Assembly: GCF_004361855.1 (NCBI RefSeq)
Contig: NZ_SNWQ01000012.1
Span: 133,044 to 197,043, forward strand
Origin: Kribbella caucasensis
GTDB taxonomy: Bacteria; Actinomycetota; Actinomycetes; Propionibacteriales; Kribbellaceae
Reading direction: 5' to 3'
Length of the DNA stretch: 64,000 nt
In this document: in pieces, positions 1 through 64,000 of the stretch
How the letters are laid out: the number at the start of each line of letters is the position of its first letter
Position numbering within the stretch: position 1 is the stretch's first letter
The notes under the pieces: model-generated
Told to the model about the DNA's origin: nothing
The model's database searches: none
Seen by the model: only the letters and a program-made list of their open reading frames with translations
Program-made: the position numbers and the translations under genes

Positions 1-233
1 CGGTTCGCTCACCTGGGGGCCTTCGCTTCGCTCGGTTCTGTGGCTGGTCGCCGCGGTTGGGCTGATAGCCCGAGACGTGCTAGCTGCCTGGACAGGCTCC
101 TCCACCCTGCAGCACCGGTAGTCGGCGGGGTTATCCACAGGAAGGCTGATGGTCAGCCCCCAGAGGCATCCGGGTCAGTAGTCTCGAGAGGCGCGGATGG
201 GGGAGATGAATGTTGATGCGATCAGGAGACGGC

Positions 234-719
234 ATGAACGGTGGTGGCGAGCAGCCGGATCTCGATGAGGCGGATTTGGCAGCGCTGCGGAAAGCGATGG
301 ACGGGCTGCGGGACAAAGGGCGACGGGAGAGTGCGACGCCGGCATCGGGATTTCGGCCGCGGTTTCCTGATCTGGAGTCCTGGGTGCACGAGTTCTTTGT
401 GCTCACCTTCGGGCGGCACACCGAGCAGGGGCGCTGGTGTGCGCAGTGGTGGGATCACCCAGAGGCAGTCCTCCGGCTGGACGCGTTGTGGCGTACCTGG
501 GAGGTGGCGTCGCTGGAGCCGGTTCACGGTGTGGCCGACTGGATCCATAGTCACCTGGATCCCAACCTAACGCAGCTTTTCAGCGCTGGCGGCCCGTTCG
601 CTCTGTGCGCAGAAGGGCGGCACGTACCGACTCCAGTGCTGCCCGTGAGCCCACCGCCGGATGACTTCGGGACGCCGCCTCGGCGTTGGTGGGAGGTTCT
701 GGGTGAGGGCGACAGGTGA
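234..719 (+). CDS. DUF4913 family protein
   Basis: A 161-residue soluble protein. Its core, FPDLESWVHEFF...WCAQWWDHPEAVLRLDALW followed by a W-x-HSHLDP segment, matches the DUF4913 pattern as I know it (paired Trp residues around WCxxWWxHxEAxxRLxALW). That family has no assigned biochemical activity and is typical of actinobacterial plasmids and integrative elements. I chose the ATG at 234 because AGGAG (224-228) lies 5 bases upstream. An in-frame ATG at 210 also has a GGGAG and would add 8 residues. The stop overlaps the GTG of the next gene (GTGA), so the two are translationally coupled. The family assignment is recognition from sequence; the role is unknown. Confidence 0.75.
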   Translation: MNGGGEQPDLDEADLAALRKAMDGLRDKGRRESATPASGFRPRFPDLESWVHEFFVLTFGRHTEQGRWCAQWWDHPEAVLRLDALWRTWEVASLEPVHGVADWIHSHLDPNLTQLFSAGGPFALCAEGRHVPTPVLPVSPPPDDFGTPPRRWWEVLGEGDR

Positions 720-1435
720 ACGCGGACGAGCAGCGGCGGCAGGAGTTCCTGGACGCGCTGGCTCGGATGGATGCGTGGATGGACTCCGAAGGTATCGCCT
801 ACCGGGTGATCGGCAGCCTGGCCGTCACGGCGTACGTCGACGAGGGCCGATCTCTCGACTTCGACCGTGTTGGCGCGGCCGATCCGACCCAGCGGATGCC
901 GGACGTGGACCTGCTGGTCCCGCGCGATCGGCTGGCTCTGGTCAAGTCGTACGCCGCATCAGCGAGGAACGCCGAACTGCCGATCAAGCTCGACACGGTC
1001 GCGGCCGAGGTCTACATCGACTTCCGACCGGGCAACGAGAAGTCCTACCTGACTCACCGCAAGTTGATGTTCCCGGTGCCGAGCACGCTCTTCCGACCGC
1101 GCGCCGCGCGTCTGCTCGGACGGCAGATCAAGACCATCGACCCGCGCACGTTGCTGCACACGTTCGGCACCATCGGCGGCGTCGTCCGGCCGAAGGACGT
1201 GCCGAAGATGATCAGGCTGGCCGAAGCGATCGGCAGCGGCCGGGCGGTCAGTCGGCACTCCGAGCAGGACTGCGAGGTATTCGACCGTTTCATGGTCGCG
1301 CGCAAGCGGCAGTCACCGATGTTCATCGCGGCGAAGACCAGCTGGGAAGGCGTTCTGGACGTCCTGCCTCCGAAGGCCGCGGGGACTCTCAAGCAGCGCC
1401 TCTCACCCACCGCGCAGCGGGTGATGGACAGATGA
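716..1435 (+). CDS. Nucleotidyltransferase-like protein (AbiEii/MNT type fold)
   Basis: A 239-residue protein with the signature of the DNA polymerase-beta-like nucleotidyltransferase fold: Gly-Ser at 33-34 (VIGSLAV), an Asp-x-Asp pair at 63/65 (MPDVDLLVP) and a third acidic residue at 102 (VYIDF). Such proteins include AbiEii-type toxins, antibiotic nucleotidyltransferases and uncharacterised standalone members. I cannot tell which this is. It starts with GTG inside the stop of the DUF4913 gene, so the pair is one unit. No membrane segment or export signal is visible. No obvious antitoxin partner other than the DUF4913 protein is adjacent. Confidence 0.65.
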   Translation: MNADEQRRQEFLDALARMDAWMDSEGIAYRVIGSLAVTAYVDEGRSLDFDRVGAADPTQRMPDVDLLVPRDRLALVKSYAASARNAELPIKLDTVAAEVYIDFRPGNEKSYLTHRKLMFPVPSTLFRPRAARLLGRQIKTIDPRTLLHTFGTIGGVVRPKDVPKMIRLAEAIGSGRAVSRHSEQDCEVFDRFMVARKRQSPMFIAAKTSWEGVLDVLPPKAAGTLKQRLSPTAQRVMDR

Positions 1436-1472
1436 ACAGAACCGGCGGTCGCGATGGCCGGGAGCTTGAGGG

Positions 1473-2270
1473 CTAGCTGGACGCGCCGGGGATCCGGAGC
1501 CGGGCCAGCAGCCCGATGTGGTCTGACAGGTAGGCCGGACCGGTGGGCAGGGGCCGCTTGTCGGTGAGCAATAGATCTGTGTCGTCCACCTCGATCGCCT
1601 CGGTGACGAGGATGAAGTCGATGCAGTGCGGTTTGGTGCCTGGTGCTAGGTACTCGGTGTGGAAGGTGGGTGGGCAGTTGCCGTTGAAGGCATCGCGCAG
1701 ACCTGACCGCTGCTGGAGGTCGCGGTGCAGCGTACTCGCCTGGGCGACATTGAAGTCGCCGCACACCACCGCCGGTGAGCTATCGGCTGTGACCGCCTGC
1801 GCGAGCGCAATGAACTGGTCGCGCTGCAACTGACGGAAACGGTTGTGTTCCGACCAGTCGCCGTCGGTGTTGGCCGTCGGGTGGATGTTGAGCACGCGGA
1901 CTCGGCTGTCGCCCAGCCGGACGGTGAGTATTCCGCTGTGGAGGGCGTTGAGCCGGGCTCGGGCGGGTATCTCGCGCGACGATCGCGGAAGGCGTGTGTA
2001 CGCCGTCCCGGCCAATGGCAGCCGCGACAGAGTGACCAGGCCGCCCGCGGGGCCGGCCACTGACAGCCGATAGGCCACATACGGGAAGGACGGCATCCCT
2101 TTCCGGAGGCGTGCCAGGTGATGGTAGGCGAAGACTTCCTGCAGGCAGACCAGATCGATGTCGCCGGCGTCGAACTCGGCCGCAATCGCGGCGAATCGCT
2201 CGGCGATGCGGGTGTCCTTCAGAGGAAGCCCACGGGTGTTCAGGGTGGCGATGGCCAGCCGCGTGCTCAT
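1473..2270 (-). CDS. Endonuclease/exonuclease/phosphatase (EEP) family protein
   Basis: A 265-residue protein carrying the ordered EEP motifs: LNTRG near the start, LQEV (metal-binding Glu, about residue 45), a His-containing strand (NIHPTAN), GDFN (Asp/Asn active-site pair), IDFI and the C-terminal SDHIGL (catalytic Asp-His). This is a Mg-dependent phosphodiesterase or phosphatase fold shared by ExoIII, DNase I, sphingomyelinases and inositol phosphatases. The substrate is not inferable. I start at MSTRL (2270) because the conserved domain begins there; no strong ribosome site is visible and a GTG three codons upstream is possible. No signal peptide is present. It is divergent from furA, with 105 bases between the starts. 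Confidence 0.8.
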   Translation of the reverse strand: MSTRLAIATLNTRGLPLKDTRIAERFAAIAAEFDAGDIDLVCLQEVFAYHHLARLRKGMPSFPYVAYRLSVAGPAGGLVTLSRLPLAGTAYTRLPRSSREIPARARLNALHSGILTVRLGDSRVRVLNIHPTANTDGDWSEHNRFRQLQRDQFIALAQAVTADSSPAVVCGDFNVAQASTLHRDLQQRSGLRDAFNGNCPPTFHTEYLAPGTKPHCIDFILVTEAIEVDDTDLLLTDKRPLPTGPAYLSDHIGLLARLRIPGASS

Positions 2271-2336
2271 GGTGGGCACATCGTACCCATCGAGGGAGCC
2301 AGTACCCCGGTGGACCAGGCCACTTACCCGGAAGCT

Positions 2337-2369
2337 AATCTTGACTGATTCCAGAAAAGGGGGAAGACT
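2337..2369 (+). promoter_or_regulatory. furA promoter with overlapping FurA operator
   Basis: TTGACT (2341-2346) and AAGACT (2364-2369) with 17-base spacing place the transcript start at or within a base or two of the GTG at 2376, so furA is probably leaderless. The stretch TCTTGACTGATTCCAGAAAA closely resembles the AT-rich element upstream of mycobacterial and streptomycete furA-katG operons where FurA represses itself; that comparison is from memory of the family. Confidence 0.75.
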
Positions 2370-2375
2370 CTGGGT

Positions 2376-2807
2376 GTGCCTACGGTTGACGAGCTCCAGG
2401 AGTTGTTGCGGGGGGCTGCTCTGCGGGTGACGCGCCCGCGGTTGGCGGTGCTGGGTGCTGTGCATGCTCATCCCCACGCGGATACGGACTCGCTAATTGG
2501 GGCCGTGCGCAACGAACTTCCTGAGGTGTCGCATCAGGCTGTGTACGACTCGCTGCACACGTTGACGGCGGCGGGTCTGGTGCGGCGGATTCAGCCGATC
2601 GGGTTGGTGGCGCGGTACGAGTCGCGGGTAGGGGACAACCATCACCACGTCGTCTGCCGGTCCTGCGGTGTGATCGCCGATGTCGACTGTGCGGTCGGGC
2701 ATGCGCCTTGCCTGACCGCGTCCGACGACCATGGCTTCGTGATCGACGAGGCCGAGGTCATCTACTGGGGCCTGTGCTCCGACTGCTCCACAACTCGCAG
2801 TTCCTGA
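2376..2807 (+). CDS. furA: Fur-family redox/iron-responsive repressor FurA
   Basis: A 143-residue Fur-family protein: N-terminal winged helix (RVTRPRLAVLGAVHAHPHADTD, then HQAVYDSLHTLTAAGLVRRI), followed by the metal-binding dimerisation domain with HHHVVCRSCGVIADVDC and a C-terminal CSDC. In actinobacteria the FurA paralogue next to katG represses both genes and releases on oxidation. It starts at GTG with almost no leader. KatG follows 36 bases downstream, so they form one operon. Confidence in the FurA subtype rests on the katG linkage and the operator. Confidence 0.92.
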   Translation: MPTVDELQELLRGAALRVTRPRLAVLGAVHAHPHADTDSLIGAVRNELPEVSHQAVYDSLHTLTAAGLVRRIQPIGLVARYESRVGDNHHHVVCRSCGVIADVDCAVGHAPCLTASDDHGFVIDEAEVIYWGLCSDCSTTRSS

Positions 2808-5057
<2,250 letters not shown>

Positions 5058-5071
5058 TCCGTACCTGACAG

Positions 5072-5103
5072 AAGGCCGGCTCCCCCTCCGGGAGCCGGCC
5101 TTT
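5072..5103. terminator. Strong bidirectional intrinsic terminator after katG
   Basis: A perfect 13-bp stem (5072-5084 with 5090-5102) around a 5-base loop, ending in TTT on the plus strand and starting with AA, so it also serves the convergent membrane-protein gene on the minus strand. Confidence 0.92.
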
Positions 5104-5111
5104 CCCATTAA

Positions 5112-5786
5112 TCAGACCGCCCTGGCCTGTATCCGAGCCATCGCGGGCCGGCGAACCAGTACCACACAGGTCGTCAGGAGCCACAGCCAGAACGGGACGT
5201 ACGGCAACAACCAGAACTCCCCGGCCCGCCAGACGAACTGCGCGAACGACAGGGCGATGCCGGCGATCACGCCCCACCACCCGAGCCAACGCGGCATGGC
5301 GTTCGTCGCGACTACGATCCAGCCGCACGCGAACGCGAAGCAGCCCATCGGCAGCCAGACGTTGGTGAACCCGACGGCCGTGAGGTCGTAGGCGTACGCC
5401 AGTTGCCCCTGATCAAGGTCGGCGCTCCGGTGGGCGCCCGCTTCCTGGGCGGAGTCGAGAACAACGAACGCCGCGACCAACGCTCCGGACACGATCGCCA
5501 CGGTCGAGCGCACCGGAGTCGCACCCTCGTAGCGGCGCAGCAGCAGGGGCAGGCCGACCATGAACCAGAGCAGCACCATCATCCCGATGTCGGCGACGGC
5601 CTCCACGGGCGGCAGCCACGACCTGTCCAGACCCTTCACGAACTCCGCCGCCGCGGCGGTGCTCGCGTCGGTCGGGGGTTCACCCGGCGAGCCGATGATG
5701 AGCGCGGTGAAGAGCAGTACCGTGCCGGCGATCCCGGTCAGCCCGATGGTTCGCTCGAGCGGCATGCTGCGGGTGGTGGCTGACAT
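5112..5786 (-). CDS. Polytopic membrane protein of unknown function
   Basis: A 224-residue protein with about six hydrophobic helices: one near the N-terminus (LTGIAGTVLLFTALIIGS), an extracytoplasmic loop with Ala-rich STAAAAEFVKGLD, then paired helices up to VPFWLWLLTTCVVLVRR and a basic tail. I chose the start at 5786 because AGGAGG lies 6 bases upstream; the frame stays open further but without that signal. No catalytic motif is recognisable. It resembles small actinobacterial DUF4386-like membrane proteins in layout, which I cannot confirm. It is convergent with katG and shares its terminator. Confidence 0.75.
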   Translation of the reverse strand: MSATTRSMPLERTIGLTGIAGTVLLFTALIIGSPGEPPTDASTAAAAEFVKGLDRSWLPPVEAVADIGMMVLLWFMVGLPLLLRRYEGATPVRSTVAIVSGALVAAFVVLDSAQEAGAHRSADLDQGQLAYAYDLTAVGFTNVWLPMGCFAFACGWIVVATNAMPRWLGWWGVIAGIALSFAQFVWRAGEFWLLPYVPFWLWLLTTCVVLVRRPAMARIQARAV

Positions 5787-6016
5787 CGTGAACCTCCTGA
5801 TGCTGTAGCGGATACTCACGACGCTAGGAATCAAGGGCTCTCTCCACAACGGGGCACACGCCGGACGACTACTGGCTGCGGGCCACCCGCTGAGGTTCAA
5901 GCGTTTGGTCTCGGTTCGGTAAACGATGTAACGCAGGGGTGGGTTGCGGCGATAGCCGGGTGAGGTAGGCGCGTGGGGGAACTCGCGCCACCGCTTGGGG
6001 CCTGGGGGAAAGACCG

Positions 6017-7861
6017 ATGGTTGCTGCGCGCAAAAAGGCGTGGGCGGTTGTGCTTGTCGTTGTCGTCGCGGTGGTGGTTTCGCTGCTCAATGCGTCGACG
6101 GCCAATTCGATTGCCGGTCCTGGGAAGTCGCCGGGGGCGGTGACGCAGAAGGGCGTTACCTGCAACACGGTGCCGGCTGAGGAGCTCGGTGCGTGTGTGA
6201 GCCGGATGCTGACCGATCCGAACGGGGCGTATTCGCCGGATCACGTGTACACCGAGGCGGAGAAGCAGCCGGTGCGCGCGGGGCGGCAGGCCGTGGGGGT
6301 GAACGCCGGCTCGTGGTCGGTGGTCGCCGACTGTACGGTCAACGACTTCAAGCTCAACCCGGTGCACGCCAGTGTGATGAAGTCCGGCAAGGTGCTGCTG
6401 ACGGCCGGGTCGGGGAACTTCAAGTCGCTCAACGAGCAGAAGGTCTTCAAGACCTGGATCTGGGATCCGGCCACACCACAGGCCTGTCCCCGGGAGATCC
6501 CGATGCCCGCGGACGTCGATCTGTTCTGCTCCGGGCACTCGCACCTCACCGACGGACGCATCCTCTTCTTCGGCGGTACGGGTCACTACGCGTCGGCGGA
6601 GCTGTACTACACCGGCGTACGGGAGACCTACGCGTTCGACGAGGTCACGGAGAAGTTCACCTTCACCGGGCTGATGAGCGTGGCCCGCTGGTATCCGAAC
6701 GGACCGGTCAACGCCGCGGGCAACCCGGTCGTCACCAGTGGACTGGATGCCACCGGCAAGGTGACGAACATCAACGAGACCTACAACCCCTACACGGGCA
6801 AGTGGACGACGCTTCCCGGTACCCGGATCTTCCCGATGTACGCCGGCCTCGTGCTCAGGAAGAACGGCACGTTCTGCTACTCCGGCGCCAACATGGGCGG
6901 CAAGGCCGGTGCGAAACCCGGCTGCTGGAACTGGACGAACAACGCCTTCTATCCGATTCCCGGGCTGCCGTACCCCGACTGCCGGGACCAGGCGAGCACG
7001 TTGCTCTTGTACCCGGCCCAGGCCCAGAAGTTCATGATCATCGGCGGTGGATGCCCGACCGGCGTCACCGGGACGACGGCGACGGTGGACATGAACGCGG
7101 CGGCGCACAAGTTCACCGCAGGTCCGTCGCTGGGCTTCTCGGCGATGCACAGCTGCGCGACCGTGTTGCCGGACAAGTCCGCTTTCGTTGCCGGCGGCGC
7201 CGATCACAACACCAATCCGCGGCTGCAGGCGGTTCGCTTGCCCGCCGGCGCCAACGCCTGGGAACAGGTGGCCAGTCCGACGGTGGGACGCATGTATCAC
7301 AGCACGTGTGTGCTGTTGTCCAACGGCTCCGTCGTCACGATGGGCACGACTGCTCCCGGGAACGTGGTGGAGTCGCGATTCGAGGTCTACCAGCCCTGGT
7401 ACATGCAGGCGGGGGTCACTCGGCCGACTTTCACAGGTGTGTCCCCGACGCTGAAGCTCGGTGGTACGCATCAGGCGACCTTCACCGGACCGGCATCGGT
7501 GACGAGCGCCTCGCTCCACCGGCTCACGTCGGTGACCCACTCGTCGGATCCGAACCAGAGAGCCGTCGATGTGCCGGTCACCGCGTCGGGCACCTGGGGA
7601 CGGGTCAACCTGAAGATCGAGGCGAACCCGGGGATACTGCCGCCGGGCGTCTACCAGCTGTTCCTCCGCGACTGGCGCGGCATCCCGTCGGAAGCCAAGA
7701 TCGTGCGCGTCGTCCCGGCAACCGCGACCACAGCCGCAGGAGCCGGCGCACCCGCTTCGGTCGGCGTACCGGCGGCCGGCGCGCCTGCAGCCGCGGTACC
7801 AGCTGTCGGCCCCGCTTCGACCGGTACGCCGTCGCCGGCAGCCGCCTGCTGTTGTTGCTAG
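6017..7861 (+). CDS. Secreted or membrane-anchored radical copper oxidase (galactose oxidase/GlxA-like)
   Basis: A 614-residue protein with an N-terminal hydrophobic segment (residues 9-24, signal peptide or anchor), a Kelch-type beta-propeller and a C-terminal early-set (DUF1929-like) domain. The full set of galactose-oxidase copper ligands is readable: Cys171 (LFCSGHSH) and Tyr226 (VARWYPNGP) for the thioether cofactor, Tyr427-His428 (RMYHST) and His508 (SVTHSSDPNQR). Family members oxidise primary alcohols or aldehydes with O2, giving H2O2; streptomycete GlxA acts in cell-surface glycan deposition. After the catalytic domain there is an Ala/Pro-rich tail from about residue 572 that ends in four consecutive cysteines (611-614), which is unusual. 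GGGGGAAAG precedes the ATG. Confidence 0.88.
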   Translation: MVAARKKAWAVVLVVVVAVVVSLLNASTANSIAGPGKSPGAVTQKGVTCNTVPAEELGACVSRMLTDPNGAYSPDHVYTEAEKQPVRAGRQAVGVNAGSWSVVADCTVNDFKLNPVHASVMKSGKVLLTAGSGNFKSLNEQKVFKTWIWDPATPQACPREIPMPADVDLFCSGHSHLTDGRILFFGGTGHYASAELYYTGVRETYAFDEVTEKFTFTGLMSVARWYPNGPVNAAGNPVVTSGLDATGKVTNINETYNPYTGKWTTLPGTRIFPMYAGLVLRKNGTFCYSGANMGGKAGAKPGCWNWTNNAFYPIPGLPYPDCRDQASTLLLYPAQAQKFMIIGGGCPTGVTGTTATVDMNAAAHKFTAGPSLGFSAMHSCATVLPDKSAFVAGGADHNTNPRLQAVRLPAGANAWEQVASPTVGRMYHSTCVLLSNGSVVTMGTTAPGNVVESRFEVYQPWYMQAGVTRPTFTGVSPTLKLGGTHQATFTGPASVTSASLHRLTSVTHSSDPNQRAVDVPVTASGTWGRVNLKIEANPGILPPGVYQLFLRDWRGIPSEAKIVRVVPATATTAAGAGAPASVGVPAAGAPAAAVPAVGPASTGTPSPAAACCCC

Positions 7862-7907
7862 TTGTGGCAAATGAGAACGCCGTAGTGGGGGCCGCAGTCT
7901 GACGTAG

Positions 7908-9383
<1,476 letters not shown>

Positions 9384-9486
9384 GCCCGGCGGCGTGCTGT
9401 TGACAGGCGGTCACGGCCGGGGGACGCTCGGATAACGCGGCACGAGGGGGCTTGATGCCGCAGCGTCCATTTGGGGGAAAACCGTT

Positions 9487-11346
9487 ATGCCTGCCAAGAA
9501 AAAAGCTGCCGAGAACAATCCTGCCCAGCCTGATGAGCAGATGTCCGCCGCGTTGCGCGAGTTCATCCGCACCGAGGGCTCGAAGTACTTGAAGGACCCG
9601 AACGTCTCGTCGATCGGGATCGGGTACAAGATCCGCAAGGGCAAGCCGACCAAGGAACTGTCGATCCAGTTCACGGTGAGCCAGAAGGTCGTTCCGGAAC
9701 AGTTCGGCGAGCTGGCGACCGAAGAACTACCCGCATCCATCACGGTCGCCGGGGTCGAGATCCCGACCGATGTGGTCGAGCGGACGTACCATCCTGACTT
9801 CAGAGTCGTCCCCGAGGCGGCCGTGGACAAGCGCAAGGTCCGCATCGATCCGGTCCGGCCCGGCGTCAGCGTCGGCCATCAGACGATCACCGCCGGGACG
9901 ATCGGCGCGATCGTGTACGACATCGAGACCGGCCGGCCGTGTGTGTTGTCCAACTGGCACGTGCTGCACGGCGAGGACGGCGAGCTCGGCGATGTCGTCG
10001 TTCAGCCTGGTCCGCACGACGACAACCGGACCGAGCGCAACCTTCTCGGCCCATTGCTGCGATCCCATCTCGGCATCGCCGGTGACGGTGCGATTGCCGG
10101 GGTCGAGGGACGGGACCTCGATCCGTCGATCTTCGAGCTCGACGTCGTGCCGGATGAACTCGGTGATCCGCAGCTCGGCGACAAGGTGGTCAAGAGCGGC
10201 CGGACCACCGGAGTCACCCACGGCATCGTCCGACGGGTCGACACCATCGTGAAGCTCGACTACGGCCCGGAAGCGGGCGTCGTCGAGATCGGCGGCTTCG
10301 AGATCGGCATCGACCCCGGCAAACGCCCCCGGGACGACGAGATCAGCAAGGGCGGCGATTCGGGCGCGGCCTGGATGTTCAAGGCGCCGAACGGCCGGCC
10401 GACCAAGATTCTGGCCGGTATCCATTTCGCCGGTGAAGGGCCGAACGATCCGGATGAACACGCGCTGGCCTGCCTGCCGCGGTCCTTGTTCCAGAAGCTC
10501 GGCATCACCCTGGTCCAACCCGAACAGGCCCTCGTGGTCAGCGGCTTCGACCCGAATTTCCTCAGCGTCCCGGTCGGCGTACCGGTGCTGGACCCGGCCG
10601 CCGCTGACGACGCAGTACAGCTCGACGGCTCGGTCAAGATCGACTACACGCATTTCTCGCTGACGATGAGCCGCGACCGCAAGTTCGCGCACTGGGTCGC
10701 GTGGAACGTCGACGGCGGCGGGCTGAAGAAGATCACCCGCACCGGTATCCCGTTCATCAAGGATCCGAGGCTGTCGGCCGACGTCCAGATCGGTGACGAG
10801 CTGTACCGCGACAACCGCCTCGACCGCGGTCACCTGGCCCGGCGGGCCGATCTGCTCTGGGGATCGCTGGACGAGGCGAAGCAGGCCAACCGCGACTCGT
10901 TCTTCTTCACCAACATCACCCCGCAGATGGACGACTTCAACCAGCGCACCAAGGACGGACTCTGGGGCCGGCTGGAGGACGCGGTCTTCGCCGACGTCGA
11001 TGTCGAGGACCTCCGCGTCAGCGTCTACGGCGGCCCGGTCTTCAAAGAGGACGACCGGGTTTTCCGCGGCGAGAAGATCCCGCGGGAGTTCTGGAAGGTG
11101 ATCACCTTCGTCGAAGCCGGCGCGCTGAAGGCCAGCGCGTTCCTGCTGACCCAGAACCTGAACCAGCTGGAAGCGCTCGAACTCGACGAGTTCCGGGTCT
11201 TCCAGGTCTCGATTGCCGAGCTGGAGAACCGAACGAAGGTACGCCTCCCCGAAGCGGTCCACGCCGCCGACACCGCGCCACCCGTGGTCGAGGCACTCGG
11301 ACCGCCACAACCTCTGGGGGACCTGTCCCAAATCGTCTGGACCTGA
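9487..11346 (+). CDS. Trypsin-like serine protease fused to DNA/RNA non-specific endonuclease
   Basis: A 619-residue two-domain enzyme. Residues about 125-345 are a chymotrypsin-fold protease with candidate triad His158 (LSNWHVLHG), Asp200 (GDGAIAG) and Ser292 (GGDSGAAW). Residues about 380-590 are a beta-beta-alpha-metal nuclease of the NUC family with DRGH at 446-449 (His general base) and the metal Asn in NITPQMDDFNQR (476/485). The N-terminal 100 residues include a small alpha/beta region (VSSIGIGYKIRKGKPT). No signal peptide is seen, so it probably acts in the cytoplasm or as a released effector. GGGGGAAAA precedes the ATG. It has its own short leader after guaB1. Target and trigger are unknown. 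Confidence 0.85.
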   Translation: MPAKKKAAENNPAQPDEQMSAALREFIRTEGSKYLKDPNVSSIGIGYKIRKGKPTKELSIQFTVSQKVVPEQFGELATEELPASITVAGVEIPTDVVERTYHPDFRVVPEAAVDKRKVRIDPVRPGVSVGHQTITAGTIGAIVYDIETGRPCVLSNWHVLHGEDGELGDVVVQPGPHDDNRTERNLLGPLLRSHLGIAGDGAIAGVEGRDLDPSIFELDVVPDELGDPQLGDKVVKSGRTTGVTHGIVRRVDTIVKLDYGPEAGVVEIGGFEIGIDPGKRPRDDEISKGGDSGAAWMFKAPNGRPTKILAGIHFAGEGPNDPDEHALACLPRSLFQKLGITLVQPEQALVVSGFDPNFLSVPVGVPVLDPAAADDAVQLDGSVKIDYTHFSLTMSRDRKFAHWVAWNVDGGGLKKITRTGIPFIKDPRLSADVQIGDELYRDNRLDRGHLARRADLLWGSLDEAKQANRDSFFFTNITPQMDDFNQRTKDGLWGRLEDAVFADVDVEDLRVSVYGGPVFKEDDRVFRGEKIPREFWKVITFVEAGALKASAFLLTQNLNQLEALELDEFRVFQVSIAELENRTKVRLPEAVHAADTAPPVVEALGPPQPLGDLSQIVWT

Positions 11347-11361
11347 ATCCGAAGATCCCCG

Positions 11362-11407
11362 GCCCCCGCCACCGCAGCCGCTTTGAAGCGGTCTGCAGGG
11401 CGGGGGC
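11362..11407. terminator. Nested-hairpin terminator after the protease-nuclease gene
   Basis: An outer perfect 9-bp stem (11362-11370 with 11399-11407) encloses GCAG/CTGC and CCGC/GCGG inner stems around TTTGAA. There is no long U-tract, which is common in high-GC genomes. Confidence 0.65.
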
Positions 11408-11480
11408 TGCTTAGCGCGAGCCCATGACTGTGCCAGGGTGGGTTGCGTGAGGCGCGGGTCGGGTGGTCGCGGAGGTTGGG

Positions 11481-12221
11481 ATGAGGAATCGGGTGGCGGC
11501 CGGATTGCTGGTGGTCGCGTTTGCGATGGCGGGGGTGGCGGCGGGTCATGGGAATGCGGCCGGGCCGAAGGCGGACGGGATCCGGTGTGAGCTGAGTCTG
11601 GAAGGGGTCGCGCCGGAGGAGCGGCGTACGGACGTCGAGGAACCGGTGCTCGCGGTGACGAAGGAATCGTCGGGGCTGGTCAAGGGGTATCTGTTCAGCC
11701 AGTCCGCCGTACTGATGGCGCAGAACGTCTGCAGCGAGCCGGTTCAGGTGATGTGGGAGAGCCGCAGGGAAGGACTGCGCATCGACGGAGTCCCCTTCAC
11801 TGGGAGCGCGGTCTCAGAGGTGCCCGTGTACGACGGGGATCCGCTGGGCGCGCGTAGTTGGCAGGGGAGTTCCGACAACCGCAAGGTCGAGTTCAACAAG
11901 GTCGAGTTGGACATCAGGCTCGGTACCGATCTCCAGCAGGTGTCCGCGGTCCCGCAGGATGACGGCTCGATCGACGTGATCTACATGGCCCTCAAATACA
12001 CCCCCGACGCGAAGGGTCTTGCGCCGTATCCCGACATCGGTGTGACCGTGCAGAAGCGGTGCGACGGCGGCGACTGGACCGAACTGGCCAAGACGGTCAG
12101 CTCTCCCGACGGCGAGTTCAACGTCACGATCGCCCCGGACGAGTGCGCCGACCTCGAGCTCCGGGGCTTCGTCGACGACGCCCCGGATGCGTGGGGGCTG
12201 CCCGTGGCGCTGAGCCTATAG
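11481..12221 (+). CDS. Secreted protein of unknown function
   Basis: A 246-residue protein with a clear Sec signal peptide (MRNRVAAGLLVVAFAMAGVA, cleavage near AAG). The mature part has four cysteines (RCELS, QNVCSEP, KRCDGGD, PDECADL) that could form two disulfides, and beta-rich segments. No family is recognised. The start is the ATG at 11481 with GGAGG 6 bases upstream; a GTG six codons earlier is open but lacks a ribosome site. It is preceded by the nested terminator, so it is probably transcribed alone. It converges on the pentapeptide-repeat gene with only 22 bases between. Confidence 0.75.
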   Translation: MRNRVAAGLLVVAFAMAGVAAGHGNAAGPKADGIRCELSLEGVAPEERRTDVEEPVLAVTKESSGLVKGYLFSQSAVLMAQNVCSEPVQVMWESRREGLRIDGVPFTGSAVSEVPVYDGDPLGARSWQGSSDNRKVEFNKVELDIRLGTDLQQVSAVPQDDGSIDVIYMALKYTPDAKGLAPYPDIGVTVQKRCDGGDWTELAKTVSSPDGEFNVTIAPDECADLELRGFVDDAPDAWGLPVALSL

Positions 12222-12243
12222 ATGACCGAGCTGCTCCAGCCCT

Positions 12244-12936
12244 TTACGGCCCAAGGTCGTCTGGGTCGGCGAGGGTGATGTCGAGGGCTGAGGCCATGGC
12301 GGCGGTGACGGCGAGGGTGTCGATGGGGGAGGCGTTGGCGATGGTGGCGCCGCTGAGGCTGGCGATGCCGCGGGTGCCCTCCCAGGTGCAGTCGGCGAAG
12401 ATCGCGCCGCGGGCCTTCGCCTGGGAGAACTCGGCCGTGGTCAGGTCGCAGCGGCGGAACACCGTGCCGCTGAGGTCGGCGGAGACGAAGTCGGCGTTCT
12501 GCAGGCGGCAGTCGGTGAACTCCACCCTGACGAACTTCGCGAACCGGAACGAGCTGAAGTCGAGCACTGAGTCCCGGACGGTCACGTGCAGCAGGCTGAG
12601 GCCGGGCCCGGCGAATCCGGTCAGCCGGGACGACGTCACCCGCATCCGGGTCACAGCGGCGTCGGACCAGCGTGCGTTGGCGAGGTCGCAGTGGTCGAGG
12701 ACGACGTCGACCAGGATCGGCTTGTCCAGGTCGGAGCCGCCCAGCCTGCATCGGGTCAGCCGGCTGCCGCTGAGCTCGAGGTGCTCGGCGACGAGATCGC
12801 TGAGGTCGAGATCGGTCAACTCGAGCTCGAGCAGGCGGTCCTCGTCGTCGATCTCGTCCGGGGTGAGCGTCGCCGTGGTCAGATCGGCGCGCAGCCTTGG
12901 CTCGGCGATCTTCGAGGCGGGTTTCGTTGCAGCCAT
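12244..12936 (-). CDS. Pentapeptide-repeat protein
   Basis: A 230-residue protein whose centre (about residues 45-205) is built from A(D/N)Lxx-type pentapeptides such as CDLANARWSDA, NADFVSADLSGTVF and CDLTTAEFSQAKARGAIF, predicted to fold as a right-handed quadrilateral beta-helix. Some members of the family (MfpA, Qnr) mimic DNA and protect gyrase from quinolones; most have no known role and the repeats here are irregular. There are no membrane segments. The ROK gene begins its 3' end 31 bases upstream on the same strand, so the two may be co-transcribed. Confidence 0.85.
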   Translation of the reverse strand: MAATKPASKIAEPRLRADLTTATLTPDEIDDEDRLLELELTDLDLSDLVAEHLELSGSRLTRCRLGGSDLDKPILVDVVLDHCDLANARWSDAAVTRMRVTSSRLTGFAGPGLSLLHVTVRDSVLDFSSFRFAKFVRVEFTDCRLQNADFVSADLSGTVFRRCDLTTAEFSQAKARGAIFADCTWEGTRGIASLSGATIANASPIDTLAVTAAMASALDITLADPDDLGP

Positions 12937-12966
12937 GCGGACACCGTAACGACGGCTGCCGACAAG

Positions 12967-13830
12967 TCAGTCGGTGACGAACCGGGCGGCGGCCCCGATC
13001 AGCCCCGAGTGCTCCGTGTCGTCGGTGACCACCACGTCGTACGGAAACACCTGATGGACCAGGTCGAAAGCGCCCGAGATCGCCCCGCCGAACACCACCC
13101 GGGTCGCGTCGAACCGTTGCAACCAAGGCGTCAGCGCCTCCGACAGCACCGAGAACGCGTCCACCAGCACCTCATGCGCCACCTTGGACCCGGCCCGCGC
13201 GGACTCGGCGATCTCCTTGACCCCGATCCCCTCCCGATCGGCGCCGCGATCGGAGCCGACGCGATCGAAGTACGAGGCCAGGATCGCCCGCGACGAGATC
13301 CAGTCCTCGATCGGCTTCCCCTGGTACGACGTCCGGTACAGCTCACCACCCGGCGGCACCGTGTCACCGCTGCGGACCACGCGTCCGCCGGACAGGAACG
13401 CCGTCCCGATCCCGGTGCCGATGGTGACGCCGACGCACCGTTCCAGCCCACGAAGGGTGCCCGCCGACCACTCGCCGATCGAGAACGCCTCCGCGTCGTT
13501 CACGAACACAATCCGGTCCAGTTTCAGCAGGTCCCGCAGGCTCTTGCCCAGGTCGTGCCCGTAGAGCGAGTCGAACTTCTGTACGCCGCGGTGCCAGGAG
13601 ACCCCGGTCTCGTAGTCGAACGGACCGGGTATCGCCATCGCCAGCCCATTTGCCAGCGGCAACTGATCCGCTGCCCGGCCGAGTTGCGCGACGATCTCCT
13701 CGGCCGTGGTCCGCGAGTCCAGCTTCGCCCGTTCGACCAGTTCGACCGCCCAGTCGTCCGGCGACACCACCGCGGCGGTCACATGACTGCCGCCGACCTC
13801 CAGCACCGACACCCCAGAACTGTTGCCCAT
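12967..13830 (-). CDS. ROK-family sugar kinase-like protein
   Basis: A 287-residue ASKHA-fold protein: phosphate-1 loop near the N-terminus (LEVGGSHVTAAVV, with the usual DxGG Asp replaced by Glu), conserved FVNDAEAFSIGEW (catalytic Asp in the NDA motif), phosphate-2 loop GVTIGTGIGTA and GGELY. The Cys-rich zinc signature of classical ROK glucokinases and repressors is absent. Phosphorylation of a hexose or related sugar is the family expectation; the substrate is open. The start is uncertain: MGNSSG (13830) is the likeliest, with alternatives 3 to 4 codons upstream. Its 5' flank abuts the IS remnant. Confidence 0.78.
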   Translation of the reverse strand: MGNSSGVSVLEVGGSHVTAAVVSPDDWAVELVERAKLDSRTTAEEIVAQLGRAADQLPLANGLAMAIPGPFDYETGVSWHRGVQKFDSLYGHDLGKSLRDLLKLDRIVFVNDAEAFSIGEWSAGTLRGLERCVGVTIGTGIGTAFLSGGRVVRSGDTVPPGGELYRTSYQGKPIEDWISSRAILASYFDRVGSDRGADREGIGVKEIAESARAGSKVAHEVLVDAFSVLSEALTPWLQRFDATRVVFGGAISGAFDLVHQVFPYDVVVTDDTEHSGLIGAAARFVTD

Positions 13831-13857
13831 ACCCCACATCATCGCGTAGGTCGCGGC

Positions 13858-14315
13858 GAAACCCCGTCCTTCAAGGCGGGGAACGGCGACTGCCTTCCTT
13901 CGGGGATTGGGGATTGTCGGTCCCGGCTGATTGGATGGATTCCATGTCCCGGTTCCGGATGTACCCGACTCCCGCGCAGCAGGCTGCGTTGCGGGTGCAG
14001 TGCGGGCACGCCCGGTACGTGTGGAACCTGGCGTTTGAGCAGTGGTCGAGAGTGAATCCTGCGTACACGTCGCAGACCTGTAGCGTCTGTGGGCACTGCG
14101 CACCGGAGAACCGCGATAGCCAAGCGGTGTTCAGGTGCGTGGCCTGCGGGCATCGGGCGAATGCGGATGTGAATGCGGCTGTGAACATCGCGGCCGGACG
14201 GGCCGTCAGCGCACGCCGAGAGACGCCGCCACGGGCCTCGTTGAAGCGTGAACCTCAACGCTACCTCCGCGTAGTGGTTGGAATCCCCGTCCTTCAGGGC
14301 GGGGAGGACGTCAAG
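13858..14315 (+). mobile_element. IS605/IS1341-type element remnant with internally deleted tnpB
   Basis: The segment starts and ends near two copies of the same hairpin, CCCCGTCCTTCA-(A/G)-GGCGGGG (13862-13881 and 14285-14304), differing by one base. This hairpin plus GGAGGACGTCAAG is, from my knowledge of actinobacterial IS1341-type elements, the usual right end, where the TnpB guide (omega) RNA ends and the guide begins. Only about 450 bases remain between the ends; an intact element would be about 1.3 kb. No tnpA is present. Exact ends are approximate. The downstream end lies directly on the 5' end of the copper-binding ycnI-like gene. Confidence 0.7.
13935..14306 (+). pseudogene. tnpB: tnpB with an in-frame internal deletion
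   Basis: The reading frame begins like TnpB (MDSMSRFRMYPTPAQQAALR...HARYVWNLAFEQW) and then jumps straight to the C-terminal zinc ribbon (TCSVCGHCAPEN...CVACGHRANADVNAAVNIAAG). About 280 residues, including the first two RuvC acidic residues, are missing, so it cannot be an active nuclease. Both zinc Cys pairs and the last RuvC Asp (NADVNAA) remain. There is no stop codon at the normal TnpB end: the frame passes through the right-end hairpin and on into the ycnI-like gene until 15089. Confidence 0.8.
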
Positions 14316-15089
14316 TCCAACAAGCTCGTACTACGTGCTGCCGCGATCGCCGCGGCCTCCGCGTTCGTCATGCTCGGCGCGGCCAACTCCGCCTCGGCCC
14401 ACGTCACGGTGTCGTCGCCGGACGCCAAGCCGGGCGGTTACGCCAAGCTGGTGTTCCGGGTGCCGACCGAGTCCGACACCGCCGCCACCACCAAGCTGGT
14501 CGTGTCGCTGCCGAAGGATCACCCGTTCGCGCATGTCGGCGCGCAGGTGAAGGACGGCTGGAAGGTGGTCAAGACCACCGAGAAGCTGCCCGCGGCGGTC
14601 AAGGTCGGCGACGTCACGCTGACCGAGGCGATCACCACAGTCACCTGGACGGCGACCGCCGGCGGCGTACCGGCGAACGAATTCGACGAGTTCGCGCTGT
14701 CGGTCGGGCGGTTGCCGGAAGGCGTTGACTCGCTCAGCTTCCCGGCCGAGCAGACCTACAGCGACGGGGAGGTGGTCAAGTGGGCCGAGGTCTCCAAGAG
14801 GGACACCGACAAGCCCGAGCACCCCGCGCCGGCGCTGAAGCTGGCCGCCGCGATCACCCCGGTCGCCGCCACCACGGACGCGGCGGAGGACGGCGGGGCC
14901 GACCCGCTCGCCCGTGCCCTGGGTGGGGCCGGCCTGCTACTGGGCCTGATCGGCCTCGGGCTCGGCCTGCGCGCTCGTCGGCCGACGAGCGCCGCGGTCG
15001 CCGCCGACCCGGCCGACGGTTCCGGCGCCGGACCGGACAGCGGCGCGGGGCCGGTGTCGGGCGGCGGGTCATCTCAGGCGAAGCTGTAG
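14274..15089 (+). CDS. YcnI-like (DUF1775) copper-binding surface protein, 5' end replaced by IS sequence
   Basis: From about 14313 the product has a signal peptide (KLVLRAAAIAAASAFVMLG...ASA) and a mature N-terminal His (AHVTVSSPDA), the copper ligand used by YcnI-type proteins, followed by the beta-sandwich DUF1775 domain, a linker and a C-terminal membrane helix (GGAGLLLGLIGLGLGL) with an R-x-RR stop-transfer. The native start codon is not visible: the codon where it would be expected is GTC (14310), inside the IS right end. I place a provisional start at the in-frame GTG 14274, in IS DNA. It is followed 2 bases later by copC and then copD, suggesting copper handling at the cell envelope. 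Confidence 0.75.
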   Translation: MVGIPVLQGGEDVKSNKLVLRAAAIAAASAFVMLGAANSASAHVTVSSPDAKPGGYAKLVFRVPTESDTAATTKLVVSLPKDHPFAHVGAQVKDGWKVVKTTEKLPAAVKVGDVTLTEAITTVTWTATAGGVPANEFDEFALSVGRLPEGVDSLSFPAEQTYSDGEVVKWAEVSKRDTDKPEHPAPALKLAAAITPVAATTDAAEDGGADPLARALGGAGLLLGLIGLGLGLRARRPTSAAVAADPADGSGAGPDSGAGPVSGGGSSQAKL

Positions 15090-15091
15090 TC

Positions 15092-15601
15092 GTGCGTCGA
15101 CTCGTTGCTCTGCTGGTGGCGTCGCTGCTGGTCCTGGTGGTCTCCACCGGGCCGGCGGCGGCGCACGCCAAGCTGGAATCGATCACGCCGGCCGACGGTT
15201 CGACGATGGCCGCGCCGCCGACCGAGGTGGTGCTCACCTTCAACGAACCGGTCGGCAGCACCGGCGCCCAGGTCGTGGTCAGGACGCCCAGCGGTACGGA
15301 CGTGTCCACCGGTGAGCTCAAGGTGGTCGACAACACGGTGACCCAGCCGGTCGGGGCGATGATCGAGGCCGGGAAGTACCGGGTCGACGCGCGGATCACC
15401 TCGGCCGACGGACACCCGATCACGGTCTCGGCGAGCTTCACCGTCACGCACGCCGGGCATCCGCCGGTCCAGCCGACTTCGGGCAGCACGCCGGCTGAGG
15501 GTGGCACGAACGTGGTGGCGATCGTCGGGGCGTTCCTGGTGATGCTGGTCGTCGTGGCGCTCGCGATCGTAATCGTCCGGCGCCGGCCGACAGCCTCATG
15601 A
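15092..15601 (+). CDS. copC: CopC-domain copper-binding protein, membrane-anchored
   Basis: A 169-residue protein: signal peptide (RRLVALLVASLLVLVVSTGPAAA), then mature AHAKLESITPADGST with the N-terminal His expected to bind Cu(II), and the second CopC copper motif SADGHPITVSASFTV. A C-terminal helix (VVAIVGAFLVMLVVVALAIVIV) anchors it to the membrane. The GTG start lies 2 bases after the ycnI-like stop and its own stop overlaps copD by ATGA. The three genes therefore form a tight unit for periplasm-side copper binding and transfer to CopD. Confidence 0.88.
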   Translation: MRRLVALLVASLLVLVVSTGPAAAHAKLESITPADGSTMAAPPTEVVLTFNEPVGSTGAQVVVRTPSGTDVSTGELKVVDNTVTQPVGAMIEAGKYRVDARITSADGHPITVSASFTVTHAGHPPVQPTSGSTPAEGGTNVVAIVGAFLVMLVVVALAIVIVRRRPTAS

Positions 15602-16581
15602 AGAAGGCGCTCAGCGCCGGATTTGTTGCCGCAGGCACCGTAGTACTGATGGTGGCGCTGCTCGCCGCGGGTGGTGCGCCGGAGTCGTTGCCGGCCAGTC
15701 TGTCCGGTCCTGGGCAGCCCGTGTCGTGGGCTGTTCCCGTACTGCGGCTGGTGGCTGATGTGGCTGCCATCGCGTGTGGTGGTGCCGTGCTCGCGGCCGT
15801 CGTACTGATGCGGGCCGATGAGGGTGGGAACCTCGGAAAACAAGGGCTTCGGGCTTGTCAGGATGCTGCGATCCTGGCTGCGGTGTGGGCGGTTGCGAGC
15901 ATTGGCGGCCTGGTCGCGACCGCGTCGGTGATCCTCGGCGTACCGCTGTCGCACCTTCCCGAACACGCTGAGCTCGCCGGATCCGTGAGTCAGGTCAGGG
16001 CGCTGGCGGCGGCCGTCGTACTGACTGCTGTTCTCGCTGTCGTGTTGAGTGGTTGCCGAACGGTGGCGACGGCTCGTGTTGCGCTCGGGCTGACGGCCGC
16101 GGCTCTGGTCGGTCCGTTGCTGACCGGACACGGCGCGATCGAGCGGACCGGGTTCTGGTCGGTGCTAGCGACCTCCTCGCTCGTACTGCACGTGTTCGCT
16201 GCAGTTGCGTGGATTGGTGGGCTCGGCGCGTTGCTGCGGTACACCCGGGAGCGGGCCGCGATCGAGCGGTTCAGCCGGCTCGCGCTGAGCTGCGCCATCA
16301 CGATCGGGGTGACCGGGCTGCTCACCGCCGAGATCCACCTGGGCGGTCGCGACGACGGTTGGGGCCTGATCAGCCAGTGGGTGACCACCGGGTACGGCGC
16401 GCTCGTCTTCGCCAAGGCGGTCGCGTTCGCCATCCTGGTCTGCATCGGCTGGTGGCACCGCCAGTCCACCCTGCCCGCCCTGGCCGACCGCCCGACAGCC
16501 TTCTGGCGCCTGGCCGCAGTCGAGCTCCTCGTCATGGCCGGCACCGTAGGCCTGGCTGTTGCCCTCTCCCGAACCCCGTAA
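15598..16581 (+). CDS. copD: CopD-domain copper transport membrane protein
   Basis: A 327-residue polytopic protein with about eight hydrophobic helices. The CopD domain occupies the C-terminal half (VLHVFAAVAWIGGLGALLRYTRE, AEIHLGG, YGALVFAKAVAFAILVCIGWWHR), with conserved His residues inside helices. CopC delivers copper to CopD for import in known systems, and in actinomycetes this supports copper enzymes. The start overlaps the copC stop. A radical copper oxidase gene lies 8 kb upstream, which may be one client; that link is inference. Confidence 0.85.
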   Translation: MKKALSAGFVAAGTVVLMVALLAAGGAPESLPASLSGPGQPVSWAVPVLRLVADVAAIACGGAVLAAVVLMRADEGGNLGKQGLRACQDAAILAAVWAVASIGGLVATASVILGVPLSHLPEHAELAGSVSQVRALAAAVVLTAVLAVVLSGCRTVATARVALGLTAAALVGPLLTGHGAIERTGFWSVLATSSLVLHVFAAVAWIGGLGALLRYTRERAAIERFSRLALSCAITIGVTGLLTAEIHLGGRDDGWGLISQWVTTGYGALVFAKAVAFAILVCIGWWHRQSTLPALADRPTAFWRLAAVELLVMAGTVGLAVALSRTP

Positions 16582-16651
16582 CCCTTTGCCCGATCGTGCA
16601 CCGCTAATCCTCAGGTCGGTGATATGTCAACAGCGCCGGTATCCTGGCTGG

Positions 16652-17149
16652 ATGACGGAGACGCGGTGGCTTGATGCGCGGGAGGCGCATCTGTGGCAGT
16701 CCTACCGGGCCAGCTATCGCGAGCTGCTGGCCGCGCTGGAGACCCGGCTGACCAGCAATTCCGGCCTGTCCGGCGCGGACTACGCGCTGCTGCACCCGCT
16801 GTCGACCTCCGACTGCGGAGTACTGCGGACGCGGGACCTCGGCAAGTCGGTCGGCTGGGAGCGCAGCCGGTTGTCGCATCAGGTCAGCCGGATGGAGAAG
16901 CGCGGTCTGGTGACCCGCGAGGAGTGCGAGTCCGACGCGCGCGGCTCGATGGTCCGGATCACCGAGCTCGGCCGCAAGGCGATCGAGGCGGCCGCCCCCG
17001 ATCACGTCGAAGCCGTCCGCTCGTACCTGCTCGACCGGCTCACCCGCGAGGAGCAGGACGTCCTCACCGCGCTGCTCGACCGCGTCCTCGACGGCCTGCC
17101 CGCCCGCGACCTCTGCCGCGGCGACGGCAGCATCCCGTCCGACTGCTGA
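16652..17149 (+). CDS. MarR-family transcriptional regulator
   Basis: A 165-residue MarR protein: dimerisation helices at both ends and a winged helix at about residues 45-110 (TRDLGKSVGWERSRLSHQVSRMEKRGLVTREECESDARGSMVRITELGR). The start is ATG 16652; TATCCT (16640-16645) lies 6 bases before it, so the message is probably leaderless and separate from the copper operon. The ligand is unknown. A short CCGCT/AGCGG hairpin (17151-17165) followed by GTTTAA just after the stop may terminate it. Confidence 0.88.
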   Translation: MTETRWLDAREAHLWQSYRASYRELLAALETRLTSNSGLSGADYALLHPLSTSDCGVLRTRDLGKSVGWERSRLSHQVSRMEKRGLVTREECESDARGSMVRITELGRKAIEAAAPDHVEAVRSYLLDRLTREEQDVLTALLDRVLDGLPARDLCRGDGSIPSDC

Positions 17150-17180
17150 TCGCCGCTGCCCGAGCGGGTTTAATGGCCGC

Positions 17181-18041
17181 ATGCTTGATCCGGACGATGT
17201 ATGGAGTGACGACCTCGGGCCATCCGGGGTCGTCGTTCGTTCTGCCGAGAAGCTGGACGGCGGAGTCGCGAACAGCACCTGGCGGGTCACCCTTGCCGAT
17301 GGTGAAGTGGTGGTCGTCAAGACCTCCAGTACTGCGCCCGACGGCTTGTTCGCAGCGGAGGCCGCCGGCCTGGAGATCCTTCGTGAGCATGGCTTGCGTA
17401 CTCCGGAAATGCTCGCGGTCAGCCAGAGATCGTTGACGCTGGAGGCGTTGGAACCCGCCAAGCCTGAGACGGACAGGTTCTGGGAGGCGGCCGGCCGCGC
17501 GATCGCCGGGCTGCACGGCACAACCTCGCCGAAGTTCGGCTGGGATCACGACGGCTGGCTCGGCCGGCTTCCCCAGGAGAACGACTGGGACGACGACGGG
17601 CACCGGTTCTTCGCGACCCGCCGGATCCTCCGCTACTTCCGCGAGCCGAAGCTCCAGCAAGCACTGGACACCGCCGACCTTGCCGCGTTGGAGCGCCTGT
17701 GTGATCGGCTCGGGGACCTGCTTCCAGCGGCTCCCGCGGTGCTTACCCATGGGGATCTGTGGCACGCCAACATCATCGCGACCGCCGACGGCGAGCCGGT
17801 CTTCATTGACCCGGCAGTGAGCTGGACCTGGGCCGAGGTCGACATCAGCATGGCCTACTGCACCGGCAGTGTGCCTGAGCGTTTCTTCGCCGCCTACCAC
17901 GAGCTCAGGCCGCCCGAACCCGGCTGGCGGGAGCGGATGGAACTCCTCAACCTGCGCGAGCGCCTCTGCGTGCTCGCCCACTTCGGCCCGACCGGGGATT
18001 GCGTCGCCCGGATCCGCGAAACCCTCGACCGCTTCGCGTAA
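17181..18041 (+). CDS. Fructosamine kinase-family protein
   Basis: A 286-residue protein-kinase-like phosphotransferase. Visible motifs: GGVANSTWRVTLADGE (nucleotide loop), VVKT (ATP-binding Lys), HGDLWHANI (catalytic Asp) and FIDPAVSWTWAEVDISMAYC (metal Asp, in the fructosamine-kinase style DPA...E-D pattern). The family phosphorylates sugar adducts on proteins to trigger deglycation, or other small molecules. The length matches the family. The start ATG is about 8 bases after a TTTAAT -10-like hexamer, suggesting a leaderless message. No functional partner is adjacent. Confidence 0.85.
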   Translation: MLDPDDVWSDDLGPSGVVVRSAEKLDGGVANSTWRVTLADGEVVVVKTSSTAPDGLFAAEAAGLEILREHGLRTPEMLAVSQRSLTLEALEPAKPETDRFWEAAGRAIAGLHGTTSPKFGWDHDGWLGRLPQENDWDDDGHRFFATRRILRYFREPKLQQALDTADLAALERLCDRLGDLLPAAPAVLTHGDLWHANIIATADGEPVFIDPAVSWTWAEVDISMAYCTGSVPERFFAAYHELRPPEPGWRERMELLNLRERLCVLAHFGPTGDCVARIRETLDRFA

Positions 18042-18125
18042 CCGGGCGATGACACGCCGTCGCGCGGGGCGGCGGATCGAGCGGGCGGAAAGAATGAGTG
18101 AGTCTGTTCGGTATGCGCGCTGAAT

Positions 18126-18154
18126 TTGACAACTATTTTCATTAACGGCAGGAT
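18126..18154 (+). promoter_or_regulatory. Zur-like operator over a sigma-70 type promoter
   Basis: TTGACA (18126-18131) and CAGGAT (18149-18154) are spaced 17 bases. TGACAACTATTTTCA (18127-18141) overlaps the -35 and spacer and matches the actinobacterial Zur consensus TGAAAATGATTTTCA, as I recall it, at 12 of 15 positions. It lies 65 bases before the substrate-binding protein gene and is one of the few AT-rich spots in the region. Zur binding is inference. Confidence 0.6.
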
Positions 18155-18206
18155 TCGAGCCGGCGGGGGGACCTCGCTGGATCCATCGCACCCGTGAGGA
18201 AACTGG

Positions 18207-19745
18207 ATGTCCGAAGCGCTGAACAGACGAGGATTCCTGGGCCTGGCCGGTGGTTTGGGGCTGGCCGCGATGACCGGTTGCGGTGCCGATGGAGGCGCCG
18301 ACGCCGCATCGCAGCCCAAGTCGGGCGGGCGACTCCGCGCGGTCTACGCCGGTGGCGGCGCCAAGGAAGTGCTCGACCCGCATGTTCAGAGCCTGTTCGT
18401 AGACATCGCCAGGCACAAGGCGATGTACGAGAAGCTGGTCGAGCTCGGGCCGGACCTCAAGCCGTTGCCGCGGCTCGCCGAGAAGTGGGAGCCGGACGCG
18501 CAGGCCGCGACCTGGCGGTTCACCCTGCGGGACGCGACCTTCCACGACGGGCAGAAGCTGACCGCCGAGGACGTGCTCTACAGCCTGTCCCGGATGGCCG
18601 ACCCGACCTCGCCCGAGCGGGTCGCCCAGTCGTCGCTCGCCACGCTCGACCTGCGCCGCTGCCGCGCGGTCGACCAGCGCACGGTCGAGCTGACCCTGAC
18701 CGCGCCGAACGCCGAGTTCCCCGCGCTGCTGGCCGGGATCGGCACCCAGATCGTGCGCAACGGCTTCAAGGATCCGACCAAGCCGATCGGGACCGGACCG
18801 TTCACGTTCGTGTCGTTCGAGGCCGGCCGTTCGATGGTGGCCCGCCGGTACGACGACTACTGGGACGGCGCGGCCCGGATCGAGGAGCTGCACGTGCTCT
18901 CGGCCGACGCGGAGGCTCGCGCGAACGCGTTGCAGGGCGGCCAAGCGGAGTACGCCAACGAGATGACCGCAACCTTCGCCCGGACCGCCGAGGCCGGGAA
19001 GACGGTGAAGATCGTCGCTGCGAAGGCGTCGACCACGCAGGCGTTCGTGATGAAGGTGGACCAAGCGCCGTTCGACAACCCGGACGTGCGGATGGCGTTC
19101 AAGCTGCTCGCCGACCGGCAGCGGCTCGTCGATGTCGTCCTCGCCGGTCGTGGTCAGGTGGCGAACGACCTGTTCGGCAAGGGATTCCAGTACTACCCGG
19201 CCGATCTGCCGCAGCGCGAGCGGAACGTCGAAGAGGCGAAAGCCTTGCTGAAAAAGGCGGGAGCGCTGAACAAGGAGTTCGAGATCTACACCTCGGACGC
19301 GTCGGCCGGTTTCGTCGAGGCGGCCACCCTGTTCGCCGAGCAGGTGGCCGAGGCGGGGGTCAAGCTCAAGGTGACCACCGGCGGCTCCCAGACGTACGCG
19401 AAGGACCTGCTGACCAAGGGCATGATGGGCAGCCACCGGTCCGGGGCGATGCCGATCCCGCAGTACATCACCGATCGGCTGCTGTCGAAGTCGCCGTTCA
19501 ACGTGACGCACTGGCGGCGGCCCGCGTTCGACGCCGGTTTCGCCGCGGCCCAGGTGCTGACCGACGAGGTCGCGCGGTCCTCGAAGTACTCCGAACTGCA
19601 GAAGTCGTTGCGGGACGAGGGCGGCATCCTGGCCTGGGGTCATCCGGACTACCTGGTCGCGGTGTCGTCGAAGGTCGAGGGGGTCCAGGCGGTGCCGCCG
19701 AACACGCTGGACTCGAGCCGGTTCGACAAGGTGTGGCTGGCCTGA
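18207..19745 (+). CDS. Tat-exported lipoprotein, ABC transporter substrate-binding protein (SBP family 5)
   Basis: A 512-residue solute-binding protein with a twin-arginine signal (NRRGFLGLAGGLGLAAM) and a lipobox TGC, so it is exported folded and lipid-anchored. The body is the family-5 fold used for peptides, nickel and metallophores: EVLDPH, LAEKWEPD, TWRFTLRDATFHDGQKLTAEDV, KPIGTGPF and NPDVRMAFKLLADRQRLV. AGGA lies 7 bases before the ATG. First gene of a seven-gene operon with the two permeases, a double ATPase and three non-transport genes. With the Zur-like box, the ligand may be a zinc-metallophore complex; a peptide cannot be excluded. Confidence 0.9.
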   Translation: MSEALNRRGFLGLAGGLGLAAMTGCGADGGADAASQPKSGGRLRAVYAGGGAKEVLDPHVQSLFVDIARHKAMYEKLVELGPDLKPLPRLAEKWEPDAQAATWRFTLRDATFHDGQKLTAEDVLYSLSRMADPTSPERVAQSSLATLDLRRCRAVDQRTVELTLTAPNAEFPALLAGIGTQIVRNGFKDPTKPIGTGPFTFVSFEAGRSMVARRYDDYWDGAARIEELHVLSADAEARANALQGGQAEYANEMTATFARTAEAGKTVKIVAAKASTTQAFVMKVDQAPFDNPDVRMAFKLLADRQRLVDVVLAGRGQVANDLFGKGFQYYPADLPQRERNVEEAKALLKKAGALNKEFEIYTSDASAGFVEAATLFAEQVAEAGVKLKVTTGGSQTYAKDLLTKGMMGSHRSGAMPIPQYITDRLLSKSPFNVTHWRRPAFDAGFAAAQVLTDEVARSSKYSELQKSLRDEGGILAWGHPDYLVAVSSKVEGVQAVPPNTLDSSRFDKVWLA

Positions 19746-20684
19746 ATGCGGTGGTACGCGGCCCAGCGGGCTGCCCTGGCCATGCTCCAGCTCGCTGTGC
19801 TGTCGGTGCTTGTCTTCGTACTGACCGCGTTGCTTCCTGGTGATGCCGCGGACCTGCGGTTCACCGAGACGCTGACACCTGACCAGGTCGTGCGGTTGCG
19901 GGAGCAGCTCGGGCTGGACCGGCCCGCGGTCGAGCGGTTCACGCACTGGCTGGGCAATGTGGTGACGGGTGATCTCGGTACCTCGCTGATCAGTGGCGGG
20001 CCGGTCGTCGACATCGTGAAGGCGTCCGTCGGGGCGACGCTGGTGCTCACGCTGACGACGCTGGCCGTGGTGGTTCCGCTGGCCGTTGCCCTGGGCATCT
20101 TGATGGGGACGCGCGAGAACGGGCGGCTGGATCGGGCGATCACGTCGGTCACGCTGGGGCTGAGCGCGATCCCGGACTTCGTCATCGCGGTGGTTCTGGT
20201 GGCGGTCTTCTCGCTCAAACTCGGCTGGTTGCCGGCCACCTGGGTCGGTGGTGAGTTGCTGGCGAGTCCGGCGCTGCTGGTGTTGCCGGTGGCGGTGTTG
20301 TTCGGGCGCACGGTCTGCCTGCTCTCGCGACAAGTGCGGGCGGGGACGATCACGGCGCTGCAGGCGGAGTACGTCGTACAGGCTCGTCGGTTGGGTGTAC
20401 CTCGTCGGCGGTTGCTGCTGCGACACGTGTTGCCGAATGCCGCGGTCCCCGGCGTCCAGGAGCTCGCGCGAACCGGGGACACGTTGCTCGGTGGAGTGCT
20501 CGTGGTCGAGGCGATCTTCGCGATCCCGGGGTTCGCGACCGCGCTGGTCGACGGAGTGGAGACGCGCGACGTCCCGGTCGTGCAGGGGCTGACGCTGGTC
20601 CTGGCGGTCGCGGCGTTGCTGATCAACCTCGGCGCCGACCTGGTCTGCAACCGACTCGTACCGCGGACGGAGCTGCTCCGATGA
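19746..20684 (+). CDS. ABC transporter permease, DppB type
   Basis: A 312-residue membrane protein with six helices and the DppB-like layout: N-terminal helix followed by a periplasmic domain (RFTETLTPDQVVRLREQLGLDRPAVERFTHWLGNVVTGDLG), then the BPD transport core. The ATPase-docking EAA loop reads LQAEYVVQARRLGVPRRRLLLRHVLPNA. Its ATG directly follows the SBP stop, and its own stop overlaps the second permease by ATGA. Confidence 0.92.
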   Translation: MRWYAAQRAALAMLQLAVLSVLVFVLTALLPGDAADLRFTETLTPDQVVRLREQLGLDRPAVERFTHWLGNVVTGDLGTSLISGGPVVDIVKASVGATLVLTLTTLAVVVPLAVALGILMGTRENGRLDRAITSVTLGLSAIPDFVIAVVLVAVFSLKLGWLPATWVGGELLASPALLVLPVAVLFGRTVCLLSRQVRAGTITALQAEYVVQARRLGVPRRRLLLRHVLPNAAVPGVQELARTGDTLLGGVLVVEAIFAIPGFATALVDGVETRDVPVVQGLTLVLAVAALLINLGADLVCNRLVPRTELLR

Positions 20685-21484
20685 GAGCCCGTACGCCGCT
20701 GGCCGTGTCGGCCGCATTGGTCCTGATCCCCTTGCTGGTGGCGGTTTTCGGGCCGCTGATCCCGTTGGACCCGGCGGCTGGACTTCCGTATGAACGGGGT
20801 CCGGGGCATCCGCTCGGCACCGACGGGCTCGGGAGGGATGTGCTCGAACTGCTCCTCGTCGGCGGCCGGACCGCATTGGGTATGGCGGTTGGCGCAGTCG
20901 TGATCGCGTATCTCGTTGGCGGCGTGATCGGGCTGGTGGCGGCGTCGACTCGGCATCGGTGGATTGATGAGGCGCTGATCCGGCCGCTGGACGTTCTGCT
21001 GCCGCTGCCGTCGTTGCTGGTGATCAGCGTGGTCGCCGTCGGCTGGCGGGCGTCGGCGCTGGCGATCACGCTGGCCGTTGCCATGGTCAACGTTCCCACG
21101 GTGGCCCGGCTGGTACGGGCCGCGGCGCTGGATGCGGCGAGCGGGCCGGTGGTCGAGGCGTTGCGGATGCAGCGGGAGAGCTGGGCCGGGATCCACCTGG
21201 GCTTCATCGGACGCGCGGTACTGGGGCCGGTCGCCGCGGATGTCGGGACCCGGATCACCCTGGCCGTGTTCCTCGTTGCCTCGGTCAACTTCCTGGGCCT
21301 CGGGTTGAGCCCGACCGCACCGGACTGGGCCGTGAGCGTTTCGCGGAATCGGGAGGGCTTGCTGCTCCAGCCTTGGGCGGTGATCGCGCCGGCGTTGATT
21401 CTGGTCGCGTTCACGCTCGGCTTCAACCTGCTCGCGGACCGGCTGGTGCACCGGACCCGGCGGATGGTCGAGGCGAAGCGATGA
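20681..21484 (+). CDS. ABC transporter permease, DppC type
   Basis: A 267-residue partner permease: short N-terminal helix (LAVSAALVLIPLLVAVFGPLI), the GTDGLGRDVLELLLVGGRTAL motif typical of DppC/OppC/NikC, and a degenerate EAA loop (VRAAALDAASGPVVEALRM...). Overlaps both neighbours by 4 bases. It forms the heterodimeric channel with the upstream permease. Confidence 0.92.
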   Translation: MRARTPLAVSAALVLIPLLVAVFGPLIPLDPAAGLPYERGPGHPLGTDGLGRDVLELLLVGGRTALGMAVGAVVIAYLVGGVIGLVAASTRHRWIDEALIRPLDVLLPLPSLLVISVVAVGWRASALAITLAVAMVNVPTVARLVRAAALDAASGPVVEALRMQRESWAGIHLGFIGRAVLGPVAADVGTRITLAVFLVASVNFLGLGLSPTAPDWAVSVSRNREGLLLQPWAVIAPALILVAFTLGFNLLADRLVHRTRRMVEAKR

Positions 21485-23022
21485 AACCGATCGTCACCGT
21501 CAGCGGATTGGCCGCACGGGCCGGGGACTCGATCCTGGTGGACGGCGTGGACTTCGAGGTCTTCCCTGGTCAGGTCACCGCGTTGGTCGGGGCGTCGGGC
21601 TCGGGGAAGACGACATCGGCGCTGGCCTTGCTGGGTGAGCACGGCGACCGGGTGACGTTGTCCGGGCTGGTGGAGGTCGACGGGACGGTTGTTGTCGACA
21701 GCAACGGTCCAACGAGTGCAGATGTGCGTGGACGAGTCGTCGCGTATATGCCGCAGCACCCGGGGTCAGCGCTGAACCCGGCCCGTCGGATCGGGGTCGG
21801 ATTGCGTGAGTTGGCCCGTCTTCATCATCCGTCGGTGGCTGAGGTCGTCCTGGAGGCTTTGCGGGCGGCGCAGTTGCCGGATGATCGGGCCACGTTGCGT
21901 CGATTTCCCCATCAGTTCTCCGGGGGTCAGCGGCAGCGGATCGCTCTGGCGCAGGCGTTGACCTGCCGGCCGCGGGTGCTGATCCTGGACGAACCCAGCA
22001 CCGGGCTCGACTCGATCACCAGATTGCAGTTGGTTGCCGATCTGGAGGACCTTACGGCGCGCGGACTGGGGATCTTGTTGCTCAGTCACGATCTCGAGTT
22101 GGTCCGCGCGCTCGCGCAGTACGTCGTAGTGCTGGACGCCGGCCGGGTGATCTCATCGACGCTCCCAGCCGTGCTTGATCTGCCGCCTGCGCAGGGAACT
22201 CGGCCGGGCGGTGATCCGTTGCTCCAGGCAATGAACGTGTCGGCCTCGCTGCGTCCCCGCGGTCGTGACACGATCCTGCACGAAGTCGACCTCAGTGTCC
22301 GACCGGGTGAATGCGTCGGCGTTGTCGGCCGGTCCGGGAGCGGCAAGACGACGCTGGCCCGCTGTCTCGCCGGGTTGCACGAGCGCCATACCGGCCGTCT
22401 GACCCTGGCCGGTGCGGACCTACCGGTACTGCGGAAGCGGTCGCTCGAGCAGAACCGTCGGGTCCAGTACGTCTGGCAAGAGGTCCGCGGATCCTTCGAC
22501 GAACGCCGTCCGGTCGACGATCAGGTCGCCCGTACGGCGCAACGCCTGCGGGGGCTGACGTTGTCGGACGCCCGGGCCGAGGCGGTCGCGACGCTGTCCC
22601 GGCTCGGTGTGTCCGCGATGATCGCGGCGCGACCGCCGAGCCGGTTGTCCGGCGGAGAGCTCCAGCGCGCGGCCCTGGCGAGAGCGTTGCTCGCCAAGCC
22701 CGACGTGCTGGTCTGCGACGAGATCACCACCGCACTCGACGAACATGGCACAGGTCTCGTGGTCGAGCTGCTGCTGGAACTGAAGGCGCAGGGGACCGCC
22801 CTGGTGTGGATCAGCCACGACCTGGGCCTGGTCTCCGCCGTGGCCGACCACGTGCTGGTGATCGACGCCGGCCGGGTGGTCGAACAAGGGCCGCCGAGCA
22901 CCGTGATGAGCGACCCGAGGACTGAGGTGACCCGTCGGCTGGTGAGGGCCGCCCGGGTCGGACACGAACCGCCACCGCCCGTGCTGACCAGTAGTTCCGA
23001 CCTGAGGAGCAACCTGCGGTGA
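21481..23022 (+). CDS. ABC transporter ATPase with two fused nucleotide-binding domains (DppD-DppF type)
   Basis: A 513-residue cytoplasmic protein with two complete ATPase cassettes. First: Walker A GASGSGKTT, signature FSGGQRQR, Walker B LILDEPSTGLD, switch SHD. Second: Walker A GRSGSGKTT, signature LSGGELQR, Walker B VLVCDEITTALD, switch SHD. Fusion means a single gene energises the DppBC-like channel. The start is ATG 21481, overlapping the permease stop. Its stop overlaps the PLP-enzyme start (GTGA), so enzyme and transporter are translationally coupled. Confidence 0.93.
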   Translation: MKPIVTVSGLAARAGDSILVDGVDFEVFPGQVTALVGASGSGKTTSALALLGEHGDRVTLSGLVEVDGTVVVDSNGPTSADVRGRVVAYMPQHPGSALNPARRIGVGLRELARLHHPSVAEVVLEALRAAQLPDDRATLRRFPHQFSGGQRQRIALAQALTCRPRVLILDEPSTGLDSITRLQLVADLEDLTARGLGILLLSHDLELVRALAQYVVVLDAGRVISSTLPAVLDLPPAQGTRPGGDPLLQAMNVSASLRPRGRDTILHEVDLSVRPGECVGVVGRSGSGKTTLARCLAGLHERHTGRLTLAGADLPVLRKRSLEQNRRVQYVWQEVRGSFDERRPVDDQVARTAQRLRGLTLSDARAEAVATLSRLGVSAMIAARPPSRLSGGELQRAALARALLAKPDVLVCDEITTALDEHGTGLVVELLLELKAQGTALVWISHDLGLVSAVADHVLVIDAGRVVEQGPPSTVMSDPRTEVTRRLVRAARVGHEPPPPVLTSSSDLRSNLR

Positions 23023-24071
23023 CGACAGCTAGATTGCATGATCATCTGGCGGAGGCGATCAAGGATCCCGATCCGATCCGGGTCGGTGACAACCTGATCT
23101 GCCTGCGGTTCGAGACGATGAAGGTGTACTCCGCGCTCGGCGCCGTACGCCATCTGCTGGAGACCGGGGCGGTCCGGCCGGGCGACACGTTGATCGACAG
23201 CTCCAGCGGGATCTACGCGCACGCGCTCGCGCTGGCCTGTCACCGGTACGGGATGAAGTGTCACATCGTCGGCTCGACCACGGTGGACAAGACGCTGAAG
23301 ATCCAGCTGGAGATCCTCGGTGCGACGGTCGAGCAGGTGCCGTCGTCGAACAACCTGCAGCTGGACCAGAACCTCCGAGTCCGCCGGATCAGCGAGATCC
23401 TGCGCGACAACCCGACGTACCACTGGATGCAGCAGTACCACGACGACATCCACTACCTCGGGTACGGCGCGGTCGCGGATCTCCTCGACAACCTGGTGCC
23501 GACCGGTCCGTTGTGCCTGGTCGGCGGAGTCGGTACGGGGGCGTCGACCGGCGCGATCGCGGAGTACCTGCGGGATCGGGGGCGGGACGTGAACCTGGTC
23601 GGCGTACAGCCGTTCGGGAGCATCACCTTCGGCGCCGGGCACACCAAGGACCCGGAGATGATCATCGCGGGGATCGGCAGCTCGATCGAGTTCCGTAATG
23701 TGCGGCACGAGTTGTACGACCGGTTGCACTGGGTCTCGTTCGACTATGCGATGTCGGCGGCTGTTGACCTGCTCCGGACGTCCGGGGTGTTCGCCGGGCT
23801 GTCGGCGGGTGCGGCGTACCTGTCGGCGCTGTGGGAACACAACTGCGACAGCTCCCGGCGGCACGTGTTCCTCGCCGCCGACACGGGTACGCGGTACGTC
23901 GAGTCGGCTTTTGCCCGTCATGCCGAGGCACAGCCGATGGCGGCGATGCGGCCGCGCGAGATCGACTCGCTGAACCAGCTCGCGGTGCCGTGGTCGGCGA
24001 TGTCGTGGAACCGGCGGGAGTCGGTCGTGGCCGAGCGGCACGAGTTCCCATCTGCGACCCCGTCGCATTAG
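23019..24071 (+). CDS. PLP-dependent cysteine synthase/SbnA-like enzyme
   Basis: A 350-residue fold-type II PLP enzyme. The Schiff-base Lys is probably in RFETMKVYSALGAV, the substrate loop usually TSGNTG reads DSSSGIYAHALALA (diverged), followed by ILGATVEQV, and the PLP phosphate loop is GGVGTGASTGAIAEYL. In staphyloferrin B and zincophore pathways, SbnA-type homologues make 2,3-diaminopropionate precursors from O-phosphoserine; here the altered Asn loop suggests a different acceptor or beta-leaving group. It is coupled to the ATPase gene and followed by a DUF364 gene. The reaction is inference; the fold is clear. Confidence 0.8.
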   Translation: MTTARLHDHLAEAIKDPDPIRVGDNLICLRFETMKVYSALGAVRHLLETGAVRPGDTLIDSSSGIYAHALALACHRYGMKCHIVGSTTVDKTLKIQLEILGATVEQVPSSNNLQLDQNLRVRRISEILRDNPTYHWMQQYHDDIHYLGYGAVADLLDNLVPTGPLCLVGGVGTGASTGAIAEYLRDRGRDVNLVGVQPFGSITFGAGHTKDPEMIIAGIGSSIEFRNVRHELYDRLHWVSFDYAMSAAVDLLRTSGVFAGLSAGAAYLSALWEHNCDSSRRHVFLAADTGTRYVESAFARHAEAQPMAAMRPREIDSLNQLAVPWSAMSWNRRESVVAERHEFPSATPSH

Positions 24072-24119
24072 TCTGTGAGTCGCGCTGACCTCTGACGCCG
24101 AAAGGCTGGCTGATCTGCC

Positions 24120-24944
24120 ATGACCGCTTCCGTGGCTGCCCTGACCTCGTCCGTTCTCGCCGGCGAGCTCGGGCCGGCGCCGTCTTCGGTGCCGGTGACC
24201 AGCGCCTTCTGGTTGCATCACACGACCCGGCTGCCGGGCGCGGACGTGACCTATCGCAACTGCTACGTGCTGTTGCGGGTCGGGGAGGTGTTCGGCGCCT
24301 GCTCCTTCGAGGAGGGTGAGGTCGACGCTTCCTTCTGTGCGGACGCTTCCGGGGCTTCGCTGGATTCGCTGCTTTCGGGCTCGGTGCCTTTGCCAGTGAG
24401 GATCGCGGCGTTGGATGCCTACCTCGCGTCGGTCCAGCCGCATCATGCGGATTCGCGTGCCGAGGAGGTTTTCCTGCCCGCCGGTACGCCGGAGGTGCGG
24501 GCGCGGGCCCGGGACGCGGCGGTGGCCGGGCTGCTCGAAGTCGGAGAGGGGACGAAGGTCGCGCTGATCGGGGTGGTGAACCCGCTGGTGGACGCGATCA
24601 CGGCTCGCGGCGGAATTTGTCTGCCCTGTGACTTCAACCTGCGCGAGACCGCTTCGGGGTTGCCGGTTTCCCGCGAAATGACGGAGGTTATCGATGCCGC
24701 CGACGCGGTGGTGGCGACCGGAATGACCTTGAGCAATGGGAGTTTCGACGTCCTGCTTGGTCGTTGCCGTGAGCAAGAGAAGGCGTTGGCGGTCTATGCT
24801 CAGACCGGCAGTGCCGTGGTGAGGTCCTTTCTTGGTTCGGGTGTCACTGCCTTGTCAGCCGAGCCGTTTCCCTTTTCCCAGTTCAGCTCCCGCCCGACGA
24901 GCTTGTATCGCTATCACTCTCAGGACGGAGATTCCCGGACGTGA
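24120..24944 (+). CDS. DUF4213/DUF364 family protein, putative metal-binding or metallophore-related
   Basis: A 274-residue protein. The N-terminal half (TYRNCYVLLRVGEVFGACSFEEGE) fits DUF4213 and the C-terminal half (KVALIGVVNPLVDAI, DAADAVVATGMTLSNGSFDVLLGRC, GSGVTALSAEPFPF) fits the Rossmann-like DUF364, a family annotated only as a putative heavy-metal chelation domain. Its activity is unknown. It could be the second biosynthetic step after the PLP enzyme or a metal-handling factor. Several Cys (NCYV, GACSF, FCADA, LPCDF, GRCREQ) are present. The ribosome site is weak. It overlaps the MFS gene by GTGA. Confidence 0.72.
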   Translation: MTASVAALTSSVLAGELGPAPSSVPVTSAFWLHHTTRLPGADVTYRNCYVLLRVGEVFGACSFEEGEVDASFCADASGASLDSLLSGSVPLPVRIAALDAYLASVQPHHADSRAEEVFLPAGTPEVRARARDAAVAGLLEVGEGTKVALIGVVNPLVDAITARGGICLPCDFNLRETASGLPVSREMTEVIDAADAVVATGMTLSNGSFDVLLGRCREQEKALAVYAQTGSAVVRSFLGSGVTALSAEPFPFSQFSSRPTSLYRYHSQDGDSRT

Positions 24945-26170
24945 GCAACCCAGCTGTTCGTACACCGGTCGCTGCGACCCAGGTGCCCGGCGACCTGCGG
25001 ATGGTGCGGCGATTGTGGCCGTTCCTGCTGGCGTCGACGGTCAGCCTGATCCCGTTCACCGTGTTCGGCATGTACTTGGTGCCGATCGCGGCGGCGGCCG
25101 ACGGCACGGTGGCGGAGATCGGCGGGCTGCGGGGGCTCGGCGGACTCGCGGCGCTGATCGTCGGATTCGCGCTCGCCCCGCTGATCGACCGGCTCGCCCG
25201 TGAACTGGTCGCGGCGTGTGGCCTCGCCCTGCTGGGGGTTTCGGCCGCACTCGGTGCTGTCGGCAACATCTTCGCGCTGGCCGCGTTCTGCTTGCTGATC
25301 GGGGCGTCGACGTCGATCCTCGCGCCGTCGATCGGGGCCGCCGCGGCAGACCGGTTCCGATCGCCGGCTGCGGCCGGTCGCGCGGCGACACTGGTCTCGG
25401 CGACCACGTCGATGATGGCGATGCTGGCCGCGCCCGTCCTCGCAGTACCGGGGCTGTTGTGGGGTTGGCGGGGGAATCTGCTGGCCGCGTCGGTGATTTC
25501 GCTGGCGTTGTCGGCCGCGTTCTTCTGGCGTGGGCGGGGGCGGAAGGCGCCGATGCGGGCTGAGGGTGCGGAGCGGATGAGTTACCTGGCGACGTACCGG
25601 GTGCTGGCCCGGATTCCGGGGGCTGTGCCGTTGCTGGTGGTGGCGATGCTGCGGACGGCGGCGTTCATGGGGTACTTGGCGTACCTGGCCGCTTTCTATG
25701 ACGACAAGTTCGACCTGCAGCCGGGGTGGTTCGCGCTGGTGTGGTCGCTGAGCGGGGCGTCGTTCTTCCTGGGCAACCTGTTCGCGGGGCGGTACATCGC
25801 ACTCGAGCGCCCCTGGATCAGTCCCGAGCGCATGCTGGTCGTCGGCGCAGGGGTGGCGCTGGTGAGTGTGGCGGGCTTCTACTTCGCGCCGACGCTTCCG
25901 CTGACGCTGTTGCTGACCGCACTGATGGGTGCGAGCCACGCGACCATCGCGGCCTGCGTGACCACGCTGTTGGTCCGTCGTAGCGGGGATCTCCGTGGGT
26001 CCGCGCTCAGCGTCAACGCGGCGGGGATGAGCCTCGGGACGTTCCTCGGCGCCGCCCTCGGAGGTCTCGGCCTCGGCCTGGGCGGCTACCCCGGCACGGC
26101 GCTCACCTTCACCGTCATCACCCTGCTCGCCGTTCTGCTGTCTCTGCGCGTACGCCGCTCACCGGGATGA
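24941..26170 (+). CDS. MFS transporter, likely small-molecule exporter
   Basis: A 409-residue protein with about twelve hydrophobic helices in two halves separated by a basic cytoplasmic loop (WRGRGRKAPMRAEGAERM). The signature loop after helix 2 is AALIVGFALAPLIDRLARE. It resembles drug/metabolite:proton antiporters (YnfM/AraJ-like). As the last gene of the ABC-PLP-DUF364 operon, the simplest role is export of the compound that the SBP-ABC system later recovers. GTG start within the upstream stop. Confidence 0.85.
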   Translation: MSNPAVRTPVAATQVPGDLRMVRRLWPFLLASTVSLIPFTVFGMYLVPIAAAADGTVAEIGGLRGLGGLAALIVGFALAPLIDRLARELVAACGLALLGVSAALGAVGNIFALAAFCLLIGASTSILAPSIGAAAADRFRSPAAAGRAATLVSATTSMMAMLAAPVLAVPGLLWGWRGNLLAASVISLALSAAFFWRGRGRKAPMRAEGAERMSYLATYRVLARIPGAVPLLVVAMLRTAAFMGYLAYLAAFYDDKFDLQPGWFALVWSLSGASFFLGNLFAGRYIALERPWISPERMLVVGAGVALVSVAGFYFAPTLPLTLLLTALMGASHATIAACVTTLLVRRSGDLRGSALSVNAAGMSLGTFLGAALGGLGLGLGGYPGTALTFTVITLLAVLLSLRVRRSPG

Positions 26171-26358
26171 TCCCCTTCATGCAAACGCGACGCCGGGGTC
26201 GAGCCCTGCTGTGGCCGATAGCGCCAAGGCGCACGTCAACGGCCATCGCCACGGCCGACACTGGAGCCTGTAACCGGCCGCGCCTGGCGAGGTCACAACC
26301 GGCAGGTGTCGATGGCGGGCCTTCTTCCTGCAAATAAGGCGAGGTCAGCGACGCCGAT

Positions 26359-26388
26359 TTGATAACTCGAACATATGTTCGATAAGAT
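26359..26388 (+). promoter_or_regulatory. LexA (SOS) box inside a leaderless promoter
   Basis: TCGAACATATGTTCGA (26367-26382) is a perfect 16-base palindrome and an exact match to the Gram-positive/actinobacterial LexA consensus CGAAC-N4-GTTCG. It fills the 18-base spacer between TTGATA (26359-26364) and TAAGAT (26383-26388). The ATG at 26395 follows 6 bases later, so the message should be leaderless and DNA-damage inducible. Confidence 0.88.
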
Positions 26389-26394
26389 CGGTGC

Positions 26395-26598
26395 ATGTTC
26401 GAAGGAGACTTGTCAGGGCTCACCGCGGCCGAGGTACTCCGTACCGTGCGGGTCGTGGACGAAGGTGAAGTCGAAGACGATCTGGTGCGCGACATGACCG
26501 ACGTGCTCACCTTGTTCTGCGCCCGCATGTACGGCAAGCGCGCCGCCGGGAAGCGGTCGAAGAAGGCGCTCGCCGCTGTGGCGGGTGAGGGCGCGTGA
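26395..26598 (+). pseudogene. Chimeric mini-ORF: DUF222/HNH N-terminus joined to IS607 TnpA C-terminus
   Basis: A 67-codon frame. Its first ~16 residues, MFEGDLSGLTAAEVL, resemble the start of actinobacterial DUF222/HNH (13E12) proteins, which are often SOS-regulated. The remainder, VVDEGEVEDDLVRDMTDVL then TLFCARMYGKRAAGKRSKKAL, is the C-terminal tail of the IS607-family serine recombinase TnpA; the catalytic domain is gone. The stop overlaps the tnpB GTG as in intact IS607 elements. So an IS607-type insertion or deletion fused a lost host gene's first codons to the element. The mini-ORF probably serves only to deliver ribosomes to tnpB. Confidence 0.7.
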
Positions 26599-27806
26599 GT
26601 CACAAGCAAGGCATCAGGTTTGAACTCGCTCCCGACCCCGGGCAGGCCGTCGTCATGGGCCGGCACTGCGGACTGTCGCGGGTGGTGGAGAACTTCTGCC
26701 TGGAGACGGTCCGCAAGAAGTGGTCGCAGCGCAAGGCGGAGGAGTCCTACGGCGTCACCGGAGATGACCTGACCAAGGTGCCGTGGTCGGCCCCCGCGCT
26801 GGAGAAGGAGTGGCGCGCGGCCCACCCCAAGCGGTTCCCGTGGTTCGCCGAGAACAAGCTGTCCTCCCGTGTCCCGAAGGAGGCGTGCCGGGTTCGTGCC
26901 GCCGGGTTCTCCAACTATCTCAAGTCGAAGCAGGGCGTACGCCGGGGCGCGAGGATGGGCTTTCCCTCGTGGCGGAAGCGCAAGCACGGCTCCCGGTTCC
27001 GCTACGACGCCGACCGGGCCAAGCCGCGGGATGCCCGCACCGTGCGCCTGCCCGCCGTCGGCGATGTCGCAACGCGTGAGGACATGTCCTGGCTCACCGG
27101 CCGGATCGCAACAGGCCAGGCACGGATCCTGGGTGCCACTGTCCGGGAGCAGGCCGGGCGCTGGTGGATTTCGTTCCAGATCGAGGTGGACCGGGACGAC
27201 ATCAACAAGGATCGTCAGGCCGATGCCGAGGCTCCCGCGTGTGGTATCGACCTGGGCCTGAAGACGTTCGCCGTTATCAAGAACAGTGACAGCACTACCG
27301 AGGAGATCCATGCCCCCAAACCACTCAAGGCCGCACAGCGCGCGTTGAAGCGCGCCAACCGCAAGCTCGCCCGCACCGCGGAGGACTCCAAGAACCGGGC
27401 CAGGGCCCGCACCCGTGTCGGCCGACTCCATCTGAAGGTGGCCGACCGGCGGCGGGATTTTCTGCACAAGACCACTACGAGGCTGACGAGAACCAAGTCC
27501 GCCATCGCGGTGGAGACCCTGCACGTCAAGGGCATGGTGAAGAACCGCCGGCTCGCCCGTGCCGTCAGTGATGCCGGGTTCGGCGAGTTCGTTCGCCAAC
27601 TGGACTACAAGGCCGAATGGTACGGCTCGACCGTATGGAAAGCCGACCGCTGGTTCCCGTCGTCCAAAACGTGCGGGGACTGTGGAGGCATCAACCGCGC
27701 CCTGGTCCTCGCGGACCGCACCTGGGGGTGTCCCGGCTGCGGCGTCCTGCACGACCGGGACGAGAACGCGGCGGGCAACCTGCTCGCCGCGATGCTCACG
27801 GACTGA
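26595..27806 (+). CDS. tnpB: RNA-guided nuclease TnpB, apparently intact
   Basis: A 403-residue TnpB, full length for the IS607 branch. RuvC catalytic residues are all present: Asp219 (CGIDLGLKTFAV), Glu307 (AIAVETLHVKGM) and the C-terminal Asp (HDRDENAAGNLL, 387/389). The zinc ribbon has Cys360/363 (TCGDCG) and Cys379/382 (CPGCG). The N-terminal wedge/REC region is basic and lacks frameshifts. GTG start overlaps the mini-ORF stop. TnpB cleaves DNA beside a target-adjacent motif using a guide from the element's 3' end. Here transcription would start at the LexA-controlled promoter 200 bases upstream. Confidence 0.92.
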   Translation: MSHKQGIRFELAPDPGQAVVMGRHCGLSRVVENFCLETVRKKWSQRKAEESYGVTGDDLTKVPWSAPALEKEWRAAHPKRFPWFAENKLSSRVPKEACRVRAAGFSNYLKSKQGVRRGARMGFPSWRKRKHGSRFRYDADRAKPRDARTVRLPAVGDVATREDMSWLTGRIATGQARILGATVREQAGRWWISFQIEVDRDDINKDRQADAEAPACGIDLGLKTFAVIKNSDSTTEEIHAPKPLKAAQRALKRANRKLARTAEDSKNRARARTRVGRLHLKVADRRRDFLHKTTTRLTRTKSAIAVETLHVKGMVKNRRLARAVSDAGFGEFVRQLDYKAEWYGSTVWKADRWFPSSKTCGDCGGINRALVLADRTWGCPGCGVLHDRDENAAGNLLAAMLTD

Positions 27807-27935
27807 ACAAGAACGACCTCGCCGGGAAGTTGCCCGGAGAACCGAAACGCCCGTGGAGACCACATAAGACCTCTCTCCGGAGTTGGCAGCGGTCAGCGAA
27901 GCAGGAAGAGCCGAAGCGAGAACATCGCTGAGACT
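27780..27935 (+). ncRNA. Candidate omega RNA (TnpB guide RNA scaffold)
   Basis: The 3' end of tnpB and the following ~130 bases contain hairpins CCGGG-aagttg-CCCGG, a CTCTCCGGAG fold and GCGA-gaaca-TCGC, in the position where IS607/IS605 elements encode the guide RNA. No conserved end sequence was identified, so the guide start is unknown. Confidence 0.4.
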
Positions 27936-27960
27936 CACTCAACGGTTATCGTTCCGTCTT

Positions 27961-28644
27961 ATGGACAACCTGCCCGAGCCTTCCAATCCGCATGCGCACC
28001 TGCGCGCGTCCGACGAGGACCGCGACCAGGTGGTCGAGGTTCTGCGGGACGCGTTGATGGCCGGGCGGCTGACCCAGGACGAACACGCCGACCGGCTCGA
28101 GCAGACGTTGAGCGCGCGCACCCTCGGCGAACTGGAGCCGATCACCCAGGACCTCGTCGTACCGGGTCAGCAGTTCCGCCGGGCGGCGGCCGCGCCCGTA
28201 CCCACGCCCGGGACGGGCGTCGTACCGATCGAGGAGCTGGCCAATCCGGCGGACAGCTTCGACACGGTGGTCAGCATCTTCGGCGGCGGTGAGCGGAAGG
28301 GCCGCTGGCGGGTGAAGCGGCGGACGAACGCGCTCGCCCTGTTCGGCGGGTACGACCTGGACATGACGGATGCGGTGTTCGAGGGGCGTGAGGTCACCGT
28401 CTACGCGTTCGCGATCTTCGGTGGGATCGACATCACGGTGCCGGAAGGTGTCGAGGTCCGCACCCATGGCGCCGGGATCTTCGGCGGCTTCGGCGGTCGC
28501 GGGGCCAAGGAGATCGATCCGACGGCGCCGGTGGTCGTCCTCAAGGGACTGGCGCTCTTCGGCGGGGTCGGCGCCCAGGTCAGTAAGCCGAAGAAGCGCA
28601 AGGGACCGCATAACCCACACGGACACGGTCAGTTGGGCCACTGA
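27961..28644 (+). CDS. DUF1707 plus LiaF/toast_rack-like C-terminal domain protein
   Basis: A 227-residue soluble protein. Residues about 12-65 (LRASDEDRDQVVEVLRDALMAGRLTQDEHADRL...TLGELEPITQDL) are the DUF1707 helical domain. Residues about 95-210 are glycine-rich beta repeats (SIFGGGERKG, ALFGGYDLDMTDA, AIFGGIDITVPEGVEV, GIFGGFGG, ALFGGVGAQ) typical of LiaF-like cell-envelope stress proteins. Membrane helices are lacking. The tail is basic and His-rich. TATCGT lies 8 bases before the ATG, suggesting a leaderless message just after the TnpB element. Confidence 0.85.
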   Translation: MDNLPEPSNPHAHLRASDEDRDQVVEVLRDALMAGRLTQDEHADRLEQTLSARTLGELEPITQDLVVPGQQFRRAAAAPVPTPGTGVVPIEELANPADSFDTVVSIFGGGERKGRWRVKRRTNALALFGGYDLDMTDAVFEGREVTVYAFAIFGGIDITVPEGVEVRTHGAGIFGGFGGRGAKEIDPTAPVVVLKGLALFGGVGAQVSKPKKRKGPHNPHGHGQLGH

Positions 28645-28653
28645 CCGTACGGC

Positions 28654-30330
28654 TCAGATCCAGGACTTGAACCACATTCTGTTCAGCCAGTCGGGGTGCG
28701 GGAGGACCTGGTCGGTGAGGATCGGCCAGATGTAGGCGAAGTTCACCACCACCAACACGACGAAGGCGCCGACGACCGCGCTGCCGATCAGCCGCCGTGA
28801 GGTCGAACTCTGCCGGCCGAGGCGGGCCGGCCCGAGGATCTTGCCGAGGACGAGAGACAACGCCATCACGGTGAACGGGATCATCGTCACCGCGTAGAAG
28901 AAGAAGATCGGCCGGTCGTCGAAGAAGAACCACGGCGCCCAGCAGGTGGCGAAACCGATGATCGGTATGCCGAAGCGCCAGTCCCGTTGGCCGATCCACA
29001 GCACTGCGGCGGCGAGCAGGGCGAGCGCGCCGCCCCACCACAGCAGCGGCGTACCGAGGGCGGAGATCACCGAGAGACAGTTCGTCCCGGCCGGTGCTTC
29101 GCAGCCGCCGGTGCCGGGCTTGATGTCGTTGACCGCGTCGAAGCCGATCGGGCGGGCGATGATCGGCCAGCCGGCCGGGTGCGACGAGTACGGGTGGGTG
29201 GCGTTCTTGATGTAGTCGCCGGTGTGGAAGGCGAGCACTTCCTCGTGATAGTGGATCAGCGATCGGAAGTCGTCCGGGACGATCTTCATCACGCCGGTCG
29301 CCGGGTTCTTCGAGGCGTAGTCGTGGTCGTAGGCGTTGTCATGCAGCAGCCAGCCGGTCCAGGTCGCGGTGTACGTGACGATCGCGACCAGCACGATGCT
29401 GAGGAACGCCGGGAAGCCGTCCACCGCCGCCGACTTCCAGAACGCGTGCCGTACGCCGAGTGCCCGGCGCGCGCCCAGATCCCAGGCGAACACGAGCAGG
29501 CCGAACCCGGCCATCACCCAGACCGCGCTCCACTTGGTGCCGAGCGCGAGCCCGAAGCACACGCCGGCCGCGAGCCGCCACGGCCGCAGCAGCATCCAGC
29601 GGCCGAGCTTGCCGCCGAGATCCGGGGACTCGGCCAGCCGGCGGCGGGTCCAGTCCCGGTCGGCGACCAGGCAGGAGACCGCGGCGACCAGCCAGAAGGC
29701 CAGGAAGATGTCGAGCAGCGCGACCCGGGACATCACGAAGTGCAGGCCGTCCACCGCGAGCAGCAGGCCGGCGATGCAGCCGATCAGGGTGGACCGGGAC
29801 ATCCGCCGGACCGTCCGGATCAGCAGCAGTACGGTCAGCGAGCCGAACAGGGCCGGCATGAACCGCCAGCCGAAAGTGTTCATCCCGAACAGTTGCTCGC
29901 CGGCCGCGATCATCCACTTGCCGACCTCGGGGTGCACGGTCAGGCTCGGGGTGTCCTTGAACACGTCCAGGTTGCCGGCCAGGATCGCCTTGTCCGCGGC
30001 GCCCTCCGGCTTGTCGATGAACTGCCGCGCGTAGCCGAACTTGAGCAGCGAGAACGCGTCCTTGGCGTAGTACGTCTCGTCGAAGACGAACTTCACCGGG
30101 TTGCCGACGTTCCAGAACCGCAGGATCGCGGCGAACGCCGTGATCGCCAGAGTGGCGATCCAGCCGCTGTCGAAATCGCGCGGCATCGGCGGATACAGCC
30201 GCTCCTTCAACGGTGGCAACCGGCGCCCGAACGCGTCCCGCCCGAGCCGCTCCCGCTCCCCGGCGTCCACGCTCCGCGCCGCATCTAACCCCGCGGCCTC
30301 ATCCTCGATCACAGCAGTCACGCCCGCCAT
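28654..30330 (-). CDS. pmt: Protein O-mannosyltransferase (PMT family, GT39)
   Basis: A 558-residue integral membrane glycosyltransferase with a cytoplasmic N-terminus (about 57 residues) and roughly eleven helices. The catalytic DE pair is Asp84-Glu85 in FVFDETYYAKDA within the first external loop; HPEVGKWMIAAGE and KWSAVW are further family motifs. It transfers mannose from polyprenyl-phosphate to secreted proteins (Rv1002c-type). The start is the ATG at 30330; the frame is open further but begins the conserved region here. It is divergent from the VapBC-rsmI unit, matching the actinobacterial pmt/rsmI pairing. Confidence 0.92.
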   Translation of the reverse strand: MAGVTAVIEDEAAGLDAARSVDAGERERLGRDAFGRRLPPLKERLYPPMPRDFDSGWIATLAITAFAAILRFWNVGNPVKFVFDETYYAKDAFSLLKFGYARQFIDKPEGAADKAILAGNLDVFKDTPSLTVHPEVGKWMIAAGEQLFGMNTFGWRFMPALFGSLTVLLLIRTVRRMSRSTLIGCIAGLLLAVDGLHFVMSRVALLDIFLAFWLVAAVSCLVADRDWTRRRLAESPDLGGKLGRWMLLRPWRLAAGVCFGLALGTKWSAVWVMAGFGLLVFAWDLGARRALGVRHAFWKSAAVDGFPAFLSIVLVAIVTYTATWTGWLLHDNAYDHDYASKNPATGVMKIVPDDFRSLIHYHEEVLAFHTGDYIKNATHPYSSHPAGWPIIARPIGFDAVNDIKPGTGGCEAPAGTNCLSVISALGTPLLWWGGALALLAAAVLWIGQRDWRFGIPIIGFATCWAPWFFFDDRPIFFFYAVTMIPFTVMALSLVLGKILGPARLGRQSSTSRRLIGSAVVGAFVVLVVVNFAYIWPILTDQVLPHPDWLNRMWFKSWI

Positions 30331-30426
30331 GGTACGGAGCCAGGTGTACCACCGCCTCCCGGCATGACTGCAGCGGTATCTGTGGACAACCGAAAATCGC
30401 CGGCCAGACCTTCTACACTGAGTGAC

Positions 30427-30666
30427 ATGAGCACGCCACGAGAAGAGCTGCACGCCATGATCGACGAGCTCCCGGACGACGCCGCCGCGGAGCTGGTTTC
30501 GGACATGCGCGCGATCTTGCGGCATCGGCTGGCGATGCGTCGACGCAGTGCGGCTGAAGCCCGGCCGTGGCCCCCGTCGTGGTTTGGTGCAGCGGCGGGG
30601 AGCAGCCCCGACATCGCGAGGCGAAGCGAGGAGATTCTGCGAGACGAGCTCGGCCGCCGCCAGTGA
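30427..30666 (+). CDS. Putative antitoxin of a VapBC-type pair
   Basis: A 79-residue protein: MSTPREELHAMIDELPDDAAAELVSDMRAIL resembles small antitoxins that begin with a helical ELPDD(A)AxEL dimer segment. The C-terminal half is rich in Trp/Arg (ARPWPPSWFGAAAG) and SSPDIARRSEEILRDEL, the latter a likely toxin-wrapping helix. Its GTGA overlap with the PIN-domain gene supports the pairing. TACACT (30414-30419) lies 7 bases before the ATG, so the message is probably leaderless and autoregulated. Confidence 0.72.
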   Translation: MSTPREELHAMIDELPDDAAAELVSDMRAILRHRLAMRRRSAAEARPWPPSWFGAAAGSSPDIARRSEEILRDELGRRQ

Positions 30667-31079
30667 TCGTCGTCGATACCGGACCGCTGGTAGCCGCTGC
30701 CCTCTCTACGGACGAAGACCACCGTGCATGCGTTGATATGTTCACCTCGGCTCATCTGAACGGTGAACGGCTGGTCGTGCCGAGCTTCGTTATTCCGGAG
30801 GCGTGCTACCTGATTCAGCGTGAGGCAGGAGCCAAGGTCGAGGCCGACTTCGTGAGGTCTCTTGCCGCAGGCGACTTCACAGTCGCCGAATGTGACTTGG
30901 CACTGGAGCGGATCGCCGAGCTGATGGACAAGTATGCCGACCTTCCTCTCGGTCTGGCCGACGCCTCGGTGGTGGCAATCGCGGAAGAGCTTGGCGCGCG
31001 GGAGATCGCGACGCTGGACCGGCGTGACTTCAGCGTTGTCCGCCCACGTCACACTTCGTCGTTCGTCCTCCTGCCATGA
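30663..31079 (+). CDS. PIN-domain RNase toxin, VapC-like
   Basis: A 138-residue PIN protein with the acidic quartet Asp5 (VVDTGPLVAA), Glu46 (FVIPEACYL), Asp100 (LGLADASVVAIAEEL) and Asp119 (TLDRRDF), typical of Mg-dependent endoribonucleases that cut tRNA or rRNA. GTG start overlapping the antitoxin stop. Its own stop overlaps the rsmI ATG (ATGA), so the toxin-antitoxin pair sits in one transcript with a 16S rRNA methyltransferase. Confidence 0.85.
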   Translation: MIVVDTGPLVAAALSTDEDHRACVDMFTSAHLNGERLVVPSFVIPEACYLIQREAGAKVEADFVRSLAAGDFTVAECDLALERIAELMDKYADLPLGLADASVVAIAEELGAREIATLDRRDFSVVRPRHTSSFVLLP

Positions 31080-31918
31080 GCGGGCGATTGATCTTGGCGG
31101 GGACGCCGATCGGGGATGTGGGGGATGCGTCGCCTCGGTTGGGGGAGGTGTTGGGGGAGGCGGATGTTGTCGCGGCGGAGGATACGCGGCGGTTGCGGCG
31201 GTTGACGGGGGAGCTGGGGATCACGGTCAAGGGCCGGGTGACCAGCTTCTTCGAGGGGAATGAGAGGGAGCGGACCGCGGAGCTTGTGGATGCGCTGCTG
31301 CAAGGGCTGACCGTGGTGGTGGTGACGGACGCGGGGATGCCGAGTGTTTCGGACCCGGGGTATCGCTTGGTGGCCGCGGCGATCGAGGCCGGAGTCGACG
31401 TGACCGCGGTGCCGGGGCCGTCGGCGGTGTTGACGGCATTGGCGCTGTCCGGGCTGCCGGTGGATCGGTTCACGTTCGAGGGGTTCCTGCCGCGCAAGCC
31501 GGGCGAGCGGACGACGTACCTGAAGGAGCTGGCCGACGAGCGCCGGACGATGGTGTTCTTCGAGGCGCCGCACCGGCTCGCCGCGTCGCTCCAGGCGATG
31601 GCCGACGCGTTCGGCGCGGATCGTCGTACGGCGGTCTGCCGGGAGCTGACCAAGACGTACGAGGAGGTCAAGCGCGGCCCGGTCGCCGAGCTGGCCGAGT
31701 GGGCCGCCGACGGAGTGCGGGGCGAGATCACCGTGGTCGTGGCCGGCGCCGAGCGGACCCGGATCCTCACCCCCGAGGAGCTCGCCATCGAGGTCGCCAC
31801 CGACGAGGAGGCCGGTACGCCGAGGAAGCAGGCGATCGCGGACGTGGCCAAGCGGTTCGGCGTCCCGAAGCGAACGGTGTACGACGCCGTCCTGGCCGCC
31901 CGCGCCCCGGGGAAATAG
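31076..31918 (+). CDS. rsmI: 16S rRNA (cytidine1402-2'-O)-methyltransferase RsmI
   Basis: A 280-residue tetrapyrrole-methylase-fold enzyme that 2'-O-methylates C1402 in the decoding centre. Family motifs: LILAGTPIGDVGDASPR, VVAAEDTRRL, VVVVTDAGMPSVSDPGYRLV, AVPGPSAVLTALALSGLP, GFLPRK and MVFFEAPHRL. The C-terminal HTH-like tail (TPRKQAIADVAKRFGVPKRTVYDAV) is typical of actinobacterial members. It normally stands next to pmt, as here, except for the intervening toxin-antitoxin pair. Confidence 0.95.
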   Translation: MSGRLILAGTPIGDVGDASPRLGEVLGEADVVAAEDTRRLRRLTGELGITVKGRVTSFFEGNERERTAELVDALLQGLTVVVVTDAGMPSVSDPGYRLVAAAIEAGVDVTAVPGPSAVLTALALSGLPVDRFTFEGFLPRKPGERTTYLKELADERRTMVFFEAPHRLAASLQAMADAFGADRRTAVCRELTKTYEEVKRGPVAELAEWAADGVRGEITVVVAGAERTRILTPEELAIEVATDEEAGTPRKQAIADVAKRFGVPKRTVYDAVLAARAPGK

Positions 31919-31974
31919 CCCAGACCGGGGTGGGGAAGTAATTTGCACTAGCCCCGGCCCACTACCCTTTCCGT

Positions 31975-33540
31975 ATGTCCGAGAAGGCCTTTTACGCCAC
32001 CACCCCGATCTATTACGTCACGGCCGCGCCGCACATCGGCAGCGCGTACACGACGGTGGCCGGGGACGTCCTGACCCGTTGGCACGCCCAGCGCGGCGAG
32101 CGCAAGTGGTATCTGACCGGTACCGACGAGCACGGCGAAAAGGTGATGCGCAGCGCGCAGGCCCAGGGCATGTCGCCGCAGGAGTGGACCGACAAGCTGG
32201 TCGAGGAGGCCTGGAAGCCGGCCTGGGTCGACGTCGACATCGCGTACGACGACTTCATCCGGACCACCGAGAAGCGGCACACCGAGCGGGTCCGGGAGTT
32301 CTGGCAGACGCTGTACGACAAGGGTGACGTCTACAAGGGCGAGTACGAGGGGCTGTACTGCGTCGGTTGCGAGGAGTTCAAGCTGCCGGCCGACATCCGG
32401 ACCGACGACGACGGCACCCAGCGGTGCATGATCCACGGCACCGAACTGGAGACGGTCTCGGAGACGAACTACTTCTTCCGGCTCTCGGCGTACGCCGACC
32501 GGCTGCTGGACCTCTACGAGACGCAACCGGACTTCGTGGCGCCCGCGAGTGCTCGCAATGAGGTGATCTCGTTCGTCAAGCAGGGCCTGCAGGACCTGTC
32601 GATCACGAGGTCCACCTTCGACTGGGGTATCCCGGTGCCGTGGGACGAGGAGCACGTGCTCTACGTCTGGATCGACGCGCTGCTCAACTACGTCACCGCG
32701 GCCGGGTACGGGACGGATCCGGAGCGGTTCGAGCAGCTCTGGCCGGTCGACGTCCACCTGGTCGGCAAGGACATCCTCCGGTTCCACGCGGTGATCTGGC
32801 CGGCCATGCTGATGGCCGCGGGTCTCGCCGTACCGCGGCAGGTGTTCGCGCACGGCTGGCTGCTGGTCGGCGGCGAGAAGATGAGCAAGTCCAAGCTGAC
32901 CGCGATCGCGCCGAAGGAGATCACCGACCACTTCGGCTCCGACGCGTTCCGGTACTACTTCCTCCGCACCATCCAGTTCGGCTCCGACGGCTCCTTCTCC
33001 TGGGAGCACCTGAACGCGGTCTACACCTCCGAACTCGCCAACGGCCTCGGCAACCTGGCCAGCCGGATCGCGGCGATGGTCGGCAAGTACTTCGACGGCG
33101 TGCTGCCCGAGCCGGTCGATCACGGCCCGGCCGAGCAGGCGCTCGCCGACAAGCTGGCCGAGACGGTGGCGGCCGCGGACACCGCGATCGACTCGCTCGC
33201 CTTCCACGACGCGCTGGCCGCGATCAACGAGCTGGTCGGCGCGGTGAACGGCTACGTCTCCGAGCAGGAGCCGTGGAAGGTGGCGAAGGACGAAGCTCAG
33301 CGCGACCGCCTCGCGACCATCCTCTACACGGCAGCCGAGGTACTGCGCGCTGTCGCGGTCCTGCACAACCCGACGATGCCGAAGACCGCCGCCAAACTCT
33401 GGACCCTGCTAGGCGCCGAACCCAAACTCGGCCCCCTATCCGACCAGCCCATCCAATCCACCGGCACCTGGGCCCAACTCCCCCCAGGCACCACCCTCAC
33501 CAAGGGCGAAGCCCTCTTCCCCCGCCTAACCGAAGAATAG
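31975..33540 (+). CDS. metG: Methionyl-tRNA synthetase (KMSKS type, Cys3His zinc site)
   Basis: A 521-residue class I synthetase. HIGH motif variant HIGS in APHIGSAYTT, KMSKS in GEKMSKSKLTA, and a zinc knuckle CVGC...CMIH (Cys-Cys-Cys-His, as in the Thermus enzyme). The anticodon-binding helical domain follows (about 390-500). There is no C-terminal tRNA-binding EMAP-like domain. TACCCT (31963-31968) lies 6 bases before the ATG, so it is probably leaderless. It is the copy in the usual rsmI-metG context, so likely the housekeeping one, though a second MetRS is encoded 4 kb downstream. Confidence 0.95.
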   Translation: MSEKAFYATTPIYYVTAAPHIGSAYTTVAGDVLTRWHAQRGERKWYLTGTDEHGEKVMRSAQAQGMSPQEWTDKLVEEAWKPAWVDVDIAYDDFIRTTEKRHTERVREFWQTLYDKGDVYKGEYEGLYCVGCEEFKLPADIRTDDDGTQRCMIHGTELETVSETNYFFRLSAYADRLLDLYETQPDFVAPASARNEVISFVKQGLQDLSITRSTFDWGIPVPWDEEHVLYVWIDALLNYVTAAGYGTDPERFEQLWPVDVHLVGKDILRFHAVIWPAMLMAAGLAVPRQVFAHGWLLVGGEKMSKSKLTAIAPKEITDHFGSDAFRYYFLRTIQFGSDGSFSWEHLNAVYTSELANGLGNLASRIAAMVGKYFDGVLPEPVDHGPAEQALADKLAETVAAADTAIDSLAFHDALAAINELVGAVNGYVSEQEPWKVAKDEAQRDRLATILYTAAEVLRAVAVLHNPTMPKTAAKLWTLLGAEPKLGPLSDQPIQSTGTWAQLPPGTTLTKGEALFPRLTEE

Positions 33541-33579
33541 TATCTATCAGGATAGTATCATCGGTGATACTATCCTGAT
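33536..33579 (+). repeat. Three phased GATA-N-TATC boxes, two forming a 34-base perfect palindrome
   Basis: Boxes AATAGTATC (33536), GATAGTATC (33551) and GATACTATC (33566) are spaced exactly 15 bases. The last two sit in a perfect inverted repeat with 15-base arms (33546-33560 and 33565-33579) and TCGG between. TATCCT (33571-33576) inside it could be a -10 hexamer for the ATPase gene. It could equally fold as a hairpin after metG, but the low GC and box spacing favour an operator. Confidence 0.75.
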
Positions 33580-33602
33580 TGGGAGTTTCTCGGGGAGGCG
33601 TT

Positions 33603-35021
33603 TTGCGCCGTTTCATCGGGCGTGACCGCGAGCTGCGGGTGCTGACGGAGGCGCTCGACCGGATTGGGGCTGCTTCGGACTCCGCCCAGCCTGGCGAATG
33701 CGTGCTGATCCGCGGCCGTCGGCGGGTCGGCAAGTCCAGCCTGGTCGAAGAGTTCCTCCGGACGGCCGACGTACCGGCTGTGTTCTTCACCGCGGCCGGT
33801 CGGTCCGCCGAGGACGAACTGGTCGAACTGGCGGAGGTGGTGGCTACCTCGACCCTGCCGGATCGCGAGGTGTACGCCGAGGAGTCGCCCACTCAGTGGA
33901 GTGCGGCGTTCCGGCTGCTCACGGATCTGCTCCCGGAGGATCGGCCGAGCGTGCTCGTGCTGGACGAGGTCCCCTATCTGATGGATCGGGTGGACGCGTT
34001 CGAAGGCGTGCTGCAGCGTGCGTGGGATCGGCTGCTCAGCCGTAAGCCGGTGCTGCTGCTTCTTGTCGGCTCCGACCTGTCGATGATGGAGGCGCTGAAC
34101 AGCTACGACCGGCCGTTCCATCAGCGTGGCCGGGAGATGGTGGTCGGGCCGCTGACCCCGGCCGACCTGGCCACGATGCTCGACCTGCAGCCGCCTGCCG
34201 CGTTCGACGCCGCCCTGGTCACCGGTGGTCTGCCGCTGGTCTGCCGGGACTGGAAACCGGGCGCCTCGCTCCGGGAGTTCCTGAGTTCTTCGCTGGCGGA
34301 TCCGACCTCGGCGCTGCTGGTGTCCGCCGAACGCTCACTGGCGGCCGAGTTTCCGGCTCATGCGCTTGGCGGTGACGTACTCCGTGCGATCGGCACCGGC
34401 GAGCGGACCTTTAGCAACATCGCGCGGGCGGCCGGCGGACTCGCTCACACCAGCCTGACCAGGGCGGTCCAGGTACTGATCGACAAGCGGGTGGTGGTCT
34501 CCGAGCTGCCCGTCTCGCTGCGGCCCTCCAAGGAACGCCGTTATCGGGTGGCCGATCCGTATCTCCGCTTCTGGCTGACCTTCATCGACCCGCACATGGC
34601 GGAGATCGAGCGTCTTCGTGGGGATCTGACGCTGGCCCGGATCGAGGAGCACTGGACCAGCTGGCGTGGCCGGGCGGTGGAACCACTGGTCCGCGAGTCC
34701 CTGCTCCGGCTGCTGCCCGATGACGAGTTGCCCGCGGCGCCGGTCGTCGGTGGCTACTGGACGCGGAGCAACGACGTCGAGATCGATCTGGTCGGTGCCG
34801 ACCGGGCGCCGGTGGCCAAGGAGCTGCTGTTCCTCGGTTCGATCAAGTGGTTGGAGAAGAGCCGCTTCGACAAGCATGACCTGGCAGCCCTCCAGAAGCA
34901 TCGAGCGGCGCTGACCGACGATCCTGTTCCGCTTGTCGCGGTCTCCCGGAGCGGCGTCAGTTGCAGTGGTCTCCAGGCGGCGTACGGCCCAGCCGATCTG
35001 TTGAAAGCCTGGCGCGTCTAG
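33603..35021 (+). CDS. AAA ATPase with DUF234-like C-terminus (archaeal-ATPase family)
   Basis: A 472-residue protein beginning with FIGRDRELRVLTEAL, Walker A RGRRRVGKSSL, Walker B VLVLDEVPYL, sensor region LLVGSDLSMM and a winged-helix part (TFSNIARAAGGLAHTSLTRAVQVLIDKRVV). The C-terminal region (YRVADPYLRFWLTFIDP, then DVEIDLVGADRAP with a nuclease-like DxE...K pattern IDLVG/GSIKW) fits DUF234, a PD-(D/E)xK-like domain. These ATPases are patchily distributed and poorly understood. The start is TTG 33603 with GGGGAGG upstream; a TTG at 33579 is possible. It converges with the LuxR-type gene, overlapping by 4 bases. Confidence 0.78.
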   Translation: MRRFIGRDRELRVLTEALDRIGAASDSAQPGECVLIRGRRRVGKSSLVEEFLRTADVPAVFFTAAGRSAEDELVELAEVVATSTLPDREVYAEESPTQWSAAFRLLTDLLPEDRPSVLVLDEVPYLMDRVDAFEGVLQRAWDRLLSRKPVLLLLVGSDLSMMEALNSYDRPFHQRGREMVVGPLTPADLATMLDLQPPAAFDAALVTGGLPLVCRDWKPGASLREFLSSSLADPTSALLVSAERSLAAEFPAHALGGDVLRAIGTGERTFSNIARAAGGLAHTSLTRAVQVLIDKRVVVSELPVSLRPSKERRYRVADPYLRFWLTFIDPHMAEIERLRGDLTLARIEEHWTSWRGRAVEPLVRESLLRLLPDDELPAAPVVGGYWTRSNDVEIDLVGADRAPVAKELLFLGSIKWLEKSRFDKHDLAALQKHRAALTDDPVPLVAVSRSGVSCSGLQAAYGPADLLKAWRV

Positions 35022-36313
35022 GCGGTGGCCGTTGCGTGGTAGAGGGCGGCGGCTTCGGTTCGGGTGGTTACGGAGAGCTTGGTGAGGATGTTGGCGACGT
35101 GGAACTTCACCGTGGACTCGCTGATGTGCAGGTGGTCGGCGATGGTGCGGTTGCGGTGACCTTGGGCGAGGCGCTCCAGGACCTCCAGTTCGCGGCTGCC
35201 TAGCGCGGCGAACGGCTCGGCGGTGGTGGTGGTTCTGCCGAGGGTGGGCGGGGTGGTGGTCTTGAAGGTGATCCGGATCGTCAGGCCCCAGCCGGGGACG
35301 GCGTCGACGTCGACGCGGCCGCCCTGGGCGCGGAGGCGTTCGGCGATCTGGCCGAGATCGAGGTCGTCGGTGAGAATGCCGGGGCCGTCGTCGCGTAAGG
35401 ACACCTGCAGGCCGCCGGCGTCGTCTCGCCAGCCGACCCGGATCCGGCGTACACCGTCCTGCCTGAGCATGGCCAGGACGACGGCCCGGCCGGCCGCGCG
35501 GGCGGAGTGGGCGACTTCGGCGGGCAGCAGTCGGTCGTTGCCCGGGGCATCCAGTTCCAGTTCGATCGAGGTATGACGCAACAGCGTGCGGAGCGAGTCG
35601 GCGAGCCGTTGGAAGGCCCGGCGCGCCGGTTCCTCACCGGCATCCGAGCGGTCCCGCTGGGATTCGGTGCGCAGCTCGACCAACGCGTTGAGGGCCAGTT
35701 CGACCGCCATCGCCCGGGCCGGCACGTCCTCCAGTTGGCGGTTGCGCAGTACGCCGAGAAGCGACGCGAGCGTGGCGGTGTGGGCCTCGCTGAGTTCGGC
35801 CGCGATCCCGGCCTTGGCGATCGCGACCGCCCGGGACTGCTGCAGGGCGCTGGGCTCGATCTCCATCGTGAGCCGGTAGAAGTGCGCGGTCACGACGTCC
35901 CACAGCGCCTGCACGAGTTCGATCAGCTCGGCCGACACGGTTGAGCCCGGAGTGAGCACGAAGACCAGGACCGATCCGCGTGGCGTGTGATCACTGGCGA
36001 TGGCCAGCACCGGGTGGTCCGAACCGCCGATCGGCGCGTCACCGACCCATGGCTGACCAGCCACCACCGACCCGAGGAACGGGGCCAGTTCGGCACCGGT
36101 GATCACCTTCGCGATGGCCGGATCGCCGGCCGCGCCCACCGGCGACATCGCGCACTGGGTGGACAGCTGGGCGACCGCGCGGTGCGGGATCAGCTTGCCA
36201 AGCGCCTCGGAGAGCTCATTGATCATCTCGGGCGGCTTCACCGGCAGCAGGCGAGCCGCGATCGACAGCAGGGCGGCGGGCTGCGAGGACGGCATGACAC
36301 CCGATGACGGCAT
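35018..36313 (-). CDS. LuxR-type regulator with sensor and histidine-kinase-like ATPase domains
   Basis: A 431-residue one-piece signalling protein. The N-terminal ~165 residues look like a GAF-type sensor. A central coiled/HisKA_3-like region (AIAKAGIAAELSEAHTATLASLLGVL...) leads into a HATPase-like domain with VSLRDDGPGI and GWGLTIRI (N and G boxes partly present). The C-terminal 65 residues are a LuxR HTH (LGSRELEVLERLAQGHRNRTIADHLHISESTVKFHVANILTKL). It has no phosphoacceptor receiver domain. The start is uncertain between 36313 and 36295. It is divergent from the quinone-reductase-like gene, which it may regulate. Confidence 0.82.
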   Translation of the reverse strand: MPSSGVMPSSQPAALLSIAARLLPVKPPEMINELSEALGKLIPHRAVAQLSTQCAMSPVGAAGDPAIAKVITGAELAPFLGSVVAGQPWVGDAPIGGSDHPVLAIASDHTPRGSVLVFVLTPGSTVSAELIELVQALWDVVTAHFYRLTMEIEPSALQQSRAVAIAKAGIAAELSEAHTATLASLLGVLRNRQLEDVPARAMAVELALNALVELRTESQRDRSDAGEEPARRAFQRLADSLRTLLRHTSIELELDAPGNDRLLPAEVAHSARAAGRAVVLAMLRQDGVRRIRVGWRDDAGGLQVSLRDDGPGILTDDLDLGQIAERLRAQGGRVDVDAVPGWGLTIRITFKTTTPPTLGRTTTTAEPFAALGSRELEVLERLAQGHRNRTIADHLHISESTVKFHVANILTKLSVTTRTEAAALYHATATA

Positions 36314-36452
36314 GCCACCCAATGTACGTCGGTTGACACATCCACCCGACCCGGTCTTTCGGCCGGTGGACAACTACCCGAAAGGCCAGCCGGGAACAGC
36401 TGAGCCCACCGCATGATTCAAGCCTCAATCAATCGTCCTTCTGGAGGCAGCG

Positions 36453-37361
36453 GTGCAAGCGGTCGTGTTCGATGAATTCGGTGGTCCCGAGGTGCTCCGG
36501 ACGCGTGAGCTCGACGTACCCCGGCCAGGGCCCGGCCAGGTCCGGATCGCGGTCCGGGCGGCCGGCGTGAACCCGATGGACTACAAGATCCGGCGCGGCT
36601 GGATGGAGGGCATGCTGGCGACCTCCTTCCCAGCCGTCCCCGGCCTCGAGTTGGCCGGCGTCGTCGACGAGGTGGGCGAGGGTGCGGAGTTCGCGGTCGG
36701 CGACGAGGTGGTCGGCTGGGCCGCGACCGGCTCGTACGCCGAGTACGCGCTGGCCGGCAACGTCGTCCGCAAGCCGGCCGAGGTCGACTGGCAGCAGGCC
36801 GCCGGTCTGCCTGCCGTCGGCGAGACCGCCCAGCGGGTCCTGCGCGAGCTCGGCCTCAAGTCCGGCGAGACCCTCCTGCTGCACGGTGCCGCCGGTGGGG
36901 TCGGCGCGGTCGCGACCCAGCTCGCCGTCGCCCTCGGTGCCACCGTCATCGGTACTGCGTCGCCCGCGAACCACGACTACCTCCGCTCACTCGGCGCGAC
37001 CCCGGTCGAGTACGGCGACGGCCTGGTCGACCGAGTCCGCAAGGTGGCCCCGCAGGGCATCGACGCCGTCTACGACACGGCCGGACAGGGCGCCCTGCCC
37101 GACTCGATCGAACTCCGCGGCGGCACCGACCGGATCGTCACGATCGCCGACATGGCCGGCGGCGAGCTCGGCGTCGCGGTCTCGTACGGCGGCACCCCGC
37201 CCGAGGTCAGCGCGGCCGGCCTGACCGAGCAGCTCCAGCTCATCGCCGACGGCAAACTCAGCGTCCGCATCGCCGACACCTTCGCCCTCGCCGACGCCGC
37301 AAAGGCCCAGGAACTCAGCGAATCCGGCCACGCCAAGGGCAAACTGATCATCGTTCCCTGA
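36453..37361 (+). CDS. Zinc-independent quinone oxidoreductase-like protein (MDR superfamily)
   Basis: A 302-residue medium-chain reductase: GroES-like N-terminus ([60 protein letters not shown]), NADPH-binding Rossmann loop [15 protein letters not shown] and the C-terminal [23 protein letters not shown]. No structural zinc Cys cluster is present, so it is a QOR-type enzyme reducing quinones or enones. GTG start with GGAGG 5 to 6 bases upstream. A 12-bp hairpin terminator follows. Confidence 0.92.
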
Positions 37362-37376
37362 CCCGAGCGCGGCATC

Positions 37377-37409
37377 CCCGGCGACCGCGGCAACAAAGCG
37401 GTCGCCGGG
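37377..37409. terminator. Intrinsic terminator after the quinone reductase gene
   Basis: A perfect 12-bp GC-rich stem (37377-37388 with 37398-37409) around a 9-base loop, without a U-tract. It isolates the second MetRS gene. Confidence 0.75.
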
Positions 37410-37438
37410 CAGGACCCAGCGGTTCTACAGTCGAGCGC

Positions 37439-39211
37439 ATGGTGCACGTTCTTGCTGCCGTTGCCTGGCCGTATGCGAACGGGCCTCGGCATATCGGGCA
37501 TGTCTCGGGGTTCGGGGTTCCGGCGGATGTCTACGCGCGGTACCAGCGGATGGCCGGGAACGACGTGCTGATGGTGTCGGGGACGGACGAGCACGGTACG
37601 CCGATTCTGGTGCAGGCCGAGCGTGACGGGGTCAGCCCGCAGGAGCTCGCGGATCGGTACAACCGGGTGATCGTCGAGGACCTGCAAGGACTCGGGTTGT
37701 CCTACGACCTGTTCACCCGGACGACCACCCGCAACCATTACGCGGTGGCGCAGGAGTTGTTCAAAACCGTTCACCGCAACGGATATCTCGTCACGAAGAC
37801 CGCGATGGGGGCGATCTCGCCGTCCACTGGGCGCACCCTGCCGGACCGCTACATCGAGGGCACGTGCCCGATCTGCGGGTACGACGCGGCGCGGGGTGAC
37901 CAGTGCGACAACTGCGGCAACCAGCTGGACGCGATCGAGCTGCGGAACCCGCGCAGCCGGATCAACGGTGAGACGCCGGTCTTCGTCGAGACCGAGCATT
38001 TCTTCCTCGACCTACCGGCCCTCGCGGACACCCTCGGCTCCTGGTTGCAGACCCGGACCGGCTGGCGGCCGAACGTGCTCAAGTTCGCGCTCAACCTGCT
38101 CGACGACGTCCGGCCGCGGGCGATGACCCGGGACATCGACTGGGGTATCCCGGTCCCGCTGCCGGGTTGGGAGGACAACCCGAACAAGCGCTTGTACGTC
38201 TGGTTCGACGCCGTCATCGGTTACCTGTCGGCGTCGATCGAGTGGGCCCGGCGCAGCGGCGATCCAGACGCGTGGCGCGCCTGGTGGTGCGACCCGGCCG
38301 CGCGCTCGTCGTACTTCATGGGCAAGGACAACATCACCTTCCACGCGCAGATCTGGCCCGCCGAGCTGCTCGGGTACGCCGGTCGCGGGGCGCGCGGTGG
38401 GACGCCCGGCCCGTACGGCGTACTGAATCTGCCGACCGAAGTGGTGAGCAGTGAGTTCCTCACGATGGAAGGGCGGAAGTTCTCCTCGTCCCGGTCGGTG
38501 GTGATCTACGTCCGCGACGTGCTGGAGCGGTACGGCGCGGACGCGTTGCGCTATTTCATCTCGGTCGCCGGGCCCGAGACGCAGGACACCGACTTCACCT
38601 GGTCCGAGTTCGTCCGCCGGAACAACGACGAACTGGTCGGCACCTGGGGCAATCTGGTGAACCGGACCGCCTCGATGATCGCGAAGAACTTCGGCGCGAT
38701 CCCGGCCGCTCACGAGCTGACCGACGCCGATCACGAGTTGCTCAGGCGCAGTCGGGAGTCGTTCGGTCCGGTCGGGGAGCACCTCGGGAACCACCGGCTC
38801 AAGCAGGCGATCTCGGAGGGTCTGCGAGTCGCAGCCGACGCGAACCAGTACCTGTCGCAGCAGGCGCCGTGGAAGGAGTCAGACATTCAGCGGAAGGGCA
38901 CGATCCTGCATGTCGCCGCCCAAGTGGTTGCCGACTGCAACCGTCTGCTCGCGCCGTTCTTGCCGCACTCGGCCCAGCGGATCCACGAGACTCTTGGCGG
39001 GACGGGTTCCTTCACCGACCAGCCAGAGATCCGTGAGGTCGCCGACCTCGACGGCGGGCCCGGTTACCCGGTGATCACGGGCGACTACTCCGCCGAGACC
39101 ACGTGGGCCTCGCGTCCCGTCGTACCGGGGACGCCGGTACGGACTCCGTCACCGGTGTTCGCCAAGCTCGCCCCCTCCGTGGTCGACGAGGAGCTCGCCC
39201 GCCTGGCGTGA
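37439..39211 (+). CDS. Second methionyl-tRNA synthetase (four-Cys zinc site, KFSSS motif)
   Basis: A 590-residue MetRS of a different lineage from the copy at 31975. HIGH is RHIGHVSGF, the zinc domain is CPICG...CDNCG as in the E. coli type, and the KMSKS loop is altered to KFSSSR ([11 protein letters not shown]). The anticodon domain is intact ([19 protein letters not shown]...). A C-terminal extension of about 40 residues lacks the EMAP domain. TACAGT (37426-37431) lies 7 bases before the ATG, so it is probably leaderless. Duplicate MetRS genes of differing type confer resistance to MetRS inhibitors in some bacteria; here that is only a possibility. Confidence 0.93.
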
Positions 39212-39283
39212 CGCCTTTCTACAAGACAGCCAGCGGAACGCGGTCGTACGGTCGAAGCATCGACTGACAGGAGTTGAGACCAA

Positions 39284-39712
39284 ATGACCGGATACGTCGC
39301 AACGGCGGTTACGGAGATCAGTGCGTCGCCGAAGCACGTGTGGGACGTACTGACCGATCCGGAGCAGATCCGGAAGTTCATGTTCGGGGCCGACGTACAG
39401 ACCGATTGGCAGCCGGGCAGCCCGATCACCTGGACGGGTGAGTACGAGGGCAAGCCGTACGAGGACAAGGGCGAGATCCTCGAGGTCGAACCAGGCCGGT
39501 TGCTCAAGGTGACGCACTACAGCCCACTCGGCGGTCAGCCCGACACGCCCGAGAACTACCACACCCTCACCTACGAGCTGGAAGACAGAGGCGAGAAGAC
39601 GCGTCTGTCGCTCAGCCAGGACAACAACGCCAGCGAGGAGGAGGCCGAGCACTCCCGCGGTATGTGGGAGATGCTTGTCAATGGCGTCAAGGAGGCCGCC
39701 GAGCGCGGTTGA
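39284..39712 (+). CDS. SRPBCC (AHSA1-like/START fold) domain protein
   Basis: A 142-residue single-domain protein: VTEISASPKHVWDVLTDPEQIRKFMFGADVQTDWQPGSPITWTGEY, KGEILEVEPGRLLKVTHYS, YELEDRGEKTRLSLSQ and a final helix WEMLVNGVKEAAE. This is the helix-grip fold with a hydrophobic ligand cavity, common in actinomycete stress and resistance operons. Ligand unknown. AGGAG lies 10 bases before the ATG. It stands alone between MetRS2 and the GT-C-like gene. Confidence 0.9.
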   Translation: MTGYVATAVTEISASPKHVWDVLTDPEQIRKFMFGADVQTDWQPGSPITWTGEYEGKPYEDKGEILEVEPGRLLKVTHYSPLGGQPDTPENYHTLTYELEDRGEKTRLSLSQDNNASEEEAEHSRGMWEMLVNGVKEAAERG

Positions 39713-39741
39713 CACGTTCGGGGGTTCGTTAAGCTGCCTCG

Positions 39742-41985
39742 GTGCAGGCGATCCGGGCCGGAGTCTGGCTGACCGTCCCGCTCGCGGTGGTGCTGATGCT
39801 GGCCGGAGTCGGGGATCCGGTCACGGAGTCCATCCGTTACTTGATCACCTGGTTCCTGTCCGTGCTCGTGCCGGGGGTGTTGCTCTGGCGGGCGCTGGTC
39901 GGGAGCCGATCGGTGCCTCAGGACCTGGGGTTCGGAGCGGTTCTCGGACTCTGCTGGCAGCTGGCCGTGTGGGCTGTCTTCACCGCACTCGGCGTACCGC
40001 GGCTGCAGTGGCTTGGGGTGCTGTTCTTCCTGCTGACGTTCCTCGCGGTGCCGCGGCTCAGGCGGCATCTGGCGCGTGGCCCGGAACGGCCGGCACCAGG
40101 CTGGTGGCACCTGGTGATGGTGGCCTGCCTGCTGCTGGCGACTCTGCGGACCACGGTTGGGCTGTTGCGCGCCTGGCCGCTGCCGCCGACCGCCTTCGAC
40201 CGGCACCAGGACTTCTGGTACCAGCTCGGCCTGGTGCAGGTCCTGCGGCACGACGTTACGCCGCCGGATCCGTCGGTCCTCGGCGAACCATTGATCTACC
40301 ACTGGTTCCCCAACGCCTCGATCGCCGCCCAGTCGGTGATGGCGAACGCGGATCCGTCGCACGTGCTGATGCACCACTGGCAGCTCACGTTCGTGATCAG
40401 CCTGGTGGTGGCCGGCTGGGCGGCAGGGGAGGCGTTGACCGGGAAGACCTGGGTCGGCGCCGTCGCGGGCACGCTGACCGGAGTACTGCCGGGCACGTTG
40501 CAGCTCGCGGGGTACGCGGACGCCTCGCCCGCGCAGGTTGTGCAAGGGCCGACTGGTGCGCTGGCCGCCCTGGTGATGCTCGGGCTGGTCGGGCCGACCG
40601 TGTTGATCCTGCGGAAACAGGCCACGCCCGGGGTGTGGATCGCGATGGCGCTGATGATCGGGCTTGCCACCGGGACCAAACCGACGGTGCTGCCGATCAT
40701 GCTGGCCGGGGCCGCCGTCGTCGGTCTGTTCGCCTGGATCCGCGAGCGGCGGTTGCCGTGGCGGATCGTCGTCATCGGTGCGCTGGCGGGTGGCGGGTTC
40801 TTCCTCGCCACGACGTTCGCTTTGACCGGCAGTACGGGTGGCAGCCGGATCCAGTTGCTGGCGTCGCTGCGGGCGCTGCCGTTCTACCAGACGGTGACTG
40901 GCGACAAGTCATTCCCGGCGACCGGCGGCTGGGTGCTGCCGACGGTGGCGACGGGTGAGGAGCGATTGCTGTGGTTCGCGGCGATCCTGGTCGGGTACTA
41001 CCTGCTGCTCAACTCGGCGCGACTGCTCTCGCTGCTCGGTACGGCGACGAGCCCGGCGCGGCGCGATCCGGCGTACTGGTGGGTGGCCGGTTGTGTCGCG
41101 GCGGGGACCACGATCACGTTGGTGTTCTCGCACACGGGTTACTCGGAGTTCCACTTCCTCCGGACCGTGACGGCGCTCGGCGTGGTCGGCGCGGTCGCGG
41201 TCGCGTCGACGCTGATCGACGAGACGACGCGCTGGCGACCGATCCTGGCGGCGGCCGGCGCGGCGTTCGGGGTGGCGATGTTGACGCGGCTGTTCTGGTT
41301 CGAGGTGACGGATGTGGTGACGCCGGTGGTCCGGGCGTACGTCGCGCTGCTGCTGCCGGCTCAGCTGGTCGCGGTGGCAGCGGTGATCATCATCGTGCTG
41401 ACCAAGAACCGGTCCAGGTCGCTGGTTCTGCTACAGGTGATCGCGGTGGTGATCGCGGCCGCGCTGCCCAACCAGGTGGTTGTCTTCGGCCGCAACCTGT
41501 ACCACGCGGTCACGCACCAGCCCGTGGTCGCGGACAAGAACGACCGCACCTATCTGACCGCCGCCGAGCAGGAGGCGATGATCTGGTTGCGGCAGAACGC
41601 CCAACGCGGTGATGTGGCGGTGAGCAACGTGTTCTGCATGCCGGCGCCGTACCGGCGTGGGTGTCCCGACGACGCGTTCTGGGTCTCCGGGTTGAGCGGA
41701 GTCCAGCAGTACCTCGGGGGCTGGGCGTATGCCCCGGCGAACCTGGAGGCGACGCAGAACCAGTTCAGCTTCCTGACCCAGCCGTCGCCCTGGCCGGATC
41801 GGTTGCAGCAGAGCCTCGATGCCGTTCGGCGGCCGAACCCGAGGCTGTTCGCGATGCTGAAGAACGACGCCGGCGTGGACTGGGTGATCGCGGACCTGCG
41901 AGCCGGGCCGGTCTCGCCGCGACTGGACCAATTGCTCGAACTCGCCTACTCGAACAGCGATATCCGGATCTACCGGTTGCGCTGA
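39742..41985 (+). CDS. Large polytopic membrane protein, GT-C glycosyltransferase-like
   Basis: A 747-residue protein with about fourteen or more hydrophobic helices followed by a soluble C-terminal domain of ~180 residues (DRTYLTAAEQEAMIWLRQNAQRGDVAVSN..., VDWVIADLRAGP). An early external loop has TAFDRHQDFWYQLGLVQVLRHDVTPPDP...YHWFPN, resembling the acidic/His-bearing first loop of lipid-linked sugar transferases (GT-C). No family name can be assigned from sequence reading. The C-terminal WLRQNAQRGDVAVSNVF segment is common in DUF6541/ArnT-like proteins. GTG start; no strong ribosome site. Confidence 0.65.
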   Translation: MQAIRAGVWLTVPLAVVLMLAGVGDPVTESIRYLITWFLSVLVPGVLLWRALVGSRSVPQDLGFGAVLGLCWQLAVWAVFTALGVPRLQWLGVLFFLLTFLAVPRLRRHLARGPERPAPGWWHLVMVACLLLATLRTTVGLLRAWPLPPTAFDRHQDFWYQLGLVQVLRHDVTPPDPSVLGEPLIYHWFPNASIAAQSVMANADPSHVLMHHWQLTFVISLVVAGWAAGEALTGKTWVGAVAGTLTGVLPGTLQLAGYADASPAQVVQGPTGALAALVMLGLVGPTVLILRKQATPGVWIAMALMIGLATGTKPTVLPIMLAGAAVVGLFAWIRERRLPWRIVVIGALAGGGFFLATTFALTGSTGGSRIQLLASLRALPFYQTVTGDKSFPATGGWVLPTVATGEERLLWFAAILVGYYLLLNSARLLSLLGTATSPARRDPAYWWVAGCVAAGTTITLVFSHTGYSEFHFLRTVTALGVVGAVAVASTLIDETTRWRPILAAAGAAFGVAMLTRLFWFEVTDVVTPVVRAYVALLLPAQLVAVAAVIIIVLTKNRSRSLVLLQVIAVVIAAALPNQVVVFGRNLYHAVTHQPVVADKNDRTYLTAAEQEAMIWLRQNAQRGDVAVSNVFCMPAPYRRGCPDDAFWVSGLSGVQQYLGGWAYAPANLEATQNQFSFLTQPSPWPDRLQQSLDAVRRPNPRLFAMLKNDAGVDWVIADLRAGPVSPRLDQLLELAYSNSDIRIYRLR

Positions 41986-42034
41986 GGCACAGTGGTTGAG
42001 GGCGCTGTCGGTTGCGGTCAGTAGGCTTGGGCGC

Positions 42035-42949
42035 ATGTCTACCGACGGTGTGGAGGTCGAGCGCCCGACCCGGGAACGTGCTGCCATCGGTGAGGACGGG
42101 CGGTCCCGGGACCGCAGCCGTCCAGCCGTGCCGGACCCGTTGCCGATGAGTGTGGTCGACGCGCACTGCCACCTGGACATCGCCGACGGCGAGGACGGCG
42201 CGTGGCTGAGCCCGGCGCAGGCGATCAAGCTGGCCGCGTCGGTCGGGGTGACCCGGATCGTCCAGGTCGGTTGCGATCTGCCGGGTGCGGTCTGGGCGGT
42301 GGAGGCCGCCGAGCAGCACCCGAACCTGATCGCGGGCGTCGCCCTGCACCCGAACGAGGCGCCCAAGCTCGCGGCGACCGGTGAGCTGGAGAGTGCGCTG
42401 GCCGAGATCGAGCGGCTCGCCACGTCGACGGAGAAGGTCCGGGTGATCGGCGAGACAGGGCTGGACTACTTCCGCACCGGCGAGGACGGCCGGGCCGCGC
42501 AGCACAAGTCGTTCGCCGCCCACATCGAGCTGGCGAAGCGGCTGGACAAGACGTTGATGATCCACGACCGGGACGCGCACGACGACATCCTGGCGGTCCT
42601 GGATCGCGAGGGGGTGCCGGACCGGGTGGTGATGCACTGCTTCTCCGGCGACACCGAGTTCGCCCGCAAGTGCGTGGATCGTGGGGCCTACCTGAGCTTC
42701 GCGGGTGTGGTGACGTTCAAGAACGCCCAGTCGTTGCGGGACGCGCTGGCCGTGACTCCGCTGGACCGGGTGCTGGTCGAGACCGATGCGCCGTACCTGA
42801 CGCCCTCTCCGCACCGCGGCCAGCCGAACGCGTCGTACCTGATCCCACACACCGTCCGGAAGATGGCCGGCGTGCTGAACATCTCGGTCGCCGAGCTCTG
42901 CGAAGCCCTGTCGAACAACGCGGACCGGGCCTTCGGCGGCACCTGGTAG
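42035..42949 (+). CDS. tatD: TatD-family metal-dependent deoxyribonuclease
   Basis: A 304-residue TIM-barrel hydrolase: metal ligands DAHCHLD (His44/His46), GETGLDYFR (bridging Glu), MIHDRDAHDD, MHCFSGD and the final Asp in ETDAPYLTP. It is a 3'-5' exonuclease in DNA repair or degradation. The first ~38 residues are a non-conserved polar extension. TAGGCT (42022-42027) lies 7 bases before the ATG, suggesting a leaderless message. It is in the usual actinobacterial spot between metG and rpfB, with a nitroreductase gene overlapping its stop by one base. Confidence 0.95.
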   Translation: MSTDGVEVERPTRERAAIGEDGRSRDRSRPAVPDPLPMSVVDAHCHLDIADGEDGAWLSPAQAIKLAASVGVTRIVQVGCDLPGAVWAVEAAEQHPNLIAGVALHPNEAPKLAATGELESALAEIERLATSTEKVRVIGETGLDYFRTGEDGRAAQHKSFAAHIELAKRLDKTLMIHDRDAHDDILAVLDREGVPDRVVMHCFSGDTEFARKCVDRGAYLSFAGVVTFKNAQSLRDALAVTPLDRVLVETDAPYLTPSPHRGQPNASYLIPHTVRKMAGVLNISVAELCEALSNNADRAFGGTW

Positions 42950-43542
42950 TGGAGTTCATCGAGGTCGTTCGGCGGCGGCGGATGGTGCGGAACTTCGATC
43001 CGGATCGGCCGGTGCCGGGTGATGTGCGTGAGCGGATCCTGTCGAACGCGTTGCACGCGCCGTCGGCCGGGTTCAGCCAGGGGTGGGCGTTCCTCGTGCT
43101 CGAAGGTGCTGACAAGGAGCGGTACTGGGAGGTCGCGGGGGCTCAGCCGGGGCGGGAGGACTGGGTCGGGCGGTTGCGGCGGGCGCCGTTGCTGGTGCTG
43201 CCGTTCGCGCACGAGCAGGCCTACCGGGACCGGTACGGCGAACCCGACAAGAACCGGTCGGCCTGGACCGCGCCGTACTGGTTCATCGACACGGGGATGG
43301 CGTCGTTGCTGATGTTGTTGACCGTGGTCGACGAAGGACTCGGCGCCTGTTTCGTCGGATTGCCGGTGCCGCGGATCGACGCGATCAAGGCCGAGTTCGG
43401 CGTACCGGACGAGTTCGCGCCGATCGGCGCCATACCGATCGGGTATCGCGCACCGGATCCGCGGTCGCCGTCTCTTCGCCGAGGCAGGCGTCCGACCTCG
43501 GAAGTCGTCCATCGGGGGCAGTGGGGCCAGCACACCGGGTAG
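42949..43542 (+). CDS. Nitroreductase-family FMN oxidoreductase
   Basis: A 197-residue protein: FIEVVRRRRMVRNFDPDRPVP (FMN-phosphate Arg cluster), LHAPSAGFSQGWAFLVLEG, FIDTGMASLLMLLTVVDEGLGACFVGLP and PIGAIPIGYRAPDPRSPSLRRGRRP. This is the NfnB/BluB-like fold that reduces nitro, quinone or flavin-related substrates; the short sequence and RRR-R-VRNF start fit the F420- or FMN-dependent actinobacterial type. GTG start shares one base with the tatD stop, so the two are co-translated. Substrate unknown. Confidence 0.88.
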   Translation: MEFIEVVRRRRMVRNFDPDRPVPGDVRERILSNALHAPSAGFSQGWAFLVLEGADKERYWEVAGAQPGREDWVGRLRRAPLLVLPFAHEQAYRDRYGEPDKNRSAWTAPYWFIDTGMASLLMLLTVVDEGLGACFVGLPVPRIDAIKAEFGVPDEFAPIGAIPIGYRAPDPRSPSLRRGRRPTSEVVHRGQWGQHTG

Positions 43543-43582
43543 TCGGCCCGTTACACCCTTTTGCGGCACGCCGACGAGAGGA

Positions 43583-43612
43583 TTGGCACTCTTGGCACAT
43601 CTTCGTTACTGT
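43583..43612 (+). promoter_or_regulatory. Candidate rpfB promoter
   Basis: TTGGCA (43583-43588) and TACTGT (43607-43612) with an 18-base spacer; a second TTGGCA lies at 43592. The start would be near 43619, leaving a leader of about 140 bases before rpfB. Confidence 0.5.
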
Positions 43613-43618
43613 CTCGTG

Positions 43619-44872
<1,254 letters not shown>

Positions 44873-44885
44873 CACACTGACCTGT

Positions 44886-45758
44886 GTGACCAGCGCTGAT
44901 TCCAACACGTCCGCCGGACCGAGGCTTCTCGGTCCGGCGGAAGTGCGTTCACTGGCCGCTTCGCTCGGGCTCCGTCCGACCAAGCAGCGCGGCCAGAACT
45001 TCGTCATCGACCCGAACACCGTCCGCCGGATCGTCCGCGCCGCCGGGTTGTCGCCCGCCGAACACGTACTCGAGGTCGGCCCAGGGTTGGGGTCGCTGAC
45101 GCTTGCCCTGCTGGCCGAAGGGCATCGGGTCACCGCCGTCGAGATCGATCCGGTGCTGGCTGCTGCCCTTCCTTCGACCATCGCCTCGTACGCGCCCGGT
45201 CAGGCTGCTTCGTTCGAGGTCGTGCTCGCCGACGCTCTCGTTGTCGGGCCGGCCGAGATCGGTACGCCGTCCGCATGCGTCGCGAACCTGCCGTACAACG
45301 TGGCCGTGCCGGTCCTGTTGCACCTGCTCGAGGTGTCACCGACGTTGCGGCACGGACTGGTGATGGTCCAGTCCGAGGTGGCCGACCGGTTGGCGGCTCC
45401 ACCCGGCTCCCGGACGTACGGCGTACCGTCCGCGAAGGCCGCCTGGTACGCCGAGGTACGCCGGGCCGGCCCGATCGGGCGGAACGTTTTCTGGCCGGCC
45501 CCCAACGTGGACTCCGGCCTGGTCGCCTTCACCCGCCGCGAACCGCCCGCGACGCCGGCCTCGCGCGAAGAGGTGTTCGCGGTGATCGACGCCGCGTTCT
45601 CACAGCGCCGCAAGACGATCCGGTCTGCCCTGGCCCGCTGGATCCCGGACCGTTCGGTCCTCGACGAGGTACTGGCCAAGGCCGGCATCGACCCCGGCCT
45701 CCGCGGCGAGATGCTCGGCATCGAAGAGTTCGCGGCATTGGCCGGAGCCAGGCACTAG
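44886..45758 (+). CDS. rsmA: 16S rRNA dimethyladenosine transferase RsmA (KsgA)
   Basis: A 290-residue SAM methyltransferase that dimethylates A1518/A1519 of 16S rRNA. Motifs: [37 protein letters not shown] (SAM loop), VTAVEIDP, the catalytic NLPYN ([11 protein letters not shown]), [11 protein letters not shown] and [15 protein letters not shown] start 13 bases after the rpfB stop. Loss of the enzyme gives kasugamycin resistance in other bacteria. Confidence 0.96.
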
Positions 45759-45761
45759 CCT

Positions 45762-46697
45762 GTGCGGGTGCCACCACTCGCATCGGTCACGGTCCGGTCG
45801 CCGGCCAAGATCAATCTGGGTCTGTCCGTCGGCGCGCCGCGCTCGGACGGGTTCCACCCGCTGGCGACCGTCTACCAGGCCGTCGCGCTCTACGACGACG
45901 TGACCGCGACCGTCCGCGACGACACCGACATCACCGTCGAGGTGGTCGGCGACTTCGCGGTCGACGTACCCACCGACGACTCGAACCTCGCGATCCGGGC
46001 GGCCAAGCTGCTGCAGACGGAGTACGACGTCGAGGAGGGCGTCGACCTGAGCATCCGCAAGACCATCCCGGTCGCGGGCGGCATGGCCGGCGGTTCGACT
46101 GACGCGGCAGCGACCTTGGTGGCGTGCAACCGGCTTTGGGGGCTGCAGCTGGCCCAGTCGGAACTGCAACATGTCGCCGCGGAACTCGGCAGCGACGTCC
46201 CCTTCTGCCTGGTCGGCCACACCGCCCTCGGCCGCGGTCGCGGCGAACAGGTCACCGAGGTGATGTCGCGCGGCACCTTTCACTGGGTCTTCGCCATCGC
46301 CGACGGCGGCCTGTCCACTCCCGCGGTCTACGCCGAACTGGACCGCCTCCGCCCCCTCCGCCGCGTCGAACCGCCGGAAGTCAGCCCCGCTCTGCTCTCG
46401 GCCCTGCTCTCCGGCCAGCCCGCGGCCCTGGCCGTTGCCCTCAACAACGACCTCCAGGCGGCGGCGTTGTCGTTGCGCCCCGAGCTCGCCGCCACCCTCC
46501 AGTTCGGCCTCGACCAAGGTGCTTTGGCCGCCCTGGTTTCCGGCTCCGGCCCCACCTGCCTGTTTCTGGCCGCCGACAGCCGCCAGGCCGTAGACCTAGC
46601 TGTAGAACTAGCCGAATCCAGCCTCTGCCGAATGGTCCGCCAAGCCGAAGGCCCAGTCCCCGGCGCCCGAATCCTCCCGGCCCCCATCAGCCGCTAG
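45762..46697 (+). CDS. ispE: 4-diphosphocytidyl-2-C-methyl-D-erythritol kinase IspE
   Basis: A 311-residue GHMP kinase of the MEP isoprenoid pathway: SVTVRSPAKINLGLSVG, GFHPLATVYQAVALYDD, the ATP loop IPVAGGMAGGSTDAAATL with the catalytic region SDVPFCLVG, and LVSGSGPTCLFL. GTG 45762 is used; a second in-frame GTG lies two codons later. It follows rsmA by 3 bases, completing the rpfB-rsmA-ispE operon. The final ~30 residues diverge from the family. Confidence 0.95.
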   Translation: MRVPPLASVTVRSPAKINLGLSVGAPRSDGFHPLATVYQAVALYDDVTATVRDDTDITVEVVGDFAVDVPTDDSNLAIRAAKLLQTEYDVEEGVDLSIRKTIPVAGGMAGGSTDAAATLVACNRLWGLQLAQSELQHVAAELGSDVPFCLVGHTALGRGRGEQVTEVMSRGTFHWVFAIADGGLSTPAVYAELDRLRPLRRVEPPEVSPALLSALLSGQPAALAVALNNDLQAAALSLRPELAATLQFGLDQGALAALVSGSGPTCLFLAADSRQAVDLAVELAESSLCRMVRQAEGPVPGARILPAPISR

Positions 46698-47076
46698 TAC
46701 CTAAGTACTCCGTCACGCCGCTCGCTGCCTTGGCCCGCCGCCGAGGCTATGTCCGCTGACGGGCTGCCTCACCACTCACTACAGCCTCCTGCGCCGATAG
46801 CCCGTTACAACCCGCCATCGGTCCCACGACCCGGCAGTGGTCCAACAACCCTCCACCGGCGCCCCCCGCCACCCGGGCCATTCAGCCGGACAGGGCAAGT
46901 CCCGTGGCGTGGTGTACGACTTCTTGTGATTCGTCGTTGCCTGGTTAGGCGTTGATCGCCTCGGGTGGGGTACTGGTGATTGCGAGCATGAGGGGGCTCT
47001 TGGCTAGGATCTCGAGGCCGAGGCAGCGGCGTCCGTCGGCCCATTCGTCTTGTTGGCTCATCAACCGCGACTGGTT
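46698..47076. other. Gene-poor stretch with a transposase remnant
   Basis: About 380 bases between ispE and the convergent HNH gene. Apart from the IS256-type fragment at 46945-47061 I see no gene, RNA or clear repeat. Codon bias is lost here compared with flanking genes. Confidence 0.6.
46945..47061 (-). pseudogene. C-terminal fragment of an IS256-family (mutator) transposase
   Basis: Reading the minus strand, MSQQDEWADGRRCLGLEILA then KSPLMLAITSTPPEAINA ends at a stop (46945). This matches the QxDEWxExRRYLGLEILAKSR tail of actinobacterial IS256-type transposases as I know them. An in-frame stop lies six codons upstream of the ATG and no other part of the transposase is present, so it is a decayed remnant. 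Confidence 0.5.
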
Positions 47077-48978
47077 CTAAGGACCGTCAGCCCAGGGGTC
47101 CGGATAGCCCGTGAGGTTGCGGTGGAACTCGTCGGCAGCGGGGTTGCGGTATGGGCGTGCGGTGTTGCCGAGTGGGTGAGCGAATCCGCCGAGTGGGCGA
47201 GTCGCCCGGCCGGGTGGGTCCGCGTATCCGCGCTTTGGTTGAGCGGCGTCGTCGATCGGCCCGTCGCCAGAGGGAACTGGCCCGGTGTGGCAGGCAGCAG
47301 CTGGTATGGGGCTGGTGTCCGGTGTGGTGGGCGCGATCGGCCCCGGCGCGGGTTTGGTTGGCCCGGGCTCGGTTGTGGTTGGCCTGACACCTGGTGGGGT
47401 TTCGGGTGCAGGCGCGGGTGAGCCGCCGCCTGGCCCCGGGGCGGGTGGGCTGCCGGGCGGCACGTCGGATGGGCTGGTGTTCCAGGGATCCGGTGGCGCG
47501 TCGGATGGGCTTGTGGTCCTGGGATCCGGGGGCGCGGCAGGAGTTCGGCTGCGGGTTGGGGTGGCCCAGTCGGGGCGGGACAGCACCGGGCGACCGTTGA
47601 CCATCTCGATGGTCCAGTGGCCGTGATGGATTTCGATGTGGTGGGCCTTGCAGAGCAGGACCAGGTTGTCGACCCGGGTCGGGCCGCCGTTGGCCCAGTG
47701 CACGAGGTGGTGGGCCTCGCACATCGCCGGTGGAGCGCCACAGACCACGCAGCCCTTGTCTCGGGCGTTCAACGCACGCCGCATGGCCCGGTTGACGAAG
47801 CGTTCTTCGGTGCCGACATCGAGGGGCTCGGAGTTGGCGCCGAGGACGAGGGGGATGATGCCGGCGTCGCAGGCCAGCCGGCGGATCGCGGCCGCGGACA
47901 GGGTGCCGCCGTGGGCCAGGTCGCCGGTGCCGGTGCCGGCGAGCAGGTCGGCCAGCGAGATGGTGACGGTGATGTGGGGTTTGATGCCGCCGTGGGCCGG
48001 GGCGGCACCGGTGGCGGCGGCGGTGTGCAGGATGTCGGTGAGGCCGTCGGCCTGGAGTTTCCCGCGGCTGCGCGGGTCCCGCTGCCCGTCGGGGGTCTTG
48101 TGGGGCTTGGAGTTGGCGAACACCATCGTCTGCAGCAGCTCCGCGTTGTCACCGGCCAGGAACCCGCCGAACTTGATGCCGTCGTCGGTCCGCTTCAACC
48201 AGAGCCGTTCGTTCGCGGCGGCGCGTTTCTCGGCCGGTTCGGGGCCGTCGGTGTCGAGCCGGTTGCGGACCTCCCGGCCGAGCTTGCGCAGCTCGCCGGG
48301 CGGCAGGACCTGGGCGGCCTTGACCATCTGTTCCTCGGCGAACCGCAGGGACTCGGCCGAGACCCGCGCCGACGACGGGATCTTGTCCAGCGCATCGACG
48401 ATCACGGCCGCCTGCCCAGGGTGCAGCACCAGCGGACCGGCCGCCGGCTCCCCATCCAGCTCCGCCCCGTCCGCGTGCTCGGTCTGCTCCGCCGCGTCCG
48501 CGTGCTCGGTCTGCTCCGCCGCGTCCGCGCCCGCCGCTGTGTTCGCCCCCGCATCGGTTGCCGCCGTCTGTCCGTCCCGGTCGGCGTCGGCGGTCGCCTC
48601 CGCATGCGCAGACGTCTCGCCGCTCGTCGCGTTCGCCGTCACGTCGGCCGCGGTTTCCTCTGCTGGCGCTGGGGTTTCGGCGTCGGGTGGTGTGGGGTCG
48701 GTGTGGAGGGCGGCGGAGACCGCTGTGTACTTGGGAAGGGCGTGGGCGAGTTTGAGGTCTCGGCGGACCTCGGTCGGATCGAGGCGGTGGCGGATCGCGA
48801 TCAGGGTGACCGTGTCGCGGGCGCCGAGTTCGGTGGCGTAGCCGTCGGTGTCCAACGCGGCCAGCAACTCCAAGCGGCGGGTGGACAGGCGGGTGAGGTC
48901 GGCCTGCAACTCGTCGAGGGCCGTCAGCTTGTCGCTGCCGGTCATCGACCACGCGGGCCGCTCATCCAACCTGTCCAT
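47077..48978 (-). CDS. DUF222 / HNH endonuclease (13E12 family)
   Basis: A 633-residue protein. The N-terminal DUF222 helical region has an acidic, Ala/Thr-rich insertion including the tandem repeat DAAEQTEHA (about residues 150-170). The HNH domain near residues 440-490 reads CVVCGAPPAMCEAHHLVHWANGG...NLVLLCKAHH, with zinc Cys pairs and the catalytic His-His. A Pro-rich tail of ~150 residues with PSDAPPDPWN/PSDVPP near-repeats follows. The family is multicopy in actinobacteria and often SOS-linked, but its physiological target is not established. The start is ATG 48978; no strong ribosome site. The promoter region carries the CCTTAT-ct-ATAAGG palindrome. Confidence 0.85.
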   Translation of the reverse strand: MDRLDERPAWSMTGSDKLTALDELQADLTRLSTRRLELLAALDTDGYATELGARDTVTLIAIRHRLDPTEVRRDLKLAHALPKYTAVSAALHTDPTPPDAETPAPAEETAADVTANATSGETSAHAEATADADRDGQTAATDAGANTAAGADAAEQTEHADAAEQTEHADGAELDGEPAAGPLVLHPGQAAVIVDALDKIPSSARVSAESLRFAEEQMVKAAQVLPPGELRKLGREVRNRLDTDGPEPAEKRAAANERLWLKRTDDGIKFGGFLAGDNAELLQTMVFANSKPHKTPDGQRDPRSRGKLQADGLTDILHTAAATGAAPAHGGIKPHITVTISLADLLAGTGTGDLAHGGTLSAAAIRRLACDAGIIPLVLGANSEPLDVGTEERFVNRAMRRALNARDKGCVVCGAPPAMCEAHHLVHWANGGPTRVDNLVLLCKAHHIEIHHGHWTIEMVNGRPVLSRPDWATPTRSRTPAAPPDPRTTSPSDAPPDPWNTSPSDVPPGSPPAPGPGGGSPAPAPETPPGVRPTTTEPGPTKPAPGPIAPTTPDTSPIPAAACHTGPVPSGDGPIDDAAQPKRGYADPPGRATRPLGGFAHPLGNTARPYRNPAADEFHRNLTGYPDPWADGP

Positions 48979-49025
48979 ACCGAAGAGCCTAGAGGGTGCC
49001 GCCGACAGTTTCTGAGCTCGGAAGG

Positions 49026-49039
49026 CCTTATCTATAAGG
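49026..49039. repeat. CCTTAT-CT-ATAAGG palindrome
   Basis: A 6-base inverted repeat 48 bases upstream of the HNH start, in a position where an operator could act on that gene. Confidence 0.4.
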
Positions 49040-49050
49040 GATCTGGGGAT

Positions 49051-49161
49051 TGGCAAGTTCCTGCCACTATCCACAGGACGGCGCGCCAAGGAGGCCGCCG
49101 GGGAGCACGGCACTGAGGTAAGGGGTGCATGGAATGGCAAGCTCCTGCCACTGTCCACAGG
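49051..49161 (+). repeat. Two 27-base direct repeats, each with a TGGCA-N6-TGCCA palindrome
   Basis: Copies at 49051-49077 and 49135-49161 differ at two positions. Both contain TGGCAAG(T/C)TCCTGCCA followed by CACTxTCCACAGG-like sequence. They start 84 bases apart, which is eight helical turns, and lie between the divergent HNH and NmrA-like genes. Confidence 0.75.
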
Positions 49162-49215
49162 CTTTCGAGGTGAGCTCGTGGTCTGACAAGCTCGGAGCTG
49201 TTGAAAGGGGTGGTG

Positions 49216-50040
49216 ATGACGGTTCTGGTCACAGGCGCCAGTGGGAACGCCGGCGGCGCGGTTGTGGAGGCGTTGACGGAGGCTGGGGTACCCGGGCGGG
49301 CGTTGGTGCGGAAGGACATCCCGCTGCCGGGCGGGATCGAGGCGGTGCATGGCGACCTGAATCGGCCGGAGACATTCAAAGAGGCACTCGATGGCGTGTC
49401 CGGGATCTTCTTGCTGAGTGGGTACGAGCGGGTCGAGGAGCTGCTGGCGAACGCGGTCGAGGCCGGCGTGCGGAAGGTCGTGCTGTTGTCGAGCAGCTCC
49501 GTGGTTGGTACCGATACGGCGAACGCGGTCGCGGAGTACCACCAAGCCGCTGAGGATGCGGTGAAGGCGTCTGGGCTGGAGTGGACCTTCCTGCGGCCGA
49601 ACGCGTTCATGACGAACACCCTTCGCTGGCTCGATCAAATCCGCGCGGGCGACGTGATCCGCGTGCAGTGGCCGGACATAGCGATCAGTACGATCCACCC
49701 GCGCGACATCGCCGACGTCGCGGTGAAGGCGTTCACGGGGGATCACGGAGGTACCGCGTACCGGCTGACCGGGCCGGTCGCGCTGACTCCGGGCGAGCAG
49801 GTGGAGATCGTCGGCGAGGCGATCGGGCGGCCGTTGCGCGCGCAGGGGCTGAGCCGGGCTGAGACCCATGACGAGTTGTACGCCGCGATGCCGGCGAAGT
49901 ACGCGAGCGCGATGGAGAGCTTCTACGGCGACGGTGTCATCGACGAGACCACCGTCAACGACACCGTCGGGACCGTCACCGGACACGCCCCGAGGACCCT
50001 GCAGCAGTGGGCCCACGAGAACGCCGCCCTCTTCAGCTGA
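49216..50040 (+). CDS. NmrA-like NAD(P)-binding protein (atypical SDR)
   Basis: A 274-residue Rossmann protein: MTVLVTGASGNAGGAVVEAL (dinucleotide loop), ALVRKDIPLPGGIEAVHGDL, VVLLSSSSVV, the Tyr-containing EYHQAAEDAVKASGLEWTFLRPNAFM and a substrate-side region with HPRDIADVAVKAF. Such proteins are redox sensors or reductases of small substrates, like QOR2-type quinone reductases. The start is ATG 49216 with GGGG 5 bases upstream. The paired palindromes at 49051-49161 probably control it. Confidence 0.87.
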   Translation: MTVLVTGASGNAGGAVVEALTEAGVPGRALVRKDIPLPGGIEAVHGDLNRPETFKEALDGVSGIFLLSGYERVEELLANAVEAGVRKVVLLSSSSVVGTDTANAVAEYHQAAEDAVKASGLEWTFLRPNAFMTNTLRWLDQIRAGDVIRVQWPDIAISTIHPRDIADVAVKAFTGDHGGTAYRLTGPVALTPGEQVEIVGEAIGRPLRAQGLSRAETHDELYAAMPAKYASAMESFYGDGVIDETTVNDTVGTVTGHAPRTLQQWAHENAALFS

Positions 50041-50109
50041 CCACCGAGCCGACGCGCCGACCACCGACGCGCCGCGCCGCGCCGCCGACGCGCACAACAC
50101 CAAAGCTGA

Positions 50110-50514
50110 TCAGAGCTTGTTGTACTCCGCGTCCGTAACCAGGTCGCCCCACTCGGTCTCCGGTACGCCGGAGTCGGGCGCCGGCACTTCCCACATGGCG
50201 ATGTGGGTCATGAAATGGTCTGGGGCGGCGCCGTGCCAGTGCCATTCGCCGGGCGGTGTGTAGATGGTGTCCCCGGGCCGGATCTCCAACACGTCGCCTC
50301 CGCGGGCCTGGATGCGGCCGACGCCCTCGGTCACGTGCAGGGTCTGACCGACGGCATGCCGGTGCCAGCCGGTGCGGGCGCATGGGGTGAAGCGGACGAC
50401 GTTGACGCGGATGCGGGACGGTTCCTCGCCTCGCGTGATGACGTCGAAGTACACGTCGCCGGTGAACCACTCGGCCGGCCCCTTGGCAGACGGCCGTTTG
50501 GGCAGGATCTCCAT
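50110..50514 (-). CDS. Cupin-domain protein
   Basis: A 134-residue single cupin: motif 1 GWHRHAVGQTLHVTEGVGRIQARGG and motif 2 PGDTIYTPPGEWHWHGAA give His ligands for one metal. It resembles small cupins near carboxymuconolactone decarboxylases and manganese hydroxynitrile lyases. Substrate unknown. The start at 50514 follows AGGA with 6-base spacing; upstream codons lack a site. It converges with the NmrA-like gene, with which it may act in a detoxification step. Confidence 0.87.
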   Translation of the reverse strand: MEILPKRPSAKGPAEWFTGDVYFDVITRGEEPSRIRVNVVRFTPCARTGWHRHAVGQTLHVTEGVGRIQARGGDVLEIRPGDTIYTPPGEWHWHGAAPDHFMTHIAMWEVPAPDSGVPETEWGDLVTDAEYNKL

Positions 50515-50610
50515 TGCTTTCCTAACAGGAGGCAGCTGGTACATCCACAACCGTAAGAACGCCGCACCAGACCTGGGAGACCCTGCCGTTACCCCTCTCA
50601 GCAGGACACG

Positions 50611-53600
50611 TCAGCCGATCCGATCCAGGATCTCCTGCGACTTGGCCAACAGCAGTGGTGCTTCGGATTCGGTGTGCAGGGCAACGGCTTGTACGGCGTA
50701 CGGGCGGGCCGCGGCCGGGTCGCCGGCGGCCACGTGGACGGCGGCCAGCTGGGTGAGCGCGGAGCCGTGCAGCATCGGCATTTCGAGATGGTTGAAGAAG
50801 GCAACGGCCTGCTCCGCGAGCCGGCAGGCCTCGACGGGGTTGTCGAGGCTGAGCTCCAATGCGGACAGCCCGATGTTGGCGCGGACTTCGACCTCGATCG
50901 CCTTCGTCGACCGGGCGAGCGCGAGGGCGGCGTGATAGCTGTCGGCGGCTTCGGCGTAGCGGTCCAGGCCGGTGAGCGCGTCACCGATGGTGCAGCGGAG
51001 GTGGGCCTCGGTCAGCTGGTCCTGCACGTCCAGGACGATCTTCAAGCCACGGAGGGCGGCCGACTCGGCCTCGGCGTACTCGCCCCGGCTGCAGCGGATC
51101 CCCGCGAGCGTCTCCAGCGACTGGGCCAGGTCGCGCGGTCGGCCCAGCCGTTCGACGGCATCGAGTTCGGTGCTGATCACCGCGAAGGCCTCGTCCAGGT
51201 CGCCGAGAGTGTGGTGGATGTTGGCCATGGTGTGCAGCGTCGAACTCAGACCAGGACCCATCCCGAGCTCGTCGTGCAACGCCTTGGCCTCCAGCGTCGC
51301 GGCCATCGCCTCGCGAGGCCGGCCCAGTTGGTGCAGGATGGCGGCCAGGTTGCCGCTGGTCATGGCCATCTGGTTGCGGTTCGAGCCGGCCCAGGCGGCG
51401 TCGCGGGCGCGCTGGAAGTAGTCGTACGACTCGCGGACCCGGCCGAGGAACGACGTCGAGATGCCGACCGCGTTGAGCGCGCTGACCTCGCCGCTCGCGT
51501 CCCCGGCCCGATGGCTCCAGTCGGCGGCCGCGAGCAGATCCGGCAGGCTGTCCTCCATCCGGCCGAGGCTGGACAGCAGCCCGCCACGTGACCGGTGCAT
51601 CGCCCCGATCGCCTGCGCGTCGTCCGCCTCCTGCGCAGCCTCGAGCCCGGCGGCGACCGCGGCCTCCCAGTCGGCGACCAGCCCCTTCAGCTCGAACAGC
51701 ACCCGCAGCAGATCGGCCAGCAGCCAGGTGTACTCCGGTACGCCGGCGCGCGCCGTCACCGCGGTCACCAGGTTCGGCCGCTCGGCCGCCAGCCAAGATA
51801 TCGCTTCATCCGGACCGGGTAGCTCGTCGACGGTGACGTAGGAAGGCGAGGGCAGCCGCAACTTGCGCCGCCCGACGACCTGGACGGCCGCGGTGGTCCG
51901 CTGCAGATAGTCGCGCATCAGCCGATCAAGTGCGGCCTCCCGGCCCGGATCGCCAGTACTACGCTCCTGCGCGTAAAGCCGGAGCAGATCGTGGAACTGG
52001 TACCGCCCCGGCCGATGCTGCTGCACCAAGTTGGCCGCGGCAAGCAATTCCAGCACCGCCTCGGCCTCGTCCACAGGGACATCCATGAACGCAGCGGCAG
52101 CCGACGCGGTGAAGTCCGGGCCAGGTACGACCCCAAGCAACCTGAACAACCGCGAAGCATCAGGGCCGAGACTCTGGTACGACTGCTCGAACGCATTCCG
52201 CACCGCGGCCTGCGGATCACCAGCGACCGACAACTTCGTCAACCGATTACCCGACCGCAGCTCGGCCAGATACCTCGACGGATCGGTTCCCGGCCGCGCG
52301 GCCAGGTTCGACGCCGCGATCCGCAACGCCAACGGCAGATGCCCGCACAACCGCGCAAGCTCCTCCGCCTCACCCCGATCGAGCAACCGCGACCCCAGCA
52401 ACCTCGCCACCAGAGCAGCCGAATCATCAGCCGCCAACTCATCCAGGAGGACGCTCTGCCCACCCTCCAACGCGATCAGCCCGGCCAGTGAATTCCGGCT
52501 CGTGATCAGCACCGCGCACCCCGCGGTCCCCGGCAGCAACGGCCGGACCTGCGCCGCCTGACCGGCGTCGTCGAGCACGATCAACACCTGCCGATCGGCC
52601 AGCCGCGACCGCAGCAACGCGGCCCGCGCATCCTGACCTTCCGGAATCGCCGACGTCATCACACCGGTGTTCGCCAGCAGCTCAGCCAGTACGGCGTACG
52701 CGTCGCGCGGGTGATCGCCGGCGCCCGCCAACCCGACGTACCACTGCCCGTCCGGGAAAGCCGACCCCAACCGATGCCCGACCCGGATCGCCAGCGCCGA
52801 CTTCCCGACCCCGGGCGGTCCGGACAACGCGACGATCGGTACGCCGGTCGCCGGGTCGGTCAGCAGCTTCTCGATCCGGCTGACGAGTTCCGCGCGGCCG
52901 GTGAAGTCCGCGACCTCGAGTGGGAGCTGGCGATGGACCGGCCAGCTCGGCTGCGGTTCGGGAGTGGCCGGCGCGGTCAGCGACTCCGAGCCGGTCAGGA
53001 TCGCCTGCTGCAGATCGCGGAGTTCCTTGCCTGGTTCGATCCCGAGCTCGTCGACCATGATCCGCCGCGCGGCGTCGTACGCCGAGAGCGCCGCCGCCTG
53101 CCGGCCGCCACGGTAGAGCGCGAGCATCAGCTGGGCCCAGAGGCGTTCCCGCAGCGGGTGGTCGGCGGTGAGCGCGCGCAGTTCGGGGACGAGCTGGGCG
53201 TCCAGCCCGAGCCGCAGCCCGGCGTCGATCCGTCGCTCGACGATGCTGAGTCGCCGCTCGACCAGGGCCGGCAACTCCAGCCGCTCCAGCGCCTCGGAAC
53301 CGGTGTCGCCAAGCGGGTTGTCGCCCCACAACGCCAGCGCCTGCTGCAACAACTCGGACTCGGCCTGCGGATCCTGTTCGGCGACCTTGTCGGCCTTCGC
53401 GACCAGCTCCTCGAAGTCGGCCAGGTCGAGCCGGCCGGCGCCGAGGTGGATCAGGTATCCGCCGGCCTGGTTCTGGATCAGGCCGCCGTCCTCGCCGAGC
53501 GCCGCACGCAGCCGGTTGACGTACGTCTGCAGGGCACCGCGGGCGTCGACGGGCAGGTCCTCGCCCCAGATCCGCTCCGCGAGCTGGCTGACCGCGACCG

Positions 53601-53739
53601 GCCGGCCCGCCCGCAGCAACAGCACGGCGAGCAGCGCCCGGGGCTTGCGAGCCAGCACGATCGGCTCGCCGTCACGCTCGATCCCGACCTGCCGCAGCAG
53701 CGAGAAACGCAACAAGCCCGTCAAAGAGTGGCCCTTCAA
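50611..53739 (-). CDS. AfsR/SARP-family regulator with BTAD, NB-ARC and TPR domains
   Basis: A 1042-residue regulator: an OmpR-type DNA-binding domain (about 8-95, RKPRALLAVLLLRAGRPVAVSQLAERIWGED...LQTYVNRLRAALGE), BTAD (about 100-245), NB-ARC ATPase with Walker A GPPGVGKSAL and Walker B VLIVLDDAG, then TPR repeats to the C-terminus. SARP proteins switch on antibiotic clusters or global responses. The start is TTG 53739 without a ribosome site; TTG 53712 (MRFSLLRQVGIE) is a plausible alternative that fits the family start. The downstream cupin and ATP-grasp neighbours may be targets. Confidence 0.88.
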   Translation of the reverse strand: MKGHSLTGLLRFSLLRQVGIERDGEPIVLARKPRALLAVLLLRAGRPVAVSQLAERIWGEDLPVDARGALQTYVNRLRAALGEDGGLIQNQAGGYLIHLGAGRLDLADFEELVAKADKVAEQDPQAESELLQQALALWGDNPLGDTGSEALERLELPALVERRLSIVERRIDAGLRLGLDAQLVPELRALTADHPLRERLWAQLMLALYRGGRQAAALSAYDAARRIMVDELGIEPGKELRDLQQAILTGSESLTAPATPEPQPSWPVHRQLPLEVADFTGRAELVSRIEKLLTDPATGVPIVALSGPPGVGKSALAIRVGHRLGSAFPDGQWYVGLAGAGDHPRDAYAVLAELLANTGVMTSAIPEGQDARAALLRSRLADRQVLIVLDDAGQAAQVRPLLPGTAGCAVLITSRNSLAGLIALEGGQSVLLDELAADDSAALVARLLGSRLLDRGEAEELARLCGHLPLALRIAASNLAARPGTDPSRYLAELRSGNRLTKLSVAGDPQAAVRNAFEQSYQSLGPDASRLFRLLGVVPGPDFTASAAAAFMDVPVDEAEAVLELLAAANLVQQHRPGRYQFHDLLRLYAQERSTGDPGREAALDRLMRDYLQRTTAAVQVVGRRKLRLPSPSYVTVDELPGPDEAISWLAAERPNLVTAVTARAGVPEYTWLLADLLRVLFELKGLVADWEAAVAAGLEAAQEADDAQAIGAMHRSRGGLLSSLGRMEDSLPDLLAAADWSHRAGDASGEVSALNAVGISTSFLGRVRESYDYFQRARDAAWAGSNRNQMAMTSGNLAAILHQLGRPREAMAATLEAKALHDELGMGPGLSSTLHTMANIHHTLGDLDEAFAVISTELDAVERLGRPRDLAQSLETLAGIRCSRGEYAEAESAALRGLKIVLDVQDQLTEAHLRCTIGDALTGLDRYAEAADSYHAALALARSTKAIEVEVRANIGLSALELSLDNPVEACRLAEQAVAFFNHLEMPMLHGSALTQLAAVHVAAGDPAAARPYAVQAVALHTESEAPLLLAKSQEILDRIG

Positions 53740-53840
53740 TCAGCACTGATCCGATAGACCATCTTAGGTGAAACCCTTAGATCCTGGTCGAATCGTGGCG
53801 CGGGCCACGCATTGAGACCTTTCAGGGCCGGGGGCAAGCA

Positions 53841-53865
53841 GCGGGCCGCCCCTCGGACGGCCCGC
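53841..53865. terminator. Hairpin after the ATP-grasp gene
   Basis: GCGGGCCG (53841-53848) pairs perfectly with 53858-53865 around a 9-base loop, just beyond the ATP-grasp stop on the minus strand and upstream of the SARP gene. Confidence 0.55.
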
Positions 53866-53884
53866 CGGTCGATCAGTAGAGAAC

Positions 53885-55207
53885 TCAGCGCTGATAGAAG
53901 CAACAGGTCGCGGTGGCGCCGGTCGCCATGTTGACCACTCCACCGTCGAGCTCCTGCGAACCACGGACCCAGAGCCCGCCCAGCCCGCCGGAGACCAGGA
54001 ACGCGCCCCAGGTGAGCAACCACTGCTCACTGCCGTCATCGGTCAGGAAGACCTCGGGCACCGGCCGGATCCGGCGCTGCAACACCCACGGGTTGTCCAT
54101 GGCCTCATCCAGCCGGTCCGCCCAGGTGTCCGAATCGGTCTGCCAGCCGAGCAGTACGCCGTCGCCGCCGTGCAACGCGGTCGGTTTGAGCACCAACTCC
54201 TCGCGGTTGGCAAGGGCGCGCTCGCGCAGATCCACCTGCTGCCCGTCGACCGTGACCGGACCGCTGCGCACCATCCGCGTCCAGGGCAGGATCCGGTCCA
54301 GGGCAGCGAGCTCGTCGGCCGGGTAGCGGTCCCGGTAGGCCTCGTCCGACAACAGTGCGAGGGCTCCCTTGCTTCCGTAGAGCTCCGCGTCGAGCGGCGT
54401 GAAGATCGAGACGTGGCCACGCTCGGACGCCTGCAGCACGGGTTCGAGCAGTTCCACCGCACCCGGTTTGAGCACGTCCTCGATCATGAACAGCCGGAAC
54501 ACCACATCGATCGCTTGATCGCCCAGCCAGATCCGGTCGTCGCGGTACTCCAGCGCGTCCACCGGGCAGGCCAACGCGTCGATCCCGAGTGGCGCGAGCA
54601 TCGCGGCGCTCTTGTGCAGTTGACGTTCCAGCTCGGGATAGCTGTCCGGGAAGTCGGCGATCGCCATTACCGGCCGGACTCCGGTCGGCACCTTCGCCTC
54701 GGTCAGGATGGTCCGGACGACCTCTTCCATCGTCTCCGCGTAGGTCAGCTCGTTCGCCGCCACGAAATCGGCGATGAACGGATGCTCGAGCATCGCCGCG
54801 TTCAGCACCGGGTTGTCCACCCCGCCGACGGTGCTGCCGAGGTTGAGCTCCAGCAGGTGGAATCCGTTCTCGTCGCGGTACATGTCGGCGCGGCCCATCC
54901 GGCTCGGCGCCGGGCCCCGGCCGCGGCAGATCGCCTGCACCTGGCTCTCGGCCATCCCGACCGTGCGGGCGAACTCGGCCAGGTCGCCGCCGAAGACGCG
55001 CTCGGGCAGCCGGGTCAGCGCCGAGTGCAGCAGATCGAGGTCGGCGGCGAGCTGCCGGTAGGCGTTCGCCTCCAGGAACGCGGGCCGGCTGAGGCAGCGG
55101 CCCATGTAGCCCGTCGCATCCAGCCTGGGTGCGGCTGCCGACAGGATCGCGCTGGCTTGTGGCCCTCGATCCGCGGCGGCGGCGAGGTAGTCGTCGGTCA
55201 ATGACAT
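53885..55207 (-). CDS. ATP-grasp protein, glutathionylspermidine-synthase-like (circularly permuted)
   Basis: A 440-residue protein. The C-terminal part has ATP-grasp features: LVLKPTALHGGDGVLLGWQ (glycine-rich phosphate loop with Lys), NPWVLQRRIRPVPEVF and an acidic metal region. The N-terminal half contains GRADMYRDENGFHLLELNLGSTVGG, matching the substrate-side of GSP-synthase-like permuted ATP-grasp enzymes. It should ligate a carboxylate to an amine with ATP. Substrates are unknown; it lies alone, without an amidase or RiPP precursor beside it. AAGGAG sits 5 bases before the ATG. The SARP gene lies downstream on the same strand. Confidence 0.75.
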   Translation of the reverse strand: MSLTDDYLAAAADRGPQASAILSAAAPRLDATGYMGRCLSRPAFLEANAYRQLAADLDLLHSALTRLPERVFGGDLAEFARTVGMAESQVQAICRGRGPAPSRMGRADMYRDENGFHLLELNLGSTVGGVDNPVLNAAMLEHPFIADFVAANELTYAETMEEVVRTILTEAKVPTGVRPVMAIADFPDSYPELERQLHKSAAMLAPLGIDALACPVDALEYRDDRIWLGDQAIDVVFRLFMIEDVLKPGAVELLEPVLQASERGHVSIFTPLDAELYGSKGALALLSDEAYRDRYPADELAALDRILPWTRMVRSGPVTVDGQQVDLRERALANREELVLKPTALHGGDGVLLGWQTDSDTWADRLDEAMDNPWVLQRRIRPVPEVFLTDDGSEQWLLTWGAFLVSGGLGGLWVRGSQELDGGVVNMATGATATCCFYQR

Positions 55208-55374
55208 GAAAGCTCCTTGTCCTCCCCTGGTGGCGGCCCGGAATCCCTTGCTCCGTGAAGGTTTCGACCAAGAGCTGGGCAGCCGTGGGCGGCAGGTTAC
55301 GTGGCTTGACGAGGCTTGGGAAAGGGCTGAACCGACGTCGCCGAAAACAACCTGCGGATTGCCTGGGACGGCGT

Positions 55375-55394
55375 TACGATCAACAAACGTTTGT
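55375..55394 (+). promoter_or_regulatory. Candidate promoter -10 with palindromic operator before the ribosomal-protection gene
   Basis: TACGAT (55375-55380) followed by the perfect 12-base palindrome ACAAACGTTTGT (55383-55394), which would cover the transcription start. The shape suits a TetR-type repressor, but no such gene is adjacent. About 85 bases of leader remain before the TTG start. Confidence 0.45.
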
Positions 55395-55480
55395 CCCCTG
55401 GGAGCCATTGGAGATCCGAATGCGCCGTGCGTCGATCCACCCCGAGTCCACTGATCGGATCGACGCACCCATGAGGACCT

Positions 55481-57487
55481 TTGAGCACACTGACGATGGG
55501 GATCCTGGCGCATGTTGACGCCGGCAAGACCAGCCTGACCGAGCGGCTGCTGTACGCGGCCGGCGTGATCGATCGCGTCGGCAGGGTGGACGACGGCAGC
55601 ACGCAGACCGACTCGATGGACCTCGAACGCCGCCGCGGCATCACCATCCGCTCGGCAGTCGTCTCCTTCGAACTGCCCGCCCCCGACCAGCCCAACCTCG
55701 CCGCGCCTGTACGACCCAGCCTCGCCGCACCTGATCAGCGCGGCCTCACGGTCAACCTGATCGACACGCCCGGGCACTCGGACTTCATCGCCGAGGTCGA
55801 GCGCGCGCTGTCCGTGCTGGATGGCGCCGTGCTGGTGATCTCCGCGGTCGAGGGCGTCCAGGTGCAGACCCGGCTGCTGATGCGGACGCTGACCCGGCTG
55901 CGCATCCCGACGCTGCTGTTCGTGAACAAGATCGACCGGATGGGCGCCCGGTACGACGACCTGCTGGCCGACATCCGCCGCCTGCTCACCCCGGCGGTGA
56001 TTCCGCTCGGATCCGTCGAAGACCTGGGTGTACGTAACGCTCGTTATGTACCGTTCGCCGCGCAGGACAAGCGGATTGCCGAGGTCCTTGCTGAGCGCAA
56101 CGACACGTTCCTGGCTCGCTATCTGGACGACGATCTCAGGCCTGGCGACTATGCGGCGGAGTTGGCCCGTCAGGTGGCCGAGTCGCTGGTCCGGCCGGTG
56201 TACTTCGGCTCGGCGATGACCGGTGTCGGTGTACCGGACCTGATCGAGGGCATCCGAACGTTGTTGCCGCGAGCAAGTGATTCGGCCGATGAACCGTTGC
56301 AGGCTTCGGTGTTCAAGGTGGAACGCGGCCCGGCCGGGGAGAAGATCGCATCCGCCCGGGTCTTCGCCGGACTACTCCACTCCCGCCAAACGATCGACGT
56401 GTACCGCAGCGGCCCGTCGTACGGCGGCCCGCACGGCGACCCGTCGTACCGGGCGAAGCCAACTGGGATCCGGATCTTCGAACGGGGTGGGACTCGGCCG
56501 GTGGATCAGGTCGAAGCGGGCCGGATCGTCGCGCTCCGCGGGGTGAAGGAGATCCGGATCGGCGACCAGCTCGGCCGGCCGGGGGAGCGCGGCGGCCAGT
56601 TGTTCGCGCCACCGAGCCTGGAGACGGTCGTGCGCTCGGCCGACCGGGTGAAGCTCTACCAGGCTCTCCAGCAGCTGGCCGAACAAGATCCCCTGATCCG
56701 GGTCCGCAAGGACGACGAGATCTCGGTCAGCCTGTACGGCGAGGTGCAGAAGGAAGTGATCGCCTCGCTGCTGGAGTCGGAGTACGGCCTGGCCGTGACC
56801 TTCAGCGAGACCCAGCCGATCCATGTCGAACGCCCGAACGCCGTCGGCTCGGCGTACCGGGAGATCGGCGACCCCCGCAACCTCTGGGCCGCCGACGTCG
56901 GCTTCCGGATCTCACCGGCCCCGGTCGGCGCCGGGATCGACTACCGGCTCGAGGTCGAGCTCGGCGGACTGCCCCGCGCCTTCCACACCGCGATCGAGGA
57001 AACGGCACGGCAGACCTTGCTCCAGGGCCTGTACGGCTGGGAGGTGACCGACCTGCGGCTCGACCTCACCCACACCGGGTACAGCGCGCCGGTGACGGTC
57101 GCGGCCGACTTCCGCCGACTCGTCCCGCTCGTCCTGATGGAAGCGCTGCAGGAAGCCGGTACGACGGTCCACGAGCCCGTCCATCGCTTCGAACTCGACC
57201 TGCCGCCGGACTCGGTCGCGACGGTGATCGGCAAGCTCGCCGAGTCCGCCGCGACGGTCGAGCACAGCGAGGTGCTGCCCGAACACGCCCGCCTGACGGG
57301 GCTGATCCCGGCCGGCCGGATCAACGGCTTCGAGATCCAGCTCCCCGGTCTGACCCATGGCGAAGGCGTTCTGCTGACCACGTTCGAGGCGTACCTCCCG
57401 GTGACCGGTACGCCGCCGTACCGGGCGCGGACGGACGGGAATCCGCTGAACCAGAAGGAGTACGTCCTGCACCTCAACCAGGCGTGA
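55481..57487 (+). CDS. Tet(M)/OtrA-like ribosomal protection GTPase
   Basis: A 668-residue EF-G-like GTPase: G1 AHVDAGKT (10-17), G2 RGITI (52-56), G3 DTPGH (95-99), G4 VNKIDR and the downstream domains II-V, as in tetracycline ribosomal protection proteins that dislodge the drug from the 30S subunit. Between G2 and G3 there is an insertion (about 66-88) with repeated LAAP units (PDQPNLAAP, RPSLAAPDQ) not typical of the family. The start is TTG 55481 after GAGG; an ATG at 55496 would remove five residues. Followed by the split SBP and an ABC-F gene, both common in ribosome-protection islands. Confidence 0.9.
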   Translation: MSTLTMGILAHVDAGKTSLTERLLYAAGVIDRVGRVDDGSTQTDSMDLERRRGITIRSAVVSFELPAPDQPNLAAPVRPSLAAPDQRGLTVNLIDTPGHSDFIAEVERALSVLDGAVLVISAVEGVQVQTRLLMRTLTRLRIPTLLFVNKIDRMGARYDDLLADIRRLLTPAVIPLGSVEDLGVRNARYVPFAAQDKRIAEVLAERNDTFLARYLDDDLRPGDYAAELARQVAESLVRPVYFGSAMTGVGVPDLIEGIRTLLPRASDSADEPLQASVFKVERGPAGEKIASARVFAGLLHSRQTIDVYRSGPSYGGPHGDPSYRAKPTGIRIFERGGTRPVDQVEAGRIVALRGVKEIRIGDQLGRPGERGGQLFAPPSLETVVRSADRVKLYQALQQLAEQDPLIRVRKDDEISVSLYGEVQKEVIASLLESEYGLAVTFSETQPIHVERPNAVGSAYREIGDPRNLWAADVGFRISPAPVGAGIDYRLEVELGGLPRAFHTAIEETARQTLLQGLYGWEVTDLRLDLTHTGYSAPVTVAADFRRLVPLVLMEALQEAGTTVHEPVHRFELDLPPDSVATVIGKLAESAATVEHSEVLPEHARLTGLIPAGRINGFEIQLPGLTHGEGVLLTTFEAYLPVTGTPPYRARTDGNPLNQKEYVLHLNQA

Positions 57488-57502
57488 TCTACGCTCGCGG
57501 CC

Positions 57503-57877
57503 ATGACGACTGACGCGATCGCCAAGGACCTGGCGCCGGAAGGCGTGCTGCGGGTATCGATCAACCTGGGCAATCCGGTGCTGGCCCAGGGCACCCCGGA
57601 CGCGCCGGCCGGGGTGACGGTCGACATCGCGCGCGAGGTCGCGGCCCGGCTGGACCTGCCGGTCGAGTTCCTCTGCTTCGACGCGGCGCGCAAGTCGTTC
57701 GAGGCGATGACGTCCGGCCAGGCGGACATCTGCTTCCTGGCGATCGAGCCGGCTCGTGAGGCCCAGGTCGCGTTCACCGCGCCGTACGTCGTGATCGAGG
57801 GCGTGTACGCCGTGCCGACAGACTCCGAGCTCGCCACGGTGGCCGATGTGGATCGCGAGGGTGTCCGGATCGGGTGA
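57503..57877 (+). CDS. N-terminal half of a frameshifted SBP family 3 protein
   Basis: A 124-residue product with the amino-acid-binding SBP_bac_3 fold start (GVLRVSINLGNPVLAQGTPDAPAGVTVDIAREVAARLDLPVEF, SFEAMTSGQADICFLAIEPAREAQVAFTAPY). It ends ...DREGVRIG at a TGA where the family continues. It lacks a signal peptide, as do some cytoplasmic SBP-like proteins in actinomycetes. The missing rest is encoded by the next frame. One extra base in the GGGTG run near 57872 would restore one 231-residue protein. Confidence 0.75.
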   Translation: MTTDAIAKDLAPEGVLRVSINLGNPVLAQGTPDAPAGVTVDIAREVAARLDLPVEFLCFDAARKSFEAMTSGQADICFLAIEPAREAQVAFTAPYVVIEGVYAVPTDSELATVADVDREGVRIG

Positions 57878-58197
57878 AGCGCGGATCGGCGTACGACCTG
57901 TTCCTCACCCGGACCCTGGAGCACGCGACCGTGGTACGGGGTGACGAGGGCGTCGACATCTTCCGCGCCGACGGGCTGGAGGTCGCGGCCGGCATCCGTC
58001 AGCCGCTGACCGCCTACGTCGCCGCGAACCCGGACCTCCGCGTGATCGAGGACCGCTTCATGGAGATCCGCCAGGCCCTCGGCACCACTAAGACCCGAAC
58101 CCCCGAGACCGTCCAGTTCCTCACCGACCTGATCGAGGAACTCAAGGCGAACGGCTTCGTCGCGGACTGCCTCCAGCGCTCCGGGCGAGACGTCTGA
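57874..58197 (+). CDS. C-terminal half of the same SBP family 3 protein
   Basis: A 107-residue product beginning VKRGSAYDLFLTRTLEHATVVRG, which continues directly from the upstream half (RIG-VKRGSAYD) and ends with the family tail (PETVQFLTDLIEELKANGFVADCLQ). GTG start overlaps the upstream TGA (GTGA), so coupled translation could still make both halves. Either a real frameshift, a base-calling error, or a two-chain protein. Confidence 0.7.
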   Translation: MKRGSAYDLFLTRTLEHATVVRGDEGVDIFRADGLEVAAGIRQPLTAYVAANPDLRVIEDRFMEIRQALGTTKTRTPETVQFLTDLIEELKANGFVADCLQRSGRDV

Positions 58198-58233
58198 TCA
58201 GTCCCCTGACCGATCACGTACGCTGGCTCGGTC

Positions 58234-60111
58234 ATGGCTGGTACTTCTGCACCTAATCTGGTCAACCTGGAAGCTGTTTCGAAGGGCTTCGGGACCCGCG
58301 TTCTGCTCGACAAAGTGAGTCTCGGCGTCGGCCGGGGCGACCGCGTCGGCGTGGTCGGGCGCAACGGCGACGGCAAGTCGACGCTGTTGCAGCTGCTGGC
58401 CCGCCGGGAGGAACCGGACGACGGCCGGATAACCCATAACCGGGACGTCCGCCTGGGATACCTCGGCCAGAGCGACGACCTCGACCCCGAGCTGACCGTG
58501 CTGCACGCGGTCCTCGGCGACGTCGAGACCTACACATGGGCAGCCGATCCGCGCGCCCGCTCGGTGATGGAGCACCTGCTCGGCGGCGTCGATCACCAGG
58601 CACTGGTCGGGACGTTGAGCGGTGGCGAACGGCGACGCGCGTCGCTGGCCAGGTTGCTCCTCACCGATGTCGATCTGCTGATCCTCGATGAGCCGACGAA
58701 CCACCTGGACATCGAGGCGGTCAACTGGCTCGCCGCGCACGTGGTGGACCGGGCCGGTGCGCTGATCGTGGTAACTCACGACCGGTGGTTCCTGGACGCC
58801 GTGTGCACCGACACCTGGGAGGTCCAGGGCGGCCGGGTCACGTCGTACGACGGCGGCTATGCGGCGTACGTGCTCGCCAAGGCCGAGCGATCCCGGACCG
58901 AACAGGTGACCGAGACGAAGCGGCAGAACCTGCTGCGCAAGGAGCTGGCCTGGTTGCGTCGTGGTGCGCCGGCGCGGACGACCAAGTCGAAGTTCCGGGT
59001 GGACGCGGCGAACCAGCTGATCGAGGACGAGCCGGCTCCACGGGACAAGCTCGCGCTGTCGCAGCTGGCCACCTCGCGGCTGGGCAAGGACGTGTTCGAC
59101 GCCGAGGACGTCAGCCTGGTGTTCGGTGACCGGGTGATGCTGGACCGCGTCACCTTCCGTCTCGGCCCGGCCGACCGGATCGGCCTGCTCGGCCCGAACG
59201 GCGCCGGCAAGACCACGTTCCTCAAGGTGCTCACCGGTCAGCTCCCACCGGACCACGGTTTGGTCAAGCAGGGCAAGACGGTCCGGATCGCCAACCTCTC
59301 GCAGACGCTGGAGGAGATCGACGACTCGGTGACCGTACTCGCGCACATCACCGCGATCCGCCGTACCGCGGCTCTGGCCGGGCGCGGCGGCGAGCTGACC
59401 TCGTCGCAGCTGCTGGAGCGGTTCGGGTTCACCGGTGACAAGCTGACCACCCGGATCAGCGATCTGTCCGGTGGCGAGCGGCGGCGGCTGCAGTTGCTGC
59501 GCATCTTGCTGGACGAGCCGAACGTGCTGATCCTGGACGAGCCGACCAACGACCTGGACGTCGAGACGCTGACCGTGCTGGAGGACTTCCTCGACAGCTG
59601 GCCGGGCGTCGTCGTGGTCGTCACTCACGACCGGTACTTCCTCGAGCGGGTCAGCGACATGGTCTACGCGGTGATGGGCGACGGCCGCATCCGGCACCTC
59701 CCGCGCGGAGTCGAGCAATACCTCGACGAACTAGAAGCCGGTACGCCGCCCCGCCGCCCCACGACCGCCAAGCCGACCGCGAACGCCGGCAACGCCAAGC
59801 CGAACGCCGGCGCCAGGTCGACCGTGGAGGCCAGGGCAGGCTCCGATGCCCAGGCCGCCCCGGTCGGTGAGGGCGCCGACTCGCGGCCGGTTGATGCCAC
59901 CGCGGCACGGGCGGCGAAGAAAGAGCTCAACCGGATCGAGCGGCAGTTGAGCAAACTCGGCCAGCTGGAGGCGAAACTGCACGACCAGCTGGCCGCGCAC
60001 GCCGCCGACTACGAACGGCTGGCCGAGCTCGACACGGAACTCCGCAAGCTCACCGAAGAACGCGAGGAGCTGGAAACCGCCTGGCTGGAAGCAGCCGAAC
60101 GCGCCGAATAA
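58234..60111 (+). CDS. ABC-F family ATPase (Uup/ribosome-associated type)
   Basis: A 625-residue protein with two ABC cassettes and no membrane helices. First: Walker A GRNGDGKSTL, signature LSGGERRRASLARLLL, Walker B LLILDEPTNHLD. Second: GPNGAGKTTF, LSGGERRRLQLLRILL, VLILDEPTNDLD. An inter-cassette linker (RTEQVTETKRQNLLRKELAWLRRGAPARTTKSKFR) and a C-terminal coiled coil (about 555-625, after an Ala-rich linker) make it Uup-like. ABC-F proteins act on the ribosome or on replication intermediates; some give antibiotic resistance. TACGCT lies 9 bases before the ATG. It follows a ribosomal protection gene, hinting at translation protection. Confidence 0.92.
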   Translation: MAGTSAPNLVNLEAVSKGFGTRVLLDKVSLGVGRGDRVGVVGRNGDGKSTLLQLLARREEPDDGRITHNRDVRLGYLGQSDDLDPELTVLHAVLGDVETYTWAADPRARSVMEHLLGGVDHQALVGTLSGGERRRASLARLLLTDVDLLILDEPTNHLDIEAVNWLAAHVVDRAGALIVVTHDRWFLDAVCTDTWEVQGGRVTSYDGGYAAYVLAKAERSRTEQVTETKRQNLLRKELAWLRRGAPARTTKSKFRVDAANQLIEDEPAPRDKLALSQLATSRLGKDVFDAEDVSLVFGDRVMLDRVTFRLGPADRIGLLGPNGAGKTTFLKVLTGQLPPDHGLVKQGKTVRIANLSQTLEEIDDSVTVLAHITAIRRTAALAGRGGELTSSQLLERFGFTGDKLTTRISDLSGGERRRLQLLRILLDEPNVLILDEPTNDLDVETLTVLEDFLDSWPGVVVVVTHDRYFLERVSDMVYAVMGDGRIRHLPRGVEQYLDELEAGTPPRRPTTAKPTANAGNAKPNAGARSTVEARAGSDAQAAPVGEGADSRPVDATAARAAKKELNRIERQLSKLGQLEAKLHDQLAAHAADYERLAELDTELRKLTEEREELETAWLEAAERAE

Positions 60112-60119
60112 TCGCGGCC

Positions 60120-60142
60120 GGCACCCCGCTCTGGGCGGTGCC
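60120..60142. terminator. Terminator hairpin after the ABC-F gene
   Basis: GGCACC (60120-60125) pairs with GGTGCC (60137-60142), followed by TCATT. It is modest in strength and backed up by the stronger hairpin 50 bases later. Confidence 0.55.
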
Positions 60143-60144
60143 TC

Positions 60145-60567
60145 ATTACGGGTTGAATAGCCGTCATTGCAATTGTGTATACACGCCTAACGAGTCGCGG
60201 CGCACCCTCCGATCCCCTGTGATGTGGGAGGGTGCGCCGCGGCTTTACGGGTGAGCGGGCCCTGGTCGGCCGGCGTTGTCCGGGCCCCGAGCCCCGGACA
60301 CCGTCGGCCGGTTCGGCGGACCACCTCTTGCCGCCGAAGTCACCAAGAATTGGACGATATGTAGTCGATCAGGTACCGACAGTGAGGACCTTAGTCCGGT
60401 CGCTCACCGGGTGTCGATAGTCGTCCGCTACAGCAGTCTCACGATCTCGTTGCAACTAGCAACGATCGTCCAGGGTATTAAGTGACGGGGCGTCTTTTCT
60501 GTTTATTCCAATTGCATTTCGGTGGATGACTTCCGATCCTGTGGAAAACCATCCTGTGGAAAAGTCG
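60145..60567. ncRNA. Hairpin-rich non-coding region, candidate small RNA(s)
   Basis: No gene is visible between the ABC-F and MarR genes. It holds TTGAAT (60153) plus a GTGTATACAC palindrome (60175-60184) as a possible promoter, then a perfect 15-bp stem (60196-60210 with 60227-60241) followed by TTT, a two-part hairpin 60268-60309, a GTGAGGACC/GGTCgCTCAC hairpin (60381-60410) and TCGTTGC/GCAACGA (60447-60465). GACG-ggg-CGTC-TTTT (60484-60498) could end a transcript. Strand and boundaries are uncertain. Confidence 0.4.
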
Positions 60568-61065
60568 TCAGTGCTTTTCCTGGTCGAACGGGCCGACGAG
60601 TTCGCGCAGCAGGCCGGCGATCCTAGCCTGGTCGCGTTCGCTGATCGCGCCGAGCAGGTTCCGTTCGTGGGCGAGCAGATCCGCCATCGCGGCGTCGACC
60701 GCGTCGCGGCCTGCGTCGGTCAACTGGACCAGCACGCCGCGCCGGTCGGCCGGATCGGGCAGCCGCTCGACCAGACCACGAGCGGCCAGCCGATCCACCC
60801 GGTTCGTCATCGTCCCGGACGTCACCAACGTCTCCTTGAGCAGCCGGCCGGGGGACAGTCGGTATGGCATGCCGGCCCGGCGGAGCGCGGCCAGTACGTC
60901 GAATTCCCACGACTCCAGGCCGTGCGTCTCGAACGCCTGCCGCCGGGCCCGGTCCAGGTGCCGGGCCAGCCGGGTGACCCGGGACAGCACTTCCATCGGC
61001 GCGACGTCGAGATCCGGCCGCTCCCGGCGCCAGGCCTCGATCAGCCGGTCGACCTCGTCTCTCAT
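60568..61065 (-). CDS. MarR-family transcriptional regulator
   Basis: A 165-residue MarR protein with a winged helix at about 55-115 (LSPGRLLKETLVTSGTMTNRVDRLAARGLVERLPDPADRRGVLVQLTDAG). It resembles regulators placed divergently from detoxification genes. The start is ATG 61065. The intergenic region to the methyltransferase carries three TCAAGA/TCTTGA boxes, so it most likely represses itself and the methyltransferase-glyoxalase pair. Confidence 0.9.
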   Translation of the reverse strand: MRDEVDRLIEAWRRERPDLDVAPMEVLSRVTRLARHLDRARRQAFETHGLESWEFDVLAALRRAGMPYRLSPGRLLKETLVTSGTMTNRVDRLAARGLVERLPDPADRRGVLVQLTDAGRDAVDAAMADLLAHERNLLGAISERDQARIAGLLRELVGPFDQEKH

Positions 61066-61083
61066 GGTCCCGAGCGTATTCCA

Positions 61084-61138
61084 TCAAGACTCTTGACATC
61101 AAGACAACTCGCAGGCGTAAAGTATCTCGACGTCAAGA
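61084..61138. promoter_or_regulatory. MarR-like operators and promoter between divergent genes
   Basis: TCAAGACTCTTGA (61084-61096, perfect palindrome with one central base), TCTTGACATCAAGA (61091-61104) and TCTCGACGTCAAGA (61125-61138) share half-sites. TTGACA (61093-61098) and TAAAGT (61118-61123) could form the plus-strand promoter, overlapped by the boxes. Confidence 0.7.
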
Positions 61139-61186
61139 CAAACCTCGAAGCGAACCCCAGAATCGAACCGAGCATGGAGGTGCCGG

Positions 61187-62083
61187 ATGCGCACATCACC
61201 GGTCTGGAGCCCAGAGCAGTACGGCACGTACGCCGACGAGCGAGGCCGCGCGTTCGCCGACCTCATCGGCCGGATCAAGGCGGAGGATGCGACGACCGTC
61301 GTCGATCTCGGCTGTGGCCCAGGAAACCTGACTCTTACCTTGCTGGACCGCTGGCCGTCGGCAACGATCCGCGGCGTCGACAGCTCACCCCAGATGCTCG
61401 CAGCCGCCCAGAAACTAACCGCCGACCTACCCGCCGAGGCGCCCGACGACGCGCGTGGCGAGGCGCCCGGCGGGGTGAGCGGTGGGATGCCGGGTGGGGT
61501 GTCCGGCGGGCGTGGGCGGTTGAGGTTTGAGTTGGGGGATCTGCGGGACTGGTCCGCGGAGCCGGAGTCGATCGACATCATCGTGACGAACGCGACCTTG
61601 CAGTGGATTCCTGAGCAATTGGACTTGCTGCCCGGTTTCGTCAGGGCCCTCAAACCCGGCGGCTGGCTGGCGATCCAGATCCCCGGCAACGGTGACGCGC
61701 CCTCGCACGCGATCCTCCGCGAGCTCGCCGCCACCGATCCGTACGCCGAGTACGCCGCGGACAGGTCGTTGCGCCCGGAGGTGCCCGGTCCGGCGGAGTA
61801 CATCGCCGCGCTCAGCGCCGAAGGGTGCACGGTCGACGCGTGGGAGACGACGTACTTCCACGTGCTGTCCGGCGACAACGCGGTACTGGAGTGGGTCAAG
61901 GGAACCGGTGCGCGGCCCGTCCTGCAGTCGTTGCCGGACGGGTTGCGGGAGCGGTTCGAGGCGGAGTACGGGGCTCGGCTTGCGGAGGCGTACCCGCAGC
62001 GCGAGTTCGGCACGGTGCTGCCGTTCAGGCGGATCTTCGCCGTTGCTCAGAAGAGGCCTGTTGCTCAGGAGGGACAGGCGTGA
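61187..62083 (+). CDS. Trans-aconitate 2-methyltransferase-like SAM methyltransferase
   Basis: A 298-residue class I methyltransferase: TTVVDLGCGPGNLTLTLL (motif I), IRGVDSSPQML, NATLQWIPEQ and GGWLAIQIPGN, in the pattern of Tam. A glycine/proline-rich stretch at about 85-113 (EAPGGVSGGMPGGVSGG) is inserted between the second and third strands and is absent from typical family members. GGAGG lies 6 bases before the ATG. Tam detoxifies trans-aconitate; a related small acid is possible. It overlaps the glyoxalase gene by 4 bases. Confidence 0.87.
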   Translation: MRTSPVWSPEQYGTYADERGRAFADLIGRIKAEDATTVVDLGCGPGNLTLTLLDRWPSATIRGVDSSPQMLAAAQKLTADLPAEAPDDARGEAPGGVSGGMPGGVSGGRGRLRFELGDLRDWSAEPESIDIIVTNATLQWIPEQLDLLPGFVRALKPGGWLAIQIPGNGDAPSHAILRELAATDPYAEYAADRSLRPEVPGPAEYIAALSAEGCTVDAWETTYFHVLSGDNAVLEWVKGTGARPVLQSLPDGLRERFEAEYGARLAEAYPQREFGTVLPFRRIFAVAQKRPVAQEGQA

Positions 62084-62430
62084 TGAAGCTCGACCACGTG
62101 CAGGTGTCCTGTCCGGCCGGTGGAGAGGAGGTCGCGCGGGCGTTCTACCGGGACGCGCTCGGGATGACCGAGGTGGAGAAGCCGCCGCTGCTCCAGGCTC
62201 GGGGCGGGTGCTGGTTCCGGGCCGGCGAGGCGGAGATCCACATCGGCGTCGAACCCGTGTTCCAACCAGCGAAGAAGGCGCATCCGGCGTTCAAGGTCGA
62301 CGACCTGGACGCGCTGGCGGCCAAGCTCGAGGGACTCGGCTACCCGATCATCTGGGACAACGACACGATCCCGGGCCGCCGGCGCTTCCACACCGCCGAC
62401 GGCCACGGAAACCGCATCGAAATCGTGTAG
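62080..62430 (+). CDS. Glyoxalase/VOC-family protein
   Basis: A 116-residue VOC protein: LDHVQVSCPAGGEEVARAFYRDALGM, ARGGCWFRAGEAEIHIGVE and HTADGHGNRIEIV, forming two beta-alpha-beta-beta-beta units. Metal ligands include His5-like and the final Glu. GTG 62080 is preferred because AGGAGGG ends 6 bases upstream; an ATG follows directly. It shares a transcript with the methyltransferase under the MarR boxes. Substrate unknown; bleomycin-resistance-like and lactoylglutathione-lyase-like roles are both possible. Confidence 0.87.
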   Translation: MMKLDHVQVSCPAGGEEVARAFYRDALGMTEVEKPPLLQARGGCWFRAGEAEIHIGVEPVFQPAKKAHPAFKVDDLDALAAKLEGLGYPIIWDNDTIPGRRRFHTADGHGNRIEIV

Positions 62431-62453
62431 TGCCCTGCGGCACTGGCGCCGGC

Positions 62454-64000
62454 CTACTCGGTTGCCAGGGCACCGGCGGGTGCGACCTTGGCGGCACGGC
62501 GGGCCGGTAGGACCGAGGCCAGCAGGCCGGCCACCGCGGCAACCACCGCGATCGTGATGAGCAACCGGCCGGGCACGGCGTACTCGACGGCGCCGCTGGT
62601 CTGCGCGCCCATCAGGGCAGCCGTCCCGGTCCAGCCGTAGATCAGGCCGAGCGCGATCCCCAGGCCGGCCGCGACGAGTGCCATCAGCAACGATTCGATC
62701 GCGAGCATGCCGCGCAGCTGGCGTCTGGTCAGGCCCATCGCCCGGAGCAGGGCGTTTTCGCGGGTCCGCTCCAGCACCGACAGGCTGAGCGTGTTGCCGA
62801 CGCCGACCAGCGCGATCAGCACCGAGACGCCGAGCAGACCGACCGCGACCGCGAGAAGCACATCGAAGACCTTCGTGTACGCGCTGCGTTCCGCGAGGCC
62901 GCCCTCGACCGACATGTCCTTGACGGAAGGGATGGACTGCTCGACCGCGTCGATCACCTCCGGTCCGTCCGCCTTCGGGTCCGTGGTCAGCCAGAATCCA
63001 GAGATCCCGGCGTTCGGCGACAGCCTGCGCAGATCGGTCTGGGTGACCGTGAACGACTCCAGACCGTTCCCTCGGTAGGCCTTCAAGGTGAGCTTGCTCT
63101 GCCCGGCGACGAGAGTGACGTCCGCTCCGTCCTTGAGGTCGAGCGTGGTCATCGTGGCGCGATCGAGCAGCGCGACACCTGGCTTGAGCTGACCAACCAG
63201 GTCCGGGTTGTGCACGACCGCGGGCGCCTTCGTCTGATCGATCCCGGTGACGGTCAACTGTTGCTCGCCCGCCTTCACCTCGACGGTCCGGACCGGGACG
63301 ACCTCCGTGATCCCCTTGATGTCGCGCAACTGCTGCTCGGCACTGGCCGGCATCTTCTCCTGGTAGGCCTTCACCATCAGGTCGACCGGATACGCCTCGT
63401 CCATCGTCGCGTCGAACGTCTTGCGCACCGAGGCGATCCCGACACAGGTCAGGCTGATCAAGGTGACGCCGATCAGCAGGGCCGACGTGGTCGCCGCGGT
63501 CCGCTTCGGGTTCCGGACCGCGTTGCCGACGGCGATCCGCGCGGGCACGCCGCCACTCCGCGCCGGTAGTGCGCCCAGCAGCCGGACGAGCGCGGGCACC
63601 AGCAACGAACCGATCGCCAGCACGCCGAGGAACGAGATCACCCCGCCGCCGACACCGACCAGCACCTCGTTCGTGCTCGCACATACCGCCAGCAACGATC
63701 CGCCACCGGCCAGCAGCAGGAAGCCGAACACCAGCCGGACCACCCCTGCCTTGGACGCGGCCACCGGCGCCGCCTCCGGCCGCAGCGCGGCCAGCGGAGC
63801 CACCCGCGTCGCCCGGCGGGCCGGCACGACGGCCGCGAGGATCGTCGCGATCGTGCCGAGCAGGAGCGGCAGGAAGATCGAGGCCAGGTCGAGGTGCAGC
63901 TGCACCGGCGGAATGCCCCAGTCGAACTCACGCGCCAGGGCCAGGCCGAGCGCGGACAACGCGATGCCGAACACCACACCGATCGTGGAGGCGACCAGGC
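62454..64000 (-). CDS. FtsX/MacB-type ABC transporter permease, C-terminal part (runs off the window)
   Basis: At least 515 residues of a large permease with its start beyond 64000. The visible part has two groups of helices: IFLPLLLGTIATILAAVVP, followed by an ATRVAPLAALRPE loop, the long extracytoplasmic region (about 180-400, EVVPVRTVEVKAGEQQLTVTG...), and a second FtsX domain (VFDVLLAVAVGLLGVSVLIALVGVGNTLSLSVLERTRENALLRAMGLTRRQLRGMLAIESLLMAL). The repeated PARRA-x-(R/K)VAP motif after each half marks a duplicated FtsX permease. Its ATPase is presumably upstream. Confidence 0.88.
   Translation of the reverse strand, partial: LVASTIGVVFGIALSALGLALAREFDWGIPPVQLHLDLASIFLPLLLGTIATILAAVVPARRATRVAPLAALRPEAAPVAASKAGVVRLVFGFLLLAGGGSLLAVCASTNEVLVGVGGGVISFLGVLAIGSLLVPALVRLLGALPARSGGVPARIAVGNAVRNPKRTAATTSALLIGVTLISLTCVGIASVRKTFDATMDEAYPVDLMVKAYQEKMPASAEQQLRDIKGITEVVPVRTVEVKAGEQQLTVTGIDQTKAPAVVHNPDLVGQLKPGVALLDRATMTTLDLKDGADVTLVAGQSKLTLKAYRGNGLESFTVTQTDLRRLSPNAGISGFWLTTDPKADGPEVIDAVEQSIPSVKDMSVEGGLAERSAYTKVFDVLLAVAVGLLGVSVLIALVGVGNTLSLSVLERTRENALLRAMGLTRRQLRGMLAIESLLMALVAAGLGIALGLIYGWTGTAALMGAQTSGAVEYAVPGRLLITIAVVAAVAGLLASVLPARRAAKVAPAGALATE

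What the first reader, a model, noticed from the sequence alone, without database searches (positions are those of the whole stretch)
26359..27806. RNA-guided nuclease TnpB placed under a LexA (SOS) promoter
A perfect LexA box sits inside a well-formed leaderless promoter, directly upstream of a short chimeric ORF that overlaps an intact, catalytically complete TnpB. The recombinase is gone, so the TnpB is no longer serving transposition in cis. A guide-directed nuclease induced by DNA damage could act in defence, genome editing of other element copies, or simply be a toxic accident held silent by LexA. I know of no described SOS-controlled TnpB. LexA box and RuvC residues are seen directly; induction is inference.
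Basis: partly seen in the sequence, partly recalled or inferred. Interest (0 to 1): 0.85.

Follow-up and report, generated by a model that had tools for sequence, protein, structure and literature searches.

The report
TnpB nuclease behind captured SOS promoter
In this bacterium a leftover jumping-gene nuclease that is guided by RNA has acquired, by DNA rearrangement, what looks like the DNA-damage switch of another gene, and two copies of that hybrid were found in the genome, so damage may turn the nuclease on; this has not been tested here.

Summary
A perfect 16-bp LexA box (26367-26382) lies between the -35 and -10 of a leaderless promoter, followed by a 67-aa chimeric ORF (26395-26598) that overlaps an open TnpB (26595-27806) with the RuvC motifs. 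The new point is where the promoter comes from. Promoter plus first 15 codons are the 5' end of a five-copy gene family, three members with a perfect LexA box; from codon 16 the ORF is the tail of an IS607 recombinase. A second copy of the chimera (contig C14, same junction, box intact, tnpB open) points to one fusion event and a unit that was later duplicated or moved. TnpB in the two copies differs mainly at synonymous sites (dN/dS 0.16), but so do the copies without a box. Against a host function: no congener has the junction or a close tnpB (0 of 37), the site was empty in the 29 relatives looked at, the second copy has a frameshift in the leader ORF, and no full-length recombinase of this type was found in the genome. 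Best reading: SOS-promoter capture by a recombinase-less IS607 element, so tnpB and its guide RNA probably belong to the LexA regulon. Induction and any benefit are untested. The paper searches listed no SOS-controlled TnpB.

The parts
26167..26247 (+). Left part of the insert, origin unknown; host flank ends at GGG 26164-26166
   Evidence: No strong match outside this locus among the loci held; left and right flank homology of congener G035 abut here with a 2-base overlap (L257)
26248..26354 (+). Left part of the unit shared with the second chimeric copy; in that copy it is preceded by the 5' part of an IS607 tnpA
26355..26439 (+). Promoter and first 15 codons shared with a five-copy gene family (HNH signature)
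   Evidence: 86-93% identity over 73-85 bases to C21, C3, C23; 93-94% over 46-47 bases to C19 and C6; all five matches stop at 26439
26359..26388 (+). -35 TTGATA / -10 TAAGAT, leaderless promoter
26367..26382 (+). LexA (SOS) box TCGAACATATGTTCGA
   Evidence: consensus for M. tuberculosis in PMC4181829 section 27
26395..26598 (+). Chimeric 67-aa ORF: 15 codons of the captured gene fused in frame to 52 codons of the IS607 TnpA tail; probable translational leader of tnpB (inferred)
26595..27806 (+). tnpB, IS607-type RNA-guided endonuclease, 403 aa
27807..27945 (+). Right end / presumed omega RNA scaffold, ending CAACGG
   Evidence: Conserved up to CAACGG in the five G000 copies and in L057, L058, L059, then divergent; single-sequence fold of 27807-27966 no more stable than shuffles (z 0.09); no Rfam match
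27946..27966 (+). Presumed guide: flank sequence up to and over the start codon of the downstream DUF1707 gene
   Evidence: Position next to the right end; similar sequence at the congeners' empty sites; guide role inferred from recalled TnpB biology

Best explanation
An IS607-family element lost the inside of its recombinase gene (tnpA) and received in its place the SOS promoter and first 15 codons of another gene of an HNH-signature family. The fusion kept the reading frame into the tnpA tail, whose stop overlaps the tnpB start, so tnpB is now the second gene of a LexA-repressed leaderless transcript that also runs through the 3' omega RNA and guide. Shown: the sequence anatomy, the two copies with one junction, the open tnpB. 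Inferred: LexA represses and DNA damage induces this transcript; TnpB then forms with the guide RNA from the right flank. Most likely activity (inferred): cleavage of the empty allele of its own insertion site during SOS, when recombinational repair is active, which would copy the element back (retention), rather than host defence.
For: The box is one of only 10 perfect ones in the genome, 0 in the reversed control. Three of the five genes with the same 5' end carry a perfect box at the same place. Another perfect box precedes an imuA'/imuB-like pair (gene names recalled from the sequence), and a near-perfect box TCGAACAGGTGTTCGG lies upstream of the best lexA match, so this motif is very likely the SOS box of this organism. 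The second copy C14:45020-46655 has the same junction and the same 16-base box. tnpB of the two copies: dS 0.254, dN 0.041, ratio 0.16, while the linked upstream leader differs at 16 of 92 sites and fourfold sites at 40 of 214. The right end is conserved to CAACGG. SOS control of 13E12 HNH genes in M. tuberculosis is published (PMC4181829 section 27; PMC5005354, one passage).
Against: No transcript or binding data. No congener has the junction (0 of 37; four had only 30-48-base matches at E about 2e-4 to 6e-4, with no box and no tnpB nearby) or a close tnpB (best 50% over part, 40% over full length). The second copy has a 1-base deletion that ends its leader ORF early and a further 12-base deletion, so coupled translation is lost there. 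Full conservation of the box between copies is weak evidence (P about 0.05 at the local rate), and the whole -35 to ATG stretch changed at 5 of 36 sites, close to the upstream rate. The two chimeric tnpB genes are not clearly sisters in the tree (support 0.39 and 0.67), so conversion between copies cannot be excluded. The three tnpB copies without the box show the same dN/dS (0.15-0.17 among themselves), so constraint on tnpB does not speak for SOS control.
Confidence: 0.68

Rival explanations
1. Neutral relic: the fusion is an accident in a dying IS607 family; tnpB is still open only because there has been little time, and SOS control has no consequence.
For: No full-length recombinase of this type found in the genome; copies C14:32194 and C27 are truncated; absent from 37 congeners; leader frameshift in copy 2.
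Against: Five tnpB copies all open, pairwise dN/dS 0.145-0.177 at dS 0.21-0.30, much divergence for open frames to persist without constraint, unless it arose elsewhere before arrival.
Confidence: 0.4
2. Host-beneficial SOS effector: the nuclease was kept for defence against incoming DNA such as induced prophages or plasmids.
For: SOS control would fit defence; TnpB looks intact.
Against: The presumed guide is the host flank, similar to the conserved DUF1707 start region; not found in any of 37 congeners; the viral-contig scan found no relative of the chimeric ORF.
Confidence: 0.07
3. The LexA box acts on a neighbouring gene and tnpB is a bystander.
For: A case that may be of this kind exists elsewhere in the genome: a TnpB C-terminal fragment lies beside a near-perfect box next to a divergent radical-SAM-like gene.
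Against: Here the box sits inside the promoter of the ORF that overlaps tnpB; the upstream MFS gene runs towards it and ends about 190 bases before; none of 29 relatives has a box (up to one mismatch) around this site.
Confidence: 0.05

Closest known systems
IS607-family transposon TnpB (RNA-guided endonuclease)
   Same: TnpB with RuvC motifs and TNB domain, tnpA tail overlapping tnpB, conserved right end ending in GG at a GG-type junction
   Different: tnpA interior replaced by a foreign SOS-type promoter; not autonomous
ISDra2 of Deinococcus radiodurans
   Same: TnpB homologue (that 8bf8 and 8h1j are ISDra2 TnpB is recalled); link with DNA damage
   Different: There irradiation stimulates TnpA-catalysed excision and insertion and TnpB is dispensable (PMC2806898, passages); here the link would be a LexA box on tnpB
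13E12 HNH genes of the mycobacterial LexA regulon
   Same: Like the promoter source here: repeated genes with an HNH signature and LexA boxes
   Different: The donor-type genes here are not recognised by the DUF222 profile
TldR (TnpB-derived RNA-guided transcription factors; PMC13418256, search listing and abstract start only)
   Same: TnpB-derived protein taken into regulation (details recalled)
   Different: Here the RuvC motifs are intact, so a nuclease is expected

Membership tests
IS607 TnpB | TnpB profile match | tested here: met
   guided_TnpB NF040570 249.9 bits over cut-off 100; IS607_TnpB NF038280 is the best-scoring model (320.6) but under its cut-off 350; PF07282 and PF01385 over cut-off
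IS607 TnpB | RuvC catalytic D/E/D | tested here: met
   Motifs at 217, 306, 386, aligned; roles recalled
IS607 TnpB | omega RNA from the 3' end with flank-derived guide | not testable with these tools
   Right end conserved; no Rfam match; no RNA data
IS607 element (autonomous) | intact serine recombinase tnpA | tested here: not met
   Only positions 147-186 of 187 remain here; best in the genome 50-187
LexA regulon gene | LexA box in the promoter | tested here: met
LexA regulon gene | LexA binding and induction by DNA damage | not testable with these tools
   Needs gel shift and RNA-seq
13E12 / DUF222-HNH (promoter donor) | DUF222 profile match | tested here: not met
   No PF02720 match for the donor-type genes; one plasmid tblastn hit, annotated HNH signature, 36% over the C-terminal 22%; likeness to 13E12 is recalled

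The most novel reading that the evidence does not exclude
A lineage of recombinase-less IS607 elements carries an SOS promoter as part of the element, spreads as a unit by recombinase supplied in trans, and fires its RNA-guided nuclease only during DNA damage, when cutting the empty site is most likely to be repaired by copying the element back.
Probability: 0.2. Interest if true: 0.75.

Novelty: new variant of a known kind. Interest (0 to 1): 0.52.

Why it matters
If induction is shown, it would tie an RNA-guided nuclease, a relative of Cas12, directly to the SOS response and show how solo TnpB genes can acquire regulation by promoter capture. It also gives a natural test of whether TnpB activity timed to recombinational repair helps an element persist.

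Tried and rejected
Looked for other LexA-tnpB pairs: of 121 TNB-domain matches in 38 genomes of the genus I took the upstream DNA of 120 (C44:58-249 left out, it lies at a contig start; L214 was cut to 240 bases and so has no upstream). Perfect box: 2 of 120, both chimeras. Up to one mismatch: 8 of 120, against a mean of 0.8 in five first-order Markov replicates; besides the two chimeras, four (L134, L148, L184, L207) lie 347-418 bases before the TNB end, inside tnpB, one (L187) lies 2258 bases before it, and one (L212) is a TnpB fragment beside a box. So no third intact case. Up to two mismatches: 45 of 120 against 16.2; these I did not look at one by one, so weaker boxes are not excluded.

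Homologues elsewhere: order, 1 of 391 genomes, the own one (only 4 candidates per genome were scored, and one of the five own copies was missed); class, 3 of 394, the two others at 65-66% and without a box up to two mismatches. Genome contigs gave 15 relatives; I inspected the DNA of 7, including the four at 67-80% identity (L057-L060), none with the core GAACNNNNGTTC. Plasmids: no record covers 80% of the unit. Phages: TnpB matches under 60% identity only. Viral contigs: no relative of the chimeric ORF.

Rejected: naming the donor gene family DUF222 outright, because the profiles do not match. A crude profile comparison with longest open frames of DUF222 loci was negative and one weak BLASTP match appeared; with so few, similar sequences it proves little. 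Rejected: reading the guide RNA from a stable fold (z 0.09). Origin of 26167-26247 not found. Classic enteric LexA pattern: no excess in the window (11 found, 17 expected).

Full report
What is there. The window holds a perfect palindromic LexA box at 26367-26382, between TTGATA (26359) and TAAGAT (ending 26388), with six bases between the -10 and the ATG at 26395. The ORF of 67 codons that starts there overlaps tnpB (26595-27806) by the sequence GTGA. TnpB hits the OrfB_IS605, Cas12f1-like_TNB and HTH_OrfB_IS605 models, aligns over residues 2-397 to an AI-designed nuclease (9yyg) and over 10-397 to the solved TnpB entries 8bf8 and 8h1j, and has the three RuvC motifs and two CxxC pairs.

Where the promoter comes from. 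A search of the own genome with 26300-27960 shows two classes of partial match that meet at 26439/26440. The first class, five places (C21, C3, C23, C19, C6), matches only up to 26439: promoter and first 15 codons. These are starts of open frames of 551-705 codons that begin MFEGDLSGLTAAEVL. C21, C3 and C23 carry a perfect box at the same place; C19 and C6 do not. In four of the five the C-terminal part looks like an HNH endonuclease (recalled motif; the C6 frame ends differently; one plasmid tblastn hit to C3, 36% identity over 22% of it, is annotated HNH endonuclease signature). They remind me of the 13E12 family, whose members are LexA-controlled in Mycobacterium tuberculosis (PMC4181829 section 27, read whole; PMC5005354, one passage). 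But Pfam gives no match at E 0.001 for the five, Pfam and NCBIfam give nothing relevant at E 10 for the three scanned, and the DUF222 model, with 36 matches in this genome, does not list them. The second class matches from 26440 on: IS607 tnpA tail plus tnpB (C7, C14:32194; C27 from tnpB only). NCBIfam places residues 16-53 of the chimeric ORF on positions 147-186 of 187 of the IS607 transposase.

The second copy. C14:45020-46655 matches 91% over nearly the whole unit, including promoter, box and junction. To its left lies the 5' part of an IS607 tnpA (91% identity to C7 over 53 bases), with a helix-turn-helix-like stretch (recalled) spread over frames, and further left a stretch similar to the DNA left of the Streptomyces and Sphaerisporangium relatives. 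So the original event most simply replaced the inside of a tnpA by the SOS-promoter segment. In copy 2 a 1-base deletion early in the leader ORF ends it early and a 12-base deletion removes further bases; its tnpB is open.

Is the box real SOS regulation? The pattern TCGAACNNNNGTTCGA occurs 10 times in 9,457,695 bases, 0 times in the reversed control; in the 38 genomes of the genus it occurs 4-12 times each against 0-2 for the control. It is the published M. tuberculosis SOS box. One of the ten precedes an imuA'/imuB-like pair (names recalled), and a near-perfect box lies upstream of the best lexA match. Binding and induction remain untested.

Selection. Between the two chimeric tnpB genes dS is 0.254 and dN 0.041, ratio 0.16. 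The ratio for all ten pairs among the five own copies is 0.145-0.177, box or no box, so it suggests that TnpB was kept functional but not that SOS control mattered. Differences between the two chimeras: 16 of 92 sites in the upstream leader, 40 of 214 fourfold sites, 5 of 36 from -35 to the ATG, 2 of 20 at 26366-26385, 0 of 16 in the box (P about 0.05), 1 of 44 plus one gap in the captured coding part, 9 of 147 plus 12 gap columns in the tnpA tail. The tnpB tree does not resolve the two chimeras as sisters (0.39, 0.67). If the fusion happened once, as the shared junction says, either the divergence followed it or later exchange between copies occurred.

Distribution. The junction is found in none of the 37 congeners; four show only short weak matches (30-48 bases), with no box up to one mismatch and no tnpB in the 3 kb around them. 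The closest tnpB in congeners is 40% identical over full length. The DUF1707 gene to the right is present in 38 of 38 genomes. In the 29 relatives whose locus I read (eight were not read) no insert of this kind lies at its start; 22 of the 29 also have the MFS gene on the left. In G035 (L257) left and right flank homology abut with an overlap of two bases, consistent with insertion at a GG (IS607 preference recalled). None of the 29 has a box with up to one mismatch nearby, and the 20 bases from 27947 match the start region with at most 2 mismatches in 12 of 29 and at most 5 in 26 of 29. The relatives in Sphaerisporangium and Streptomyces (80% each) also have damaged tnpA genes whose remnant stays open into the tnpB overlap, so loss of tnpA with a kept leader frame is seen again; they have no box.

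Mechanism. Shown: anatomy, one shared junction, open tnpB. Inferred: LexA holds the transcript silent; damage releases it; one transcript supplies TnpB and, from its 3' end, the guide RNA. The guide read from the right flank would aim at the empty version of this same site, where the sequence before and over the start codon of the DUF1707 gene is conserved. Cutting it while repair by recombination is active would restore the insert. This is a retention device in the sense known for TnpB (recalled), now timed by SOS. As to consequence for the cell, a neutral relic is about as likely.

Literature. Searches for TnpB with LexA and SOS (6 papers), TnpB with mitomycin (9), 13E12 with LexA (3), DUF222 with SOS (0), TnpB with IS607 and Streptomyces (2) and exapted TnpB (6) listed no SOS-controlled TnpB by title and start of abstract; of these papers I read passages of PMC2806898, PMC4181829 (and its section 27) and PMC5005354 only. 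The library lacks most subscription journals and preprints.

Noticed in passing
G000 C3, C21, C23, C19, C6 (L013, L012, L014, L015, L016): A five-copy family of 551-705-codon genes, HNH-like at the C-terminus in four, with near-identical 5' ends, three with perfect LexA boxes, and in most a small inverted repeat (CCTTG...CAAGG type) upstream; not recognised by Pfam; matches of their 5' end in congeners only marginal.
   Followed up: partly
L229 2916-4762 (G000 C6): A TnpB C-terminal fragment fused in frame to an AlkZ-like DNA glycosylase, its first ATG inside a near-perfect LexA box beside a divergent radical-SAM-like gene (name recalled).
   Followed up: partly
L011 (G000 C27, about 93200): A tnpB-only copy directly after the start of a MerR-like gene (recalled), so another tnpB may sit behind a host promoter.
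   Followed up: no
L057 and L058: Damaged tnpA genes in Sphaerisporangium and Streptomyces relatives whose remnant stays in frame into the tnpB overlap, suggesting selection on a leader ORF.
   Followed up: partly
26167-26247: About 80 bases at the left of the insert of unknown origin; the MFS gene's stop codon lies in it.
   Followed up: partly
14043-14189: Another, partial TNB-domain (TnpB-like) match in the window (C12:147086-147232).
   Followed up: no
47758-48417: A DUF222 match on the minus strand.
   Followed up: no
62251-62262: A second GAACNNNNGTTC core, not the full 16-base box.
   Followed up: no
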